Assembly: GCA_025363455.1 (NCBI GenBank)
Contig: JANYDW010000031.1
Span: 1 to 64,000, forward strand
Reading direction: 5' to 3'
Length of the DNA stretch: 64,000 nucleotides
DNA from: Oleiharenicola sp.
Lineage (GTDB): Bacteria; Verrucomicrobiota; Verrucomicrobiia; Opitutales; Opitutaceae
Part shown: piece after piece, positions 1 to 64,000 of the stretch
How positions within the stretch are numbered: position 1 is the first letter of the stretch
Layout: each line of letters starts with the position of its first letter
Translations under genes and position numbers: made by a program
Notes under the pieces: generated by a model
Database searches by the model: none
The model's input: the letters and a program-made list of their open reading frames with translations, nothing else
Told to the model about the DNA's origin: nothing

Positions 1-609
1 TTTCAATCCGCGCCCCGCTCCGAGGAGCGGGGCGACAGCGTAATCAAGTCGGTGCCGTCGGGAATTGACTTGTTTCAATCCGCGCCCCGCTCCGAGGAGC
101 GGGGCGACGCGGAGCGCGTTAATCCACTTCACTTTCATGCGAGTTTCAATCCGCGCCCCGCTCCGAGGAGCGGGGCGACGTTGCTGAGGCAGCGCCTCCG
201 TGGCCCGTTGCTAAGTTTCAATCCGCGCCCCGCTCCGAGGAGCGGGGCGACTAATCACATGACAATAACACTCCCCACCGACATCGTTTCAATCCGCGCC
301 CCGCTCCGAGGAGCGGGGCGACCCGTCACGTTATGACGGCCGATGGTGTTGATTAGTGTTTCAATCCGCGCCCCGCTCCGAGGAGCGGGGCGACACCTAC
401 CGAGTCCTTGACGCTCAGTTCTTCGGAGTGTTTCAATCCGCGCCCCGCTCCGAGGAGCGGGGCGACGCTTCAAACGCGATCCGCGCGGCCTCAGCTTCAG
501 CGTTTCAATCCGCGCCCCGCTCCGAGGAGCGGGGCGACGTTTCCATTCAGACAGCACGAGCCAGACACCGATGTTTCAATCCGCGCCCCGCTCCGAGGAG
601 CGGGGCGAC
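1..609 (-). CRISPR. Type I-C CRISPR array, 9 repeats and 8 spacers visible, open at left edge
   Basis: Nine near-identical 37-nt repeats start at 1 (lacking its first base), 72, 143, 215, 286, 358, 430, 502 and 573. The spacers are unique and 34-35 nt long. On the plus strand a unit begins GTTTCAATCCGCGCCCC and ends GGAGCGGGGCGAC, so on the minus strand it ends in the ATTGAAAC handle typical of type I-C. That places transcription on the minus strand, in line with the cas operon. Each repeat carries a perfect palindrome able to form a stem of about 10 bp with a 4-nt loop, the expected substrate for Cas5c processing. The first repeat is cut by the window edge, so the array is longer than seen. 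No degenerate terminal repeat is visible. All open frames across the array are repeat artefacts. Confidence 0.98.
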
Positions 610-795
610 CGCGCTCAGGTTTTGGGCCTGAGCGCGAAAGACTTGTGGGCGGGTTTTGCGAAACTGTCAAAGAACGGAAAGTGCTTCGCCGGGCGAGGTC
701 TAACAAATGGAGCCTGCGCTTTGTCAGTGAGGCAGTTCTGCGAATCGCGAGAGGGTGTGGGGGGCTTCGAGGCGCAGGGTTCGCTTGCTTGCTTT
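610..795 (-). promoter_or_regulatory. CRISPR leader between cas2 and the array
   Basis: This non-coding stretch lies between the cas2 stop and the leader-proximal repeat, where the leader is expected given minus-strand transcription. Directly against the last repeat is a perfect 10-bp inverted repeat, CGCGCTCAGG at 610-619 and CCTGAGCGCG at 627-636, with a 7-nt loop. No clear promoter could be assigned. The leader role is inferred from position. Confidence 0.7.
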
Positions 796-1092
796 TCAAA
801 TCGTTAACGAGTCATCCACCACGTTTATTGGCACCTGCACGCCGTGGTGTTCGATCCGATGTTGGCCAGTCTGGTCGAGAAAGTAGATACGGAGAGAATC
901 CTGGGTGTCGTCAATCTCACTCAGCAACCGGCTGCGCAGCTCCACCCATTCCTTTTGTCCGAGTTGCATTTCAAAAACCGATTTCTGCACTCGCGTGCCG
1001 TAGGAAGTGCAGGCTTTCGCCACCCGGCGGAGACGCCGGGCGCCGGCGCGCTCTTCGCGCGTGCTGACATCGTAGGTTATCACCAGAAACAT
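796..1092 (-). CDS. cas2: CRISPR-associated endoribonuclease-fold protein Cas2
   Basis: The 98-residue protein has the normal Cas2 length and opens with MFLVITYDVS, the beta-strand carrying the conserved aspartate (Asp8). Cas2 dimers bridge two Cas1 dimers in the complex that inserts new spacers at the leader end. The gene is the last of the cas operon, 6 nt after cas1, and the array leader follows directly. No Shine-Dalgarno sequence is evident before the ATG. The order cas4-cas1-cas2-array is the usual type I-C order. Confidence 0.96.
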   Translation of the reverse strand: MFLVITYDVSTREERAGARRLRRVAKACTSYGTRVQKSVFEMQLGQKEWVELRSRLLSEIDDTQDSLRIYFLDQTGQHRIEHHGVQVPINVVDDSLTI

Positions 1093-1098
1093 GGCGGT

Positions 1099-2136
1099 TC
1101 AGGTAAAGAGGTGCGGTGTGTAGTCGGTTTCACTGCGAAGGGCTCGGGCCAGCAACCGGGCTTGGATGAAGACGAGTTGTCCGTGCCGGACTTTTTCCTG
1201 GAACAGCGGATGGTGGACCTCCTCAGCTTTCCGCTGCTGGTAGGCGGCGATGAGCGCTTTTCGAGCGGCTTCGGAGAGTTCCACGGAGCCACCGTCACGG
1301 GCCAAGAACTGGCCGACTTTCAGCTCGCCGCGGTTCACGAGAGTCAGGGCGAGGCGTTCAACCCAAGGACGAAACTCCTCCATGAGATCAAGCGCCAGCG
1401 ATTCGCGACCGGACCGGTCGGCATGGAGGTAGCCGGCGAAGGGATCGAGCCCGACGGCCGTCAGGGCCGAGACGCAGTCATGGCGGAGCAGGGCATAGAG
1501 AAAGGAAAGCAGGGCGTTGAGCGCATCGCGCGGCGGCCGGCGGCTGCGTCCGTCGAACGGGAAGCTGGCACGCAGGGCCGGTCTCAGGTGCCGGGAAAAT
1601 ACCTCGAAATGCAGCGCAGCGGCCCGGCCTTCGATGCCGCGGATCACATCGAGATCGTCGGAGGCTCGTCCGAGTTCGCGCAGGAGGTGGGCGTGGGCTT
1701 CCGCGACCGTGCGCAAGGAATCGCGATCGTCTTCCTCGGCGGCATCGCGGGCGCTGCGGGAGAGCAGCCAGCGCACATTGTGGAGTTTGCCGGCCACGAA
1801 GGCGCGCCCGAGCGCGGCGGAGCGGGCGGGGGACGCGGCCGCGGCGTGTTGGGCGCGGCGCAGGAGCATCGAGCCCTGCGGTACTCCTTCGACGCGGGCC
1901 TCCAGCCGGCCCCAGTCGGTGAAGAAGCAGACGCTGGCGCCGTGCTCCCAACACAGGCGCATGGCGGACGGCGAGACATAGATGTCGGCGCCGAAGACGA
2001 AGACCGACTCCAAGTTATGAACGGGCAGGGAGAGTTTTAGCTGTTTCTCGTGTTCGACCCGGAGAGCGAGGCCGTCGCGCCGAAGGGACAAGGCCGGGGT
2101 GAGAAGATAGAGGACGTTTTGAAGGTTCTGGGCCAT
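1099..2136 (-). CDS. cas1: CRISPR-associated integrase Cas1 (type I-C)
   Basis: This 345-residue Cas1 integrates spacers together with Cas2 and Cas4. The N-terminal beta domain includes a VFVFGADIYVSPSAM stretch. The alpha-helical domain carries the catalytic residues, with the Glu in RGIEGRAAALHFEVF and the His/Asp region in YLHADRSGRESLALDLMEEF. Length and motifs are normal for the type I-C branch, so it is probably active. It starts 8 nt after the cas4 stop and is followed by cas2 after 6 nt, which fits one adaptation transcript. Confidence 0.97.
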   Translation of the reverse strand: MAQNLQNVLYLLTPALSLRRDGLALRVEHEKQLKLSLPVHNLESVFVFGADIYVSPSAMRLCWEHGASVCFFTDWGRLEARVEGVPQGSMLLRRAQHAAAASPARSAALGRAFVAGKLHNVRWLLSRSARDAAEEDDRDSLRTVAEAHAHLLRELGRASDDLDVIRGIEGRAAALHFEVFSRHLRPALRASFPFDGRSRRPPRDALNALLSFLYALLRHDCVSALTAVGLDPFAGYLHADRSGRESLALDLMEEFRPWVERLALTLVNRGELKVGQFLARDGGSVELSEAARKALIAAYQQRKAEEVHHPLFQEKVRHGQLVFIQARLLARALRSETDYTPHLFT

Positions 2137-2144
2137 CGGCGGAG

Positions 2145-2795
2145 TCAGGTATAATCTCGCGGCTCAAAGAGCACGGCGCGGCGGACTGAAGCTGCTTCGG
2201 GGAGGCAGATTCCGCGCAGGGAGCAGCCATCGCATTGGGGCTTGAGCAGGGCGGGCGGGGCGTTGGGGCGGATCAGGGAAGCGCGCAGAGCATCGAGCGT
2301 GGCGAGGGTAAGGGAGCGGAGCGGCGAATCGAAAGCGACCTCATCGCGTTTGGCGGAGGCGACGTGGTAGATCAGGCCGGCTTCGATGCGGAGCCCGAGC
2401 ATTTCCTCCAAGCAGAGAGCCTGGGCGCAGAGCTGGACCTGATCGTTGGACCAGCGGCGAGCCGGGCCTTTCTTGTATTCCACGGGCCTAGCTTCCACGA
2501 TCCGCGGGATATCAGATTTCAAATTAGCGATTTCAGATTCATGGAAATCCGCCCGGCGGATTTCCACCAAGTCAGCCTTGCCGGTGAGCCCGAGGGTGTC
2601 GGAGTAGAGCGGCAGGGCACGCAGCAGTTCCCATCCGGCGCGGTGCTCATAACCGGGGTGATCGACGGCCTCGTGGGCGAGATTGCCGAGAAGGGTATGC
2701 TCGTTGGTGCCCCGAAGGCCGTCCACGAATTTCAGGTGGGCGCGGCGCTCGCAGTAGAGGAAGTCGTTGAGCGCGGAGAGGGGCAACGGTTCCAT
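2145..2795 (-). CDS. cas4: CRISPR adaptation nuclease Cas4 with a low-complexity insertion
   Basis: The 216-residue protein is a RecB-family nuclease that trims prespacers and selects the PAM with Cas1-Cas2. The iron-sulfur cysteines are Cys15, Cys188, Cys191 and Cys197. Nuclease residues are recognisable as His41, Asp75 (TGKADLVEI) and Glu106/Lys108 (VEYKKG). Between the Asp and Glu motifs, residues of about 80-101 look like an extra segment. The DNA there (2511-2540) is a low-complexity AATCTGAAATC-like array next to a perfect 11-bp-arm palindrome at 2543-2565. The frame is preserved. It is unusual that a toxin-antitoxin pair and a chimeric cas4/cas7 remnant separate this gene from cas7, since the two normally sit side by side. 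Confidence 0.93.
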   Translation of the reverse strand: MEPLPLSALNDFLYCERRAHLKFVDGLRGTNEHTLLGNLAHEAVDHPGYEHRAGWELLRALPLYSDTLGLTGKADLVEIRRADFHESEIANLKSDIPRIVEARPVEYKKGPARRWSNDQVQLCAQALCLEEMLGLRIEAGLIYHVASAKRDEVAFDSPLRSLTLATLDALRASLIRPNAPPALLKPQCDGCSLRGICLPEAASVRRAVLFEPRDYT

Positions 2796-2816
2796 GGTGC
2801 GCTGCCGGCGTGAAAA

Positions 2817-3164
2817 TTACTGTCCCTGGGCCTCGGCCAGCCGTTCGGCAAGGCGCTGGCGCAAAAGGGCGACACGGGGTGGCGCGAGGACGCCGATGCG
2901 GCCCTTGATGATGGATTGGGGGACGGTGGCGAGGAATCCGAGACGGACGATGGAGGGTGCGGCGAGACCGGTGCGGGCAAAGTCCGGGTCGTTGAGATCG
3001 ATCAGGTCGTCAAAATCAGGCACGCGCTGGCGGAGCTGGCTGCTGATGCCACAGACCAGAATGTCATCAAACGGGGGCAGCTGGCAGAGGACGAGGGTCG
3101 GGCGGAGTTTGGCGTGGCCGTCGGCCTGAGGCAGGAGCGCGAGGACGATGTCACCGGACTTCAT
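2817..3164 (-). CDS. PemK/MazF-like toxin
   Basis: The 115-residue protein begins MKSGDIVLALLPQADGHAKL and continues with RPTLVLCQL, matching the PemK/MazF/ChpA barrel (G-D-I-V near the start, K-x-R-P, then L-V-L). Members of this family are mostly sequence-specific mRNA endoribonucleases that are neutralised by a small antitoxin. The start at 3164 gives the GDIV motif right after the initiator; 3173 is an alternative. It overlaps the antitoxin gene by 14 bp, as is common in type II pairs. It ends 21 nt before cas4, so the pair sits inside the cas operon on the same strand. Cleavage activity is inferred from the family. Confidence 0.8.
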   Translation of the reverse strand: MKSGDIVLALLPQADGHAKLRPTLVLCQLPPFDDILVCGISSQLRQRVPDFDDLIDLNDPDFARTGLAAPSIVRLGFLATVPQSIIKGRIGVLAPPRVALLRQRLAERLAEAQGQ

Positions 3165-3390
3165 AGCGGGCATTGGGCTCCTCGACGACGCGGTGGGAGT
3201 AGTCAGGTTCGGCATCGCCGTAGGCCCGGGCGAGGCCCTGGGCGGCGAGCCGGAGGAAGGCCGCGCGGTCGGCCTCCGACTCGGGAGGGAGCACGGTGAC
3301 GAGGAGACGGGCCTGGGGCGGGATGACGTAGGGCTCTTCCAGCCGGATGTGGGTGCCGTCAAACACGGCGGAGAGGGTGACGGTTTTCAT
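3151..3390 (-). CDS. Small antitoxin partner of the PemK/MazF-like toxin
   Basis: The 79-residue protein starts MKTVTLSAVFDGTHIRLEEP and carries the AVFDG-H-I-L-EP pattern typical of small AF2212/DUF104-like antitoxins. The C-terminal half is charged and contains GLARAYGDAEPDY, often seen in antitoxins next to PemK/MazF-type toxins. The N-terminal beta part would be for dimer formation or DNA binding and the tail for binding the toxin; this is inferred from family. It is encoded just upstream of the toxin and overlaps it. The start at 3390 was chosen over the longer frame because family similarity begins there. About 95 nt separate it from the chimeric remnant upstream. Confidence 0.72.
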   Translation of the reverse strand: MKTVTLSAVFDGTHIRLEEPYVIPPQARLLVTVLPPESEADRAAFLRLAAQGLARAYGDAEPDYSHRVVEEPNARYEVR

Positions 3391-3485
3391 GGAGAAGAAG
3401 GTGACAGCGAGCGCCCAAAAGTCGAGAGGAGGCACGGTAAGAACGAAGCCATGCACTGCGGACACTGAAACTGGGGGGCAAAGCG

Positions 3486-3929
3486 TCAGGTGACTGCGGG
3501 GATTTCCCAGATCAGGCGTCTGGCGGTGATGGTGGGCAACGGATTGTTGCCGTCCTTGGCGGCGGGTTTAGTTTCGGAGCAGCCGCTGACAACGCCGTGG
3601 TTGTTCGTGAGCGTGTAGAGCGGGCCGTCGGGGGCGGAGCCGGTGTAGTCGTGGAGACCACCCGGGAACTCGCTCCCGGAGGGGAACTTGCCGGCAGCGT
3701 CCTTTCGGCCCGTGACCTTGACCAGATCAAGGACCTTGTGGGCGGGGGCATTACCGAGGGCGGACGTGTGCTGGAAGTCCACGTGCTCGTGTGCCAGATC
3801 GCCGATGACGGTGTGCTCATTTTCCCCGCGCAGGCCCTCGATGAACTTCAACCCCGCCCGCCGCGGGCAAAAGAGGAAGTCGTTCAGGGCGCTGAGGGGG
3901 AGTGGTGACTCTCCGGTTGCCGGATTCAC
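3486..3929 (-). pseudogene. Chimeric remnant: Cas4 N-terminus fused to a Cas7-like C-terminus
   Basis: The 147-codon frame starts with GTG, whose last bases overlap the cas7 stop (GTGA). Residues of about 9-51 match the start of the complete Cas4 in this operon: PLPLSALNDFL, then CPRR, LKF, GLRG-x-NEHT and LAHE. At about residue 52 similarity switches to the end of Cas7: FQHTSALGNAPAHK against FKHASSLGNAPAHK. The last 70 residues are unlike either gene. The nuclease core and most iron-sulfur cysteines are absent, so it cannot be a working Cas4, and the Cas7 RNA-binding body is missing. Both parts differ clearly from the intact copies, so this is not a recent duplication. The open frame could still be translated, but no function is claimed. 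Confidence 0.85.
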
Positions 3930-4804
3930 AGAAGAGACTGAACGGTGATACCGGCGGGGAGACCTTGCTCGTTCACCGTGACGTCGTAGTCGGAGAATTG
4001 CCGGGCTGCGGTAGTCGCGCCAGGCTTGCGGGCGACGGTAACGCGCTCGAACAGTTTGTGGGCCGGGGCATTGCCGAGGGACGAAGCATGCTTGAAGACG
4101 ACGAGCTTTTGCGGGGCCATGGTGCCGCGACTGGCGGAGCGGTCGTGATCGAACATCTGGGACAAGGCTTGCCAGAAGAGTTCGAGGTCGGCGTCAGTAA
4201 AGCCGGTATCCTTGGCGAGGTTGGCGGAGATGAAGCCGTGGCAGCGATAGAGGCCGTAGGGGATGAGGTTTTTGCGGCCCATTTCACCTTCTTCCTTATC
4301 GGTGTCGGTAACACGGGTGATGCAGAGATCGATTGGCAGGATCGTATCTATGCTCCGGGAGAATGTCATTTGCACCGGGCCCCGAATCTGGCCGGCGTTT
4401 GGGCCAGTCGACATGACACCGCCGAAGGTTCGAACGTCAAAGTAGCGCTCGCAGAGTTTCTGTTGCAGGGTGCGGATGTCTTTTTGTGAACGATTTTTTG
4501 CCTTATCGGTATCCCACTTGCCCTCGCCCTTCTTGAAGTCGGGAAGGTTTGCTTCCTTGCACGCTTCGGCGATGCGGGGATTCAAGGGCGATTTGGTCTG
4601 CACAAAAATATCGTTTCGTGGGCCGCCTACTTGGAGCACGTAGTTGCGGACCTTGCGTTTGAGGCAGACATCAGAAACGAGGCCGTGCATGTCCTGCGGG
4701 TCCACACGGGGGGAGTTGGCGGCGTCGGGGTCGCCGTTGGGATTGCCGTCTTTGCAGTCGAAGAGATAAACGAAGTCGTAGCGGGATTGGATGGGTTGAG
4801 ACAT
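3926..4804 (-). CDS. cas7: Cascade backbone protein Cas7 (type I-C, Csd2)
   Basis: The 292-residue Cas7 coats the crRNA spacer in the type I-C effector complex. The start at 4804 gives MSQPIQSRYDFVYLFDCKDG followed by NPNGDPD, the family signature; the longer upstream frame overlaps cas8c in the wrong frame and is artefactual. Further family features are the basic LKRKVRNYV region, the TFGGVMSTG glycine-rich stretch and the C-terminal HASSLGNAPAHK. The leader before the ATG is pyrimidine-rich with no Shine-Dalgarno sequence. The stop overlaps the GTG of the chimeric remnant by 4 bp, the coupling usually seen between cas7 and cas4. Confidence 0.96.
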   Translation of the reverse strand: MSQPIQSRYDFVYLFDCKDGNPNGDPDAANSPRVDPQDMHGLVSDVCLKRKVRNYVLQVGGPRNDIFVQTKSPLNPRIAEACKEANLPDFKKGEGKWDTDKAKNRSQKDIRTLQQKLCERYFDVRTFGGVMSTGPNAGQIRGPVQMTFSRSIDTILPIDLCITRVTDTDKEEGEMGRKNLIPYGLYRCHGFISANLAKDTGFTDADLELFWQALSQMFDHDRSASRGTMAPQKLVVFKHASSLGNAPAHKLFERVTVARKPGATTAARQFSDYDVTVNEQGLPAGITVQSLL

Positions 4805-4847
4805 GGGAGGAGGAGTTGAGTGTGAGGAGATGAGTTTGGATAGTGGA

Positions 4848-6617
4848 CTAAGAGCTGGCGGCCTCGGCTGCTGCCTTGGCTTCGTTCCGTTCGGTGGTGC
4901 GACGTCGATAGTCGGCTTTTTGGTGATAGTAGCCGAGGGCGAATCGGCCCTGAGCTTCAAGGTCGAGCGAGGCAGGGAAAGCTTTCCCGAGAGCGGAAGA
5001 GATTTCCTCAAAATCCTTGCGGGTATTTTCGGCGATGCCACCACCGGCCTTGGCGAGGTGAAACTGGGCGTTGCGGAACAGGCGGCCCATGACGAGTGCA
5101 GGAGTGACACTGGCGCTGGCGTAGAATCGCTCGACCACGCCGGCGTTGACCCCGCCGAGAGCGAGATATTGCAGGCGGTCAAACACGGCGAAGAGACGTC
5201 CGCACAGGTAGGCGGCGTCGGAGGAGTCGGAGTCGAGTGAGGCAGTCATGGGACGAATGGCGGGTTGATGTTTCGATGAGTTGAGAGAGCGGTTGAGGCA
5301 GGCCCGAATCAGGGCCATACGAGCGGGATTGAGGCGTGGGTCAGCGTGATCGCCGGGTTGCTTGTTTTCGATCTGTTGGCGGCGGAGCGCCGCAGTCAGT
5401 GCCGTTTGAGGCAGTGCTGTGCCACGCAGGGCGGCGTAGAGGAGTTGGGTCGGGATTTGCGGGGGGAGCTCATCGATCTTATCCCGAACCATCGCATAGA
5501 GGAGGCGGCCGAGCTTGAAGGCATTTTCTTCCTTGGCACCGTCAGGTGAGATGATCGTGAGATCGGAAAACCAACGACGGATGTGGGCTTCGACTTCGGG
5601 GACGGTGCATTCGAGCCAGTCGCGGACAACGATGCGGCCAAGGTTGCCGGACAGACTCATCGCGTAGTAGGCGTTGGTTTGAATGGAGGCTGGGGCGATG
5701 CCGGTTTGTGGGGCGGAGAGGAGGTTTTTGACTTCGGCTTCGTCAGCGGAAGTGAGCAGGACGAAGAGATCAGTGGGGGCTGGCTCGCGGGTCCAATGGA
5801 GATGGATCGAGTCGTTGGTCGGCCGCCACCCGAGAGAAATGAGCGTATTGAGCGCGGAACGAAACTTGAGTTCGGAATCTGCGCTGATGGCTGCGTTTTG
5901 GGCCTGCTCCAAGCCATAAGAGGCGAAAGACGGGCACTCCTTGTTGAATGCGATGAGAGTAGTGCCGGTCGCCAACCCTCCGGGCACTCCTTCGATTTTC
6001 TCTGTGGTATCAAGCGTCTCGGCCAGACGCCCGCTGGCGAGGCATACGCGTTGACTGCGTGTGGTCGAGGCGCGGAGAGCCGCTCGGCGAGTGCGCCAGA
6101 ATGTTTTCAAGGCAGAGTTGTCCAAGAGATTTTCGCCGGCAATTTGAAAGGTGGCGTTGTCGGTCGGCTTGGCTTTCGCGGAGACGAAGGCGGTGTGTAG
6201 CCGGGCGAGTTCGGTTTCGTCGGCGAGGAAGGAGAGGAGTGCGGCCAGTTTGGCCGAGGTCTCGGGCGCAGCGGTGGAGGCCTCGCTGAGGAGTTTCTTG
6301 AAGTAGGCGTGCTGCACGCGGCGGCCGTCGGCTTTTTCAGGAGCCTTGGGGTTCGGCAGCAGGACGGCGCGCTCCAGACTGTCGGCGAGAAAGTGGGACT
6401 TGTCGCCTTGGTTGAGTTCGTTGGACGAGGTGAAGGCGCGGAGCAATTTCTTGGGCTGCGGCTTCTTGACGGTGGGATCGTCGTAGAGCGGAATCGGATC
6501 GCCCGAGAGTTTCCCGTCGGCGGTTATCGGAATCAGCCAATGGATGGACGCGGCTTTAAAATCGGGGTCGCCGAGGTTGTCGCGTTCGGCGTAGGCGATG
6601 AGGGCTTGGAGCATCAT
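4848..6617 (-). CDS. cas8c: Cascade large subunit Cas8c (Csd1)
   Basis: The 589-residue protein is the type I-C large subunit, which recognises the PAM and, in this subtype, can also give rise to an internal small subunit (Cas11c) by internal initiation. The start at 6617 is an ATGATG whose second codon shares bases with the cas5 stop. A GGAGGTG sits about 8 nt upstream, one of few clear ribosome sites in the window. It opens MMLQALIAYAERDNLGDPDF, typical of Csd1. The glycine/asparagine-rich middle (AYYAMSLSGNLGRIVVRDW) and the late QYLALGGVNAGVVERFYAS are also family-like. An internal Cas11c start could not be located confidently. Confidence 0.94.
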   Translation of the reverse strand: MMLQALIAYAERDNLGDPDFKAASIHWLIPITADGKLSGDPIPLYDDPTVKKPQPKKLLRAFTSSNELNQGDKSHFLADSLERAVLLPNPKAPEKADGRRVQHAYFKKLLSEASTAAPETSAKLAALLSFLADETELARLHTAFVSAKAKPTDNATFQIAGENLLDNSALKTFWRTRRAALRASTTRSQRVCLASGRLAETLDTTEKIEGVPGGLATGTTLIAFNKECPSFASYGLEQAQNAAISADSELKFRSALNTLISLGWRPTNDSIHLHWTREPAPTDLFVLLTSADEAEVKNLLSAPQTGIAPASIQTNAYYAMSLSGNLGRIVVRDWLECTVPEVEAHIRRWFSDLTIISPDGAKEENAFKLGRLLYAMVRDKIDELPPQIPTQLLYAALRGTALPQTALTAALRRQQIENKQPGDHADPRLNPARMALIRACLNRSLNSSKHQPAIRPMTASLDSDSSDAAYLCGRLFAVFDRLQYLALGGVNAGVVERFYASASVTPALVMGRLFRNAQFHLAKAGGGIAENTRKDFEEISSALGKAFPASLDLEAQGRFALGYYHQKADYRRRTTERNEAKAAAEAASS

Positions 6618-7333
6618 GCGGCACCTCCGAGTTGCTTGCGGACTTCGGACCATGCAGGGACTTCGACGATGCCTTTTTTGAGGGCGGCACGGAAAAAGGT
6701 GATTTGCGGACGGGCCTCAATCCTGCCGGCTTGCCAAGCGTCGCCGATATCGAGGTCGAACACATCGTAGAGCATTAGTCCAAGATCGGCGTCGGCGTTC
6801 ATGCCGGGTGCGACTTGCATGTCGGAAGCGGAGGCGGTTTCAAAGTGCGCAGGAAACTCGCGACAGCCAAAGCTGGGCTGATGAAAGCACTGGCCTTGCT
6901 CGATGCGGCGGCGGGCCATGCCATAGTATTTGCCGAGGTTGTCGTCTCCAACCGGTTCGTCTTCGCCATGAGGTCGGAAACGCGCACGACCGGCGAGCGG
7001 GGTGAGGGCCAGGCTGGCTTCAATCACATAATCGACTTGGCGCAGGGCGAGCGTGTTGCGTTGGGTGCGGTCCTCGTCGGCAAAGATGGGCTCGGGGTTG
7101 CGCGGAGCCTTTGATTTCACCTCGTTGCGCCGGAAGGCGAGGAACTGGACGGGGCGGCGGACGGCGATGCGATGAATACGCCAGCGGAATTGCGGTTTGT
7201 AGAGAATGGCTTCGAGCAGACCGCGGGCGGCGCTGGGCGTGATGACCGGGTAGCTGACGCGCTCCACCTTCATTTCGGGACGGGTGAAGCAGGCGAGGTC
7301 TCCCCAGGCGCGGAGATAGATGGGGTTGTTCAT
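6614..7333 (-). CDS. cas5c: Cas5c (Cas5d), crRNA-processing subunit
   Basis: The 239-residue protein is the type I-C Cas5, which both caps the crRNA 5' handle and, in place of Cas6, cleaves the repeat hairpin of the precursor. The N-terminus has the YLRAWGDLACFTRPEMKVER strand, followed by VITPSAARGLLEAILYKP, a highly conserved Cas5 helix. The residues GKYYGMARRR-E and the CFHQPSFGCREF stretch are also typical of Cas5c. It overlaps cas3 by 4 bp on its 5' side and cas8c by 4 bp on its 3' side, so the three genes are translationally coupled. There is no cas6 in the locus, as expected. Confidence 0.95.
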   Translation of the reverse strand: MNNPIYLRAWGDLACFTRPEMKVERVSYPVITPSAARGLLEAILYKPQFRWRIHRIAVRRPVQFLAFRRNEVKSKAPRNPEPIFADEDRTQRNTLALRQVDYVIEASLALTPLAGRARFRPHGEDEPVGDDNLGKYYGMARRRIEQGQCFHQPSFGCREFPAHFETASASDMQVAPGMNADADLGLMLYDVFDLDIGDAWQAGRIEARPQITFFRAALKKGIVEVPAWSEVRKQLGGAA

Positions 7334-9657
7334 ATTGAATATAGGGATAACGAAGGATCAGCCACGCCGAGGTCTTCGTCGTAGTGACCGTTCCAGAAGT
7401 AGAACTCCGTGTCGGGGAGTGGCTGGACGATGGTGCCGCGAGCAAGGGCGGTGTTAAACTCGGAGAGGTAGAAATTCACGGAGAAACGTTGCACCAGCCG
7501 CCAGTCGTCACGCGAGAGATGCTTCTCGATCCGCATCTTTGTGGCAAGCCGCTCGCCCTCGCCCCAACGAACGACGACGGAGCGGGTGTCCTCACCGATG
7601 AGCGAGCATTCCCGATGGGCGAGAGGAAAGTTGAGTGCGGCCGATGCGGCATAGGCGGGATCGTCATTAGCCGAGGCCGGGCCAAGTGTGCCATAGAGCC
7701 GGGCAAAGTAGGCGGCGTAGGTTGCGGGATCGTGCAAATCAATGCCGGGATTTTCAGCGAGGAAGGCCTCGGTAATGAGAGCGGCCTGTTTGTAGGCTCC
7801 CGGTGGCAGGCCGTGATCCTGCGGGCGGAAGATGGTGACTTCGCCCGGCTCGGCATTGCGGCCCTCACGATTGCAGCGCCCGGCGGTCTGGATGATCGAA
7901 TCAAGGGGGCCGGCGGCGCGATAAACGCGGGGGAAATCAACGTCCACGCCGGCTTCGATGAGTTGCGTCGAAATGAGGCGGCATGGCTCGGCGTGAGCGC
8001 GATCCAAGCGACGGCGCACTTCTGAAAGCTTGGTCTGGCGATGTGCAGGACACATGGCCGACGAGAGATGAAAACGATCCTCGGCGGGCATGGCGGAAAA
8101 CAGTTCGCGAGCGTGCTTCTTGAGATTCACGACACAGAGCACTTGGCGATGCTGGGCGATCTCCGCCGCGAGTTCCGGCCAAGTCGGCTGTTGATCGGCG
8201 GCCCGCCGCACAATGCGGGTGCGACGCAGGGCATCAGCCATGACCTTGGGTTGGGAGGAAATTTCTGTGGGTTGCCAGCCTCCGGGAATCGCCGCGGAAG
8301 CGGCGGCGAAAGCGGGTTGGGTAGCGGTCCCGAACACGGCGGTGACTCCATAGTCACGCACCAAGCCGGTCACTGCGGAAAGAAGCGACGGCACGAGTCG
8401 TGCAGGTAAGGTTTGAACTTCATCAAACAGCACCACGGAACCGGCAATATTATGGAGCTTGCGGCACTGGGAAGGCCGATAGCCGAACAGGCTCTCGAAA
8501 AACTGAACATTGGTGGTGACGACAATGGGCGCGTCCCAGTTCTCTTGGGCGAGCCGGGCACGACGCAGGCGTTCGTCCTCGGCATCTTGCTTCACATCGG
8601 AGCTGCGTTCACGGGGGGCGATGGCGCTGTGATGCTCGAGGACATAGTCCGCGCCGAAGTGCGGTTCAAACAGCTCGCGATAGATGCGTGCGGTTTGCTC
8701 AATGATGCTGGTGAAGGGAATGACGGCAATGATGCGGCGGAGTCGCCGGCGATCGTTGGGTGCGAGATCGCGGTTGTGGTGGGCGGCGTGCCGGAGCGCG
8801 AAAGCGAGGGAAGACAGGGTTTTGCCACTGCCAGTGGGCGCAGTGAGCGTGAAGAGTCCAGGCGGCCCTTCGGCAGCAGCCAGTGCATCTTGAAGAAGCT
8901 GGTGGCGCAGTTCGTTGACGAAGCCGGTGGAGGATTTCTTGGCCAATGCGGCGAGCAAATGGACCAAGGCCGCGTCAGGTTGAAGTGATGGAGTGGTGCG
9001 GCGGGTTGCCTGGGTCGCGTCGAAGTGCTGTTCGGTGTCGAGAAAGTCCGCATCAACGAGGGACGAGAAGATCATTCGCGTGCGAAGGGCCGTGGCGAAA
9101 TCTTTGCCGGGTGAATGAAGTGGCGTGCTTTGGGGTGGTGTAATTCCGTCGGAGTTAAGGCATGCAGTTAAGTCGGCCAGCGATTCCGGGAATCCATTCA
9201 GTTTTTCGGCAGCGCCCGGAGATTGGAGGTTTGTCAGTCTGGATTTGAGTGCTTCGAGTGAAGTTTCTGGATCATTGTCCAACAAGGCGGGCATACCGGT
9301 ATGGTGTCCTTCAATCGCAAATGCGGCCGGAAGCTGTTTTTCCAAATACGCGGCAAGAGTGCCCATTGACCAATGGTTGATGCCGTGGATCGCAGGATCA
9401 CGCAGGCGTTGTTGAAATCGTGTCGAATATTTCCCCAAGTCGTGCAGCAGGCCGGCGAGGTTGGCTTCTTCGCTGGCGCCGAAGGGGGCGGCGAACTTGG
9501 CGGCGAGATCGGCGACGTTGCGCAGGTGATCGGCGAGGGGTTGCCATTTGCCGGATGATTCGGGCAGGCGGTTGCCGTCCGCGTCCTCCGCCGTGTGGGC
9601 GTAGTAACGGGTCAAGCGGCGCTCGGGCTGGCTCTCACAATGCATGGCGCCGCTCAT
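7330..9657 (-). CDS. cas3: CRISPR-associated helicase-nuclease Cas3
   Basis: The 775-residue Cas3 is recruited by Cascade to unwind and shred target DNA. The N-terminal HD nuclease domain has His72-Asp73 in GLLHDLGKYS and further histidines in HGINHWS and EGHHTG. The helicase has Walker A TAPTGSGKT at about 273-280, a DEVQ box at 412-415 in VVLFDEVQTLPA, and motif VI QTAGRCNREG near 590. All key residues are present, so it is probably active. A TATAAT overlaps the initiator region (TATAATGAG), so leaderless transcription is possible but unproven. It begins 46 nt after the WYL regulator stop and ends overlapping cas5c. Confidence 0.97.
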   Translation of the reverse strand: MSGAMHCESQPERRLTRYYAHTAEDADGNRLPESSGKWQPLADHLRNVADLAAKFAAPFGASEEANLAGLLHDLGKYSTRFQQRLRDPAIHGINHWSMGTLAAYLEKQLPAAFAIEGHHTGMPALLDNDPETSLEALKSRLTNLQSPGAAEKLNGFPESLADLTACLNSDGITPPQSTPLHSPGKDFATALRTRMIFSSLVDADFLDTEQHFDATQATRRTTPSLQPDAALVHLLAALAKKSSTGFVNELRHQLLQDALAAAEGPPGLFTLTAPTGSGKTLSSLAFALRHAAHHNRDLAPNDRRRLRRIIAVIPFTSIIEQTARIYRELFEPHFGADYVLEHHSAIAPRERSSDVKQDAEDERLRRARLAQENWDAPIVVTTNVQFFESLFGYRPSQCRKLHNIAGSVVLFDEVQTLPARLVPSLLSAVTGLVRDYGVTAVFGTATQPAFAAASAAIPGGWQPTEISSQPKVMADALRRTRIVRRAADQQPTWPELAAEIAQHRQVLCVVNLKKHARELFSAMPAEDRFHLSSAMCPAHRQTKLSEVRRRLDRAHAEPCRLISTQLIEAGVDVDFPRVYRAAGPLDSIIQTAGRCNREGRNAEPGEVTIFRPQDHGLPPGAYKQAALITEAFLAENPGIDLHDPATYAAYFARLYGTLGPASANDDPAYAASAALNFPLAHRECSLIGEDTRSVVVRWGEGERLATKMRIEKHLSRDDWRLVQRFSVNFYLSEFNTALARGTIVQPLPDTEFYFWNGHYDEDLGVADPSLSLYSI

Positions 9658-9703
9658 TATAGGGGAAGGGGTGGGACAAAGGCTGTCACGGTGCGGAAAT
9701 TAG

Positions 9704-10738
9704 TCATCTTTCTTTCCGAGTGTGTCGGGTGGCCAAGGCAGTGGCTTCGGCGTGGATGACCTCACGCAGTTCAGTGGGGGCGAGGACCTCGATGTGGCGG
9801 CCGCAGGCGAGAATATGGCGGCGGAGGTCGGTCAGATTGTTCAGGCGGAGGGTGACTTCGATGGCGCCGTCGGGCCGGTCGGCAATGACCTGTGAGGCGT
9901 GCCAGGGGCGCTCGCGGAGGTAGGGGGCCAGATCGGCCGCGAAGGCGAGTCGGACTTCGGTTTCCTCGCTGTCCCCGGTGAAACGGCCGAGGCTCCCGCG
10001 CAGGTACGCGGGCAGATTGAAGCCAGCGGGAGGAGTAAAGGTACCCGTGGTGGCCTTGGCCCCGCGAATGCGGCAAAGGAGAAAATTCCGCGGAGCGCGG
10101 CGGCTGGAATCGTGAGCGATGAGAACCCAACGGTGATCAAGGCAGGCGAGGTGCAGAGGATGGACGAGGCGTGTTTCGGGTGGACTGCCGGCCCGCGGTT
10201 TCTGATACACGATTTGCAGAGTGCGCCGGCGGCGGATGGTTTCGAGGACCGTGGTGAACCAGCGAAGCTCGGTGGCGGCAGCGGGATCGTCGGGCTGGGA
10301 AACGAGGTCGATGATTTCTGTGGCTGGGAGCGAAACCGCCCCGCCCACGACACCGGCGATCTTGTCTAGGGCCGCGGTCAGGGCCCGACCGAGGGAAGTG
10401 CCGTGCCAGGCGGCGAAGGTGCGGCCGGCAACCGCGAGCGCGAGGGCTTCGCTGGCATCGATCCGCAGCAGAGGGAGAATGTCGCAAGGGCGGGTGTAGG
10501 CGTAGGTATGGGCGCTGCCGTCCCACTCGATCGGCGCCCCGAGTTGGTCGCGCATGAATTCGATGTCGCGCTTGATGGTGCGGGCGGAGGCATCGAGTTC
10601 TCTGGCAAGGCTGGCCGAGGTGGCAGGCCGTTGGTTGCCGAGGCGTTCGTGAATCCACAGCACACGTTGCAGTGTTGCACGGCCGCAGTCGGCTCCCGGT
10701 TTGTGAGGGGTTTTGGCTGCGGCGCGTCGGTTAGGCAT
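9704..10738 (-). CDS. WYL-domain transcriptional regulator upstream of cas3
   Basis: The 344-residue protein has an N-terminal winged helix (LARELDASARTIKRDIEFMR, a HTH_11-type recognition helix) and a C-terminal WYL domain, with RTLQIVYQKPRAG, the WVLIAHD strand (a W-V-L variant of W-Y-L) and a WCX-like tail. WYL regulators are often linked to CRISPR and other defence loci and can repress them, as Sll7009 does in Synechocystis. Here the gene is on the cas strand and 46 nt upstream of cas3, so it may be co-transcribed or autoregulated with the operon. The start at 10738 was chosen because the upstream 29 codons are not domain-like. Confidence 0.88.
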   Translation of the reverse strand: MPNRRAAAKTPHKPGADCGRATLQRVLWIHERLGNQRPATSASLARELDASARTIKRDIEFMRDQLGAPIEWDGSAHTYAYTRPCDILPLLRIDASEALALAVAGRTFAAWHGTSLGRALTAALDKIAGVVGGAVSLPATEIIDLVSQPDDPAAATELRWFTTVLETIRRRRTLQIVYQKPRAGSPPETRLVHPLHLACLDHRWVLIAHDSSRRAPRNFLLCRIRGAKATTGTFTPPAGFNLPAYLRGSLGRFTGDSEETEVRLAFAADLAPYLRERPWHASQVIADRPDGAIEVTLRLNNLTDLRRHILACGRHIEVLAPTELREVIHAEATALATRHTRKER

Positions 10739-11217
10739 AGTCAACCTTTGCCGGCGCACTTTCGCGGCGTCGGTGAATTCGTGGCGGGCCCGGGGCAAGC
10801 AAGGCAAGGTGGCCGGCGGGGTCAACGCCAGTTCTTGGACATAAGCCGAAAAGTCGGGTGGAAAACCGTGGCGGGCAGCTCGTTAGCAGGCGGGCCCACT
10901 AGCAACGGTGCGGGTGGTCAGGCGCTGCGCTTCCTTCTCGGACGCTGGCCGGACGCTGGCCGGACGCTTCAGACGCCCTATCAGGCTATGGGGGAGGGCT
11001 CAACCGGACTCATGCAGTTGAGGCGCGTATTCACTCGCGAGTGCCTGGAATGTAAGGTGGAACCCGGCCTCCGGACGGGTTCTCAGGATCCACAGGTGAA
11101 AAAACGCGTCCAGAGTGTTTAGGCCGGAGACAAGGGTAACAGAGGCCGCGTTCCACCCAATTCAATCGCCTGATCCTGGCTCAGGCTTGCTCGCGATTAA
11201 CCCAAAGCAGGGCCCCG
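10739..11217. other. Gene-free stretch between the CRISPR locus and the PilZ gene
   Basis: No gene-like frame is supported here. At 10939-10968 an 11-bp unit (CGGACGCTGGC) is tandemly repeated about 2.7 times. The promoter of the WYL-cas operon should lie in the left part, but no convincing -35/-10 pair could be chosen. Confidence 0.5.
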
Positions 11218-11967
11218 TCACTCCGCGAAGCGTTGCAAGAAAACGCGGACGTTTTCGGGGACAGCCGACGAGAGGTTGGGCAGGGTCCAACGGAAGAGCT
11301 GGCGGATCTCATCATGCAACCCGCCTGAGGTTTCGAAGACCGGCTTGCCCTGACTGGCACTGTTCTCCTCGCGGGATTCCAGCGCGTAGGGCGCGGCTGT
11401 GCCCTGGCGCAAGATGCCTCGGCAGAAGGAATCGAGCATCATGAACTCGAAGCTGTGCAGCGGACTGCCCGGCATCGCCTCCATGCGCACAGTGAGGAGG
11501 GAATCCGGTTCCGCGATGAAGACCTGCTTGATGTACCGTGGGTCGTCCTGGATGACGCGCTCCGCGGCCATCGGCTTGAGCGACTGGCCGATGACGACCG
11601 GTTGCAGGAGCTGCAGATAAGACTTTTGCAATTCGAATTCCTTAAAGACCAGGCCGAGTCCGAGGTATAGGCCGTCCTCCAAGGGTTTCAGGTGGGCGAT
11701 TCGCGCCTCGATCTCCAGCTTGTGCTGGCCGAGCGTGAGTTCAACGTGCAGGTGAAGTCCGGGGGCGAGGGCGGGATCACGGGCGACAACAAGCCCGATC
11801 CCGTTGCTGGATAAGTCGAGGATGCTCGCGGCATACTCCCGGCCGGCGTAATATGCCTTGGCCTGCAGGGGAAAATCCCGGTTAGGTTCAAACCGCTGGT
11901 TCTGGCGTTTCTCCAGCTGTTCAACCTTGGCCTTTTCGAAGTTAAATATTCGTCGGAAAATCAGCAT
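11218..11967 (-). CDS. PilZ-domain protein (paralogue 1)
   Basis: The 249-residue protein has an N-terminal PilZ domain, a c-di-GMP-binding fold, with the arginine motif in KRQNQRFEPNRDF and the D/N-x-S-x-x-G motif in DLSSNGIGL. Both halves of the usual ligand site are present. The second half (about 120-249) is not a recognised domain but is shared with the protein at 12849-13598: KSYLQLLQPVVIG and the ending EIRQLFRWTLPNLSSAVPEN. A role in c-di-GMP signalling is inferred; the target is unknown. The two paralogues flank the SOD gene. Confidence 0.82.
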   Translation of the reverse strand: MLIFRRIFNFEKAKVEQLEKRQNQRFEPNRDFPLQAKAYYAGREYAASILDLSSNGIGLVVARDPALAPGLHLHVELTLGQHKLEIEARIAHLKPLEDGLYLGLGLVFKEFELQKSYLQLLQPVVIGQSLKPMAAERVIQDDPRYIKQVFIAEPDSLLTVRMEAMPGSPLHSFEFMMLDSFCRGILRQGTAAPYALESREENSASQGKPVFETSGGLHDEIRQLFRWTLPNLSSAVPENVRVFLQRFAE

Positions 11968-12065
11968 GCCAATCTGTTAGTCCCGTCGGCTCGGCAATAC
12001 AAGCCCATCGACAGTAGCATGGCAGACCAGGTCGGTCTTGCGCCTATGGCCTATCCAGCCATGAT

Positions 12066-12809
12066 ATGACCATGACCTCCAGTGAAACTACCTCCGTATC
12101 GCGGCGTGATGCCTTGAAAATCATGGGCTCCGCCGTCGCCGCTACCGGGCTCGGGCTGAATCGTGCGACCGCCGCAGAAATCGCCGCAGATACTCTCGGA
12201 TGGGATTTGCCCGCCTTGTCCTTTGCCTACGCCGCCCTCGAGCCCCACATCGATGCGAAGACGATGGAGATTCATCATACGAAGCACCACCAAGCCTATA
12301 TCACCAACGCGAAGAAGCTCCTCGCCGACCATTCCGACCTGCTGGCGCGCGGTCCCGAGGCGCTGGTGCGCGATCTGGCGAGCGTGCCCGAGGCAATCCG
12401 CATTGGCATCCGCAACAACGCGGGCGGGCACGTGAACCACACTTTTTTTTGGAAGATCATCGCCCCGGGTGGCTTGTCGACCGCCCCGCGGCTCGAGGCG
12501 GCTCTCGCCAAGAGCTTCGGCTCAAGCGACGATTTCAAGAAGCAGTTTGCTGACGCGGCCCTGAAGCGGTTTGGCAGTGGTTGGGCGTGGCTGAGTACCA
12601 AAGCTGACGGCAAGCTCGTGATCCATTCGACCGCCAATCAGGATTCACCCTTGAGCGAGGGACTGGCGCCGATCATCGGCCTGGATGTATGGGAGCATGC
12701 TTACTACCTCCACTATCAAAACCGGCGGACGGACTATGTGACCGCCTTCTGGAATGTGCTCAACTGGACTCAGGCGGAGGCAAATTATTCCCGGATCGTG
12801 CCCGTTTGA
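12066..12809 (+). CDS. sod: Exported Fe/Mn superoxide dismutase
   Basis: The 247-residue protein is an iron/manganese superoxide dismutase. Metal ligands appear as His in HHTKHHQAYI, His in HVNHTFFW, and Asp and His in DVWEHAYYLHYQN. The NQDSPL segment is closer to manganese-type enzymes, but metal choice cannot be settled from sequence. The N-terminus has a twin-arginine-like signal, SRRDALKIMGSAVAATGLGL, then ATAAE, so the enzyme probably works outside the cytoplasm. It lies between two PilZ genes on the opposite strand. ATG at 12066 or a second ATG two codons later are both possible. Confidence 0.94.
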   Translation: MTMTSSETTSVSRRDALKIMGSAVAATGLGLNRATAAEIAADTLGWDLPALSFAYAALEPHIDAKTMEIHHTKHHQAYITNAKKLLADHSDLLARGPEALVRDLASVPEAIRIGIRNNAGGHVNHTFFWKIIAPGGLSTAPRLEAALAKSFGSSDDFKKQFADAALKRFGSGWAWLSTKADGKLVIHSTANQDSPLSEGLAPIIGLDVWEHAYYLHYQNRRTDYVTAFWNVLNWTQAEANYSRIVPV

Positions 12810-12848
12810 CGTCGTTCAACGTGCCAGGTTTCCGCTGCTGGCCCCGTC

Positions 12849-13598
12849 TCAGTGCTTGAATTCCTGCAGGAAGGCCCGGACATCCACCGGGATTTCCTTG
12901 GACAGGTTCAACATGGTCCAGTGAAAGAGCCGGCGGATTTCCTCGCGGACCTTGGGCGGGAGTTTCCGGTAGGCCGGCCCGGTTTTTTTCCGGGTCGGGA
13001 CCATCATGTATTTTCGGGAATGGATCTGCAGCTTGTCTTCGCCGAGGGCGCCCTGCACCAGGTAATCGTCCAATTGCCACAGGAAGGACTGGGGTGGGCC
13101 GCTGCTGTCGCGCTGGCACCAGACATCAAGTTCTGCGCCGGGCCGGCCGGAAAAAACGAGTTTGTGCAGGCCGGCTTCCGGCTGGCGGATATCCTCGTTC
13201 GGTACGGGCCGGAAAGCACTGCCGATGGCCACGGGCTGCAAAAGCTGCAGATAGGCTTTTTTCTCCGCGAAATCGTCGAAGCACGCCGTCAGCCCGATGC
13301 GGCAGCCGGCGGCCATCGCGCGCACATGGGCGATGCGGCAGCGGAAATCGAGCCAGACGTCGTCGATCATGAGGTGCAGCTTCGCCTCGGTGTCCCGCTG
13401 GTAGGAGGGTCCGGACACCTGCAGGCCGGCACCGCCGGGCGAGAGGTCGACGATCCGGGCGATGCGCGACTCGCCGTCGACGTCGATGGTGGCTTGCAAG
13501 GGGAAGAGGCGTCCGGGAACATGCCGTTGCGCCCGCCGACGTTCCACTTCCGGGAGCTGGGTTTCGTCGAAATCAAGGATGTGGCTGAATGGCAGCAT
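12849..13598 (-). CDS. PilZ-domain protein (paralogue 2)
   Basis: The start at 13598 gives a 249-residue product, the same length as the paralogue at 11218-11967, and aligns MLPFSHILDFDE with MLIFRRIFNFEK. The PilZ motifs are RRRAQRHVPGR and DLSPGGAGL. The shared C-terminal region includes KKAYLQLLQPVAIGSAFRPV and EIRRLFHWTMLNLSKEIPV. A longer upstream frame to 13697 exists but lacks similarity to the paralogue. The gene is divergent from the ferredoxin-like gene at 13715 and converges on the SOD gene. Confidence 0.82.
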   Translation of the reverse strand: MLPFSHILDFDETQLPEVERRRAQRHVPGRLFPLQATIDVDGESRIARIVDLSPGGAGLQVSGPSYQRDTEAKLHLMIDDVWLDFRCRIAHVRAMAAGCRIGLTACFDDFAEKKAYLQLLQPVAIGSAFRPVPNEDIRQPEAGLHKLVFSGRPGAELDVWCQRDSSGPPQSFLWQLDDYLVQGALGEDKLQIHSRKYMMVPTRKKTGPAYRKLPPKVREEIRRLFHWTMLNLSKEIPVDVRAFLQEFKH

Positions 13599-13714
13599 GC
13601 GGACGGGGGCAGGTTTGTTAGGCGGATCGCCCGGCGAGCACAAGCCCGCTCCACGAGGCCCCGCCCCTATATTCGGGTTGTTTCTCCGCCGCGCCATGCC
13701 TCATTCGTGCGGGT

Positions 13715-14050
13715 ATGAGTACGAAGACGTTCGAGGAAATTGGCCTGCCCACGGCCCGGCATCATCTTTTTCTTTGTATCGGGCCGGACTGCTGTTCGAC
13801 CGACGAGGGTCTGGCGACCTGGGAGCACCTAAAGGTTTCGCTGAAGGATCATGGTGTGCCTGCGATGCGGACCAAGGCGGCCTGCCTGCGCAAGTGCAGC
13901 GAAGGACCATGGCTCGTGGTCTATCCGGAGGGCGTCTGGTATGCGCAAGTGACCCCGGAGCGCTTCGACCGCATCCGCCGCGAACATCTGGTAGGCGGAG
14001 TGCCGGTGGCGGAGTGGGTACGGGCGGTCCAGCCACTGCGCCACGATTAG
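13715..14050 (+). CDS. Thioredoxin-like [2Fe-2S] ferredoxin
   Basis: The 111-residue protein belongs to the thioredoxin-like 2Fe-2S ferredoxin family. The cluster cysteines are in CIGPDCCS near residue 21 and in CLRKC near residue 57, and the typical [13 protein letters not shown] strand follows. Such proteins act as small electron carriers; the partner here is not evident from the neighbours. The family signature near the N-terminus (HHLFLC) supports the ATG at 13715. Confidence 0.88.
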
Positions 14051-14104
14051 CCGAATGCGCTGCAAACGAAAAGCAAAGCCGCGGCTAGCAAACCCCGGCG
14101 TTGA

Positions 14105-14656
14105 TCAAGCTTCGGTAACGATGCCGACCGAGGTGCCGCGGGCGGGAATGCCGATTGAAGTGCCTCGCGCCGAAATGGCGACCTGCTGGCATTCCTGGCA
14201 GACGCCGAAAAACTCCACGACATGGCTGAGATGCGAGTAACCCTTGTCCTGCAGTCTCTGCTCAACTCCGTCGGGCAGGGTGTAATCCACCTTGTCGGTC
14301 TTGCCGCAGGATTTGCAGACGATGTGATAATGGCGGTCGACTCCGAGGGTTTGCTCGTAGAGACAGGTGCCGTTGTGCAAATAGCTGCGGCGCACCAAGC
14401 CGAGGTTCTCAAACGCCGCGAGACAACGGTAAATGGTGACTAGATCGCATGACTTGATCCCTACCTGTTGATGGATGCGTTCGATGCTGACCGGCCCGTC
14501 CAGCTTCATCAAAGTCTCGACCAAGGCGATGCGCGGCTTGGTCACGCGCATCCCGGCCATGCGTATACGGTGGCAAGCTTCATTCACCGATGCATCCAGC
14601 GCGCGCGGATTTGGCGGGCCAGAGACCGGATGATTAGACTGTGTGGCGGCTATCAT
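14105..14656 (-). CDS. Fur-family metalloregulator with a repeated C-terminal tail
   Basis: The 183-residue protein is a ferric-uptake-regulator family repressor. A winged helix (VTIYRCLAAFENLGLVRR) precedes the dimer/metal domain with DRHYHIVCKSCGK and CQECQQ, the two CxxC pairs of the structural zinc site. Fur, Zur or PerR cannot be told apart safely. The last 24 residues contain two near-copies of ARGTSIGI (ISARGTSIGIP-ARGTSVGIV), a tandem duplication also visible in DNA as a 27-nt unit around 14118-14175. This tail lies outside the family's usual end. The gene is transcribed away from the Minf_1886 gene. Confidence 0.9.
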   Translation of the reverse strand: MIAATQSNHPVSGPPNPRALDASVNEACHRIRMAGMRVTKPRIALVETLMKLDGPVSIERIHQQVGIKSCDLVTIYRCLAAFENLGLVRRSYLHNGTCLYEQTLGVDRHYHIVCKSCGKTDKVDYTLPDGVEQRLQDKGYSHLSHVVEFFGVCQECQQVAISARGTSIGIPARGTSVGIVTEA

Positions 14657-14808
14657 CTGCTGCGTTTATGAATGAAAATCAGGGGATTGCGAGCGTAAGT
14701 TTATCGCAAAAGCCACCAAATTCGGGGTCGTAAAAATCAGCCCATAATGCGCTCGGCTGCGTAGTTGCGGCCAGCTTGAGCCTGTGCTAGCAAGGAATAT
14801 ACAATAAC

Positions 14809-15237
14809 ATGCAAGACCTCGAATTTTCCGAAATCGTCGGCCTGATCTGCAAGGAGGACTCCCGCTTTGACCGTAAGGCCTATGATTTTGTCCGGCAGGC
14901 GTTGGATCACACGGTCAAGGAACTGAAGCGCAAGCAGCCCGAGCGCACCGGCAAGTCGCAACATGTTACGGGTGCCGAGTTGTTGAACGGCATTCGCGAC
15001 TACGCTCTCGATCAGTTCGGTCCGCTGACCAAGACCCTGCTGAACACCTGGGGTATTTGCCGTTGTTCCGACTTCGGCGACATCGTTTTCAATCTCATCG
15101 AGTATAATGTCTTCAGCAAGACGGAGAGCGACCGGCGCGAGGACTTCGCCGACATCTATGATTTTGACGAAGCCTTCGTGAAGCCCTTCCAGCCGGCCGG
15201 TTCCCGCCGCTCGCGGGGCGCGCCAGGTTCGGCCTGA
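14809..15237 (+). CDS. Minf_1886 family protein (Verrucomicrobia/Planctomycetes restricted)
   Basis: The 142-residue protein matches the Minf_1886 family (a verrucomicrobial and planctomycete conserved protein of unknown function) by its pattern FDRKAYDFVRQALD, TGAELLNGIRDYALDQFGP and WGICRCSDFGDIVFNLIE, ending in a D/E-rich DFADIYDFDEAF. No catalytic motif is evident. It begins after a divergent region shared with the Fur gene and is followed after 16 nt by the M16 protease, so the two may be co-transcribed. Confidence 0.85.
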   Translation: MQDLEFSEIVGLICKEDSRFDRKAYDFVRQALDHTVKELKRKQPERTGKSQHVTGAELLNGIRDYALDQFGPLTKTLLNTWGICRCSDFGDIVFNLIEYNVFSKTESDRREDFADIYDFDEAFVKPFQPAGSRRSRGAPGSA

Positions 15238-15253
15238 GTCGCCTTTCCGCTCA

Positions 15254-17824
15254 ATGCCCAAGAAATCTTCCGTCCCTTCGCGCGACCTCGTCCTGCTTGA
15301 GAGTCTCTGGCGCGAATCCCTTGAACGCTATACGCTGCCCAACGGCCTGACCGTCCTGCTAAAGCCCGACTCCGCCGCACCGGTCAGCTCCGTGCAGGTC
15401 TGGGTGAAGACCGGCAGCATCCACGAGGGCTCCCATCTCGGCGCCGGTCTGTCGCATTATCTCGAGCACATGCTTTTCAAAGGCACGGAGCGCCGCGCCG
15501 GTCGCGAGATCTCCGCCACCGTCCAGGCACACGGCGGCTACATCAACGCCTACACGACCTTCGACCGCACCGTCTACTACATCGACGTGCCGTCCAACCA
15601 CACGACCGTCGCCATCGACCTGCTGGCCGACGCCGTGCTGCACTCGACGCTGCCGGCCGACGAGGTGGCGAAGGAAAAGGATGTCATCCTGCGCGAGATC
15701 GACATGTGCCTCGACGATCCCGACCAGCGCCTGTCGCAGGCCCTCTTCGAGACGGCCTACCGTACGCATCCCTATCGCCAGCCGATCATCGGCCACCGCG
15801 AAGTCTTTGCCGCCGTTACCCGCGACGACCTGCTCGCTTATTACCGCGCTCGTTACGTGCCCAACAATCTCGTGCTGGTGATCGTCGGTGACTTCGACCC
15901 CGCCGCCACGCGCGCCGCCATCGCCGAGCATTTTGGCAAGGCCCCGCGAGTCCGTCTCGCCCCCGTGCTTGTGCCCGACGAGACCGTGCAACTCTCGCGG
16001 CGCGACCAGCATTTGCACGAAGACGTGCAGGTGTCCCGCGCTGGCCTCGGCTGGCAAATCCCCGGCCTCGCGCATCCCGACACGCCGGCGCTCGACATGC
16101 TCGCGATGGTGCTCGGCCACGGCGACAGCTCGCTCCTCTGGCAGTCGATCCGCGAAAAAGCCCGGCTGGTGCATAGTATCGACGCCATGGCCTGGGGCCC
16201 TGGCACGAGCGGTCTGTTCTACATCTCCTACCTGGCGGATCCCGACAAGCGCGTCGCAGCTGAGCAGTCGATCCTCCGCGAACTCCACCGCATCGCCGCG
16301 AAAGGCGTCAGCGCCGCCGCCCTGGCCAAGGCCGTGCGCCAGGCCGTGACCTCCGAGATCAACATGCGCAAAACGATGTCCGGCCAAGCCTCACGCCTCG
16401 GGTCGGGCGAGGTGGTCGTGGGCGACATCAATTACACCCGCGAGTATTTCCGGCGGCTGTTCGCGCTGACCCCGGCGAAACTGAAGCGGGTGATGCACAT
16501 CTACCTCGTGGCGGAGAAGCTCACGGTTGTTTCGTCCAATCCGGCGAGTGCGCTCGCCGCCGCCGCGACCTCCGCCCCTCGTGCGACTTCCTCCCTCGAC
16601 TTCGAGGAGATCACCCTGCCCAACGGGGCGCGCCTACTTCTCCAGCCTGACCACCACCTGCCCAACCTGCACCTGCGCCTCGCCTTTGCCGGCGGCGCGA
16701 TGTTCGAGCCGGCGGAACGACGCGGACTCAACGTCCTCATGGCGTCCTTGCTGGCCAAGGATACCACCCGGCGTTCGGCCGAGGAGGTCGCCCGCGCCAT
16801 TGAGGAGGTGGGCGGCTCGTTCCATGAATTCTCGGGCAACAATAGCTTTGGGCTCAGTGCTGAGGTGCTGCCGGGCGACACTGACCTGGCCCTGGAATTG
16901 ATCGCCGACGGCACTTTGCGGCCAGCCTTCAAGCCGGCCCGGCTCGAGATCGAGCGCGAGTCGTCGCTCGCCTCGCTCAAGGAAAGCCTCGACGACGTGG
17001 TCACGGTCGGTCGCAAGAAAATGCGCGAGAAATTTTTCGCCGGCCATCCTTTCGCCATCGAGACCGGCGGCGACGAGGCGGGCCTGAAGGCCATCGCAGT
17101 CGCCGACCTGAAGACCTTGCATCAGCGGCTCGTTGTCTCGGGTAATGCCGTGCTCGCCGTCTCCGGCGACTTTGACCCCAGGAAACTCGCGCCGAAGCTG
17201 AAGGCCTTTCTCGCCAAGCTCCCGCTGGGCGGGGCGCCCGCGGCCAAGGGTCGTTTGGCGGTCGAGGCGGGTGACTTCATCGAGATCCAGCCCCGTCAGC
17301 AGGCGATCGTCTTTCAGGCCTTCCCGGGACCGGGTGTCCTCGCCGAGGATTACACCGTCAGCGAGGTCGCCGACGAATTGTTCAGCGGCATGTCCTCGCA
17401 CTTATTTGAACGGGTGCGCGAGGAGAAGAGCCTGGCATATTTTGTCCGCTCCAGCCGCATCGTCGGCCTGCATACCGGCATGTTCTATTTCTTTGCGGGC
17501 ACCAGCCCGCAGCGCTTCGGGGAGGTGATCGAGGAGTTGAATCTCGAGATCAAGCGGGTCCGCGAGGGGGGCGTGACGGCCGAGGAACTGGCGCGCTGTC
17601 AAGTCCGGCTCAAGGCCGGCAAGCGCATGGGCATGCAGACCAATTCCGCCCGTGCCATGCAGGCGGCCCTGAACTCGGTCTACGGCCTGCCGGTCAACGA
17701 CTGGAGGACCTACGATGCGCGCGTCGATGCCGTCACCCTCCCGTCGATCCGGGAGTTCGCCCGGAAATACTTCGTGCAGACCCAGCGCGTGCAGTTGGTG
17801 GTCAAGCCGGCGGCCACCGCCTGA
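15254..17824 (+). CDS. M16-family zinc metallopeptidase, two-lobe form
   Basis: The 856-residue protein contains two M16 halves joined in one chain. The first has the inverted zinc motif HYLEH (His68, Glu71, His72) with the downstream ligand region EKDVILREIDM. The second, from about residue 440, begins ITLPNGARLLLQPDHHLPN, lacks the HxxEH motif and should be the non-catalytic partner. It resembles the processing-peptidase and PqqL-like bacterial enzymes. No signal peptide is evident at the chosen start, although similar proteins can be periplasmic. It probably cleaves peptides enclosed in its chamber; the substrate is unknown. It follows the Minf_1886 gene closely. Confidence 0.93.
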   Translation: MPKKSSVPSRDLVLLESLWRESLERYTLPNGLTVLLKPDSAAPVSSVQVWVKTGSIHEGSHLGAGLSHYLEHMLFKGTERRAGREISATVQAHGGYINAYTTFDRTVYYIDVPSNHTTVAIDLLADAVLHSTLPADEVAKEKDVILREIDMCLDDPDQRLSQALFETAYRTHPYRQPIIGHREVFAAVTRDDLLAYYRARYVPNNLVLVIVGDFDPAATRAAIAEHFGKAPRVRLAPVLVPDETVQLSRRDQHLHEDVQVSRAGLGWQIPGLAHPDTPALDMLAMVLGHGDSSLLWQSIREKARLVHSIDAMAWGPGTSGLFYISYLADPDKRVAAEQSILRELHRIAAKGVSAAALAKAVRQAVTSEINMRKTMSGQASRLGSGEVVVGDINYTREYFRRLFALTPAKLKRVMHIYLVAEKLTVVSSNPASALAAAATSAPRATSSLDFEEITLPNGARLLLQPDHHLPNLHLRLAFAGGAMFEPAERRGLNVLMASLLAKDTTRRSAEEVARAIEEVGGSFHEFSGNNSFGLSAEVLPGDTDLALELIADGTLRPAFKPARLEIERESSLASLKESLDDVVTVGRKKMREKFFAGHPFAIETGGDEAGLKAIAVADLKTLHQRLVVSGNAVLAVSGDFDPRKLAPKLKAFLAKLPLGGAPAAKGRLAVEAGDFIEIQPRQQAIVFQAFPGPGVLAEDYTVSEVADELFSGMSSHLFERVREEKSLAYFVRSSRIVGLHTGMFYFFAGTSPQRFGEVIEELNLEIKRVREGGVTAEELARCQVRLKAGKRMGMQTNSARAMQAALNSVYGLPVNDWRTYDARVDAVTLPSIREFARKYFVQTQRVQLVVKPAATA

Positions 17825-17882
17825 TTTTAGGCGGAGCGCAGGGCTTGTCGGCGCGGGCTGACCCGGCTTTTTTCAGGGCGCT

Positions 17883-18248
17883 ATGTTAAAACTAAGCCCG
17901 TTAGTGAAAGTCGTGCCGGCCCTGCTGGCACTGACTCTGATGGTAACTCCGCTTGCTCTCCGGGCCGAGAGCGAAGCCGCCAAGAAGCTCAGCAAGAACC
18001 AGGAAAAATATGACGCCGACAAGGACGGCAAGCTGAGCGACGAAGAGAAAGCCGCCGCCAAGGAAGGGGCCAAAGCCAAGGCGAAGGAAACCCGTGAAGC
18101 GAACCTGAAGAAGTACGACGCCAACGGAGACGGCAAGCTCGATGCCGAAGAAACAGCCAGGAAAAAGGCCGACGAGCAAGCCGCGCATGATACGGCCAAG
18201 GCCGAGCGCGACGCGCGGAAAGCCGCCAAGGAAGCGGAGAAGAAGTAA
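17883..18248 (+). CDS. Exported EF-hand protein
   Basis: The 121-residue protein has a signal peptide (hydrophobic LLALTLMVTPLALRAE) and two calcium-binding EF-hand loops: DADKDGKLSDEE at about residues 43-54 and DANGDGKLDAEE at about 80-91. Both loops keep the D-x-D-x-D/N-G pattern. The rest is lysine-, alanine- and glutamate-rich and probably helical. It should be a secreted or periplasmic calcium-binding protein of unknown partner. A strong hairpin terminator follows at 18296. Confidence 0.85.
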   Translation: MLKLSPLVKVVPALLALTLMVTPLALRAESEAAKKLSKNQEKYDADKDGKLSDEEKAAAKEGAKAKAKETREANLKKYDANGDGKLDAEETARKKADEQAAHDTAKAERDARKAAKEAEKK

Positions 18249-18295
18249 TCCGTCAGCGCGGTGCGTTCTGCGTGCCGCCGCGCAATGACAGGGCC

Positions 18296-18328
18296 AGCCC
18301 CGGGGGACCACCGGGGCTTTATTATTTT
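18296..18328 (+). terminator. Rho-independent terminator after the EF-hand gene
   Basis: The perfect stem AGCCCCGG / CCGGGGCT has a 6-nt loop and is followed by TTATTATTTT. It ends the plus-strand transcript about 48 nt after the EF-hand stop codon. Confidence 0.85.
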
Positions 18329-18368
18329 CAGGAGGAGGCGGCAGGGGGGATTGGCGTCCTGCCTCTCC

Positions 18369-18479
18369 GTCATCCTGAGCGCAGCGAAGGATCCACGAAG
18401 TCGGCGCTCCGTCCGTTCCCTTGAATCCTTCCCCCGCGGTGGCGGGATCAGGATGACATTCCCGGAAGCGGGAATGTCA
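18369..18479. repeat. GTCATCCTGAG-type palindromic element overlapping the nadK stop
   Basis: The element opens with GTCATCCTGAGCGCAGCGAA and contains the opposing GGATCAGGATGAC. It ends in a perfect 10-bp hairpin, GACATTCCCG / CGGGAATGTC at 18455-18478. The nadK stop codon (TGA on the minus strand, 18477-18479) lies in that hairpin edge. The same arrangement recurs at the end of the SH3-like gene near 55979. Confidence 0.75.
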
Positions 18480-19319
18480 CTTCTTGTCCGTCAGGCCGCC
18501 GCTCCACTTGAGCTTGGCGCGCATCACGCCGAAGTGGGAGTAGTCCCGGCGTTGCACGAGCCCAAGCCGGCGCTTGGCGATGGTGACGTTGATTGTCGCG
18601 CCCTTGACAACCTCGCGATTGCGTTGCCCGTCCAGGGCGACGAGCAGCCGCGAGCCGGTGGAGCTGCTGCGAATACTGAGCTTCACGCTGTCCTCGAAGA
18701 CGATCGTGCGGTTGCTCAGCGTGTGGGGACAGATCGGGGTCATGGCAATCACGCGTGCGGCCGGGTGGATGATTGGTCCGCCGGCGGAGAGATTGTACGC
18801 GGTCGAGCCCGTGGGCGTCGACAGCACGAGTCCGTCACAGAGATAGTCGGTCACCAGTTCGCCGTCGGCGCGGACCTCCAGGCGCACGAGCTGCGAGTTG
18901 ACCTCGGCCTTGATGAGCACGTCGTTGAGTGCGAGGTCCCGTCGGCCCGGGCCGGTGCGACACTCGAGCAGGGTGCGCTGGGCGACGCGGTAGCCGCCGC
19001 GCAGGACTTCGCCGAAGCAGGCGCGGGCCTCGTCCGGGGAGAAACTGGTCAAATAGCCCAGGCTGCCCTGGTTGACGCCGATGAGTGGGAGGCCGGCCTG
19101 CGCCGCTTCACGTACCGCGCCGAGCAGTGTGCCGTCGCCACCGATGATGCAGCCGGCGTCGCAACCCTTGAAATAGCCTCGCGGGAGCTTGCGGGCCGGT
19201 CGGCTCTTGATCCGGCGGACCCCGACCGTGCGAGCGATGGCGATGAGCTCGCGGGCCAGCTTGGCTGAGCCGGGCTTCTCGGTGTTGACGACAAAGGCGA
19301 GTCTGCGGATGGGGGCCAT
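18477..19319 (-). CDS. nadK: NAD kinase
   Basis: The 280-residue protein is an ATP-dependent NAD kinase making NADP. Signature motifs are GGDGTLLGAVR, LPLIGVNQGSLGYLTSF, the NDV segment (ALNDVLIKAE) and the glycine-rich STPTGSTAYNLSAGGP. The GGDG aspartate is the expected catalytic base. The start at 19319 places MAPIRRLAFVVN at the family N-terminus; the longer frame upstream is not family-like. It follows tlyA on the minus strand with about 65 nt between, a common pairing of nadK with tlyA. Its stop codon lies in a repeated palindrome. Confidence 0.95.
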   Translation of the reverse strand: MAPIRRLAFVVNTEKPGSAKLARELIAIARTVGVRRIKSRPARKLPRGYFKGCDAGCIIGGDGTLLGAVREAAQAGLPLIGVNQGSLGYLTSFSPDEARACFGEVLRGGYRVAQRTLLECRTGPGRRDLALNDVLIKAEVNSQLVRLEVRADGELVTDYLCDGLVLSTPTGSTAYNLSAGGPIIHPAARVIAMTPICPHTLSNRTIVFEDSVKLSIRSSSTGSRLLVALDGQRNREVVKGATINVTIAKRRLGLVQRRDYSHFGVMRAKLKWSGGLTDKK

Positions 19320-19384
19320 GCTTGGGCCACCACTGCACACTATTGGGCACCAATGTCGAATTCGGATTGGGCTATGACCCGCCG

Positions 19385-20143
19385 CTACATGGCCGGCGCC
19401 TTGGTCAACCCCAGCAGGAATTCCCGGTTGCCGTCGGCGCCGTGCACCGGGCATTCCCTTTCGCCGTGCACTTTTGCGCCCGGCAGCTCGCCCAGCATGA
19501 AGTCCCGCACCTCGGCCAGCACGCGCGCCCGCACCACGTCGTCACGGATGATGCCCTGGCCCTTGTCCACTTCGGCCTTGCCGGCCTCGAATTGGGGTTT
19601 CACCAACGCGATGAGCGTCCCGCCCAGGCGCAGGAACGGCCACACGGCGGGCAACACACTCTTCAGCGAGATGAACGACAGGTCCATCACAACGACATCA
19701 TAGCTGGCGCGCGGCAGGCCGCCGGGCTGGAGGTGGCGGGCGTTGACCTTTTCAAAATTGATCACCCGTGGATCGCGCCGGAGTTTTTCGTGCAACTGGC
19801 CGTGGCCGACGTCCACGCAAGTGGCCGACGCGGCGCCGGCCTGCAGTGCGCAGTCGGTGAAGCCGCCAGTCGAAGCGCCGACGTCGAGCAGGTGCGCGCC
19901 GGTGAGATCGACGGGGAATTGTTCGAGGTAGGCGGCGAGCTTCTCGCCTCCGCGACTCACGAAACGCGGTGGCTGGTCCACGCTGAGCTCAAAATCAGCC
20001 GGAAATTCCTTGCCGGGCTTGTCGAGCCGCTCCGTGCCGTGGCGCACGCGGCCCGACATGATCAAGGCCTTGGCTTGGGCGCGGGTAGGGGCGAGCCCAC
20101 GGGTCACCAGCAGTTCATCGAGACGTTGTTTCCCCTTGGACAC
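19385..20143 (-). CDS. tlyA: TlyA-family rRNA ribose methyltransferase (S4 and FtsJ domains)
   Basis: The 252-residue protein starts with an S4 RNA-binding domain ([20 protein letters not shown]) and continues with an FtsJ-like Rossmann domain: a VSRGGEKL lysine, [12 protein letters not shown] for SAM binding, [10 protein letters not shown], and LVKPQFEAG. The K-D-K-E catalytic layout is visible. TlyA enzymes 2'-O-methylate cytidines in rRNA; some are annotated as haemolysins for historical reasons. It is probably co-transcribed with nadK. A 25-bp palindrome lies about 110 nt upstream. Confidence 0.94.
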
Positions 20144-20251
20144 CCGGCCAGCGAAACGTCACATCACCATCCCGTCCACGCCATAAATCCCTGCATTCCC
20201 CGAGCTCGTTGTCGTCTACTAAACCACAAACTCCTTTGGGGTGACCGGATA

Positions 20252-20276
20252 ATATGTAACGTATTACGTTACATAT
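20252..20276. promoter_or_regulatory. 25-bp perfect palindrome between fpg and tlyA
   Basis: ATATGTAACGTA (20252-20263) and TACGTTACATAT (20265-20276) are perfect 12-bp arms around one T. It overlaps the fpg stop and lies upstream of tlyA-nadK. It could be a repressor operator; no regulator can be named. Confidence 0.55.
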
Positions 20277-21102
20277 TTCTGATAAGTTTCTGGCGGGCGG
20301 GCGACCAGCACGTTGTGCGGCCGCCGACTTCCTCGCGATGGAGCGGTTTCTTCGTGCGCGGGCAGAGGCCACCGTCCTCCCAGCGGTGCCAGAACAGCCA
20401 TGATCGCGGGATGTGCGCGTTGAGGTTGGCCGGCAGGTAACGGCCCTTGCCAGCGATGGTGTCGAGTGCGAGGCGGCAGACTTTGCGGCACTCGCGGTGC
20501 AGCGCGCGCACTTCGGCCGGGCTTAGTGAACCGGCCAGCCGTTTCGGATGGATTGCCGCGCGCCAGAGGATTTCGTCGGCCATCCAATTGCCGACGCCGG
20601 GGAACCGCTCCTGCATGAGCAGCACGGCTTTGATCGGTGCCCGGGCGCGGCGCCGCAGAAACGCCTCCACGGCATCGACGGTGAAAGCTGGCGACAGGAT
20701 GGCCGGGGCAATTTTGGTCCACCACGCGGGGGGAGCCTTGCCGTGATGGAAGAGCACGCCCCCGAACATGCGCGGGTCATTGAACACCAACTGGCGCAGC
20801 TTCTGCACGAGGATGAAATGATCGTGCGTGGTTGCCCGGTAGTCCGGAGGCTCGACGCGGAGCTCGCCGCTCATGCCGAGGTGAATGCCGAGCCAATTGC
20901 TACCGCTGAAACGAAAGAGCATCTGCTTTGCCGCGGTTTCCGAGCCGACGAGCCGCGCGCCGGTCAGTCCCCGTTTGATCTGGCCGGTGTCGCAGCCGCG
21001 AAAGACCTTCTTCCCCTCGTGCAGTCGCACGGTCAGCACCTTGGCACTATGTCCGGCACTCCAGCGTTTGCGGAAGAACTCGACTTCGGCCAGTTCGGGC
21101 AT
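20269..21102 (-). CDS. mutM: Fpg/Nei-family DNA glycosylase with an incomplete zinc finger
   Basis: The 277-residue protein begins with the catalytic MPELAEVE (the Pro and Glu after the initiator) and has HLGMSGELR, DPRMFGG and the helix-two-turn-helix GVGNWMADEILWRAAIHP. This family removes oxidised purines by glycosylase/AP-lyase action. The C-terminal zinc finger normally has four cysteines (CxxC...CxxC). Here it reads LCPRTKKP ... GGRTTCWSPARQ, so two of the four are replaced. The beta-hairpin may be zincless, as in plant Fpg and NEIL1. Fpg or Nei substrate type is uncertain. It ends in a palindrome and starts just downstream of the palindromic repeat at 21121. Confidence 0.88.
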   Translation of the reverse strand: MPELAEVEFFRKRWSAGHSAKVLTVRLHEGKKVFRGCDTGQIKRGLTGARLVGSETAAKQMLFRFSGSNWLGIHLGMSGELRVEPPDYRATTHDHFILVQKLRQLVFNDPRMFGGVLFHHGKAPPAWWTKIAPAILSPAFTVDAVEAFLRRRARAPIKAVLLMQERFPGVGNWMADEILWRAAIHPKRLAGSLSPAEVRALHRECRKVCRLALDTIAGKGRYLPANLNAHIPRSWLFWHRWEDGGLCPRTKKPLHREEVGGRTTCWSPARQKLIRNM

Positions 21103-21120
21103 GGGGGTGGATGGTTTTGT

Positions 21121-21178
21121 TGTAGGAGCTTGCTTGCAAGCGATGCCTTGGTGGGTCGCCTGTAAACAGGCTCCTACA
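21121..21178. repeat. TGTAGGAGC-type palindromic intergenic repeat
   Basis: Starts TGTAGGAGCTTGCTTGCAAG and ends AACAGGCTCCTACA, forming an imperfect inverted repeat between fpg and the M24 peptidase gene. It belongs to the TGTAGG...CCTACA family found at 11 places in this window. Confidence 0.85.
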
Positions 21179-21184
21179 TGTTGC

Positions 21185-22264
21185 TCACCGGATCTCCCAT
21201 CTATACGGATGTCGCGACAGCATCTTCGCCGGGCCCTTGGTCACTTGCACGACGTCCTCCCAGCGGCAGCCGCCGAGTCCGGGATAATACAGCCCCGGCT
21301 CCACAGTGAGCACGGATCCGAGCTTGAGTGGGGCAGCCACGGCGGGGGAGATGCGTCCCGGATCGTGTACCTCAAGCCCGAGCCCATGGCCGGTCCCGTG
21401 GATGAAGCCGACCGAGCCGCTCTTGCCGTGGCGAGTCTCGTAGCCGGCGGATTCGAAACACTCCGTCACGGCACGGTGCACGAGCCGGCCGTCGACGCCG
21501 GCGCGGATTGCTTTGAGCGCGCGCTGTTGGGCGTCGCGCACGGTGGCGACCATCCGGCGCTGGACCTCGCGCGGCTGGCCTTTCAAATAGGTTCGGGTCA
21601 TGTCGCCGAAATAGCCGGTGGCAGTGACGCGCGGGAAAATATCGATGATGATAAGCTCGTGTGGCCGCAGGGGGCCCGAGCCGCGCTCGTGCGGATCGCA
21701 GGCTTGGTCGCCGCCGGCCACGATGGTGTCCTGTGGGTTGCCGCCCTGCTCGTGGATCGCCGTCTCGAGGGCGAAACGCAGGCGCTCCGAGGTCAGCGCC
21801 TTGCCGCGATATACCAGAGTGCGGCCCTTGATACGGGCGGCGCCGAGGATTCGCTCGGCGACGTTGAAGCCGACGGAGCACAGGCGGTTGCCCTCGCGGA
21901 TGCATTCCGCCTCGCGGGCCGACTTGATTTCGCGTTCGGGAAACAGGAGGCCGTTGGCCAGCTCCAGTTTCAGGCCGAGTTTCGTCAGCTTGACGTAGAG
22001 GTGGGCGGGAAAATCGTCGGCGACGCGGAAGCGACGGATGCCATGTTCCCGGGCGACGGTGGCGATGATCTCGGCGGGGCCCGCTTTCCCGTGATACTTG
22101 GCTTTGGCCCGGGTCCGGCAGGCCTCGAGCGGGAGGACCAAGGCGAAATCGCCGGTCCTTTTCACCCGGCCGAATTCCAGCGCGCTCTGGACGGTGATTT
22201 TTTTGCCTCTCGCTCCGAAGGCGATGAATGGGTCATGGACCTCCACACCGCCAAAATAAAGCAT
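21185..22264 (-). CDS. M24-family (Xaa-Pro-type) metallopeptidase
   Basis: The 359-residue protein has the pita-bread metallopeptidase domain with ligands Asp in IIIDIFPRV and GDMTRTY, His in GTGHGLGLEVHD, Glu in TVEPGLY and Glu in WEDVVQV. All five are present. The N-terminal creatinase-like part begins MLYFGGVEVHDPF. It probably removes N-terminal residues next to proline. The start at 22264 was chosen at the first family-like methionine; the much longer antisense extension across the two lipoprotein genes is spurious. It is on the same strand as fpg. Confidence 0.9.
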   Translation of the reverse strand: MLYFGGVEVHDPFIAFGARGKKITVQSALEFGRVKRTGDFALVLPLEACRTRAKAKYHGKAGPAEIIATVAREHGIRRFRVADDFPAHLYVKLTKLGLKLELANGLLFPEREIKSAREAECIREGNRLCSVGFNVAERILGAARIKGRTLVYRGKALTSERLRFALETAIHEQGGNPQDTIVAGGDQACDPHERGSGPLRPHELIIIDIFPRVTATGYFGDMTRTYLKGQPREVQRRMVATVRDAQQRALKAIRAGVDGRLVHRAVTECFESAGYETRHGKSGSVGFIHGTGHGLGLEVHDPGRISPAVAAPLKLGSVLTVEPGLYYPGLGGCRWEDVVQVTKGPAKMLSRHPYRWEIR

Positions 22265-22302
22265 GTCGGCGCTGCGCTGGGTGCTGGCGTAGAGGAGCGG
22301 AG

Positions 22303-22382
22303 GTGGCGTTTTCAAGAAAGGGATGGTTTTTTGCCGACATTGACGATGAAGCCGTGCAAAAACGCAAAAATGTTTTCCCGCC
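22303..22382 (+). repeat. Duplicated 80-bp upstream element, copy A
   Basis: About nine in ten bases match the segment at 23340-23420. It includes GTTTTCAAGAA, GGGATGGTTTTTTG, CAAAAACGCAAAAA and the start codon context ATGTTTTCCCGCC of the following lipoprotein gene. GTTTTTTGC and GCAAAAAC can pair as a hairpin just before the start. Confidence 0.8.
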
Positions 22383-23224
22383 TTTTGCTGCTGGGTTCGC
22401 TCACGCCCATGCTGCTGGCGCTGGCCGGGTGTGCGCGCGCCGCGCCCCAGCCGGACGCCGGTGCGGCACCCGCCAAAACGCCAGTGGCACCGGTCCGCCC
22501 GGTCGCGGCCAAGCCCGCCGCGGGGGTGCCGGTCTATACCTATGAAGTTGTGAACGTCATGCCGCACGACCCCGCGGCCTTCACGCAGGGGCTGGTTTAC
22601 CTTGCCGACGGGGATTTGCTGGAGAGCACGGGTTTGAACGGCGAATCCTCGTTGCGCCGCGTCGAGCTCAAGACCGGTGCCGTGCGCCAGCGGGTGGCGG
22701 TATCGTCGGAGTACTTCGCGGAAGGTCTCGCGGTGCTGGGGGACCGGGCGTTTCAACTGACCTGGCGGAACCACAAGGGTTTTGTTTACGACTTGGGGAC
22801 GTTCCGCCGGGAAAAGGAGTTCGCCTACGAGACCGAGGGCTGGGGTCTCACCACGGATGGCCATTCGCTGATCCTGAGCGATGGCACCGATGAGATTCGG
22901 TTCCTCGATCCCGTTAGTTTTGCCGTTCAGCGGACGATTCGCGTCATCATGATCGACCATCCCGTCACCCAGTTGAACGAGCTCGAGTACATCAAGGGGG
23001 AGATCTTCGCGAACGTCTGGGGCGCCAACTACATCGTGCGCATCGACCCGGCGACGGGACACGTCACTGGACTGGTTGACTTCACGGGCCTGCTGGCGCC
23101 GGAGGACCATGGCGCGACCACGGAGGTATTGAATGGCATCGCCTACGATGCCGCGGGCGACCGGCTGTTTGTCACGGGCAAGCGCTGGCCGAAGCTTTTC
23201 GAGGTGCGCCTGAAAGTGAAGTGA
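22370..23224 (+). CDS. Glutaminyl-peptide cyclotransferase-like lipoprotein
   Basis: The 284-residue product starts with a lipoprotein signal, MFSRLLLLGSLTPMLLALAG followed by Cys, and a proline/alanine linker. The mature part is a beta-propeller of the plant/bacterial glutamine cyclotransferase family: PHDPAAFTQGLVY, ESTGLNGESSLRRV, YFAEGLAV, LTWRNHKGFVYD, GWGLTTDG, LSDGTDEIRFLDP and LNELEYIKGEIFANVW. It would convert N-terminal glutamine to pyroglutamate at the cell envelope. An in-frame ATG at 22346 is a possible longer start. The gene is preceded by an 80-bp element shared with the next lipoprotein gene. Confidence 0.9.
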   Translation: MFSRLLLLGSLTPMLLALAGCARAAPQPDAGAAPAKTPVAPVRPVAAKPAAGVPVYTYEVVNVMPHDPAAFTQGLVYLADGDLLESTGLNGESSLRRVELKTGAVRQRVAVSSEYFAEGLAVLGDRAFQLTWRNHKGFVYDLGTFRREKEFAYETEGWGLTTDGHSLILSDGTDEIRFLDPVSFAVQRTIRVIMIDHPVTQLNELEYIKGEIFANVWGANYIVRIDPATGHVTGLVDFTGLLAPEDHGATTEVLNGIAYDAAGDRLFVTGKRWPKLFEVRLKVK

Positions 23225-23339
23225 CCGCCGCAAGCCGCGACGGATCGGGCGCTGAGATGCGCCAGGTCGACTTCGAATTCTTGGCGCGCGGGTGACCGAC
23301 GCGGCGGACCACGCTTGGAACCTGCTGTCACGAGCAGTG

Positions 23340-23420
23340 GTGACGTTTTCAAGAACGGGATGGTTTTTTGGCGACTTTGACCGTGAAGCTGGGCAAAAAC
23401 GCAAAAAATGTTTTCCCGCC
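23340..23420 (+). repeat. Duplicated 81-bp upstream element, copy B
   Basis: The second copy of the element at 22303-22382, again ending over the start of a lipoprotein gene (ATGTTTTCCCGCC). Differences are about eight substitutions and one extra A. It has no Shine-Dalgarno sequence; the start is preceded by an A-rich run. Confidence 0.8.
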
Positions 23421-23923
23421 GCCATTTTCTCTCCTTGTTCGCCACTGCCGTCATCGTGCTGCTCTCCGGCTGTGGGTACGAGGCCAAGAAACCCCCTGCG
23501 CCGAAGACCTTGGACAATCGGTTCGCCATCAAGGTGGGCGGCCAGGTCGTGCAGATGCAGGTCGCTATCCTGGCGCACGAGTTGCAACAGGGGCTGATGT
23601 TTCGGAATTCGATGGGCGCGGACGAGGGGATGATCTTCCTGTACGACCGCCCGCAGCAGATGAGTTTCTGGATGCGGAACACCGAGCTTCCGCTCGACAT
23701 TGGCTATTTCGATTCCGACGGAAAGTTGAAAGAGGTCTATAACATGCTGCCCCATGACGAGCGGCCAATCCAGTCGCTGGGACTTCGGCAGTTCGCTTTG
23801 GAGATGAACCAAGGTTGGTTTCGCGCGCACGGCCTGAAACCTGGCGATGAGATCGACATGGTGGCGCTGGCCGAGGCCATCCGTGCCCGGGGTATGCAGC
23901 CGTCGGACTACCGGCTGAAGTAA
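23408..23923 (+). CDS. DUF192 lipoprotein
   Basis: The 171-residue protein has a lipobox signal (FATAVIVLLSGC) and a DUF192 domain: ELQQGLMFRNSMGADEGMIF, QQMSFWMRNTELPLDIGYFD, and GLRQFALEMNQGWF leading to GLKPGDEI. DUF192 proteins are small beta-barrels of unknown role, often extracytoplasmic. It shares its upstream element with the cyclotransferase-like gene at 22370, which suggests common regulation. Confidence 0.9.
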   Translation: MFSRRHFLSLFATAVIVLLSGCGYEAKKPPAPKTLDNRFAIKVGGQVVQMQVAILAHELQQGLMFRNSMGADEGMIFLYDRPQQMSFWMRNTELPLDIGYFDSDGKLKEVYNMLPHDERPIQSLGLRQFALEMNQGWFRAHGLKPGDEIDMVALAEAIRARGMQPSDYRLK

Positions 23924-24115
23924 ACGCGAGTGTGCAATCCCCGCTAGGTGAACCGGGCAGCGCACGCCACAGCCAAGGATTGATTGGGTGGGAATCGTTT
24001 GCATAACCGGCGCAACCGGCTTTTTTGGGTCTTCCGTTTCCTTTCTTTCACCCCCTTGACCGGCCGGTTGCCGGCGGGATACCCCACAGCTGCCAAAGTC
24101 CCCTCTGCCTGCGCC

Positions 24116-26464
24116 ATGCGTTTCCGCTCCTGTGCTTTGTTTCCCCTTAGCCTGGCTATTCTTGCCATGGTGCTATCAGGCCGGGAGCCCGCGCACGCTG
24201 GTCTGGGTGATTTCGTGGACCAGCACTGTCTGGACTGCCACGATTCGGGGCACACTCGGGGTGACCTGTCACTGGAGGGATTGGACTATGCCCGACCGGG
24301 GGCCAATCCGGAGGTTTGGGAGCGGGTCCTGCGCAAACTGGATCACCGGCTGATGCCGCCCGTCGGCAAGTCGCGGCCCGACGAGGGCGCCTACCGGCAT
24401 ATGACCGGCTACCTCGCGGCAGAGCTGGATCGCACCGCCGCCGCTCATCCGCAGCCGGGCCGCACGGATGCTCTCCGCCGGCTTAACCGCACCGAATACC
24501 AGAATGCCGTGCGCGATCTGCTCGACGTGGAGATCGACGCCACCGCGCTGCTGCCCCAGGACGAGCCGGCGCACGGCTTTGACAACGTGATGATCGGCAA
24601 TCTTTCGCCGACACTCATGGACCGCTACGTTAGCGCGGCGCAGAAGGTCGCGCGGCTGGCGGTCGGCGCCTCCGCCCTGGCGCCCGGCGGCGACACCATC
24701 AGGGTGCGGCCCGAGGTCACCCAGGAACAGCAGATCGACGGCTTGCCGCCCGGCACGCGGGGAGGGGTACGCATTCCCTATCAATTTCTCCAGGACGGTG
24801 AATACGAGATCAGCGTGCGTCTCGTCCGCGATCGCAACGAGATGGTCGAGGGACTCAAGCAACCCGCCCGGCTCGAGTTTCTCCTCGATCGCGCCCAGCT
24901 CGCGGAGTTCACCGTGAAGCCACCGGGCGAGGACAAGAACTGGGAGGGCGTGGACCGGCAGCTTGTACACCGCACAACGGTGGCCGCCGGTCCGCACGAG
25001 CTAGCGGTGACCTTTCCCCGGCCACCGGCCGCGCTGCTTGAGACCGTGCGGGAACCTTATATCTCCCGCTTCAATATTTTCCGCCACCCCCGCACGATGC
25101 CGGCGATCTACCAGGTCACGATCACCGGCCCGTTCAATGCACGCGGGCCCGGCGACACGCCGAGCCGCCGCCGGTTGTTCGCGCCGCTCACTGGCCTCAA
25201 GACCGGGGCGGACGACGAGGCCCGGGCCCACGCTATTCTTGCCCCGCTCATGCGCCGCGCCTACCGCCGTCCCGTAGCTGAGGCGGATTTCCATGGGCCA
25301 TTGCAACTGTTCCGGGAAGGCCGGGCCGAGCAGGGTTTCGATCTTGGGGTGGAGCGGGCGGTCAGCGCCGTGCTGGTGAACCCGCAGTTTCTTTTCCGGG
25401 TGGAGCGCGAGCCGGTAAAGGCGCGACCGGGCACGGTCCACGCCGTTACCGACCTCGAGCTCGCCTCGCGGCTCGCCTTCTTCCTCTGGAGCAGCGTGCC
25501 GGATGATGAGCTGCTCGACTGCGCTGTTCGGGCCGAACTGCACCGGCCCAAAGTCCTCGATCGGCAGGTACGCCGCATGCTGGCCGACGGCCGGGCGCGA
25601 AACCTCGTCACCAATTTCGCCGCGCAATGGCTCCACCTCCGCGCGCTCGAGGCGGTGAAGCCCGACGAACGGCTCTTCATCGACTTCGACGACAACCTGC
25701 GCTCGGCCCTGCGCACCGAGACGGAACTGTTTGTCGGGAGCGTGTTGGAGGAGGACCGCAGCGTGCTCGACCTGATCAGTGCGGACTACACCTACCTGAA
25801 CGAGCGCCTGGCCCGGCACTACGGCATTCCGCACGTCATCGGCAGCCGGTTCCGCCGGGTCTCCTTCGCGGATGATCCCGCCCGGCAGCGCGGCGGCTTG
25901 CTGCGCCAGGGCAGCCTGCTCACCGTCACGTCATACGCCACGCGCACCTCGCCGGTAATCCGCGGCAAATGGATTCTCGACAACCTGCTGGGCACGCCAC
26001 CGCCTCCTCCGCCGCCGGACGTGCCGGCGCTGGATGACAAGGTGATTTCCGCTGCGCTCCCTATCCGGGAACGACTCGCCGCCCACCGGAGCAAGCCCGT
26101 CTGCGCTAGCTGCCACAATGTCATCGATCCCGTCGGATTCGCCCTCGAGCAGTATGATGCGGTCGGGCGCTTTCGCACGCTCGATAATTTTCACCCGGTG
26201 GACGCCTCGGGCGGCCTGCCCGACGGTAGCAAGTTCGATGGCGTCGCCGGGTTGGAGAGGGCGCTCCTGGCCCGGCCGGGACTCTTCGCTGGCACCGTGG
26301 TGGAAAAGCTGTTTGTTTTTGCTCTGGGGCGGGGCGTCACCCCCCAGGACGCGCCCGCCATCCGCGAAATTGTCCGCCATGCTGCCCCCGGCAACTACCG
26401 CCTTTCCGCCCTGATAATCGGCCTGGCCCAAAGCCAGCCATTCCAACTGAGGACGACCCCATGA
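24116..26464 (+). CDS. Exported DUF1592-type (planctomycete cytochrome-like) protein
   Basis: The 782-residue protein has a signal peptide and, in order, a haem-c-like CLDCHDSGH motif, a DUF1587 segment (LRRLNRTEYQNAVRDLLD), DUF1595/DUF1592 (LASRLAFFLWSSVPDDELL), DUF1588 (RGGLLRQGSLLTVTSYATRT then SPVIRGKWILDNLLG) and DUF1585. A second CxxCH lies in CASCHNVIDPVG. Such large proteins are frequent in Verrucomicrobia and Planctomycetes and their biochemical role is not established. The start at 24116 gives the signal peptide directly. The stop overlaps the DUF1552 start by 4 bp (ATGA), so the two are translationally coupled. Confidence 0.92.
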   Translation: MRFRSCALFPLSLAILAMVLSGREPAHAGLGDFVDQHCLDCHDSGHTRGDLSLEGLDYARPGANPEVWERVLRKLDHRLMPPVGKSRPDEGAYRHMTGYLAAELDRTAAAHPQPGRTDALRRLNRTEYQNAVRDLLDVEIDATALLPQDEPAHGFDNVMIGNLSPTLMDRYVSAAQKVARLAVGASALAPGGDTIRVRPEVTQEQQIDGLPPGTRGGVRIPYQFLQDGEYEISVRLVRDRNEMVEGLKQPARLEFLLDRAQLAEFTVKPPGEDKNWEGVDRQLVHRTTVAAGPHELAVTFPRPPAALLETVREPYISRFNIFRHPRTMPAIYQVTITGPFNARGPGDTPSRRRLFAPLTGLKTGADDEARAHAILAPLMRRAYRRPVAEADFHGPLQLFREGRAEQGFDLGVERAVSAVLVNPQFLFRVEREPVKARPGTVHAVTDLELASRLAFFLWSSVPDDELLDCAVRAELHRPKVLDRQVRRMLADGRARNLVTNFAAQWLHLRALEAVKPDERLFIDFDDNLRSALRTETELFVGSVLEEDRSVLDLISADYTYLNERLARHYGIPHVIGSRFRRVSFADDPARQRGGLLRQGSLLTVTSYATRTSPVIRGKWILDNLLGTPPPPPPPDVPALDDKVISAALPIRERLAAHRSKPVCASCHNVIDPVGFALEQYDAVGRFRTLDNFHPVDASGGLPDGSKFDGVAGLERALLARPGLFAGTVVEKLFVFALGRGVTPQDAPAIREIVRHAAPGNYRLSALIIGLAQSQPFQLRTTP

Positions 26465-27807
26465 TCATTACCAAGAAAGCCCTGCCTCGCCGCACTTTCC
26501 TGCGCGGCCTGGGTGCCACGCTGGCATTGCCCCTCCTCGACGCCATGATCCCGGCCGCCACGGCCGCCGCCCTCACTCCCGCCCGCCCCGTGCGCCGCCT
26601 CGGCTATGTTTTCATGCCGATGGGCTGCGACCAGACCCGCTGGATTCCCAGTCGGACCGGGCCCCTCGGCGATCTCCCGCCCATCCTCGAGTCGCTCACG
26701 CCGCACAAGGACCAGATTACCGTTCTCTCCAACCTAGAGCTGCGCAACGCCTATCCCGGCTCGCACGCCACCTCCAACGCCGCCTTTCTCAGCGCCGCCA
26801 AGGCGAAGCACACCGAGAGTTCCGACTATTACCTCGGTACCACCGCCGATCAACTGGCGGCGAAACAGATCGGCCATGAAACCCAGCTGCCGTCCTTGGA
26901 ACTCTCCATGGACATGCTCCAGACCACCGGCCAATGCGACAACGGCTACGCCTGCGTCTATCAGAACAACCTGTCCTGGTCCTCACCCACGACGCCGCTG
27001 CCCTCCGAGGCGCACCCGCGGGTGGTTTTCGAGCGACTCTTCGGCGAGGGCGGCAGCCGCGCTGAGCGCCAGGCCTCCTTGCGCCGCCGGGCCAGCCTGC
27101 TCGATCTCGTCGCCGACGACCTGGCCGGTCTCAGGCTCGGTCTCGGTGCCGCTGACCGCACGCGCGTCAACGAGTACCTGGAGACCGTCCGCGAGGTGGA
27201 GCGCCGCATCCAGCGCGCCGAGGCCGAGGCCACCGCCAACAACCTGCCCGCCGATCTCGAGCGTCCCCTCGGCGTGCCCGCCCTCTACGCCGACCATGCC
27301 CGCCTCATGTTCGACCTTCAGGTGCTCGCCTGGCAGGGGGACATCACGCGCGTCATCACCTTCCAACTCGCCCGCGAGACCAGCAATCGAACCTACCCGG
27401 AGATCGGCGTCCCCGATCCGCATCACCCGCTGTCCCATCACGGCAATGATCCCGACAAGATTGCCCGCATGGCCAAGATCAACGCCCACCACGTCTCGCT
27501 CTTTGCCTATTTCCTCGACCGCCTGCGCCACACGCCCGACGGCGACGGCAGCCTGCTTGATCACTCGGCTCTGCTCTACGGCAGCGGCATCGGCAACCCC
27601 AACGTCCACGATCACACCGACCTGCCGGTCATCGTGGCCGGCGGCGGTCTCGGCGGCCTGCGACATGGCCGGCACATCCGCTACGAGCAGGCCACGCCCC
27701 TCGCCAACCTGCACCTGACACTCCTCGATAAGATCGGCGTGCAGATCGACTCCTTCGCCGACAGCAACGGCCGAGCCAACGAACTCTTCACGCCGCTGAG
27801 TGTGTGA
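26461..27807 (+). CDS. Tat-exported DUF1552 protein
   Basis: The 448-residue protein starts with a twin-arginine signal (PRRTFLRGLGATLALPLLDA) and matches DUF1552: RLGYVFMPMGCDQTRW, LSNLELRNAY, SHATSNAAFLS, RVITFQLARETSNR, HHPLSHHG and the late SALLYGSGIGNPNVHDHTDL. It may be related to sulfatase/phosphatase-like metal enzymes, but activity is unproven. It always travels with DUF1592 proteins, as here. Confidence 0.92.
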   Translation: MIITKKALPRRTFLRGLGATLALPLLDAMIPAATAAALTPARPVRRLGYVFMPMGCDQTRWIPSRTGPLGDLPPILESLTPHKDQITVLSNLELRNAYPGSHATSNAAFLSAAKAKHTESSDYYLGTTADQLAAKQIGHETQLPSLELSMDMLQTTGQCDNGYACVYQNNLSWSSPTTPLPSEAHPRVVFERLFGEGGSRAERQASLRRRASLLDLVADDLAGLRLGLGAADRTRVNEYLETVREVERRIQRAEAEATANNLPADLERPLGVPALYADHARLMFDLQVLAWQGDITRVITFQLARETSNRTYPEIGVPDPHHPLSHHGNDPDKIARMAKINAHHVSLFAYFLDRLRHTPDGDGSLLDHSALLYGSGIGNPNVHDHTDLPVIVAGGGLGGLRHGRHIRYEQATPLANLHLTLLDKIGVQIDSFADSNGRANELFTPLSV

Positions 27808-27832
27808 CGCCAATAGCCTCACGCTTCTGGAC

Positions 27833-27892
27833 TGTAGGGCGGGGTCGCCGACCCCGCCGCGCCCGAGGCGGGATCAGCGATCCCGCCCTACA
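27833..27892. repeat. TGTAGGGCGGG-type palindromic repeat
   Basis: Starts TGTAGGGCGGGGTCGCCGAC and ends GGATCAGCGATCCCGCCCTACA, between DUF1552 and the ankyrin gene. It is a member of the TGTAGG...CCTACA family and a likely transcription attenuator within the cluster. Confidence 0.82.
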
Positions 27893-27934
27893 GGCGGAAC
27901 CCTTCCCAGTGCCTAAAATGAAAGGAACCTTGGT

Positions 27935-29413
27935 ATGAGGTTCTTTCTGCTCCTTATCGCCGGCTCGCTGGTTGCGCCAGCTTGGGCGGCTGCGGCCACC
28001 CCACTCGCGGATGCCGCCGAAAAACGGGACCATGCCGCGATTTCCCGCTTGCTGGCCGCGTCCGCCGGCGGCGTGAATGATGTGCAGGCCGACGGTATGA
28101 CGGCTCTCCTATGGGCCGCGGCCAATGACGAGCTGGCCACAGCTCGCTCCTTGCTGAAAGCCGGCGCCGATCCCAAAAAGACCAACCGTTACGGTGTCAC
28201 ACCGCTGTCACTGGCTTGCCAGAACGGCAACGGCGAACTGGTCGAACTCCTCCTCGCCGCCGGCGCCGATCCGCAGCAGGCGCTGCCGGGCGGGGAGACG
28301 CCATTGCTGACGGCCGCCCGCACCGGCCAGCCCGGCCCCGTGCGCGCCCTTCTCGCCCGCGGAGCGCGGGTGGGTGACGCGCTCCCGAACGGCCAGACCC
28401 CGCTCATGTGGGCCGCGGCTGAAGGTAACACCGCAGTCGTCGGCCTCCTGCTGGCGGCCGGCGCCGACGTGAACGCCCGGCTGGCCTCGGGCTTCAACGC
28501 CCTCTTGTTCGCCGTGCGCGGCGGGCGCACCGCCACCGTGCGGGCGCTGCTGGCGGCCGGCGCCGATCTCAACTACGCCACCGCGCCGACGATCAAGCGC
28601 ACCGGCAAACAGCCCGTGGCGGGCACCAGCGCCCTGATCGTCGCCATCGAGAACGGGCATTTCGAGCTGGCCGCCGAGCTCGTGGATCGCGGTGCCAATC
28701 CCAACGACCTCCGCTCAGGCTACGCGCCCCTGCATGTCCTCACTTGGGTGCGCAAGCCCGACATCGGCGAAGATAACGGCGACCCGCCGCCCGACGGCAG
28801 CGGCCGTTTTTCCAGCGAGGATCTCATCCGGCACCTCGTGGCCAAGGGCGCCGACGTCAATCTCGCGCTCCCCAGCGGTCCTTCCGGGGTGGGCAAGTTC
28901 GCGCGCCAGGGTTGCACGGCGTTACTCCTTGCCGCCGACCGCGCCGACACAACCTACCTCAAGCTGCTGGTCGGGCTCGGCGCTGATCCCAAGGTGCGCA
29001 ACGTCGAGGGTGGCACCGCGCTGATGACCGCGGCCGGGCTCGGCGCCGGTCCCGACAAGGATGAGGCGGGCACAGAGGACGAGGCGCTCGAGGCGGTTAC
29101 CTACCTGATCAGCCTCGGCGCCGACCCCAACGCCGTGACGACCACCGGCGAGACGGCGATGCATGGGGCGGCTTACGGGCAATTTCCAAAGGTGGTCAAA
29201 TACCTCGACGCCCATGGGGCGAAGATCGAGCTGTGGAACCAACCGAACAAGCAGGGCTGGACGCCGCTACGCATTGCCGAGGGCCATCGCCTGGGCAATT
29301 TCAAGCCCGACTTCGATACCATCGCCGCCTTGAAGGAAGTGATGCTCGCGCACGGCGTGGAGATTCCGCCGCCGATGGAGCGCGCCAAGGTGAAGGGTTA
29401 CCAAGCCCAGTGA
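27935..29413 (+). CDS. Exported ankyrin-repeat protein
   Basis: The 492-residue protein has a signal peptide (FFLLLIAGSLVAPAWAAA) and about nine ankyrin repeats from residue 25 onward, each with the G-x-T-x-L-x-x-A pattern (for example NGQTPLMWAAAEGNTAVVGL) and LL-x-A-GAD. Two repeats are interrupted by inserts (KPDIGEDNGDPPPDGSGRF; GPDKDEAGTEDEAL). It should be a periplasmic binding scaffold, possibly for the DUF1592/DUF1552 proteins whose genes precede it, a gene set found repeatedly in these phyla. The partner is inferred from neighbourhood only. Confidence 0.9.
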   Translation: MRFFLLLIAGSLVAPAWAAAATPLADAAEKRDHAAISRLLAASAGGVNDVQADGMTALLWAAANDELATARSLLKAGADPKKTNRYGVTPLSLACQNGNGELVELLLAAGADPQQALPGGETPLLTAARTGQPGPVRALLARGARVGDALPNGQTPLMWAAAEGNTAVVGLLLAAGADVNARLASGFNALLFAVRGGRTATVRALLAAGADLNYATAPTIKRTGKQPVAGTSALIVAIENGHFELAAELVDRGANPNDLRSGYAPLHVLTWVRKPDIGEDNGDPPPDGSGRFSSEDLIRHLVAKGADVNLALPSGPSGVGKFARQGCTALLLAADRADTTYLKLLVGLGADPKVRNVEGGTALMTAAGLGAGPDKDEAGTEDEALEAVTYLISLGADPNAVTTTGETAMHGAAYGQFPKVVKYLDAHGAKIELWNQPNKQGWTPLRIAEGHRLGNFKPDFDTIAALKEVMLAHGVEIPPPMERAKVKGYQAQ

Positions 29414-29507
29414 TGCGCCCTCACCCGCCAAGCCATTCTGAAACTGTGTTAACTCAGGGCGAGGTCGCCTGACTTCAAGCTGTCCGCTGACCTCCGAAAG
29501 CTTGCCG

Positions 29508-29864
29508 TTAAGACGAGTGCGGTTTGCTCCAGAGGGGTTTGCCGGTCTCAGCCGGCTTGGCCTTAGGGCCGGTGTGGTGCGGCACCTGCGGCGCCCGGGC
29601 CGTCTGTTTCTGCAGCGCGATCTGAATGGCCTCCTGTTCCGGCAACGCGGGTGAGACATGGAATTCCACCAGGCTCTCCGCGGCAGTCTCGGCGACCGCT
29701 CGCTCGGAGAAAACGGTGGCCGGCAGGCCGTTGGTCAGGGCCTGCTCAGCCTCGAGCCAGATTTGCGTGTCGCAGCCGGTGGGGCAGCCGCGGTCCTGCC
29801 AGAATTCCTGGGCTTGCCGGGCGATTTCCTCATGGGTGGGTTTATTCATAAAGGGAGGGTTCAT
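29508..29864 (-). CDS. DUF2934-domain protein
   Basis: The 118-residue product (or 113 from the in-frame ATG at 29849) has the DUF2934 segment PTHEEIARQAQEFWQDRGCP then DTQIWLEAEQAL, a short helical domain of unknown function. The rest is low in structure and rich in Ala, Pro and Gln. The pattern I-A-x-x-A...W-x-x-A-E supports the family. It is convergent with the ankyrin gene and divergent from the membrane protein gene. Confidence 0.72.
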   Translation of the reverse strand: MNPPFMNKPTHEEIARQAQEFWQDRGCPTGCDTQIWLEAEQALTNGLPATVFSERAVAETAAESLVEFHVSPALPEQEAIQIALQKQTARAPQVPHHTGPKAKPAETGKPLWSKPHSS

Positions 29865-30034
29865 AACCAGAACAGTGCGAGGGGTGCCCGGTTCCCGGGT
29901 TTCGTCGGGAAAGGCACGCATACTTTGAAGACTTTTATCGGATATCGTGTGACCGCATCCCGCCGCGGCTGTCATGATCCCGGGCCCGCGACATTCGCGG
30001 TTCACCTGCCCCATTCCCCATCCCGACCGTCCCT

Positions 30035-30637
30035 GTGCACTCCACCTTCTGGCCTTATGTGCTCATGTTCTTCGCGGCCTTGGCGACCGACCTGATTCCG
30101 GTGATCGGGCCGCCGGTCTGGACGGTTATGGTCTTCATGCTGGTGAAGTTCGACCTAAACCCGTGGCTGGTGCTCGCCGTGGGCGTTCCCGGTTCGGTGT
30201 TGGGCCGCTATGTGCTCAGTCTCTATGTCCCGAAGCTGTTGGGCAAGGTGATGAAGCGGACCAAGAGCGACGAGCTGGAGTTTGTTGGTCGCAAGCTGAA
30301 GGGGAGTCTTTGGCGCAGCTGGCTCTTCGTGCTGTTGTACTCGCTGCTGCCGATGTCCACCACGGCCCTGTTCTCGGCCGCCGGTCTCGCGAAGATCAAA
30401 CCGATCCAGATCCTACCGCCGTTCTTTGTCGGCAAATTTATTAGCGATGCGGTCATGCTTTTCACGGGCAGCTATGCCATCCACAGCTCGATGGACGTGG
30501 TCAATGGCACCTTCTCCTGGAAAGGCATCATTACCATTGTCGCCGGCCTCATCGTACTCGGTGCCTTTCTATTCCTCGACTGGCGGCAATTGCTGGAGCG
30601 GAAGCGGGTCCGGCTGAATTTTCGGATCTGGAAGTGA
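30035..30637 (+). CDS. Integral membrane protein of unknown function
   Basis: The 200-residue protein has about four hydrophobic helices (YVLMFFAALATDLIPVIGPP; VFMLVKFDLNPWLVLAVGV; SWLFVLLYSLLPMSTTALFS; GIITIVAGLIVLGAFLFLDW). The DLIPVIGPP and LPMSTTALFSAAGLAK stretches recall DedA/VTT-type half-helices, but the match is weak. GTG at 30035 was chosen as the start because it gives a full first helix; no Shine-Dalgarno sequence decides this. No operon partner is evident. Confidence 0.65.
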   Translation: MHSTFWPYVLMFFAALATDLIPVIGPPVWTVMVFMLVKFDLNPWLVLAVGVPGSVLGRYVLSLYVPKLLGKVMKRTKSDELEFVGRKLKGSLWRSWLFVLLYSLLPMSTTALFSAAGLAKIKPIQILPPFFVGKFISDAVMLFTGSYAIHSSMDVVNGTFSWKGIITIVAGLIVLGAFLFLDWRQLLERKRVRLNFRIWK

Positions 30638-30718
30638 AGAGCCCGGAGTGGCGGGCGGGGAGCAAGGAGCGAGAGGAAAGACACCTTTTCGTGTCGTTGG
30701 GGTGTTTCCGGGTGAAAC

Positions 30719-31201
30719 TCAATCGTCGTTCTTGCGGCGACGATCCACCTTCTCGACCTTGAACTCATCTTTCGGCAGCACGTTGTCGGTCACGACGACG
30801 GCGACGGGGACCTTGGTCTTTACCCAGAGCTCGGACTCCTTGAAATACTTGGCGCTGCCGCTCTCGAGGGCTTCGCCGACGGACTTCACCGGCAGCAGGC
30901 GCCCACGCTTCGAGGCATTGAAATCGTAGGCGCCTTTGAAGATGCGGTCGGTGGTGGAGTAGGGGCTGGCGCTCTCCGGGATCTGCACGACCCAGCCCGT
31001 GAGGTCCTTTTGCGGCAGCTTGCCGGACGGGTCGGACAGCAGCACGACGAATTGCTTCTTGGGCGCAGGCGGCTTGATGTCCTCGTCCGCGGCGGGCTGG
31101 GTGACCTCGTTCATCGCTTCGACGATTTCACGGAGGAGCGACGGCTCGATCTTGTGCTTCTTGAGGATCTCGGCGACCTGACTGACTTCGATTTTGGCCA
31201 T
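30719..31201 (-). CDS. Conserved hypothetical cytoplasmic protein
   Basis: The 160-residue protein is not assigned to a known family. The N-terminal 35 residues (MAKIEVSQVAEILKKHKIEP) look helical, a linker rich in Asp, Glu and Pro follows, and the rest is a mixed alpha/beta body with QFVVLLSDPSGKLP, LTGWVVQIPE and a very basic end (VDRRRKNDD). There is no signal peptide, membrane helix or catalytic motif. Composition and codon use fit the neighbours, and the frame is well bounded, so it is probably a real gene. Confidence 0.6.
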   Translation of the reverse strand: MAKIEVSQVAEILKKHKIEPSLLREIVEAMNEVTQPAADEDIKPPAPKKQFVVLLSDPSGKLPQKDLTGWVVQIPESASPYSTTDRIFKGAYDFNASKRGRLLPVKSVGEALESGSAKYFKESELWVKTKVPVAVVVTDNVLPKDEFKVEKVDRRRKNDD

Positions 31202-31717
31202 GGGAGGGGAAGAGAAAGGAGCCGGGAGCCGGGAGCAAGGAGCAAGATGGTGGAGGCAGGATGTCGAAGCGCGGCAGCGCGGAGATGGTCAGCGCGCAGC
31301 GCTGGCCCCAGAGCCGCAAGGCGCAGGGGTGGACGGCGCGGGTGCCTCCGGGCGGTGACGGCCACAACCACGAAGCCCGCGAAAGGACACGAAAAAAACA
31401 GGGCAAGGCAGTTTAGCCACTAAGGCACACTAATGAGAATTACCCAAAGAAGTTACCGTTTTTGTCATCGCGAGGTGCGCGAAGCGCGCCGTGGCGATCC
31501 AGCTGGATTGCGTCGTCGTTTCACTCCTCGCAATGACAGTTGGGGTGTAACTTCTTTGAGTAAGCCTCAATAATGGAGCACTCATCAGGAGAGGTTTTAT
31601 TAGTGGATCATTAGTTTGGCTTAGTAGTGCCAAAGCTTGCTGCCTTCGGCCCACCTTTCCACTTGCTGATTTTCCCGGGGTTGCCTCAGTTGGGCGCACC
31701 CCATTTCGGCCCGCCCC
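31202..31717. other. Gene-free stretch with low-complexity tracts and an inverted-repeat element
   Basis: Purine-rich near-repeats (GGAGCCGGGAGC, AAGGAGCAAG) lie at 31215-31245. At 31439-31562 an inverted-repeat element has outer arms ATTACCCAAAGAAGTTAC and GTAACTTCTTTGAGTAAG and inner arms GTCATCGCGAGG and CCTCGCAATGAC. No supported gene lies here. The promoter of the GMC dehydrogenase gene should be on the right side. Confidence 0.6.
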
Positions 31718-33532
31718 ATGCCGCTCATCACCCCCAGCCAGGTCAAACCCGATTACGATGTGATTGTCGTCGGCTCCGGCGCCGCCGGCGGCCAGACCGC
31801 CTACACGCTCACCATGGAGGGCGCGAAGGTCCTCATGCTTGAGGCCGGTCGCGACTACGACCCCGTGAAGGAGACGCCGATGTTCCAGACCAACGGCCAG
31901 GCTCCTCTGCGTGGGGCGGCGACGCCCGACAAACCCTTTGGTTTCCATGATGCCACGGTGGATGGTGGCTGGCAGGTACCGGATGAGCCTTATACTCAGG
32001 TGCACGAGGACCCGGCGCGGCAGTTTGAATGGTGGCGCTCCCGCATGCTGGGTGGCCGCACCAACCACTGGGCGCGCCATTCTTTGCGCAACGGCCCTTA
32101 TGATTTCAAACCGCGCACCCGCGACGGCCTCGGCTTTGACTGGCCCTTCACTTACGAGGAAATCGCGCCCTACTACGACAAGGTCGAGATGCTCGTCGGC
32201 GTTTATGGCGACAACGATGGGCTGGAAAACACGCCCGACTCCTCGCCTGGCGTGCTGCAGCCGCCGCCCGCCGCGCGCGCCAGCGAGCGCTACGCCAAGA
32301 AGCACATGGCCACCCTCGGGGTGCCCGTCGTTGCGATCCACCGGGCGGTGCTGACGAAGCGGCAGGATGCCGCTGTGCTCGCACCGAAACTCCATCCCGG
32401 CAACGCCAAGGCCCAACGAATCCTGGTGCAGGCCATGAGCGAGCGCGCCGCCTGTTTCTGGGCCACGCCCTGCGGCCGCGGTTGCTCCATCCGCGCCAAT
32501 TACCAGTCCACCACCGTCCACCTGCCGCCAGCCCTTGCCACCGGCAACCTGGATATTGTCGCCAACGCGATGGTGCGTGAAGTCACGCTGAACGCCCGGG
32601 GCCGCGCCGACGGTGTGGTCTACATTGACAAGACCACCGGCCAGGAATGTCGCGCCAAGGCCCGCGTCGTCGTGCTCGCCGCCAGCGGCATGGAAACGGT
32701 GCGGCTGCTCCTCAATTCCAGGTCGGCTCAATATCCTCAGGGCCTCGCCAATTCCAGTGGGCTCGTGGGCAAGAACATCATGGACACCGTCGGGGCCAGC
32801 CTCAACGCCCAGATCCCGGCGCTGGAGGGTCTGCCGCCGCACAACGAGGACGGGGCCGGCGGCGCGCACGTCTACACGCCGTGGTGGCTTTATAAGGAGC
32901 AGCTGGCGGGCAAGCTCGGCTTCGCCCGCGGCTACCACATCGAATTCGGCGGCGGCCGGGGCATGCCGGGGATGGGCGCGGGCGCGGGTCTCGAGAAATT
33001 TACGCGCGGCAGCTACGGATTGAAACTCAAGGAGGACGCCCGCCGTTACTACGGATCGTTTATGAATTTTTCCGGCCGGGGCGAAATGATTCCCAACGAG
33101 GGCTCCTACTGCGAACTCGACCCCGTGGTGAAGGACAAGTGGGGCATCCCGGTGCTGCGTTTCTCCTGGCAGTGGTCGGAGCACGAACTCCGGCAGGCCG
33201 AGCACATGGAACAGACCTTCACGGCCATCGTGACTGCGATGGGCGGCAAGGTCCTCGGCCGCAATGCCAGCCGCAAGCGCGTTAGCGATCGGTCTGCGAT
33301 TGAGAAGGGCGGCCGCATCATCCACGAGGTCGGCGGCGCCATTATGGGGGCCGACGCGAAAAAATCCGTCACCAACCAGTGGTGCCAGACCTGGGACGTG
33401 CCCAACCTCTACCTGACGGACGGCGCGCCTTTTGCGGGTAACGCCGACAAGAACCCGACGCTAACCATCATGGCGCTCGCCTGGCGCGCGGGGGACCACA
33501 TGCTGGCCGAACTCAAAAAGGGGAGTTTGTAA
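31718..33532 (+). CDS. GMC-family FAD dehydrogenase, catalytic subunit
   Basis: The 604-residue protein has the FAD-binding DYDVIVVGSGAAGGQTAYTL and a C-terminal GMC substrate domain with the catalytic His/Asn region: IIHEVGGAIMG and DKNPTLTIMALAWRAGDHML. It resembles the large subunit of gluconate 2-dehydrogenase, fructose dehydrogenase and glucoside 3-dehydrogenase. It has no signal peptide, while the small subunit encoded at 33645 has a Tat signal, so the pair is probably exported together. A cytochrome c subunit is not seen nearby. The GGRTNHWARHS segment is typical of sugar-oxidising members. Substrate is unknown; oxidation of a sugar ring is inferred from context. Confidence 0.92.
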   Translation: MPLITPSQVKPDYDVIVVGSGAAGGQTAYTLTMEGAKVLMLEAGRDYDPVKETPMFQTNGQAPLRGAATPDKPFGFHDATVDGGWQVPDEPYTQVHEDPARQFEWWRSRMLGGRTNHWARHSLRNGPYDFKPRTRDGLGFDWPFTYEEIAPYYDKVEMLVGVYGDNDGLENTPDSSPGVLQPPPAARASERYAKKHMATLGVPVVAIHRAVLTKRQDAAVLAPKLHPGNAKAQRILVQAMSERAACFWATPCGRGCSIRANYQSTTVHLPPALATGNLDIVANAMVREVTLNARGRADGVVYIDKTTGQECRAKARVVVLAASGMETVRLLLNSRSAQYPQGLANSSGLVGKNIMDTVGASLNAQIPALEGLPPHNEDGAGGAHVYTPWWLYKEQLAGKLGFARGYHIEFGGGRGMPGMGAGAGLEKFTRGSYGLKLKEDARRYYGSFMNFSGRGEMIPNEGSYCELDPVVKDKWGIPVLRFSWQWSEHELRQAEHMEQTFTAIVTAMGGKVLGRNASRKRVSDRSAIEKGGRIIHEVGGAIMGADAKKSVTNQWCQTWDVPNLYLTDGAPFAGNADKNPTLTIMALAWRAGDHMLAELKKGSL

Positions 33533-33558
33533 TGAAAGCGGATTTCAACGGATTGGGG

Positions 33559-33624
33559 GTAGGGCGGGACCGCTGGGCCCGCCGCGACTTTTCCGAACGG
33601 CGCGCCCAGCGGTCACGCCCTACC
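33559..33624. repeat. GTAGGGCGGGACC-type palindromic repeat
   Basis: Starts GTAGGGCGGGACCGCTGGGC and ends CCAGCGGTCACGCCCTACC, between the two dehydrogenase subunit genes. It is a sister of the copy at 61472-61536. Confidence 0.8.
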
Positions 33625-33644
33625 TTGGGTCACCTTTTCAAGTC

Positions 33645-34295
33645 ATGAGCACACCCGACCTTCCCCGTCTCGACCGCCGCACGGCCATCAAGTGGTTGCT
33701 CACCGCCAGTGCGGCGATGGCCGTGGCCGACCGGCAGGCCTTCGCCGGGCCGGCGCAAGCTGCCACTCCCGCGGGCAAGGGCTACGGCACCGACGCGTTG
33801 CTCAACAAGGAATACGCGCCGGGAGCGTTCTGGCCGCTGACGATGACCGACGCCCAGCGCCACACCGCCGCCGCTCTCTGCGCCGCCATCATCCCGGCGG
33901 AGAACGGTGTGCCCAGCGCCGCCGACCTCCACGTGCACGACTTCATCGACGAGTGGATCAGTTCGCCCTATTCCGACCAGAAGGGCGACCGGGCGACCGT
34001 CCTCACCGGCCTGGGCTGGCTTAATGCCGAGACCCAGCGGCGCTTCGGGAAGGATTTCGCCGATCTCGACCACGCCCAGACCACCGCGATCTGCGACGAT
34101 CTCTGCCACGCGCCTGACGCCAAGCCGGAGCACAAAGAGGGGGCGAAGTTCTTTGCGAAGTTCCGCGACCTCACGGCCAGCGGTTTCTTCACGACGCCCG
34201 AGGGCATGAAGGACCTCGGCTACGTCGGCAACATCCCGCTCCCCGAGTTCAAGGGCCCGCCGCCTGAGGTCTTGAAGAAACTGGGACTGGCATGA
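33645..34295 (+). CDS. Gluconate 2-dehydrogenase subunit 3-like small subunit (Tat signal)
   Basis: The 216-residue protein starts with a twin-arginine signal (LDRRTAIKWLLTASAAMAVA) and has the subunit-3 fold marked by MTDAQRHTAAALCAAIIPAE and ADLHVHDFIDEWIS. In this family the small subunit carries the Tat signal and exports the folded GMC subunit with it. It begins about 110 nt after the GMC gene with only a palindromic repeat between, so they form one unit. The pair is a likely periplasmic sugar dehydrogenase. Confidence 0.9.
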   Translation: MSTPDLPRLDRRTAIKWLLTASAAMAVADRQAFAGPAQAATPAGKGYGTDALLNKEYAPGAFWPLTMTDAQRHTAAALCAAIIPAENGVPSAADLHVHDFIDEWISSPYSDQKGDRATVLTGLGWLNAETQRRFGKDFADLDHAQTTAICDDLCHAPDAKPEHKEGAKFFAKFRDLTASGFFTTPEGMKDLGYVGNIPLPEFKGPPPEVLKKLGLA

Positions 34296-34403
34296 ATCTA
34301 GCCACCGAATCATCTCCGCGGATAGCGCTGAGGATCGCGGATTGGACGCACTTATATCCGCGTCAATTCGCGTAATTCGCGGGAAAATCCGTTTTAATAT
34401 CCC

Positions 34404-35252
34404 ATGAACCGCCGCACCGCCCTCAAAACCCTCGCCGCCGGCGCCACGCTTCCGCTCCTCGGCCCCGCTCGGGCCGCTTCCGGCTCTCAACCCTCAGCTC
34501 TCAACTCTCAACCTCGGTTCACCCTCGGCGTCGCCTCTTACACCCTGCGGGGCATGCCGCTGGAAAACGCGCTGCAGGCGGTGAAGCGCGTGGGGCTGGA
34601 TCGGATTTCCGTCAACCGTCTGCACCTGCCGTGGGAGAATTCGCCGCCGGGATGGGCCGCCCAGTTGGTCAAGTTCAAGGAATCCGGGGTCGCGGCGACC
34701 TGTGTCGGCGTCCTGACCCTGAAGGACGACGAGGCGCAGATGCGCACGGCCTTTGAGTATGTGAAGACGATGGGGGTGTCGCTCTTCAGCTGCAGCCCGG
34801 CCCGCGCCGCGCTGCCCCGGCTGGAGCGATTCGTGAAGGAATACGATGTTCGCGCCGCCATCCACAACCATGGACCCGAAAACGAGGACTGGCCCTCGCC
34901 GCATGAGCCATGGAAGGCCATCCAGTCGCTCGACTCGCGCATCGGCCTCTGCATCGATGTGGGCCACACCTACCGGGCCGGGGCGGATCCGGCTCAATGC
35001 ATCCGTGACTACCGGGCCCGGCTTTACGATGTTCACCTGAAGGACACGGCCGTGCCCGTCGGCACGAAGAAGGACGAACCGATCCCGGTGGGGCGGGGGG
35101 TGCTGGACGAGCGGGGCATCCTGCGGGCCCTGATCGACACCGGCTACAGCCACACGATCTGGTGTGAGTATGAGCAGAGCCCCGAGGACCCCATGCCGGG
35201 CTTGGCGGAGTCTGTGGGCTATGTCCGCGGTCTGCTGCGAGGCATGGCGTAG
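34404..35252 (+). CDS. Exported TIM-barrel sugar isomerase/epimerase-like protein
   Basis: The 282-residue protein has a Tat-like signal (NRRTALKTLAAGATLPLLGP) and an AP-endonuclease-2/xylose-isomerase TIM barrel. Likely metal residues are in AIHNHGPE, LCIDVGHT, YDVHLKD and WCEYEQ. Related enzymes act on sugars and 3-keto-sugars. Residues of about 28-36 (SQPSALNSQ) between signal and barrel come from an oligopyrimidine array in the DNA (34484-34512), which resembles intergenic arrays in this region. It follows the dehydrogenase genes, and its product would meet theirs in the periplasm. Confidence 0.85.
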   Translation: MNRRTALKTLAAGATLPLLGPARAASGSQPSALNSQPRFTLGVASYTLRGMPLENALQAVKRVGLDRISVNRLHLPWENSPPGWAAQLVKFKESGVAATCVGVLTLKDDEAQMRTAFEYVKTMGVSLFSCSPARAALPRLERFVKEYDVRAAIHNHGPENEDWPSPHEPWKAIQSLDSRIGLCIDVGHTYRAGADPAQCIRDYRARLYDVHLKDTAVPVGTKKDEPIPVGRGVLDERGILRALIDTGYSHTIWCEYEQSPEDPMPGLAESVGYVRGLLRGMA

Positions 35253-35384
35253 GTCGAGGGTTGATCTCTCCGTTCGACAAGCTCAGGACCCCGAGCCCGT
35301 CGAGGGGCTGATCGACCGCGGCTCGGCGGGAGCCGGGCCCCCCAAAAAATCACAACATTCCGGTCACATTTCTTAAAAAATGAG

Positions 35385-35400
35385 TGTTCATTAATGAACA
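35385..35400. promoter_or_regulatory. 16-bp perfect palindrome upstream of the MFS transporter gene
   Basis: TGTTCATTAATGAACA is a perfect dyad 52 nt before the MFS start. It lies in an AT-rich stretch, the most AT-rich of this region, and resembles operators of one-component regulators. The regulator is not encoded nearby. Confidence 0.65.
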
Positions 35401-35452
35401 TAAATGTTTTCACTCTTCCTTGGTTTCGTATCCCAACCCCCATCGTCACCCC

Positions 35453-36676
35453 ATGAATCCCTCCCGTCTGTTCAAGGCCAGTTGCGCCGCCCTCATTACC
35501 ACAGCCATGAGTTTCGCCATCCGTGGCGGGGCGACGGGCGACTGGATTACCCAGTTTAACCTGACCAACGAGCAGGCCGGCTGGGTCAACGGCACCGCGT
35601 TCTGGGGCTTCACCCTTGCCATGATGTTCGGCGGCCCGCTCGTCGATAGCCTGGGTTTCAAGCGCATCCTCGGCATTGCGTTCTTCGGCCACCTCGCGGG
35701 CATTTTGCTGACCATCTTCGCCTGGGACTTCAAGAGCCTGTTCTGCGGCACGCTCCTCTTCGGCATCGCTAATGGTTCCGTCGAGGCGGCCTGCAATCCA
35801 CTCGTTGCGACCCTCTATCCGAAGGACCAGACGACCAAGCTGAACCATTTCCACGTCTGGTTCCCCGGCGGCATCGTGATCGGCGGCCTGCTGGCGTTCG
35901 TCTTTACGGAATACTTGCACCTCGGTTGGAAGGCGCAGTTCGCTTCCATGCTCGTCCCGCTCGCCGCCTATGGTTCGATGTTCTTCAGTGGCAACCAGCA
36001 GATGCCCCAGACCGAGCGCGTCCAGCGCGGCGAGTCCACCGGCTCGATGTTCAAGGCCTGTCTCGCCCCGGCCTTCATTCTCATGGTGGGTTGCATGCTG
36101 CTCACCGCCGCGACTGAGCTCGGGTCCGGCCAATGGATCCCCAACATTCTCGGCCACGCCGGCGTCTCCGGCATCCTCGTCCTCGTCATGATCAACGGCA
36201 TCATGGCCGTTGGCCGCATGTTCGCCGGTCCCTTCGTGCACAAGCTGTCGCCCATCGGCATGTTGGTGCTCAGCGCCATCCTCAGCACGCTCGGCCTCTA
36301 CGCCATGAGCCATGCCACCGGTTCGATGCTCTTCGCCGCCGCCGCGGTCTTCGCCTTCGGTGTGTGCTTCTTCTGGCCCACGATGGTCGGCTTTGTCGCG
36401 GAAAACTTTCCCAAGACCGGCGCGCTCGGCATGGCCATCATCGGCGGTGCCGGCATGCTGAGCGTCAGCTTTGTCCTGCCGGTCATCGGGCGCTGGTATG
36501 ACAAGGGCATCGCCCTTCGCACCCCCGCCGGGACCACGCCCACGGGCAGTCAGCTGGCCGATATCCAGGCCGCCGCCGGCCTGCATGCGCTCGGCAACGT
36601 CGCCGTCCTGCCCGCCGCCCTCACTATTGTCTTCATTCTCATTGCTGTGATGCGGAAGAAGCCCGCGGCGGCCTGA
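35453..36676 (+). CDS. MFS transporter, probably for a sugar or sugar derivative
   Basis: The 407-residue protein has about twelve hydrophobic segments, including [55 protein letters not shown] and a C-terminal [16 protein letters not shown]. The loop after helix 2 has [14 protein letters not shown], the MFS motif A variant. [17 protein letters not shown] and [17 protein letters not shown] resemble FHS/fucose-permease-like sugar transporters. The start at 35453 avoids a 23-codon extension through the palindrome. It opens a plus-strand series with isomerase and oxidoreductase genes, so a sugar substrate is likely. Confidence 0.88.
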
Positions 36677-36779
36677 CGGCCAGGTAAGAATTAAGAAGGC
36701 AGAAGGAAGAAATTATCCAACGTTTCCGGCCTTCATTGTATTCTGCTCCATCATCCTTCCTCCTTCTTCCCTCATCCTT

Positions 36780-37820
36780 ATGCCTAGAACCATCACCCTC
36801 TTCACCGGCCAATGGGCCGACCTGCCCCTCACCACGCTCGCCCCGCTGGCCAAGAAGCTGGGTTATGACGGCGTCGAGCTCGCCTGCTGGGGCGACCACT
36901 TCGACACCGACGCGGCCGCCTCGTCGGACAAGTACATCAAGGAGAAGTGGGAGGTCCTCGCGGACAACGGCCTCACTTGCTTCGCCGTCTCCAGCCATCT
37001 CGTCGGCCAGGCCATCTGCGACCTGATTGACGAGCGGCACAAGTCCATCCTCCCGCCCGATGTGTGGGGCAATGGCGAACCCGAGGGCGTGCGCAAGCGC
37101 GCCGCCAAGAAGATGGCGCTCACGGCCAAGGCCGCCCGCCGCTTCTTCAATGCCAAGCCCGGCACCAAAGAGGCCAAGGCCCCGGCCATCGTCAATGGTT
37201 TCACCGGCTCGTCCATCTGGCACTCGATCTACGCCTTTCCGCCGACCTCGCAGGCCTATTGGGACAAGGGCTTCGCCGATTTCGGCAAGCGCTTCGGCCC
37301 GATCCTCGAGGAGTTCGAGAAGCAGAACGCCAATTTCGCCCTCGAGGTCCATCCGACCGAGATCGCGTTCGACATCGCCAGCGCCCAGCGCGCCGTCGCG
37401 GCGGTGAAGGGCCACAAGCGTTTCGGCTTCAACTACGACCCCTCGCACCTCGGCTACCAGGGAGTGGATTACGTGAAGTTTATCCGCACCTTCGGCCCGC
37501 GCATCTTCCACGCCCACATGAAGGACGTCTGGTGGGGCCACGGCGACGGCTCGGTCGGCACCTTCGGCGGTCACACCAGCTTTGGTGACGCCCGCCGCGC
37601 CTGGGATTTCCGCTCGGTCGGTCGTGGTGATATCAACTTCGAGGAGATCATCGTGGCGTTGAACGACGTCGGTTACACTGGCCCGCTTTCCGTCGAATGG
37701 GAGGACATCCGCATGGACCGCGAACACGGTGCGGCCGAGTCCTGCGCCTTCCTGCGCAAGCTCGACTTTGCCCGCAGCCAGATCGCCTTCGACGCCGCGT
37801 TTGACAAGGAAAACCAGTAA
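36780..37820 (+). CDS. Cytoplasmic TIM-barrel sugar isomerase/epimerase-like protein
   Basis: The 346-residue protein belongs to the xylose-isomerase-like TIM-barrel group. Candidate metal ligands are Glu in [11 protein letters not shown], Asp and His in [11 protein letters not shown], His in [10 protein letters not shown] and Glu in [12 protein letters not shown]. It has no signal peptide. Relatives include sugar epimerases and 3-keto-glycoside lyases. It sits between the MFS transporter and a Gfo/Idh oxidoreductase on the same strand, as expected for uptake followed by isomerisation or cleavage and redox steps. The leader before its ATG is pyrimidine-rich with no Shine-Dalgarno sequence. 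Confidence 0.88.
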
Positions 37821-37920
37821 GGAAGTAGCGAGTAGTGGGTAGCGAGTATCAGGATCCTCGTCCGTCACCCAGATTCGCTGCTTTCTACTCACTACCCACT
37901 ACTCGCTACTCACTACTTCC
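37821..37920. repeat. Inverted low-complexity array between sugar genes
   Basis: Left arm 37821-37848 is made of GTAGCGAGTAGTGGGTAGCG-like words. Right arm 37886-37920 is its reverse complement with one extra 7-nt unit (TCACTAC). It starts right after the isomerase stop and ends 8 nt before the next ATG. Confidence 0.8.
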
Positions 37921-37928
37921 CACCTCCC

Positions 37929-39011
37929 ATGACGATCAAAATTGGCATCATCGGCGCCGGCGGAATGCTGCGCTATCACGCCGCAGGCTTCCGGTCGGCC
38001 GGGGCAGAAATTGTCGCGGTCGCCGACGTCAATGAGGCTGCCGCCAAGAGCGTGGCCGTCCGCGAGGGTATCGCCAAATCCTTTGGCGATGTGGCGGTGA
38101 TGTTGCGCGAGTGCCCCGAGATCAGCGCTGTGTCCGTGATCGTGCCCAACAAGTTTCACGCGCCTGTCTCGATGCAGGCCCTGACCGCCGGCAAACATGT
38201 GTTTTGCGAGAAGCCACCCGCGATGAACGTCAGGGAAGCCGCCGAAATGGCCGCCCTCGCAAAGGCGAAGAACCTGACCCTGATGTTCAACTTCAACAAC
38301 CGCGCCCGGCCCGAGTCGTTCGCGATGATGGAGTACGTCAAGCAAGGCGCGGTGGGCCGCATCAATTCTGCCCAAGCGAAATGGATCCGCCGCACGGGCA
38401 TTCCGGGGCTGGGTGGCTGGTTCACCAACAAACAGCTTTCGGGCGGCGGCCCGCTCATCGATCTCGTCCACATGCTCGACCTCGCCCTCTACTTCATGGG
38501 CTGCCCCGAACCGGAGTGGGTGATGGCGCAGACGTTTACCGACTTCATCACCGACAAGAACCACAAGGGTCCCTGGGGCATCGCCGACGTGGCCAACGGC
38601 ATCACGGACGTCGAGAGCGCCTGTCACGGCATGGTGAAGTGCAAGACCGGTCAGGTCATCTCGCTCCAGATTTCCTGGGCCGAGATGGTCAAGCGCGAGG
38701 AAGTGTCTGTTGTCTTTCAGGGCACCAAGGCGGGCGGCCTCGTCCAGCGGCTTTTTGGCGTCGATGGCATCGACAGCACCGCGACCGACACTTGTGAACT
38801 CTATGTGCAGGAAAACGGCCGTTCCGTTAACCGGTCCATCTTGGTTTCGCCTGACGAGACCATGGGTCGCATTCGCTCGGCGGCCAACTTCATCAAGACG
38901 CTCGAGGGCACCGAGGCTCCGCTCAACACGCCCGACCAGGCCGTCGCCCTCATGCGGATCATCGACGCCGCCTACCAGTCAGCCACCACCGGCCAACCGG
39001 TGAAGTGCTGA
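37929..39011 (+). CDS. Gfo/Idh/MocA-family oxidoreductase (cytoplasmic)
   Basis: The 360-residue protein has an N-terminal NAD(P)-binding Rossmann fold (KIGIIGAGGMLRYHAAGF), the family motif in HVFCEKPPAMN (Glu-Lys-Pro), and the C-terminal alpha/beta substrate domain with SGGGPLIDLVHMLDLALYFM, where Asp and His are the usual catalytic residues. It has no signal peptide. The likely reaction is NAD(P)-linked oxidation or reduction of a sugar or cyclitol hydroxyl. It follows the TIM-barrel gene at 36780 and precedes another family member. Confidence 0.92.
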   Translation: MTIKIGIIGAGGMLRYHAAGFRSAGAEIVAVADVNEAAAKSVAVREGIAKSFGDVAVMLRECPEISAVSVIVPNKFHAPVSMQALTAGKHVFCEKPPAMNVREAAEMAALAKAKNLTLMFNFNNRARPESFAMMEYVKQGAVGRINSAQAKWIRRTGIPGLGGWFTNKQLSGGGPLIDLVHMLDLALYFMGCPEPEWVMAQTFTDFITDKNHKGPWGIADVANGITDVESACHGMVKCKTGQVISLQISWAEMVKREEVSVVFQGTKAGGLVQRLFGVDGIDSTATDTCELYVQENGRSVNRSILVSPDETMGRIRSAANFIKTLEGTEAPLNTPDQAVALMRIIDAAYQSATTGQPVKC

Positions 39012-39040
39012 GCGGTCGAGGCGACCGCGGACCATTGGCT

Positions 39041-39070
39041 ACTCTCAGCCCTCAACTCTCAGCTCTCAAC
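39041..39070. repeat. Oligopyrimidine array CTCTCAAC/CTCTCAGC
   Basis: Near-tandem units ACTCTCAGCCCTCAAC and TCTCAGCTCTCAAC lie between two Gfo/Idh genes. The same words occur inside the TIM-barrel gene at 34484-34512. Confidence 0.75.
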
Positions 39071-39081
39071 TAGCTTCAAAC

Positions 39082-40251
39082 ATGAACCTCAATCGCAAGC
39101 TTCGCATGGGCATGGTCGGCGGTGGTCGCGGTGCTTTTATCGGCGGCGTGCACCGCATGGCCGCCCGTCTCGACGGTGAAATCGATCTCGTCGCCGGGTG
39201 TTTTTCATCCGATTCCGCCAAATCCAAGGTCTCCGGCGCGGATTTGCATCTCGATCCCGCTCGCGTCTATTCCAGCTTCGCCGAGATGGCGCGGGCCGAG
39301 GCCGCCCTGCCCGCTGACCGGCGCATCGACTTCGTCTCGATCGTCACGCGCAACAACACGCACTTCGCCGTCGCCAAGGCTTTCCTCGAGGCCGGCATCC
39401 ACGTTGTATGCGACAAGCCCCTCTGCTTCACGGTCAAGGAGGGCCGCCAGCTCCGCGAAATCGTTCGGAAATCGGGCCTGGTTTTCGCGCTCACCCACAA
39501 TTACACCGGCTACCCGATGGTGAAGGAAGCCCGCGAATGGGTGCGGGGCGACAAGCTCGGCCGGATCCTGAAGGTCGTGGTGGAGTACCCGCAGGGTTAC
39601 GCCATCACCGCCCTCGAACAAAAGGGCGATGGCGCCATCTCAAACTGGCGCATGGACCCCGCAGTTTCCGGCGCGTCCAATTGCATGGGTGATATTGGCA
39701 CCCACGCGCACAACCTCGCCCGTTACATCACGGGCCTGGAGATTGAGGAAATTTGCGCCGAGCTCTCGACTTTCATCCCCGGTCGCCCGCTGGATGACGA
39801 CGGCAACTGTCTGATCCGTTTCGCCGGCGGCGCCCGGGGCATCCTCTACGCTTCGCAGGTTTCCAGCGGCGAGGAAAACAATCTTAACATCCGTGTGTTT
39901 GGCACCAAGGGGTCGCTCCAGTGGTTCCAGGAGAACCCCAATGAGCTGATCTGGAAGAAAGCCGACGCCCCGCAGCAAGTCCACCGCCGCGGCAACAACT
40001 ACCTGTCTGCGGCGGCCCAAGGCGCCACCCGCACGCCCTTCGCGCATCCCGAAGGCTTCATCGAGGCCTTTGCCAACGTGTATCGCGGTGCCGCCACGGC
40101 CATCGCCGATGCAGTGGCCGGACGCAAGGCGCCAAAGGCCGGTTATGATTTCCCCACGGTCGATGACGGCATCGCCGGTCTGGCCTTCATCGAGACCGTC
40201 GTTAAGTCCTCCAAAGCCGGTGCCAAATGGGTGAAGTTTCCTAAGATCTAG
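39082..40251 (+). CDS. Gfo/Idh/MocA-family oxidoreductase (cytoplasmic)
   Basis: The 389-residue protein opens with RMGMVGGGRGAFIGGVHRMA, the dinucleotide-binding loop, and carries the family lysine in HVVCDKPLCFTV. The C-terminal half has CMGDIGTHAHNLARYITGLE, with Asp and His in the expected catalytic places, and ends KWVKFPKI. No signal peptide is seen. It is 70 nt after another family member, with an oligopyrimidine array between, and probably shares its transcript and pathway. Substrate is unknown. Confidence 0.92.
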   Translation: MNLNRKLRMGMVGGGRGAFIGGVHRMAARLDGEIDLVAGCFSSDSAKSKVSGADLHLDPARVYSSFAEMARAEAALPADRRIDFVSIVTRNNTHFAVAKAFLEAGIHVVCDKPLCFTVKEGRQLREIVRKSGLVFALTHNYTGYPMVKEAREWVRGDKLGRILKVVVEYPQGYAITALEQKGDGAISNWRMDPAVSGASNCMGDIGTHAHNLARYITGLEIEEICAELSTFIPGRPLDDDGNCLIRFAGGARGILYASQVSSGEENNLNIRVFGTKGSLQWFQENPNELIWKKADAPQQVHRRGNNYLSAAAQGATRTPFAHPEGFIEAFANVYRGAATAIADAVAGRKAPKAGYDFPTVDDGIAGLAFIETVVKSSKAGAKWVKFPKI

Positions 40252-40496
40252 GAGATTGGCCAGATAAGGTACAAAAACTCAAAATGCAGGGCGGAGTATC
40301 CGCAGCCGCCCACCGTAATTCGAGGAAGGGCCTGCGGACGCGTTCTGAGCGAACTCGTTCCCGCACAGCCCTGCTTGCAATTGGGCGGTATTCTAATCCG
40401 TTGTCTGTGCTAATATTGTCTTGGCCCCGCTCCACGCCGCCGATGGCACAAACGGTGCAATCATCTGTCCCACCTTCCATCCAACCAACGACCTCT

Positions 40497-41048
40497 ATGA
40501 GAAAACTGTCTCTCCTCACCCTTTGTTTTGCCGTCGGGTGCGCCTTGTGCGCCCTCTCACTGCGGGCTGAAGACACGCCCGCCGCGTCCGCCGTTCCAGC
40601 GACCGCGTTGCCCGAGATCGATCACATGGTCTACCTTAGCTTCTTGCCCGAGCCGGCCGAGCTAATGAAGGACGCCGAGCACAACGGACTGACGGTTCTC
40701 CGTCTCGACCGCATGGCCGATAGGATCGTCGTGAGCTACAAGTATCCGGACGGCCATACCGCCACGCTCGGCTATGCCCTGTTGAGCTCAATGCGCAGCG
40801 GCGATCGCGTCAATTCCCGCAGGGAAGTTGCGGAGCGCACGGTCGTCTCAACCGAGCGCGATCCCGAGATCGTCTATGTGGATCGTGGGTACCGGACACG
40901 CGTTGTATATCGCGATTCCTATGATGACTTCTGGCCCCCGCTGATTCTCGGTCTCGGCCTTGGCTGGGCGACAGGCTGGCATGGCGGCGGTCACTATTAT
41001 GGTGGTTACCACGGTGGCGGCTATCACGGTGGCGGCCATCGCCACTAA
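40497..41048 (+). CDS. Exported protein with a glycine/histidine-rich tail
   Basis: The 183-residue product starts with a signal peptide (LSLLTLCFAVGCALCALSLR). The middle is an alpha/beta stretch of unknown family (EIDHMVYLSFLPEPAELMKD; YKYPDGHTATLGYALL), followed by an Arg/Asp/Tyr-rich part and a short hydrophobic stretch, PPLILGLGLGWATGW. The last 24 residues are almost only Gly, His and Tyr (GGYHGGGYHGGGHRH), which could bind metal or span a surface layer. The start at 40497 gives the signal peptide. A terminator follows at 41081. Confidence 0.72.
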   Translation: MRKLSLLTLCFAVGCALCALSLRAEDTPAASAVPATALPEIDHMVYLSFLPEPAELMKDAEHNGLTVLRLDRMADRIVVSYKYPDGHTATLGYALLSSMRSGDRVNSRREVAERTVVSTERDPEIVYVDRGYRTRVVYRDSYDDFWPPLILGLGLGWATGWHGGGHYYGGYHGGGYHGGGHRH

Positions 41049-41080
41049 GCGAAAAGCGGAAAACTTTATCCCTCAACCTT

Positions 41081-41113
41081 GGGCGCCCTCAGCGGCGCCC
41101 TTTGTTTTATTTC
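41081..41113 (+). terminator. Rho-independent terminator
   Basis: GGGCGCC and GGCGCCC pair around a 6-nt loop (CTCAGC), followed by TTTGTTTTATTT. It closes the gene for the Gly/His-rich protein. Confidence 0.88.
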
Positions 41114-41562
41114 CTTCGGATCTAGGGCGTGTTTTCAAACCACCCTGAGAGGACTAACCACTGATGCTTCGCCTGCCGGCTGCGCTTCAATATCCCCTCC
41201 GCCTGATCGGTTCCGGTTTTGATTCCGGGGAGCGGCTATTCGCCGCTCGGCAATTTGGCTTGTCTATCGGCGATTAGCCGACCCCCGAAATCCAGGGTGG
41301 AGCCGATAAGGCGGAGCGCACCAAGTAGCAGAGCCGTTAGGCGAGGCATGAGTGGTTAAAACCGGATCGATGTTTCGGCGCTTTGGCGTTGGTTGCAGGG
41401 TTTGACGCCACACCCTCGTACCCCGAAGCTTGCGTCGGCTTGGTCGGGATGTAGGAGCCTGCTTGCAGGCGAATCTGCGGTCGGTCCGGTGGCGGGCGTT
41501 CCGAATAGCGTGCAAGCAGGCTCCTACAGAAAAAATAAAATTCCCTTCACCGCTTACTGTTT
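41114..41562. other. Gene-free stretch with one palindromic repeat
   Basis: No supported gene. Positions 41450-41528 hold a TGTAGGAGCC ... GGCTCCTACA palindromic repeat with TGCTTGCAGGC and GTGCAAGCAGG inner arms. The remainder contains no feature that could be assigned. Confidence 0.65.
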
Positions 41563-42255
41563 ATGTTTACTTCCAACCCTTGCGTCAGGCGCGTGGACAA
41601 TTTCCAGGCCCTGGCCACCACTCCATTCGCGGAAGGCGTCAATGCCCTTTGCTGGGAGCGGAAGCTCCCGGGTGATTTTGGCGAGGTGGTGAAACTGCTA
41701 GGGGCAGGCGAGGGGATCGTCACCCTCGACGCGTCGCGTCTCACGAGCCTTCGCGTGAGCGCAAACGGTCGGGCGGCGATTGATATCATGCTCTCCGACC
41801 TGCGGCTCCTGCAGGAACTGGGCCGTGATCCAGGGCTCAACTGCATCCACGCCTACCCGCGTGACGAGGAGCCGGGTCCGGTGGCAACGGATGTTTTCTC
41901 CTTCCACGCTGACAGCGCTCCGGTCGAGGCTGACACCTGGCTCTGCACCTACCATGGGGCGCCGAGCGAGGGCCTGCGGAACGAAGAGGCGGAGCGGAAA
42001 GTGGACGTCCCCGCCACCCGGGCCGCTCTCCTCAAGATTTTCGGCGGGGCGGACGACGACGCCTTCCGCGAGTTCCTGCGGGAAAACTGCTATGATCTCC
42101 ATTACGCGCCGATTTCGGGCGCGCAGCCGTATTCGTTCGGCGTGGGCCATCTCTGGCGCATCGCTGTCGATTGGCCGGGCAGTCCGGTTCCGCCTTGCGT
42201 CCACCGCGCCCCGGCGGCGGGGCTCGGCGAGGCGAGGTTATTACTCATTTCCTGA
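41563..42255 (+). CDS. DUF1826-like protein
   Basis: The 230-residue protein resembles DUF1826: an N-terminal helical part, then VFSFHADSAPVEADTWLCTY followed by HGAP, and near the end a short PCVHRAPA motif followed by RLLLIS, similar to the LCTYxGPG and HRSP patterns of that family. The function of DUF1826 is unknown. No signal peptide is seen. The match is from memory of motif order and is only moderate. A perfect 18-bp palindrome directly follows the stop codon. Confidence 0.6.
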   Translation: MFTSNPCVRRVDNFQALATTPFAEGVNALCWERKLPGDFGEVVKLLGAGEGIVTLDASRLTSLRVSANGRAAIDIMLSDLRLLQELGRDPGLNCIHAYPRDEEPGPVATDVFSFHADSAPVEADTWLCTYHGAPSEGLRNEEAERKVDVPATRAALLKIFGGADDDAFREFLRENCYDLHYAPISGAQPYSFGVGHLWRIAVDWPGSPVPPCVHRAPAAGLGEARLLLIS

Positions 42256-42587
42256 TGCGGTGAGCTCACCGCACGGGACCAGTCCCCAACCTTCGTGGTG
42301 GCGGGGAGGAGGAGCCGGAAGGATTGAACCACGGAGTCACCGAGGCACAGAAGTTTGAACCGAACTTTCTGCCCGAGGGCTCCATCGATTGCAGGGCGGG
42401 CAAGCAACGAACAGTTTGCAGCAATGGGTGAGGAGAGCCCGGCGGGTCATCGACGTATCGTACCGTAGAGCAACTACCCAAGTAGGTGCGGGTTTTTGAT
42501 TTGCGGCAGCAACTCTCCTGCGTCTCGCTCGTGTTCTGCGAGGGCCGGTCGGACCGGCCGATTCTTTCCACCCCCAGCAACCCGCCC
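42256..42587. other. Gene-free stretch opening with an 18-bp palindrome
   Basis: TGCGGTGAGCTCACCGCA at 42256-42273 is a perfect palindrome directly after the preceding stop codon, perhaps a terminator without a T-run. A low-complexity ACCACGGAGTCACCGAGG tract lies at about 42327. No gene is supported in this stretch; a longer frame through it is just an upstream extension of the next gene. Confidence 0.6.
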
Positions 42588-43928
42588 ATGAATTCCCTTG
42601 TTACCCGTCGCGCTTTCATCCGTTCCGCCAGCCTCGCCTCGGCGGCCGCGGCCGCCTTTCCCGCCGTGCTGAAATCGCAGACTGCCGGCACCCCGACGCC
42701 GAACAACCGGCTTAATGTCGCCTGCATCGGCGTCGGCGGTCGCGGCGAGGCGGCGGTCGACGGCCTCAAAGCGGAAAACTTCGTGGCCTTCTGCGACGTG
42801 GATGATGAGCGCGCCAGCAAGACCTTCGCCACTTACCCGGATGTGCCGCGTTTCAAGGACTACCGGGAGTTGTTGGACAAGATGGGCGGCAAGATCGACG
42901 CGGTGACCGTGTCCACCCCGGACCACATGCATTACCCGATCGCCATGGCCGCCCTCTCGCTGGGCAAGCACGTCATGGTGGAAAAACCCCTGACGCACAC
43001 CATCTGGGAGTCCCGTCAGTTGGCCAAGCTTGCGGCCGAAAAGAAGGTGGCGACCATCATGGGCAATCAGGGTCATGCCAACGAAGGCACCCGGATGCTC
43101 AAGGAGTGGTACGAGGCCGGCGTCCTTGGCGAGGTGGCCGAGATCCACAGCTGGACCGACCGCCCGATCTGGCCGCAGGGCGTGAAGGCGCCAGACCATA
43201 GCAAGTTCATGCCGGTGGTGCCGGGTACGCTCGACTGGAATCTCTGGCTCGGCGTCGCCCCCGAGCGGGCTTACGATCCCTCCATCATGCCGTTCAACTG
43301 GCGCGGCTTCTGGGATTTCGGCACGGGTGCCCTCGGGGATATGGGCTGCCACATCCTGGACGGCACCTTTTGGGCTCTCGGTCTCGACGCTCCGGTGCGG
43401 GTCGAGGCGATCAGTGGCAAGGCCAACAAGCTTAGCGGGCCCACCTCCTCCATGATCGTCTATCATTTTGCCGGCCGCGGCGCCCGCCCGGCGATCAAGT
43501 GGACCTGGTATGACGGCGGCCTTCAGCCCGCCCTTCCGGATTTCTGGGCCGACGACAAGCCGTTCCCGGAAAACGGCACACTGATTGTTGGGAGCAAGAA
43601 TACGGTCCTCGCGCCGACCTATTACGAAAGCATTCGCATCGTGCCCGAGGCGAAGATGAAGGCAGCCCAGCCGTCCCTTCCGGCCAAGACGCTCCCGCGC
43701 GTCGAGGGCGGACATTTCGCCGAGTGGATCCGTGCCTGCAAGGGCGGGCCCGCCGCCGGTTCCAACTTCGCCTACGCCTCACGGCTCACCGAACTCTGCC
43801 TCCTGAGCAACATTGCTGTCCGCGCCCGCCGTCCCATCGAGTGGGACGCCACCGCCATGAAGATCACCAACCTTGCCTCGGCCAATCAATACCTCACCAA
43901 GGAATATCGCCCCGGTTTCGGGGTGTGA
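42588..43928 (+). CDS. Tat-exported Gfo/Idh/MocA-family oxidoreductase
   Basis: The 446-residue protein starts with a Tat signal (VTRRAFIRSASLASAAAAAF). The Rossmann part is NVACIGVGGRGEAAVDGL, with the family motif in HVMVEKPLTHT. The substrate domain includes GFWDFGTGALGDMGCHILDG. Exported members of this family, common in Verrucomicrobia and Planctomycetes, are thought to carry a tightly bound NAD(P) and act on sugar ends, but few have been tested. The start at 42588 was chosen because it begins the Tat signal; the upstream extension runs through the intergenic region. Confidence 0.92.
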   Translation: MNSLVTRRAFIRSASLASAAAAAFPAVLKSQTAGTPTPNNRLNVACIGVGGRGEAAVDGLKAENFVAFCDVDDERASKTFATYPDVPRFKDYRELLDKMGGKIDAVTVSTPDHMHYPIAMAALSLGKHVMVEKPLTHTIWESRQLAKLAAEKKVATIMGNQGHANEGTRMLKEWYEAGVLGEVAEIHSWTDRPIWPQGVKAPDHSKFMPVVPGTLDWNLWLGVAPERAYDPSIMPFNWRGFWDFGTGALGDMGCHILDGTFWALGLDAPVRVEAISGKANKLSGPTSSMIVYHFAGRGARPAIKWTWYDGGLQPALPDFWADDKPFPENGTLIVGSKNTVLAPTYYESIRIVPEAKMKAAQPSLPAKTLPRVEGGHFAEWIRACKGGPAAGSNFAYASRLTELCLLSNIAVRARRPIEWDATAMKITNLASANQYLTKEYRPGFGV

Positions 43929-43975
43929 GGTATCCTGTAACCAAAAATCACTACACGATTCGCCGCTTTAATCCT

Positions 43976-44007
43976 GTCCTTGGATCCTTCACTTCGTTCA
44001 AGATGAC
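43976..44007. repeat. Half copy of the GTCATCCTGAG-type element
   Basis: The right half only: GTCCTTGGATCCTTCACTTC then GTTCAAGATGACGC, diverged from the arms at 45909-46000 and 58884-58966. Confidence 0.6.
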
Positions 44008-44040
44008 GCATTAGTTTGAAGAACCCCCGCCCATTTCCCC

Positions 44041-44493
44041 ATGTCCCAATCCAATAACAACCCCGCTCGCTGCGAACTGACGTATGCCTTCCTGCTCCTG
44101 CGGCTCTTCCTCGCCCTGCGTGCGCTGATGTCCTGCATCGAGAAATTCGAGTCCGGCGGCACCTACTCAGTCGCGAACTACACCACCAACATGACGCGCA
44201 TGGCGACGGGCATCACCGGCGCCTCGTTTCTCCCGTTGTGGGCGACCAAAGCCTTCGCCTTGCCGCTTGGCTATCTCCTCGGTGTGCTGGGCGTAGCGCT
44301 GTTGCTGGGCCTCAAGACCCGGTTGACCCTCGTCGTGATGGGCCTGCTCTATATCGCCCTGGCTTTCGGCCTCATGGCCGTGCAGCAGGGTGACGGCGTG
44401 GCCTGGCTCGGGGTCTATTTGCTGACCGTCGTCGCCGCACTGGCGCTGGTGCGTTACAACCGCTTCGCCATCTGGGCCGACCAACATGACTGA
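44041..44493 (+). CDS. DoxX-like integral membrane protein
   Basis: The 150-residue protein has four hydrophobic segments (TYAFLLLRLFLALRALMS; FALPLGYLLGVLGVALLLGL; TLVVMGLLYIALAFGLMAV; WLGVYLLTVVAALALV), the DoxX-like four-helix pattern, with RLFLALRALMSCIEKFE near the start. The role is unknown. Its end overlaps the following Gfo/Idh start by 8 bp, so the two genes are translationally coupled. A link to the exported oxidoreductase's redox chain is possible but unproven. Confidence 0.72.
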   Translation: MSQSNNNPARCELTYAFLLLRLFLALRALMSCIEKFESGGTYSVANYTTNMTRMATGITGASFLPLWATKAFALPLGYLLGVLGVALLLGLKTRLTLVVMGLLYIALAFGLMAVQQGDGVAWLGVYLLTVVAALALVRYNRFAIWADQHD

Positions 44494-45880
44494 ACCTCTC
44501 GCGTCCACCCCCGCGGATTTCACCCGCCGCGACTTCCTGTCGACTGGCCTCAAACTCGGCGCGGCCGTCCTCGTGGCGCCGCGCGTCGCTCGGGCCCAAG
44601 CCACCTCGGGCCAGGCCGCGCTCAACGTGGCGCTCATCGGCTGCGGCGAGCAGGGCCGGGTGCTGCTCAACGCCGCGCTCAAGATCCCCGACATCCGCTT
44701 CCAGGCCGTGTGCGACATCTGGCCCTACAACCGTACCTACGGTGAGCGCCTGCTGAAAAAATTCGGCCACGAGGCGCGGCCCTTCGAGGACTACAAGGAG
44801 ATGCTCGCGACCGTGCCCGACCTCGATGCCGTCATCGTGGCGACGCCGGACTTCATGCACGCGGAGCATACCAATTTCTGCCTCCGCGCCGGCAAGCACG
44901 TCTATTGCGAGAAACTGATGGCCAACACGGTCGACAACGCCCGTTCGATGGTGCTGACGGCCCGCGAGACGAAGAAGCACCTCCAGATCGGTCACCAGCG
45001 CCGGAGCAACCCACGTTATCAATACGCCCGGGAGAAGGTGGTCAACGAGGCAAAGCTCCTCGGTCGCATCACCAACATCAACGGCCAGTGGAACCGCAGC
45101 GTGAGTGCGGACCTCGGCTGGCCCGAGAAATACGCCCTGTCCGAGGCCGCCCTGCACAAGTACGGCTTCACGAACATGCACGAGTTCCGGAACTGGCGCT
45201 GGTTCAAGAAATATGCCGGCGGCCCGATCTCCGACCTCGGGGCGCACCAGATCGACGTCTTCAACTGGTTCCTCGGCGCCAACCCCAGCTCGGTCATGGC
45301 CGGCGGCGGCGCCGACTACTATGAGAACCACGAGTGGTACGACAACGTGATGACGATTTACGAATTCCCCACCGCGCAGGGACCGGTGCGGGCCTTCTAC
45401 CAGGTTCTCACCACGACGAGCGCCGGCGGCGGGTACATGGAGTATTTCATGGGCATCGAGGGCTCGCTCAAGATGTCCGAAAATCCGGCGTACACCAAGC
45501 TGTTCCGCGAGGCCCGCGCGCCCGAGTGGGACCAGTGGGTTACCAAGGGCATCATCCGCAAGCCCGGTACGCCCGAGGAAGGCGCGGAGAAGCTGCTGCC
45601 CTGGGAAAAGCCGCGTCCGAAATTCGGCGCCCCGGCCCGGACCAGCGTCGTGGACGTCCGCGAGACCGCGGCGCTGTCCTCTTGGGACATGCCCGTCACG
45701 CTCGACAAGGCGATCCACCAGCCGCACCTCGAGAACTTCTTCGATACCATCCGCGGCAAGGCGACGCTGAACTGCCCGGCCGAGACCGCCTTCGCCAGCG
45801 CCGTTACCATCCTCAAGGTCAACGAGGCCGTCGCCGCCCGCCAGATGCTGACCTTCAAGCCCGAGGATTTTGTAGCGTGA
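44486..45880 (+). CDS. Tat-exported Gfo/Idh/MocA-family oxidoreductase
   Basis: The 464-residue protein has a Tat signal (FTRRDFLSTGLKLGAAVLVA) and a Rossmann fold with VALIGCGEQGRVLLNAAL. The family motif is HVYCEKLMANT, with Leu where Pro is usual, a small deviation near the catalytic lysine. The C-terminal part includes YAGGPISDLGAHQIDVFNWF, with Asp and His in place. It overlaps the DoxX-like gene. Probable periplasmic action on a sugar, substrate unknown. Confidence 0.92.
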   Translation: MTEPLASTPADFTRRDFLSTGLKLGAAVLVAPRVARAQATSGQAALNVALIGCGEQGRVLLNAALKIPDIRFQAVCDIWPYNRTYGERLLKKFGHEARPFEDYKEMLATVPDLDAVIVATPDFMHAEHTNFCLRAGKHVYCEKLMANTVDNARSMVLTARETKKHLQIGHQRRSNPRYQYAREKVVNEAKLLGRITNINGQWNRSVSADLGWPEKYALSEAALHKYGFTNMHEFRNWRWFKKYAGGPISDLGAHQIDVFNWFLGANPSSVMAGGGADYYENHEWYDNVMTIYEFPTAQGPVRAFYQVLTTTSAGGGYMEYFMGIEGSLKMSENPAYTKLFREARAPEWDQWVTKGIIRKPGTPEEGAEKLLPWEKPRPKFGAPARTSVVDVRETAALSSWDMPVTLDKAIHQPHLENFFDTIRGKATLNCPAETAFASAVTILKVNEAVAARQMLTFKPEDFVA

Positions 45881-45908
45881 GCCGCCGCAACCTTTGAACC
45901 AAATGCCT

Positions 45909-46000
45909 GTCATTCTGAGCGCAGCGAAGAATCCACGGCCACAACTCAATAACCGCTTATTCCTTCCCGTTCGTGGATCCTTCGCTGCGCTCAGGATGAC
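45909..46000. repeat. GTCATTCTGAG/CTCAGGATGAC palindromic element
   Basis: Left arm GTCATTCTGAGCGCAGCGAA and right arm TTCGCTGCGCTCAGGATGAC form a long inverted repeat, with GTGGATCC near the loop. It lies between the Gfo/Idh gene and the discoidin-like gene and could act as a terminator. Confidence 0.85.
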
Positions 46001-46027
46001 AAACGGTATATCCCAATTCTCCCTCCC

Positions 46028-46681
46028 ATGATCCGCCGCATCCTTCCCCTGTTTCTCCTTCTCCTCGTTCCGGCTGCGCTCAGCGCGCAGGACCTCGTGC
46101 CCATTCCACTCGAACTGCCGAAGCCGCTCTTCGTGGGCACGCCCGTGCCGTTCAAGGTGCCGAACCTTGAGAAGGCCAGCACGGCCAAGCGTCCGCCGTT
46201 TATGGCGCCGGCCGGCACCGTGAACCTCGCCAAGGGCAAGCCGGTCACAGCCAGCGATACCTTCCCGGTCATTGGCGAGATCGGTTTCGTCACCGATGGT
46301 GAGAAGGACGGCACTGAGGGAACCTTCGTGGAGTTCGGCCCCGAGCTGCAGTGGGTGCAGATCGACCTCGGCGAGCCCGCCGCGCTCTACGCGATTGTGC
46401 TCTGGCATTTCCACGCCCAGGCCCGCGTTTACCACGATGTCATCGTGCAGGTGTCGGACGATCCGGCTTTCAAGACCGGCGTGACGACACTCTACAACAA
46501 CGATTACGACAACAGCGCCAAAATGGGTGTGGGCAAGGATCCGTCGTATGTTGAGACGAGCGAAGGCCGCTTGATCGACGCCAAGGGCGCGAAAGCCCGC
46601 TACGTCCGGCTCTACAGCAACGGCAACACCACGAGCGAGCTGAACCACTACGTCGAGGTCGAGGTCTACGGGAAAAAATAG
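46028..46681 (+). CDS. Exported discoidin (F5/8 type C)-like protein
   Basis: The 217-residue protein has a signal peptide (RILPLFLLLLVPAALSAQ) and one F5/8-type-C-like beta-sandwich: NLAKGKPVTASDTFP, FVTDGEKDGTEGTFVEFG, LQWVQIDLGEPAALYAIVLW, VIVQVSDDPAF and ARYVRLYSNGNTT. Such domains bind sugars at the surface. It lies after the exported oxidoreductase and may hold a carbohydrate ligand. The gene's leader is pyrimidine-rich and without a Shine-Dalgarno sequence. Confidence 0.83.
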   Translation: MIRRILPLFLLLLVPAALSAQDLVPIPLELPKPLFVGTPVPFKVPNLEKASTAKRPPFMAPAGTVNLAKGKPVTASDTFPVIGEIGFVTDGEKDGTEGTFVEFGPELQWVQIDLGEPAALYAIVLWHFHAQARVYHDVIVQVSDDPAFKTGVTTLYNNDYDNSAKMGVGKDPSYVETSEGRLIDAKGAKARYVRLYSNGNTTSELNHYVEVEVYGKK

Positions 46682-46887
46682 TTTCTTCCGGTCGTGAACT
46701 CCGCCGCCGCCAAAGGGGAGATTTACGAAGGTGAGCTGCTTGGTTGTTGCCCCGACACACCCCGTCGCTTCGCGCCACCCCTCTTGCTAGAGGGGATCCA
46801 AACCTTTGCAGCTGAAGTTCCCCTCTACCAAGAGGGGTGCCCGCCGGGCGGGGTGTGTGGATTGGTGAGCAACTTTTGCCTTTCGCC

Positions 46888-48318
46888 ATGACCGCGCCTG
46901 ACACCTCACGGCGCCTCGACGCCGGTCTGCTCCTGCTGGTGTTGCTCGTTGCGCTGGGCCTGCGCTGCTTCGACCTCGCGGCGCGACCCATGCACGCGGA
47001 CGAGGCGAACCAAGCGGTGAAGCTCGGGCAGCTGCTCGAGAAGGGCATCTACGCGTTTGACCCAGCGGATCACCATGGGCCGACGCTGTATTATTTCGGC
47101 CTGATCCCGGCATGGCTGCGCGGACAGACCACGCTGGCGGCGCTGGATGAGACCACGGTGCGGCTCACACCCGCGCTCGCCGGGGTGGTGGCGGTGGGCC
47201 TGCTCTGGCTGCTCGTGCGGCCGTGGGGCCGCTGGCCGGCGTTGCTCGCGGCGGGGCTGCTGGCGGTGTCGCCGGCGGCGGTTTATTACAGCCGATATTT
47301 TATTCAGGAAACCCTGTTGGTAACGTTCACGCTCGGCGCGCTCGTGTGCGGACAACGCTGGTGGCGCTCGGGCCGGGTCGGATGGGTGGTCGCAACTGGC
47401 CTTTGCTTGGGCCTGATGATGGCAACCAAGGTCAGCTCCCTCGTCTACGCGGCCGTGGCGGTGTTGGCGCTGGCGGCGAGTGGCGCAACGAAGCGCCCGG
47501 GCCGCTCACTCAGGCGCGCAGCGGGGATCGCGCTGGTAGTCGCGCTGCCCGTGGTGGGGTTGTTCTATTCGTCGTTCGGGCGCAATCACGACGGCCTGCG
47601 TGAGGCGGTGCATTCGATTGATCTCATGGCCATCAAGGCGACCGCGGGTCAATCGGGTCACGAGAAGCCGTGGTGGTATTACGGGAGCCTGTTCGTCTGG
47701 CAGAAGAACGGATACATCTGGGACCAGACGCTTTTCCTGCTGCCCGCGCTAGCTGGTGGCGTCGTGGCGCTGCGCCGACGCGGCCTGCCGCGGTTTTTGG
47801 CGATTAATACGGCGGTTCTTGCGATCATTTTATCCGTCACGCCCTACAAGACGCCGTGGCTGGCGGTGGGCATCATCCCGGGATTGTGCGCGCTGGCGGC
47901 GCAGGCCCTGGGGCAGCTGCGCCGGCCGGTGGCCCTGCCACTGGCATTCTTCATGGTCTTGAGCCTGATCTGGCAGATGAGGCAGGCGGTGTTTCTTCGT
48001 CCGGCGGACGAGCGGAATCCCTTCGCCTATGTCCATACGTCGCCCGACATGAAAAAGGTGGCGGCCCTTGCTGACGCCGCACCGGTGGGCCCGATCAAGA
48101 TCATCAGCCCCGAATACTGGCCGTTGCCGTGGTATCTCCGCCACCGGCCCGAGACGGGTTACTGGAAAGAGCCGCCGGCGGATTGCGACGGGGCGTTGGT
48201 GTTTGCCGATGCGGCTCAGGCCGGGGCGGTGCGCGAGCGGTTGAAAGGAAAATACCGCGAGGGTTTCCTTGGCCTCCGGCCGGGATTTGTGTTTGTGGTG
48301 TTTGAGCGGGAGATGTAG
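46888..48318 (+). CDS. GT39/Agl23-like membrane glycosyltransferase
   Basis: The 476-residue protein has about ten membrane helices and the GT-C fold's first-loop acidic motif (ARPMHADEANQAVK, with DE). It resembles TIGR03663, a family named flippase activity-associated Agl23 and related to GT39 polyprenyl-phosphate-dependent transferases. It includes DHHGPTLYYFGLIPAW and ILSVTPYKTPWLAVGIIPGL. It would move a sugar from a lipid carrier on the outer face of the membrane. The start at 46888 skips a 17-codon extension. Its TAG stop lies in a palindromic repeat shared with the convergent apbE. Confidence 0.88.
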   Translation: MTAPDTSRRLDAGLLLLVLLVALGLRCFDLAARPMHADEANQAVKLGQLLEKGIYAFDPADHHGPTLYYFGLIPAWLRGQTTLAALDETTVRLTPALAGVVAVGLLWLLVRPWGRWPALLAAGLLAVSPAAVYYSRYFIQETLLVTFTLGALVCGQRWWRSGRVGWVVATGLCLGLMMATKVSSLVYAAVAVLALAASGATKRPGRSLRRAAGIALVVALPVVGLFYSSFGRNHDGLREAVHSIDLMAIKATAGQSGHEKPWWYYGSLFVWQKNGYIWDQTLFLLPALAGGVVALRRRGLPRFLAINTAVLAIILSVTPYKTPWLAVGIIPGLCALAAQALGQLRRPVALPLAFFMVLSLIWQMRQAVFLRPADERNPFAYVHTSPDMKKVAALADAAPVGPIKIISPEYWPLPWYLRHRPETGYWKEPPADCDGALVFADAAQAGAVRERLKGKYREGFLGLRPGFVFVVFEREM

Positions 48319-48388
48319 GGCGGGATCGCTGATCCCGCCTTCGTGGGCGACCTAGCGTTCGCGGCGGGATCAGCGATCCCGCCCTACA
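48314..48388. repeat. Palindromic repeat carrying stop codons of two convergent genes
   Basis: Starts TGTAGGGCGGGATCGCTGAT and ends GATCAGCGATCCCGCCCTACA in mirror form. The GT39 stop (TAG, 48316-48318) and the apbE stop (TGA on the minus strand, 48370-48372) both lie inside it. Confidence 0.9.
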
Positions 48389-49194
48389 GTTGCCGTCGAC
48401 CCGTTAGCCCGTGTGATCGCGGCGCCATAGTCGGCGTGCTCTTGGCAGAATTCGAGGACGGCGTCATCGGTCATCACGAAAAATGCGGTGGAGAGAGCGT
48501 CGGCCTCGGCGGCGTTGGCCGCGAAGGACCAGATGCGTCGCGTGCGACCGGCGGGGGAACCGGTCCGGGGGTCGATGAGGTGGGCGCCTTGGACGGCGAT
48601 GCCCGAGCCGCTTACGGCGCGGTGGGCGAACAACATTACCTCGTCCGCGACGCCGATGGGCCAGCCTGCATCGTTGGGCGGGGCAGCCAGCGCGAGGGCC
48701 GTGCTGCCGCCGCTTTGCAGGCAAGCGGTAGTCACATCCCACTCGGCGAGAACCTCTGCCATTCGGTCCAGCGCGTAACCCTTGCCCACCGCCCCCAAGT
48801 CGAGATGCAGCCGCTCGGTGAGTGAGGTCAGGGTGTGCGACGTGGGATCGAGGGCGAAAAGCGGTTCGTCCGATCCGGCCGGGCGCGGCGTAGCGTAGGC
48901 GGGGTCGAAGGCTCGATTGGTCAGCGCCGAGATCTGCGCCGCGGTGAGCAGGCATTGCAGGGCATCCTCGCCGAGGACCATGCTGGCGCCGGTGGTGAGT
49001 CGGTTGGCCCGGGCGATGTCGCTGCTCTCGATGTAGCGGCTCAGTTCGTTTTCAAGCCGGTCGAGCTCGAGGAAGGCGGCAGCAGCGGCTTGCCGGGCAT
49101 ATTCCGCGGGGCGGCCGGCGATAAAAATTTGGAACGTGGTGGCCATGGCTTCATGGCTGTAGACAGGCCAGTTCATGTGCGGGGTGTCTGCCAA
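48370..49194 (-). CDS. apbE: FAD:protein FMN transferase ApbE
   Basis: The 274-residue protein matches ApbE: MATTFQIFIAG near the start, LDRLENELSRYIESSDIARA, HLDLGAVGKGYALDRMAEVL, CLQSGGSTALALA, and HLIDPRTGSPAGR. It attaches FMN covalently to threonine of target flavoproteins using FAD and Mg2+. Exported ApbE proteins have a lipoprotein signal; none is seen here, so it may act in the cytoplasm, for example on a fumarate-reductase-like protein. The target is not in the window. The last residues (TVGRDR) are encoded by the palindromic repeat at 48314-48388. The in-frame ATG at 49176 is an alternative start. Confidence 0.92.
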   Translation of the reverse strand: MADTPHMNWPVYSHEAMATTFQIFIAGRPAEYARQAAAAAFLELDRLENELSRYIESSDIARANRLTTGASMVLGEDALQCLLTAAQISALTNRAFDPAYATPRPAGSDEPLFALDPTSHTLTSLTERLHLDLGAVGKGYALDRMAEVLAEWDVTTACLQSGGSTALALAAPPNDAGWPIGVADEVMLFAHRAVSGSGIAVQGAHLIDPRTGSPAGRTRRIWSFAANAAEADALSTAFFVMTDDAVLEFCQEHADYGAAITRANGSTATVGRDR

Positions 49195-49221
49195 CTTGCA
49201 GCTGGCATTGGTTTGGAAAGC

Positions 49222-49293
49222 TGTAGGAGCGGCTTTATGCCGCGATTCGTGGGCGGCACCACGTTCGGGTCGCGGCGTAAAGCCGCTCCTACA
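49222..49293. repeat. TGTAGGAGCGGC-type palindromic repeat
   Basis: Starts TGTAGGAGCGGCTTTATGCC and ends GGCGTAAAGCCGCTCCTACA. It lies between the convergent ends of apbE's upstream side and the GT2 gene end, and may terminate the GT2 gene. Confidence 0.88.
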
Positions 49294-49303
49294 AGGGAAA
49301 TGT

Positions 49304-50011
49304 TCATCGCATCGCGGCGGGGCGGGGAAGCACGCGGCGGAGACGGAGCATCTCGCGGAACGGCTGCCACCAGAGGTTGCCGAGATGGTATTTGGAGTCG
49401 CCCTGCAGCCGCGGATGATGGTGCACGGGGAGTTCGCCTGCGCGCAGTCCGGCCGCCACGGCCATCGCGGGCAAAAATGACTGCATCAGCGGCGATGGCT
49501 GCAGGGTCGCGATCACGGCGCGTCGAAAGACGCGCAGCTGGCAGCCGGCGTCGTGGAGCCCGTCGCGCAGGACGCGGCTCCGGACAGCGTTGGCCAGGCT
49601 CGACATCGCGCGGCGCAGCGGGCTGTCGTGCCGTTCGCGGCGCCAGCCACAGGCGACGTCCAGGTGCTGTTGCTCGAGCAGGGTGAGCAGGGCGGGGAAG
49701 TCCGCCGGGTCGTTTTGCCCGTCGCCATCCATGGTCAAAATGATTTCACCCCTTGCCTGACGGAGGCCGGTGAATAGCGCCGTAGCCTGCCCTTGGTTGC
49801 CCGGGAGGGTGAGCACGTGACAATGAGGGTCGGCCGCAGCCATCCGGTCCAGTTCCCGTCCGGTGCCGTCGGTACTGCCATCGTCCACCAGGATCGCCTC
49901 GTAGCCCGGATCGAGCCGCGCCAACACGGCGCAGGCGGCGGGGACGACGGACGCGACGCTGCCCGCTTCCTGATAAAAAGGAATGATGAGGGAGCAGCGG
50001 GGGGAGGACAT
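49304..50011 (-). CDS. Family 2 glycosyltransferase (polyprenyl-phosphate mannosyltransferase-like)
   Basis: The 235-residue protein is a GT-A fold family 2 transferase: CSLIIPFYQEAGSVASV, ILVDDGSTDGT, NQGQATALFTGLRQA, ILTMDGDGQNDPADFP (the metal-binding D-x-D) and GCQLRVFRR. No membrane helices follow, as in single-domain dolichol-phosphate-type transferases. It could load a sugar onto a lipid carrier for the GT39-like protein encoded at 46888. The start at 50011 was chosen as the first methionine before the strand. Confidence 0.9.
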   Translation of the reverse strand: MSSPRCSLIIPFYQEAGSVASVVPAACAVLARLDPGYEAILVDDGSTDGTGRELDRMAAADPHCHVLTLPGNQGQATALFTGLRQARGEIILTMDGDGQNDPADFPALLTLLEQQHLDVACGWRRERHDSPLRRAMSSLANAVRSRVLRDGLHDAGCQLRVFRRAVIATLQPSPLMQSFLPAMAVAAGLRAGELPVHHHPRLQGDSKYHLGNLWWQPFREMLRLRRVLPRPAAMR

Positions 50012-50196
50012 GGCGGCGGTCGTTCGACCATACCATAGCCTGAACCGGACGATCGCCAAGCCTTACCCTCCGGCCGACAGCGGCCGGAAGCGCGCGCCGC
50101 ACAATTTCATTAATCTGTCTGGCCCAGCCACAGAATTCCCGTTTTACTGGAAATGGTTTCAGTCGTTTTTCCTCCCGCGAACCTTCCCATTCCTCC

Positions 50197-51561
50197 ATGA
50201 AAAGCCCGACCCCCAGTTTTTCCATCTCCCGCCGCGCCTTCTTGCAGCGTGCCACCGCCGTGGCGGCCTTCACCGGCCTGCCGGCCTGGTTTGTCGAACG
50301 CCAGCAACTGGCCGCGGCCGAGACCGACGCCAAGCCGCTGCCGACCGCGGCCAATGACAAGCCCGGCATCGCGCTGATCGGCTGCGGGGGCATGGGCACC
50401 TGGGACGGGCAGAACGCCGGCACCCACGGCAACCTCCTCGCGATCTGTGACGTTGACTCGACCCACAGCGCGGCGGCGGCGGCGAAATATCGCGAACTCG
50501 GGCACAAGCCCGAGATCTATTCCGATTTCCGCCGCGTTCTGGAGCGCAAGGACATCGACATTGTGGTCAACTCCACCCCGGACCACTGGCACACCCTCAT
50601 CAACATCGCGGCCGCCAAGGCCAAGAAGGACATCTACGCCCAGAAGCCGCTGACTCTGACGGTGGACGAGGGCCGGCATGTCATCGCTGCGGTCCGCGAA
50701 AATGGCCGCGTTCTCCAGACCGGCACGCAACAGCGGAGCTCGCAGCGCTTCCGTCTCGCCTGTGAACTCGTGCGCAACGGCCGCCTGGGCAAGCTCAAGC
50801 AGGCTCACGTCTGGCTGCCCGCCGGCTTGCGCGGTGGCCCCTTCGCCCCCACGCCGGCGCCCGACTCGCTCAACTGGGATTTCTGGCAGGGCCAGACACC
50901 CGCGGTGAGCTACGTGAAGGAGCGCTGCCACGCCAACTTCCGTTTCTGGTACGAGTACTCCGGTGGCACCATGACCGACTGGGGTGCACACCATAACGAC
51001 ATCGCCTATTGGGCCATCGGTTTGATCGCGCCCACCAAGGTCGAGTCCAAGCGCCTGACCGAGCCGGTCCCTGGCGGCTACACCACCTTCCCCGAGTACG
51101 AGGTGAAATACACCTACGAGAACGGTGTGATTTTGCTGATCAACACGACGAAGGACGACTCCATCTACGGCGAGCATCTCAACAAGGCGGGCCAGCCGAA
51201 CGGCATCCGCTTCGAGGGCACCGACGGCTGGATCTGGGTCAACCGCGACGCGATCAAGGCCAGCGACCCGGAGCTGCTGCGCAAGCCGCTCCCGGAAAAC
51301 GCCGTGCGCCTTTACGAGAGCAAGGATCACATGGGGAATTTCATGGAATGTGTGCGTTCGCGCGCGTTGCCGATCTGCGATGTCGAGACCGGCCATCGCT
51401 CGGCGAACATGTGCCACCTGGGCGCCATCTCGCTCCGCACCGGGCATAACCTGACCTGGGATTACGCCACCGAGAAGTTCACCGGCAAGCACGCCAAGGA
51501 GGCGAACACGTATCTCGCCCGCGAGATGCGCAAGCCCTACGACTACTCGTTCGTGGCGTAA
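50197..51561 (+). CDS. Tat-exported Gfo/Idh/MocA-family oxidoreductase
   Basis: The 454-residue protein has a Tat signal (ISRRAFLQRATAVAAFTGLP), a Rossmann loop (GIALIGCGGMGTWDGQNAG), the family motif DIYAQKPLTLTV with Gln in place of Glu, and GGTMTDWGAHHNDIAYWAIG with Asp and two His. It differs from the other exported members in length and in the HANFRFWYEY segment. Probable periplasmic sugar oxidoreductase with bound cofactor; substrate not known. Confidence 0.92.
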   Translation: MKSPTPSFSISRRAFLQRATAVAAFTGLPAWFVERQQLAAAETDAKPLPTAANDKPGIALIGCGGMGTWDGQNAGTHGNLLAICDVDSTHSAAAAAKYRELGHKPEIYSDFRRVLERKDIDIVVNSTPDHWHTLINIAAAKAKKDIYAQKPLTLTVDEGRHVIAAVRENGRVLQTGTQQRSSQRFRLACELVRNGRLGKLKQAHVWLPAGLRGGPFAPTPAPDSLNWDFWQGQTPAVSYVKERCHANFRFWYEYSGGTMTDWGAHHNDIAYWAIGLIAPTKVESKRLTEPVPGGYTTFPEYEVKYTYENGVILLINTTKDDSIYGEHLNKAGQPNGIRFEGTDGWIWVNRDAIKASDPELLRKPLPENAVRLYESKDHMGNFMECVRSRALPICDVETGHRSANMCHLGAISLRTGHNLTWDYATEKFTGKHAKEANTYLAREMRKPYDYSFVA

Positions 51562-51578
51562 GGCCGGCGGTTGTTTGC

Positions 51579-51642
51579 TGTAGGTCGGGGTTTATCCCCC
51601 GACAGGCAGCGTAGGCGTGTCGGGCGTAAAGCCCGACCTACA
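51579..51642. repeat. TGTAGGTCGGGG-type palindromic repeat
   Basis: Starts TGTAGGTCGGGGTTTATCCC and ends GGGCGTAAAGCCCGACCTACA. Same class as 53722-53779, in reverse. Confidence 0.88.
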
Positions 51643-51699
51643 ACCCTGCGCCATCATGCTCCGGCTCGACTCGCGTCGATTGGTGGCTTTCGTGGCGTA

Positions 51700-52206
51700 A
51701 TGGCGCGAACTTCCGACGAACTTTTCGACGTGGTGGACGCGCACGATCAGGTCCTGCGCCAGGCGCCGCGGCGCGAGGTGCACGCGCACGGGTGGCTGCA
51801 CCGGGCCGTGCATGTGCTCGTGTTCAACCGGGCCGGGCAGGTGTTCCTGCAAAAACGCTCGATGCGGAAGGACATGTCGCCGGGGCTGTGGGACTCGTCG
51901 TGCTCGGGGCACCTCGACGCCGGCGAGGACTACGATGCGGCGGCGTGGCGGGAGCTGCAGGAGGAAATCGGACTGAAGCTGCCGCAGCCGCCGGCGCGCT
52001 GGCGGCGGATCGAGGCCTGCGAGGACACGGGGCAGGAATTTGTCTGGGTCTATCGGGTCGAGTCCGAGGGGCCGTTCACGCTGTGTCCCGACGAGATCGA
52101 GCGCGGGGAATGGATCGCGCCGGATGAACTCAACCGGCGCATAGCGGTGCGACCGCAGGATTACTGTTCGGCGTTCCGGTTGATCTGGGGGAATATCCGG
52201 GCTTAG
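51700..52206 (+). CDS. Nudix hydrolase (Idi/YfcD-like)
   Basis: The 168-residue protein has the Nudix box GHLDAGEDYDAAAWRELQEE followed by IGL, fitting the G-x5-E-x7-R-E-x-x-E-E-x-G pattern. The surrounding FDVVDAHDQVL, HRAVHVLVFNRAGQVFLQKRS and SPGLWDSSCSGH are typical of YfcD and isopentenyl-diphosphate-isomerase-like Nudix enzymes. Without the isomerase's extra cysteine and glutamate assigned, hydrolysis of a nucleoside diphosphate is the safer call. The start at 51700 skips a 43-codon extension through a repeat. Confidence 0.9.
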   Translation: MARTSDELFDVVDAHDQVLRQAPRREVHAHGWLHRAVHVLVFNRAGQVFLQKRSMRKDMSPGLWDSSCSGHLDAGEDYDAAAWRELQEEIGLKLPQPPARWRRIEACEDTGQEFVWVYRVESEGPFTLCPDEIERGEWIAPDELNRRIAVRPQDYCSAFRLIWGNIRA

Positions 52207-52213
52207 CCTGGGC

Positions 52214-52282
52214 TGCAGGAGCGGCTTTATGCCGCGATGATTGTGACGCGGTGGTCAATCGCGGCGTAAAGTCGCTCCGACA
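52214..52282. repeat. Degenerate TGCAGGAGCGGC-type palindromic repeat
   Basis: Starts TGCAGGAGCGGCTTTATGCC and ends GCGGCGTAAAGTCGCTCCGACA. It is a mutated copy of the class at 49222. Confidence 0.8.
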
Positions 52283-52314
52283 GTCCAGACACTACGCAAG
52301 GCAGACCAGGGCAG

Positions 52315-52431
52315 TTGGCCACAAAAAGGCACAAAGAGATCCGGCGGCAAATGCTACTCTCAAGGCGCCTATAGGCGCGCGGTTATTTCTCGAAGGCCAA
52401 ATGAACTATTTTTGTGCCTTTTTGTGGCCAA
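52315..52431. repeat. Inverted repeat with 21-bp perfect arms
   Basis: TTGGCCACAAAAAGGCACAA (plus a final A, 52315-52335) is exactly mirrored by TTTGTGCCTTTTTGTGGCCA (plus a final A, 52411-52431), about 75 nt apart. The inside is unlike either arm. It resembles a small non-autonomous element; no target duplication was found. Confidence 0.8.
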
Positions 52432-52440
52432 AAAATCTGC

Positions 52441-52677
52441 TCAAGTCGGCCGCTGGGCCTTGAGACGCTCGAATTCCTTCGTGCTCATCAGGCGGCGGGG
52501 GAGCCGTTTCTCGGCCTCGGTGAGCAGCCGGTCCCAGTTGGCGTCGGTGGGCGCGTAGTCCGCCCAGCCATTGTTATGGCCGGTGCGGCGGCTGAACACG
52601 ACGTTGCCGCCGTGAAAGCGGGCGCAGATCTGCCATTTCGTTCCGTCCTCGTCGCGATCTTGCCAGCCGAATTCCAT
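52441..52677 (-). CDS. Small conserved hypothetical protein
   Basis: The 78-residue protein starts MEFGWQDRDEDGTKWQICAR and continues FHGGNVVFSRR, with a later NWDRLLTEAEKRLPRRLMST stretch. It looks like a compact alpha/beta protein; I do not recognise the family. It is small, acidic and basic by turns, without signal or membrane segment. The start at 52677 was chosen because the longer frame begins in a low-complexity tract. Confidence 0.6.
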   Translation of the reverse strand: MEFGWQDRDEDGTKWQICARFHGGNVVFSRRTGHNNGWADYAPTDANWDRLLTEAEKRLPRRLMSTKEFERLKAQRPT

Positions 52678-52736
52678 GGCGGGAGAGGAAAGAGCCAAGG
52701 GACAAGTGGCAAGGGGCAAGTAAGGAGGGCTGCAAC

Positions 52737-52807
52737 TGTAGGAGGGGCTTTACGCCCCGATGGGACATTAGCGCCGTATCGCGTCGGGGCGTAAAGCCCC
52801 TCCTACA
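52737..52807. repeat. TGTAGGAGGGGC-type palindromic repeat
   Basis: Starts TGTAGGAGGGGCTTTACGCC and ends GGCGTAAAGCCCCTCCTACA. It lies after the proC stop and may terminate that gene. A low-complexity tract (AAGGGACAAGTGGCAAGGGG) precedes it. Confidence 0.88.
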
Positions 52808-52835
52808 GTTCGATCCCGACCCAAAGCAGGCCCGA

Positions 52836-53645
52836 CTAATCCTTCGAAAGTTCCCCGGCGCGCTTGGTCGCGGCGAGGATGGTTTCCTTGAGCGTCTCGC
52901 GGAACTGGCGGGCGGCGAGCACCTGCAGGCCGGCGTAGGTGGTGCCATTGGGCGAGGTGACCTTGTCGCGCAGGGCTTCGGGCGACTGGTCGCCGCGGGC
53001 CAGCAGGCGCGCAGCGCCGAGCGTGGTCTCAAGTGCGGCCCGGTAGGCGACGTCCGCCGGCAGGCCGGCGGCGATGCCGGCGTCGCGCAGGCCGGCGACG
53101 AACTCAAAGAGGAAAGCCGGGCCACTGCCGCCGAGCGCGGTGAGGGCATTGAAGTACTGCTCGTCGAGCGCAACATAGGCGCCGAGGGCGTCGAGCAGGC
53201 GGCCAACCAAGCTCCGGTCGTCGACAGTGAGTGGCGCGTGGGAGCAGTACGGGGTATAACCGGCGCCTATCGCCGCGGGGGTGTTGGGCATCGTGCGCAC
53301 GAGGGCGCGGGCGTGCGGGAAGGTCCGGGCGAGAGTGGCCAGGGTTTTGCCGGCCAGAACGGAGAGCACGAGCTTGCCGCGGGTCAGTTCCGCGAGGCGC
53401 GGGTCAGCGGTGGCAAGCGACTGGGGCTTGAAGGCGACGATGATGAGGTCGGCGCCGCCGACCAGGCGGGCCAGGTCGGGCTCGTGCGCAATGCCGGTCT
53501 CGGTGGCGAGCTTCCGGGCGGACTCGCCGTTCTTGCTGGTGCAGGCTAGGTCGGCGGGGGTGCAGACCTTCTTGTCGAGCAGCCCGCGAACAATGGCGGA
53601 AGCGAGGTTGCCGGCGCCGAGAAAGGCGATGCGTGTAGTGGACAT
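52836..53645 (-). CDS. proC: Pyrroline-5-carboxylate reductase
   Basis: The 269-residue protein catalyses the last step of proline synthesis, reducing pyrroline-5-carboxylate with NAD(P)H. It has RIAFLGAGNLASAIVRGLL, the Rossmann loop, then ADLIIVAFKPQ and RTMPNTPAAIGAGYTPYC, and the C-terminal dimer signature ALGGSGPAFLFEFVAGLRDA and VTSPNGTTYAGLQVL. The start at 53645 begins the Rossmann strand; the upstream extension runs through a repeat fragment (CTCCTCGCAATGACA). The gene stands alone. Confidence 0.95.
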   Translation of the reverse strand: MSTTRIAFLGAGNLASAIVRGLLDKKVCTPADLACTSKNGESARKLATETGIAHEPDLARLVGGADLIIVAFKPQSLATADPRLAELTRGKLVLSVLAGKTLATLARTFPHARALVRTMPNTPAAIGAGYTPYCSHAPLTVDDRSLVGRLLDALGAYVALDEQYFNALTALGGSGPAFLFEFVAGLRDAGIAAGLPADVAYRAALETTLGAARLLARGDQSPEALRDKVTSPNGTTYAGLQVLAARQFRETLKETILAATKRAGELSKD

Positions 53646-53721
53646 CAGTCTGGGCTGATGGATTGCCGCGTCATGGGACTCCTCGCAATGACAAACACGA
53701 CGCGGCAATTGAGGGTTTCTA

Positions 53722-53779
53722 TGTAGGTCGGGCTTTACGCCCGACACGCAATCCTGTCGGGGATAAACCCCGACCTACA
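53722..53779. repeat. TGTAGGTCGGGC-type palindromic repeat
   Basis: Starts TGTAGGTCGGGCTTTACGCC and ends CGGGGATAAACCCCGACCTACA, the mirror of 51579-51642. It lies between the proC promoter region and the end of the receiver-kinase gene. Confidence 0.88.
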
Positions 53780-53816
53780 GGTAGGCCAAGCCCGTCCGGA
53801 GGCCGGGCTCCACCAC

Positions 53817-54932
<1,116 letters not shown>

Positions 54933-55007
54933 GGGGGTAGGAAATGAGGCAAAGCGGTTTATCCGCGACTGGCAAGATTCCGTTGTGTCGGGAATACACC
55001 TACAAAC

Positions 55008-55889
55008 CTACCGGGCAGGGGCGGTGTTCTGGCGGTGGGCCTTGACCGTGTTGGCCATCAGGAGGGCGACAGTCATGGGGCCGACGCCACCGGGCACCGG
55101 TGTGATCTTCGCGCACAGCGGGGCGACGGTCGGGAAGTGCACATCGCCAGTGAGGCGGAAGCCGGACTTTTTGGAGGGGTCGGGTACGCGGTTCATCCCC
55201 ACGTCGATGACCACGGCGCCGGGCTTGACCATGTCAGCGGTGACAAACTCGGCCCGGCCGATGGCGGCGATGAGGACGTCGGCCTGGCGCGTGATGACGG
55301 AGAGGTTGGCGGTCTGCGAATGGCAGACCGTGACGGTGGCGTTGGCCCACTCGGCGCGCGACATGGCCAGCAGGGCGACGGGTTTGCCGACGATGAGGCT
55401 GCGGCCGAGGACCACGACGTGCTTGCCGGCGAGCTTCACGCCGGAACGCCTCAGGAGTTCCATGATGCCCGCGGGAGTGCAGGCGGTGAACCCGGTGGTG
55501 TCCTCCTGTGCGAGCTTGCCGAGATTGAGTACATGGAAGCCGTCGACGTCCTTGTGCGCAGCGATGCGGCGGAAGACCGCGACCTCATTCATGCCCTTCG
55601 GCAGCGGCGACTGGACGAGGATGCCGTCGACGGTGGGATCGGCATTTAGGCCGTCGATGAGGGCGAAGAGCTCGTCCTGCGTAATCGTGACCGGAGGCAA
55701 TATCAGGCGGCTCTCGATGCCGATCTCGGCGGAGGTCTTCACCTTTTTCGTGACGTAGGAGACCGAGGCGGGGTCTTCGCCGACGCGCACGAGGGCAATA
55801 CAGGGTTTGCGGCCGGGTAGGGCGGCGACCTTCGTCTTGAGTTCGGCGATGATGTCCGCGGCGATTTTGTTGCCGTCAATAAGTTCCAT
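55008..55889 (-). CDS. folD: Methylenetetrahydrofolate dehydrogenase/cyclohydrolase
   Basis: The 293-residue FolD interconverts methylene-, methenyl- and formyl-tetrahydrofolate with NADP. Signature segments are [18 protein letters not shown] with the catalytic Lys, [55 protein letters not shown] and [19 protein letters not shown]. All are intact. It stands alone on the minus strand, preceded by a C-rich leader without a Shine-Dalgarno sequence. Confidence 0.96.
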
Positions 55890-55939
55890 GGGAGTGGTTT
55901 AAATGGAGGGCAGTGAAGCATCCCGCCTTGGATCTCTCT

Positions 55940-55981
55940 CCCGCGGCCGCGGGATCAGGATGACGCTGCCGGGCAGCGTCA
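55940..55981. repeat. GGGATCAGGATGAC hairpin element at the SH3-like gene end
   Basis: CGCGGCCGCGGGATCAGGATGAC is followed by a hairpin GACGCTGC / GCAGCGTC. The stop codon of the SH3-like gene (TGA on the minus strand, 55979-55981) lies at its edge, as in the copy at the nadK end (18369-18479). Confidence 0.75.
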
Positions 55982-56758
55982 CTTCAGCGACAGCGACTCG
56001 GCGGCGATGACGAGGTCCTTGCCGTCGACGGTGTTGCGGACGGTGCCGCTGATGGTGATCTCGCGATCGAGATAGGTCGCGATTTTCTCGGTGAGGAGGA
56101 GGCGCTTGGTGTCGACGTAAGCGAAGCGGCGGCCGGTGCTATCGGTCACTTGGTAGTCGTAAGGCGGGTTGGGGTTGAGGATGGCGCGACGGGCGAGGAC
56201 GAGCCGGCCGGCGAAGAGTCGCGGCATGTCGGCCGAATTGCTGCCGAGTGGGACGGCGTGGCCGACGGAGGTTACCGGACCGGCCGGGGCCGCGGGGGTC
56301 GCGACCGCATAGGCGGGCTTCACCTCGGCGGGTGTGTTGGCGTTGGCGCTGGTGGCGATGAAGCCCTGGAGTTTCTTCTCGATCTTGATCTGGCACCAAT
56401 CGGGGGCGTTGTCGACGAGGCCGGTGACCTCCGTCTTGTCCCCGGTCTGGGCGACGGTGAGGGCCGGGGCGTCCTTCTTGGGAGCGGTGAGGATGCTGGC
56501 GCCCGCGCGGACCTCCAGGCCCTTGGTGACGTCGCGGTTGTGGGCGTAGCCTTCGAAGCTACCGGTGATCTCAACGCGGCGCCAGCCGGCCGGGGCGTCG
56601 CCGGTAAAGATGATCGTGTTGCCGCTCTTGAGGCGGACGAGGACATGGGACTTTGGGTCGGGCTGGAGGAAGACAGCGGTGTCCGCCGAGAGGATGTCGG
56701 CGGCGGCGAGCCGGGCGACCGAGGCGCAGAGCAGGAGAAGGAGCGTATTAATTTTCAT
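55979..56758 (-). CDS. Exported SH3-like domain protein
   Basis: The 259-residue protein has a signal peptide (TLLLLLCASVARLAAAD) and two SH3-like segments: ILSADTAVFLQPDPKSHVLV (plus a LKSGNTIIF strand) and GASILTAPKKDAPALTVAQT (plus DWCQIKI). A Pro/Ala linker (AYAVATPAAPAGPV) precedes a C-terminal beta-rich part ending SLSLK. It may bind cell-wall or protein ligands; the partner is unknown. The start overlaps the end of the pseudouridine synthase gene by 11 bp, so they are co-transcribed. The last codons are part of a repeat. Confidence 0.75.
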   Translation of the reverse strand: MKINTLLLLLCASVARLAAADILSADTAVFLQPDPKSHVLVRLKSGNTIIFTGDAPAGWRRVEITGSFEGYAHNRDVTKGLEVRAGASILTAPKKDAPALTVAQTGDKTEVTGLVDNAPDWCQIKIEKKLQGFIATSANANTPAEVKPAYAVATPAAPAGPVTSVGHAVPLGSNSADMPRLFAGRLVLARRAILNPNPPYDYQVTDSTGRRFAYVDTKRLLLTEKIATYLDREITISGTVRNTVDGKDLVIAAESLSLK

Positions 56759-57524
56759 CGAAGGCAGGGGCCGGCCCGTCGGAGGACGGCGGCCGGGGGA
56801 CGGCGAAGAGGGATTGGATTTCCTTGTTAGAAAGTTGTTTCACGCCGCGCAAAGGAATTCCTTTCAGCCGGAGGGCCCCGATCTGGTAGCGGCGCAGGCG
56901 ACGGACCTCGAAACCGAGGGCGGTGAAGAGCTGGCGGATCTCGCGCTTCTTGCCATGATGCATATGGACATCGAGTTCGGTCGAGGCGTGGTCGGCCTTG
57001 GGATTGACGAGGTTGGCGCGTTCGACCTTGAGGTGTTCGCCTTCGATGACCACACCGCGCAGGAGCTGACGGAGGCGGCCGTGAGGGAAGGGCTCCTCGA
57101 GCGAGACATAGTAGCGCTTCACGACCAGGTTGGACGGGTGCATCAGCTTGTGCGCGAGGTCGCCGTCGGAGGTGAGAATGACGAGGCCTTCGCTGTCCTT
57201 GTCGAGGCGGCCGGCACAGAAGAGACGGAGCCGGGCCCACTCGCGCGGGAGCAGGTCGAAGATGGTATGGTCGGCGTGGGGGTCGCTGTTGCTGCAGACG
57301 ATGCCGCGGGGCTTGTGCATCACGAGGGCCAGCTTCGGCTGGGCCTGTGCCTTCACTGCTTTGCCGCGGACCGTAACCTTGTCCAGCCCCGGCACGACCT
57401 TCTGGCCCAAGGTGGCGGCGGAACCGTTCACATAGACCTCGCCGGCGGTGACCAGGGCCTCGGCGGCCCGGCGCGAGCAGAGCCCGGCTTCGGCGATGAA
57501 TTTCTGAATGCGGACGGGCTCCAT
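56748..57524 (-). CDS. rluB: rRNA pseudouridine synthase, RsuA/RluB family
   Basis: The 258-residue protein has an N-terminal S4 domain (VRIQKFIAEAGLCSRRAAEA) and a pseudouridine synthase domain with the catalytic aspartate in CAGRLDKDSEGLVILTSDG. KPRGIVCSN, VVKRYYVSLEEPF and GKKREIRQLFTALGFEV are typical. It isomerises a uridine in rRNA; RluB or RsuA site cannot be fixed from sequence, so the symbol is tentative. The start at 57524 begins the S4 strand. It overlaps the SH3-like gene and diverges from the CysJ-like gene. Confidence 0.9.
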   Translation of the reverse strand: MEPVRIQKFIAEAGLCSRRAAEALVTAGEVYVNGSAATLGQKVVPGLDKVTVRGKAVKAQAQPKLALVMHKPRGIVCSNSDPHADHTIFDLLPREWARLRLFCAGRLDKDSEGLVILTSDGDLAHKLMHPSNLVVKRYYVSLEEPFPHGRLRQLLRGVVIEGEHLKVERANLVNPKADHASTELDVHMHHGKKREIRQLFTALGFEVRRLRRYQIGALRLKGIPLRGVKQLSNKEIQSLFAVPRPPSSDGPAPAFDEN

Positions 57525-57632
57525 GGGTGCGGGCTGAATGGCACGCGGCGGAAGGGGGCGCAACGAGATTCACGATGGCGAAACCGGGCTTGCCATGCCA
57601 CATTGGCGCCAGAGTAAGCTCCGCCGCCCCCG

Positions 57633-58799
57633 ATGCATTTTTCAACGCCGCCGCTCAATCCCTACACCAAGGACAATCCCCTGCCGGCCGTGTTGATGGA
57701 GAATCGAGTGCTCAACAAGGACGGCTCGAGCAAGGACACGCGGCACCTGGTCGTTAACATCGCGGGCAGCGGCCTGACCTACAAGGTGGGCGACTCGCTG
57801 GGCGTCTACGCCTCAAACCGGCCGCAATTGGTCGACGAGATTATCGCCTTGCTGGAGGCCACGGGCAACGAGCCGGTGTTGCCGTCGCGGATGACCGTCG
57901 CGGTCAGCCTGCACGAGGCCTTGACCAGCAAGCTGTCGCTGGCGGGTCCGACGAGGAAGATTCTCGGGACCCTGGCGGCGAAGTCGAGTGATCCGGTGGA
58001 GCAGACGCAGCTCACGGAACTGCTGGCCCCGGGGGCGGAGGAGAAATGCGAGACCTTCCTCGCGCAACGGGAGTTCCTCGACCTGCTGGAGGAGTTTCCG
58101 GGTGCGCGCCTTACTCCGCAGGAACTGGTCGATCATCTGCGCCGGCTGATGCCGCGGCTTTATTCCATCGCCTCCTCGCCCGTGCTTCATCCCGGCGAGG
58201 TTCATCTCACGGTCGCGCCCGTGCGCTATGAATCCAACGGCCGCCGGCGCTACGGGGTCTGCTCCACTTTCCTCTCCGACCGGGTGACGCGGCGCAAGAC
58301 GCCGGTGCCGGTCTTTGTCGCCGAATCGCACTTCGGGCTGCCCGCCGACCTGACCAAGGACATCATCATGGTCGGTCCCGGCACGGGGGTGGCGCCCTTT
58401 CGCGCTTTTGTGCAGGAACGGGTGGCCACTGGCGCCTCCGGCCGCAACTGGCTGTTTTTCGGCGACCAGCACGCGGCCACGGATTACCTTTACGGTGACG
58501 AATGGCAGCGGCTGCTAACCGCGGGCAAGTTGGCGCGGGTGGACCTCGCGTTCTCCCGTGACCAGGCGCAGAAAATATACGTGCAGGACCGCATTCGCGA
58601 ATCCGCCGCCGAGCTGTGGGAGTGGCTCAAGGGCGGCGCTTATTTCTACGTGTGCGGCGATGCCCACCGAATGGCCAAAGATGTCGACGCCGCCCTGCAC
58701 CAGGTTGTGGCCGAGCAGGGCAAGATGGACGCCGTCGCCGCCGCGGACTACGTCAAGCAGCTGAAGAAGGACAAGCGCTACCAGCGCGACGTGTATTGA
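57633..58799 (+). CDS. CysJ-like diflavin reductase lacking the flavodoxin domain
   Basis: The 388-residue protein is like the FAD/NADPH half of sulfite reductase flavoprotein: the FAD loop LYSIASSPV, the GVCSTFLSD segment, the NADPH loop IIMVGPGTGVAPFRAF, GAYFYVCGDAHRMAKDVD and the CysJ-type end KRYQRDVY. The connecting domain (GDSLGVYASNRPQLVDEI) is present. The N-terminal flavodoxin domain that would pass electrons onward is missing, so it must use a separate flavodoxin or ferredoxin, or reduce its acceptor directly. No sulfite reductase haemoprotein gene lies nearby. Confidence 0.88.
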   Translation: MHFSTPPLNPYTKDNPLPAVLMENRVLNKDGSSKDTRHLVVNIAGSGLTYKVGDSLGVYASNRPQLVDEIIALLEATGNEPVLPSRMTVAVSLHEALTSKLSLAGPTRKILGTLAAKSSDPVEQTQLTELLAPGAEEKCETFLAQREFLDLLEEFPGARLTPQELVDHLRRLMPRLYSIASSPVLHPGEVHLTVAPVRYESNGRRRYGVCSTFLSDRVTRRKTPVPVFVAESHFGLPADLTKDIIMVGPGTGVAPFRAFVQERVATGASGRNWLFFGDQHAATDYLYGDEWQRLLTAGKLARVDLAFSRDQAQKIYVQDRIRESAAELWEWLKGGAYFYVCGDAHRMAKDVDAALHQVVAEQGKMDAVAAADYVKQLKKDKRYQRDVY

Positions 58800-58883
58800 G
58801 GGAGACTGGAGGCGGGAGACGGGAGGCAGGACGAAGCCTCAACACCAGGACGACTGAATCCATCGGACGTACACTCAAATTCC

Positions 58884-58966
58884 GTCATCCTGAGCGGAGC
58901 AAAGGATCCAAGGGAAGGGCGTGAGTTTCGCTCCACGCTTGGATCCTTCGCTCCGCTCAGGATGAC
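58884..58966. repeat. GTCATCCTGAG/CTCAGGATGAC palindromic element
   Basis: GTCATCCTGAGCGGAGCAAA and TTCGCTCCGCTCAGGATGAC pair with two or three mismatches; GGATCC lies near the loop. Low-complexity G-rich (58800-58842) and C-rich (58983-59005) tracts lie outside. Confidence 0.85.
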
Positions 58967-59075
58967 GCAGCGGAGGATTTCCGGTCTCCCATCTCCGGTC
59001 GTCCCGTTTTCCTTCGGTTGCTTTTCGCGCTTGCCGCGGCCGCGGCGAGCGCGTGCCATGGCGCCTCACCGAACC

Positions 59076-59822
59076 ATGAGTCTTACCTACAATAATCGTG
59101 TGGCCCTTGTCACCGGCGCGGGCCGGGGCATCGGCAAGTCCATCGCTGAGCTGCTCGCGAAGAACGGCGTGAACGTCATTTGCGTGAGCAAATCCGCCGA
59201 TAGTTGCGGTGCGACCGCCGCGGCCATCACCGCCGCCGGCGGCAAAGCGAAGGCTCTCGCCGTGGACGTGGCCGATGGCGCCGCCGTCGCGAAGGCCAGC
59301 GCCGACCTGCTGGCCGAGTACGGGCAGATCGACATCCTCGTCAATAACGCCGGCATCACGAAAGACGGCCTGCTCTTCCGCATGTCGGAAGCCGACTGGA
59401 ACGCTGTCATCTCGACCAATCTCACCAGCTGCTACCACTGGACAAAGCACGTCGGCCGCTCGATGACCCAGAAGCGCTGGGGCCGAATCGTAAACATCAC
59501 CTCGGTGGTTGGCATAGTAGGAAACGCCGGGCAGGCCAACTATTGCGCGGCCAAGGCCGGCCTGATCGGGTTCACCAAGGCCATCGCCAAGGAGTTCGCC
59601 GCGCGCGGCGTGACTTCGAACGCAGTCGCGCCCGGGTTCATCAAAACCGACATGACGGCGGCCCTCCCGGCTGAGGCGGCGGACAAAATCACCGCGGTCA
59701 TTCCGCTTAAACGCCTCGGCGAGGCGGCCGACATCGCCCACATGACCGCCTACCTCTGTTCCGAGGAGGCCGGATACATTACCGGACAAGTTTTTACCGT
59801 TGACGGCGGGATGGTGATGTGA
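59076..59822 (+). CDS. fabG: 3-oxoacyl-[ACP] reductase
   Basis: The 248-residue short-chain dehydrogenase has NRVALVTGAGRGIGKSIAEL for NADPH, LVNNAGITKDGLLFRM, the Ser/Tyr/Lys catalytic set in NITSVVG and QANYCAAKAG, and the C-terminal GQVFTVDGGMVM. It reduces 3-oxoacyl-ACP in fatty-acid elongation. The start at 59076 begins the first strand; the longer frame crosses a repeat. It is 39 nt before acpP. Confidence 0.96.
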   Translation: MSLTYNNRVALVTGAGRGIGKSIAELLAKNGVNVICVSKSADSCGATAAAITAAGGKAKALAVDVADGAAVAKASADLLAEYGQIDILVNNAGITKDGLLFRMSEADWNAVISTNLTSCYHWTKHVGRSMTQKRWGRIVNITSVVGIVGNAGQANYCAAKAGLIGFTKAIAKEFAARGVTSNAVAPGFIKTDMTAALPAEAADKITAVIPLKRLGEAADIAHMTAYLCSEEAGYITGQVFTVDGGMVM

Positions 59823-59861
59823 TGCCTCTTCCCCAAGCATATTTCATCCCCTTTTATCAAA

Positions 59862-60122
59862 ATGGCCGACCAGAAAACCATCGAACAGCGCGTTAAAGAA
59901 ATCATCGTTAACCAGTTGAATGTTAATGAGGAACAGATTACGCCGCAGGCATCTTTCCTGGATGACCTTGGCGCTGATTCCCTCGACATCGTCGAGCTCA
60001 TCATGGCTTTTGAGGAAGAGTTCAAGGACGAGATCAAGGGTGAGATTCCCGAATCCGATGCGGAGAAGCTTCAGACCGTCGGTGACGTCGTCACCTACAT
60101 CCAGCAGAAGGCTGGCAAGTAA
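59862..60122 (+). CDS. acpP: Acyl carrier protein
   Basis: The 86-residue acidic protein has the phosphopantetheine site [12 protein letters not shown] with Ser40, and [20 protein letters not shown] near the start. It carries growing acyl chains for fatty-acid synthesis. The order fabG-acpP-fabF is the classic cluster. The leader before ATG has no Shine-Dalgarno sequence. A hairpin terminator follows. Confidence 0.97.
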
Positions 60123-60145
60123 TATCTTTTGGCTTTTGAACTGAT

Positions 60146-60192
60146 CGCTCTACCGTCTGGCCCAGAGCTGGCCCGGTAGGGCGTTTTTATTT
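60146..60192 (+). terminator. Terminator between acpP and fabF
   Basis: CGCTCTACCG and CGGTAGGGCG pair with one G-T, with GGCCCAGAGCTGGCC in the loop, followed by TTTTTATTTT. It may lower fabF expression relative to acpP. Confidence 0.85.
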
Positions 60193-60209
60193 TCCACCCG
60201 AATCAACCG

Positions 60210-61460
<1,251 letters not shown>

Positions 61461-61471
61461 CCGGTGTTGAG

Positions 61472-61536
61472 GTAGGGCGCGACCGCTGGGCGCGCCGTCA
61501 AGGCCTTCGCGGACGGCCCAGCGGTCCGTCCCTACC
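61472..61536. repeat. GTAGGGCGCGACC-type palindromic repeat
   Basis: Starts GTAGGGCGCGACCGCTGGGC and ends CCCAGCGGTCCGTCCCTACC, directly after fabF. It is a sister of 33559-33624 and probably serves as terminator. Confidence 0.82.
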
Positions 61537-61602
61537 GGCGCAGCCTGCGCCAAAGCGCGGGGAGAGGGTAGATCGCGTTTTTGGGTACCTGAAAATTACC
61601 CG

Positions 61603-61631
61603 TTGACGCGACCGACGGCCGGCCTTTTATC
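61603..61631 (+). promoter_or_regulatory. Likely sigma-70 promoter of tRNA-Phe
   Basis: TTGACG at 61603-61608 and TTTATC at 61626-61631 are separated by 17 nt, ending about 19 nt before the tRNA. Confidence 0.6.
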
Positions 61632-61649
61632 TCGCGCTCTTTGGTTTGG

Positions 61650-61725
<76 letters not shown>

Positions 61726-61923
61726 CTCTAGGACAAGGAATTACGTGCTTTTTTGATTTTAGCCGATTTTCCTTTGTCCGGTTACTGTCCGGCTTTCAAA
61801 GCGCTCAAACGGGGGTCTTGCCAACCATGGAGACAAGTGAAGCCATGGCTTAGTTCGCACCCCAGCATTCACCCCAACGGACCATCCCTTGCAATTGCCC
61901 GGTCGGCGGGTTGATGTCGGTGG

Positions 61924-63096
61924 ATGAACTTCCGAGGCAAGCCACTTGGCCAAATTTCCGAATCCGACCTGCAGGGCTTGGTTGCGGCTCAGGTCCAGGA
62001 AGGCCACCAGATCGAGTATAAACGCATCTGGAAAGTCGGAAACCCCGAGGACAACCGCGAGACCCTGCTCGACATCGCAGCGTTCGCCAACGCTTCGGGC
62101 GGAGACATTCTCTACGGGGTGGAGGAAGACAAGGGGGTGCCGACGAAGCTTGCGGGGCTCGAGAATTTCAATGCCGACACTGAGGCCCAGCGTATCGACG
62201 GCCTGCTGGCTTCCTGGACGGACAAGAAGATTGTAGGGGTGGGGTACCAGTTGGTCCACTTGGCCTCAGGCCAGGGAGTATTTATTGTTCGCGTGCCCAA
62301 CCTCAGTTCTACGCTCCACGCCGTGACGCTGGGCGGAAATCCTCGTTACGTAACCCGGAACGCCAGTGGAAGAGCGAATATGACTACAGCCGGGATTGAG
62401 GTGGCCATCCTATACACCGGTAAATCCCGGGAGCGGGCCAAGCAATTTCGGAGCCAAAGAGACGTGGCAATTGCTGACAACACGCTCCCGATCACGCTCG
62501 CCGCCCCATACCGGCAGGTGCTCTACGTTTTGCCGTTGGCCGAACTTTCCAATTTCAACGCCCGCGAGGTGATAACGACGCTGCGGGACGACTTCCATCC
62601 CATGGGAGCGCCGCGGAGTATGGACGTGGGAGCAACTCAGGGTGGGGTCATGGCCTTTTCCAGCGAGACGGATCGCTCTATTTACAGCTATGTTCAGATT
62701 CACCGGAATGGCGCCCTCGAGGCGGTTATCTGTCGCAGCGGGGGAACCTCGGGCGACAAGATTTCCTCTGACTACGAGCGGGAGATGCGGAATTCACTCC
62801 TGCCGTATCTTCGGGCCCTGAACAGGCTCAGTCTCATGCCTCCTTACCTCGTCGGGGTCAGTCACCTGAACGTCGTGGGCTTCAGCATCTATGAGCCACC
62901 GCACGTCTCATATTTCCGGCCCCAGCTGGCCCAGACAGGCCAGATTCTTGCGACGGGTCTCTACGAGCTCGAGAGCATTGACACGGCGTCCGTTGATGCC
63001 GCGCTCAAGAGCCTTTTCGACCACGTTTGGAACGAATTCGGTCGCTTGGGATCGCCCCACTTCACCCCGGACGGAAAGTGGGAGCCGAAGCAATGA
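61924..63096 (+). CDS. AlbA_2/Schlafen-like domain protein
   Basis: The 390-residue protein has an N-terminal AlbA_2 (Schlafen-like) domain: GHQIEYKRIW, NRETLLDIAAFANASGGDILY then GVEED, and NPRYVTRNASGRANMT at about residue 140. The C-terminal 250 residues are not recognised; they include VLYVLPLAELSNFNAREVIT and a later SLMPPYLVGVSHLNVVGFSI. AlbA_2 proteins include nucleic-acid-binding and nuclease-like factors and often occur in defence islands and mobile elements. It sits about 200 nt after tRNA-Phe, in more AT-rich sequence, upstream of a zinc-ribbon protein gene on the same strand. Function in defence is inferred. Confidence 0.78.
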   Translation: MNFRGKPLGQISESDLQGLVAAQVQEGHQIEYKRIWKVGNPEDNRETLLDIAAFANASGGDILYGVEEDKGVPTKLAGLENFNADTEAQRIDGLLASWTDKKIVGVGYQLVHLASGQGVFIVRVPNLSSTLHAVTLGGNPRYVTRNASGRANMTTAGIEVAILYTGKSRERAKQFRSQRDVAIADNTLPITLAAPYRQVLYVLPLAELSNFNAREVITTLRDDFHPMGAPRSMDVGATQGGVMAFSSETDRSIYSYVQIHRNGALEAVICRSGGTSGDKISSDYEREMRNSLLPYLRALNRLSLMPPYLVGVSHLNVVGFSIYEPPHVSYFRPQLAQTGQILATGLYELESIDTASVDAALKSLFDHVWNEFGRLGSPHFTPDGKWEPKQ

Positions 63097-63304
63097 TCTG
63101 ACGCGGGCAGCCGACACTCTAGAAGCTTGTTTAGTTTTTAACTGGCGACGGCTGGTCCGAAGTATTCTCGAAATACATCTGCCTGATGTATACGGTCGTG
63201 GCCTTGGTCGATTTTGGCGACGGAACCTAATATTCGCCAAGTGATACTGGTCAATTGACGCAGTCAGCGTTGCTCTTCGATGATGAACCGTTCTGCTGGT
63301 ACAT

Positions 63305-64000
63305 ATGAGCGAAGCCGAAACCCTGGAAAGAACCTGTCCTGCCTGTGAAGCAAAGTTGAAGGTGGCCCGCCAATCGATTCCAGAGTTTAGCACCTGGAGT
63401 TGTCCAAACTGTGGGCGATGGGGACTCAGCGGCAGACTCCTTGACGGAGCCAAACCCACACTTGATCGACAAGAGATGACCAAGATCAAGCACCTGTTGT
63501 TCGAGCATCGCCTTAAGGGCGGCAAACCAATCATGATCTGTGAGAGAACTACCGAGTTTCCGCACCATAAGACGGGCGTGTTGGTTACCAAGGATGAGTT
63601 TCTTATTACATATCCCAAAAAGCCTTTGGAGTATTTCGATCGCGCCTTAGAGAATTTGGGTCGACTTGTTTCTCATCCCACAAGCGAACTATTATGGAAC
63701 GGCCGACACGATGCGGCGGTTTTCAGTGAAGGGGGAGAGGTGGATAACATGGTGAAGCAGTTGGACGAGCTCGGCTACATCGAGATTCGCCCTGCTGAGA
63801 CCCACGACGACGACGACCGGATCACAATTAGGGCCGCAGGCTGGCACAGGATCCAGGAATTGGAAGCACCGGGCAGGGATGCAAAGCAGGCATTTGTGGC
63901 CATGTGGTTCAATCCTTCGCAAACCACCTATTTCGACAATGGGTTCAAGCCAGCGATTGAAGAGGACAAAAAGGTCGTTGCCATCCGGATCGACCGCAAA
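63305..64000 (+). CDS. Zinc-ribbon protein with TIR/nucleoside-deoxyribosyltransferase-like end (truncated by window)
   Basis: The frame is open from ATG 63305 to the window edge (232 codons). Residues 11-14 and 33-36 are CxxC pairs (TCPACEAK; CPNCGRW), a zinc ribbon. Residues of about 130-190 look like a winged helix (DNMVKQLDELGYIEIRPAE; RITIRAAGWHRIQELE). From about 195, AFVAMWFNPSQTTYFDNGFK then PAIEEDKKVVAIRIDRK matches the start of a Rossmann-like nucleoside-deoxyribosyltransferase/TIR-like domain found in putative effectors. The start at 63305 is the first ATG of the frame. No Shine-Dalgarno sequence is seen. Function is inferred. Confidence 0.75.
   Translation, partial: MSEAETLERTCPACEAKLKVARQSIPEFSTWSCPNCGRWGLSGRLLDGAKPTLDRQEMTKIKHLLFEHRLKGGKPIMICERTTEFPHHKTGVLVTKDEFLITYPKKPLEYFDRALENLGRLVSHPTSELLWNGRHDAAVFSEGGEVDNMVKQLDELGYIEIRPAETHDDDDRITIRAAGWHRIQELEAPGRDAKQAFVAMWFNPSQTTYFDNGFKPAIEEDKKVVAIRIDRK

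Follow-up and report, generated by a model that had tools for sequence, protein, structure and literature searches.

This study examined a lipoprotein locus in a window of 64,000 nucleotides (the whole stretch of DNA analysed, positions 1 to 64,000 of contig JANYDW010000031.1) from Oleiharenicola sp., a member of the Opitutaceae whose genome (G000, the window genome) is a draft assembly of 83 contigs. An M24 metallopeptidase gene is followed, in divergent orientation, by a glutamine cyclotransferase (QC) gene and a DUF192 gene, and each of the latter two is preceded by a copy of the same leader. The copies were delimited by direct-repeat search, BLAST and comparison with relatives, and the features are as follows.

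21185..22315, minus strand: M24 metallopeptidase gene, transcribed away from the lipoprotein genes; its presumed TTG start (22315) follows from the start in relative G001, whose M24 protein begins MKLPPPLIY
22295..22382, plus strand: copy A of the leader, comprising the M24 first codons (minus strand), the intergenic start region and QC codons 1-4 (MFSR)
22327..22332, plus strand: T6 run of copy A
22356..22372, plus strand: A-rich core and start codon of copy A, the part most widely conserved in the family
22370..23224, plus strand: glutamine cyclotransferase (QC; PF05096, 6e-95), with a lipoprotein-like signal peptide by eye
23225..23331, plus strand: spacer of 107 nt between the QC stop and copy B
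23332..23420, plus strand: copy B of the leader, upstream of DUF192, with an M24 first-codon remnant at its left end
23364-23369, plus strand: T6 run of copy B
23393-23410, plus strand: A-rich core and start codon of copy B, with one extra A
23408..23923, plus strand: DUF192 protein (PF02643, 7e-29), the usual occupant of the slot, with a lipoprotein-like signal peptide by eye

By BLAST, positions 22295-22382 and 23332-23420 form a direct repeat of 88% identity (E 1.6e-24). The match of about nine in ten bases described in an earlier note on this DNA is therefore real, and it begins 8 bases earlier than was noted there. A direct-repeat search returned 85 nt at 84% ungapped identity and a spacing of 1037, the ungapped value being lower than the gapped one because copy B has one extra A (AAAAATG against AAAAAATG). 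Both copies cross the ATG into MFSR in the predicted proteins, as the earlier note had also seen, and the QC and DUF192 sequences then diverge; in QC the leader codons continue in frame into the signal peptide. No Shine-Dalgarno-like sequence was seen by eye upstream of either ATG, in agreement with the same note. Shuffles of the window yielded on average 0.00 matches to the T6 half of the leader (at most 3 mismatches) and 0.03 to the A-rich half (at most 2 mismatches), and the search for further copies that had been proposed, when run by BLAST over the 4.23 Mb of the genome, returned none at E 0.001.

The edges of the copies indicate what was copied. The left end of copy A is coding, positions 22295-22315 being the first seven M24 codons on the minus strand (LKTPPPL), so the element is not wholly non-coding as had been supposed, although the genes downstream of the two copies are indeed unrelated. 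At the left end of copy B there is a diverged version of these M24 codons, with the remainder of the M24 gene absent. This edge is abrupt, leftward similarity ending inside M24 codon 7, and the 107 nt between the QC stop and copy B showed no M24 similarity (local score 11, shuffle mean 11.9; these shuffles, like those behind the leader-matching scores, preserve base composition only). Since copy B carries the M24 start without the rest of the gene, the copied unit is the slot's own intergenic region, spanning M24 codon 7 to just beyond the fourth lipoprotein codon. Separately, an inverted repeat with 23-nt arms of 83% complementarity (TGTAGGAGC...GCTCCTACA) lies at 21121-21178, between a DNA-glycosylase gene and the M24 gene, and looks like a REP-type palindrome.

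The slot between M24 and the lipoprotein gene could be followed in relatives. With M24 as the sole anchor, a search gave 48 named Verrucomicrobia loci, most of them bearing the label Opitutaceae, Opitutia or Lacunisphaera, in which the slot held a DUF192 gene divergent from M24 in 41, a divergent QC gene in four, and a QC gene co-oriented with M24 in one. The remaining two, L028 and L042, were cut by contig ends (L042 shows a DUF192 fragment), and none of the 46 readable loci had QC and DUF192 together in one slot. The divergent M24-DUF192 arrangement was also present in all 25 further DUF192 loci fetched by coordinate from family genomes, which were chosen by hand across genera (a 26th, L115, was misplaced and left out). 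A single leader separates M24 from DUF192 in G001, G014 and G007, and M24 from QC in G019. Starting from QC, M24 was found nearby, divergent or co-oriented, in 33 of the 42 QC genomes of the family (970 bases away in G165), and no M24 was found in the stretch examined around QC in the other nine, some of which lie on short contigs. In L058, from an Opitutus draft, QC is co-oriented with M24 and the frames of both genes look fragmented, perhaps through sequencing errors.

The far side of the slot is shared as well. An open reading frame (ORF) beyond the slot in 24 of the 29 QC-type loci matched 37-38 of the 58 DUF192-type loci; of the five QC-type loci where no match was found, L098 and L106 have less than 1.7 kb on that side, and the other three have more. 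The far-side gene (e.g., L005:504-986; MAKIEV..., ~160 aa) is conserved in the family and convergent with the lipoprotein gene, and it had no Pfam or NCBIfam match. In the window genome it is not beside the slot. This ORF matching replaced a translated comparison of whole loci, which proved too noisy.

While the occupant of the slot varies, what stands in front of it is largely constant. A DUF192-type leader was detected at all 13 distinct divergent QC loci outside the window genome, with scores of 67-133 against 34 for the best shuffle. The core AAAACGCAAA, allowing at most one mismatch, occurs at 44 of 58 DUF192 loci and again at 13 of 13 divergent QC loci, and 19-20 bases before it stand a TTGA and a TTAGCC-like box, 15-16 bases apart (36 of 44 DUF192 loci, 12 of 13 QC loci; the two boxes were first picked by eye and then counted by regular expression). 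The earlier idea of a functional leader gains from this family-wide occurrence at the same position before the same gene. The core is missing from 14 of the 58 DUF192 loci, and the leader is therefore itself replaceable. In G002, G016, L014 and L031 the usual leader gives way to a third type, which contains CAATTTAGGATTTGCG or something very near it.

The constancy extends into the proteins. In the Lacunisphaera group the ATG follows directly on the core (AAAAATG, usually MFSR), and in other clades the core itself encodes the first residues, a GTG or ATG start being followed by AAA AAY GCA AAT CCG to give MKNANP. Starts of the MKNANP type are common to DUF192 and QC, with KNAN in 24 of 58 DUF192 rows and 10 of 14 QC rows. 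In G019 (L007 and L015) the QC ATG lies two bases behind a five-codon vestige of a DUF192 start (MFSRL, stop TGA), reading ATGTTTTCCCGGCTCTGA AA ATG, an arrangement that looks like stop-restart coupling or translational re-initiation. The QC of G012, which lies outside the slot, begins MKKLLTLLLRSL.

Placing the DUF192 or QC state on an M24 tree required 8 changes by parsimony, the tree being a quick one with SH-aLRT support only and 26 of 87 inner branches drawn open. Its input was 90 of 108 hits, identical ones and those shorter than 250 residues having been dropped, and G000 fell in a five-row clade in which the other four rows are DUF192. In the QC tree G000, G019 and G012 group together (SH-aLRT 98). 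Taken at the level of sequence, the relatives show DUF192 and QC taking each other's place downstream of an unchanging leader, the putative promoter and the N-terminus staying while the gene body changes.

Within the family the two genes rarely meet. Among 250 Opitutaceae genomes, QC was present in 42 and DUF192 in 201, with neither in 10 and both in only three (G000, G012 and G103), against 33.8 doubles expected by chance; presence here means protein similarity at E 0.001, so that diverged copies may be missed, and many of the genomes are drafts. Fisher's test gives 1e-32 when genomes are treated as independent, and the 8 parsimony changes are the safer measure. QC is spread over 18 of 49 genera. 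Of the three doubles, QC and DUF192 are side by side in G000 only; in G012 and G103 the QC gene has neither M24 nor DUF192 nearby and no leader core before it, and in G103 the two genes are 0.47 Mb apart. The DUF192-positive family genome G074 has a match to the QC profile barely above the cut-off (22.6 vs 22.3 bits) and would be a fourth double if counted; the protein search for QC does not include it. In a phylum sample of 288 genomes, with QC in 31 and DUF192 in 193, 15 doubles were found against 20.8 expected (Fisher p 0.026), two of them (G074 and G359) with QC scores barely above the cut-off. A general exclusion of the two was rejected, as 15 of the 31 QC genomes in the phylum sample also have DUF192. 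Strong exclusion is a property of this family and not of the two proteins generally, and the complementary distribution of these unrelated protein families is clear only within it.

The way in which the leader might serve both genes can be read in part from the relatives. The TTGA and TTAGCC-like boxes would be the -35 and -10 elements of a promoter, with the leader driving transcription and translation presumably starting at the shared ATG from a short leader. Each copy in the window would then most likely supply a promoter and a start region devoid of a Shine-Dalgarno sequence, placing QC and DUF192 under nearly the same control. A scan for the sigma-70 consensus found none in the window leader, and is uninformative as it finds none in a typical relative either. 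The T6 form of the leader contains no TTGA/TTAGCC boxes, and because it has diverged from these boxes of the family, this account is at its weakest where it ascribes promoter activity to the window copies. As a general feature of the window, box pairs were discarded, since they are not enriched (TTGA/TTAGC, 1 found vs 0.37 expected; TTGA/TANNNT, 3 vs 3.97).

The history of the two copies was approached by comparison with G001. In its left part the leader reads alike in A and B where G001 differs, so the copying took place in the G000 lineage; in the right part each has its own changes. A scan of the 21 genomes of the genus located the T6 form at this locus only, twice in G000 and once in G001, and one further match with 3 mismatches, on another contig of G010, is probably due to chance. 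Copy A and G001 share 95% over 56 nt, as against 76% for the M24 DNA and 69% for the DUF192 DNA. The M24 tree, however, pairs G000 with G010 and G001 with G016, and both of these sisters have other leaders, so the leader itself may have moved, a comparison of leader and flanking-gene histories that involves one stretch of ~56 nt in 3 copies. The T6 leader has either been strongly constrained or passed between lineages. In G010 (L013) about 100 extra bases (GTCATTGCGAGGAGC...GCGATGACAAT), which look like a dispersed repeat, lie in the intergenic region before M24, upstream of an otherwise typical leader.

The favoured explanation, with a probability of about three in four, is that the native start region of the slot was duplicated as QC was added beside the resident DUF192. 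The duplication, its edges, the leader as the slot's own and the near exclusion within the family are what the compared sequences directly show. The slot, with M24 leading one way and a lipoprotein the other, would have a native start region made up of a promoter, a short A-rich 5' region lacking a Shine-Dalgarno sequence, and the opening codons of the lipoprotein gene, which read MFSR here and MKNAN... in other clades. QC would have been inserted between this leader and DUF192, and the accompanying duplication of the leader would have left one copy before each gene. One-sided homologous recombination could have achieved this, a QC-bearing fragment being anchored in leader A and its other end joined, with no homology, at the point within M24 codon 7 where copy B begins on the left, beside an intact leader-DUF192 unit. 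The leader is common to DUF192-type and QC-type loci; the QC leader of G019 is not of the T6 form while both copies in the window are, and a G019-like donor would therefore not have brought the whole leader. Several observations weigh against this reading: 14 of the 58 DUF192 loci have no core, neither the boxes of the family nor a sigma-70 consensus is seen in the T6 form, that form is missing from the M24 sisters, box pairs are not enriched in the window, the far-side gene is not next to the slot here, nine of the 42 QC genomes show no M24 around QC, and the genome is a draft. The earlier note had allowed for a chance local duplication. The copying does appear to have been local, but it took in the start region native to this locus, and it forms part of a gene swap that recurs.

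Two alternatives give the leader a different nature. An RNA regulatory leader (an attenuator or riboswitch-like T6/A-run hairpin) controlling both lipoproteins is favoured by the pairing of the T6 run with the A-run, which had been pointed out before and is indeed drawn when 57-58-nt stretches of the two copies are folded to their lowest energy, by 17-nt arms of 71% complementarity around that pairing in copy B, and by the conservation between copy A and G001 (95% over 56 nt vs 69-76% for the flanking genes). The strength of the pairing, however, is no better than in shuffles: all five folds (a long and a short stretch of each copy, plus G001) were no more stable than these (z +1.47, +0.41, +1.77, +0.57 and +0.31). 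In addition, the 17-nt arms were not reported for copy A, the other 56 leaders tabulated have no T6 run, and Rfam gave no match in 22100-23600 up to E 1. The hairpin leader was rejected on its pairing strength and the missing Rfam match, and control by such an RNA is very improbable. Even slighter odds are given to insertion of a mobile promoter, which had also been suggested, or of a dispersed non-coding element in front of the two unrelated genes. The same sequence does precede unrelated genes, and the T6 form does not track the M24 tree, but M24 codons lie inside copy B, the copies have no inverted repeats at their ends (no arms of at least 8 nt framing both alike), no further copy was found in the genome at E 0.001, and in the genus the T6 form is confined to this locus bar the one probable chance match. 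A dispersed element spread through the genome was likewise dismissed, as there are 2 copies only, both in one slot.

Two others accept the leader as native and differ on how the pair arose. The family ancestor might have had the tandem leader-QC-leader-DUF192, kept here and elsewhere reduced by recombination between leaders, with loss of QC. Direct repeats flanking QC would ease such a loss, QC is scattered (18 of 49 genera), and divergent QC loci carry DUF192-type leaders. Nevertheless, an ancestral tandem is unlikely: both genes occur in only 3 of 250 genomes and are adjacent in G000 only, QC is found in two orientations, the left parts of the two copies are alike where G001 differs, and G000 is nested among DUF192 genomes. 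It is quite unlikely that the locus is an assembly chimera of QC-type and DUF192-type strains, for which the draft state of the genome (83 contigs) and the shared leader as a natural point of mis-joining would speak, since the copies differ at ~12%, both have the T6 form, which is not that of the G019 QC locus, and a 107-nt spacer separates QC from copy B.

The window genome has both alternatives adjacent, with the joints still readable. The constant start module with two mutually replacing, unrelated lipoproteins is the interesting part of the finding. Outside toxin loci it would be uncommon for genes to be replaced in this way, the start module staying fixed while unrelated genes change behind it (8 parsimony changes in one family). 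DUF192 is a widespread family of unknown function, and its solved relatives 3m7a and 3pjy carry no more telling names than 'uncharacterized' and 'hypothetical'; through its near exclusion with QC in the slot, the family is linked to enzymes of a known family and to an M24 peptidase. A bolder proposal, which is speculative and judged unlikely, is that the Opitutaceae possess a 'lipoprotein socket' flanked by the M24 peptidase gene and a small conserved one, an invariant module of promoter and start codon into which DUF192 or QC is plugged, repeatedly swapped by recombination as alternative solutions to the same envelope task. If it were true, DUF192 lipoproteins would be functional stand-ins for glutaminyl cyclase or its pathway, the family would gain a testable handle, and the window genome would represent a swap caught half-way.

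In the open-access literature searched no description was found of a constant start module with two interchanging unrelated lipoproteins. Searches of the same literature found no paper for non-orthologous gene displacement together with 'anticorrelated', no DUF192 in title or abstract among the matches listed, no matching paper containing DUF192 for QC, DUF192 and Verrucomicrobia, and nothing for Opitutaceae promoter and transcription start. Several known phenomena are nonetheless comparable. Non-orthologous gene displacement is an established concept, and the present case resembles it in that, within one bacterial family, a single slot is almost always occupied by one or the other of two unrelated protein families; it differs in their frequent coexistence in the wider phylum, and a common job for the two proteins is conjectural. 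Tandem duplication of a promoter region is likewise a known kind of event, and here too a start region has been copied locally and in direct orientation, except that the copies flank a newly gained gene.

For the effector/immunity modules of the Vibrio cholerae type VI secretion system (T6SS), homology-facilitated illegitimate recombination has been proposed to displace genes next to a conserved 5' anchor (PMC5361080); the same source calls the model rare for Vibrio effector loci and also mentions Rhs loci. As in those modules, an upstream stretch is constant, the downstream gene is exchanged, and the older gene is left downstream of the newcomer. In contrast to them, the genes here encode unrelated lipoproteins, with no toxin or immunity gene, and the anchor is the start region, itself duplicated, the mechanism being deduced from the joints only. 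Horizontal regulatory transfer, or intergenic switching (Oren et al. 2014, as described in PMC5890482), is similar in that the leader need not share the history of the flanking genes, the T6 leader being found in G000 and G001, which are not M24 sisters. Compared with that description the main event at this locus is reversed, for it is the gene body that changes behind a constant leader.
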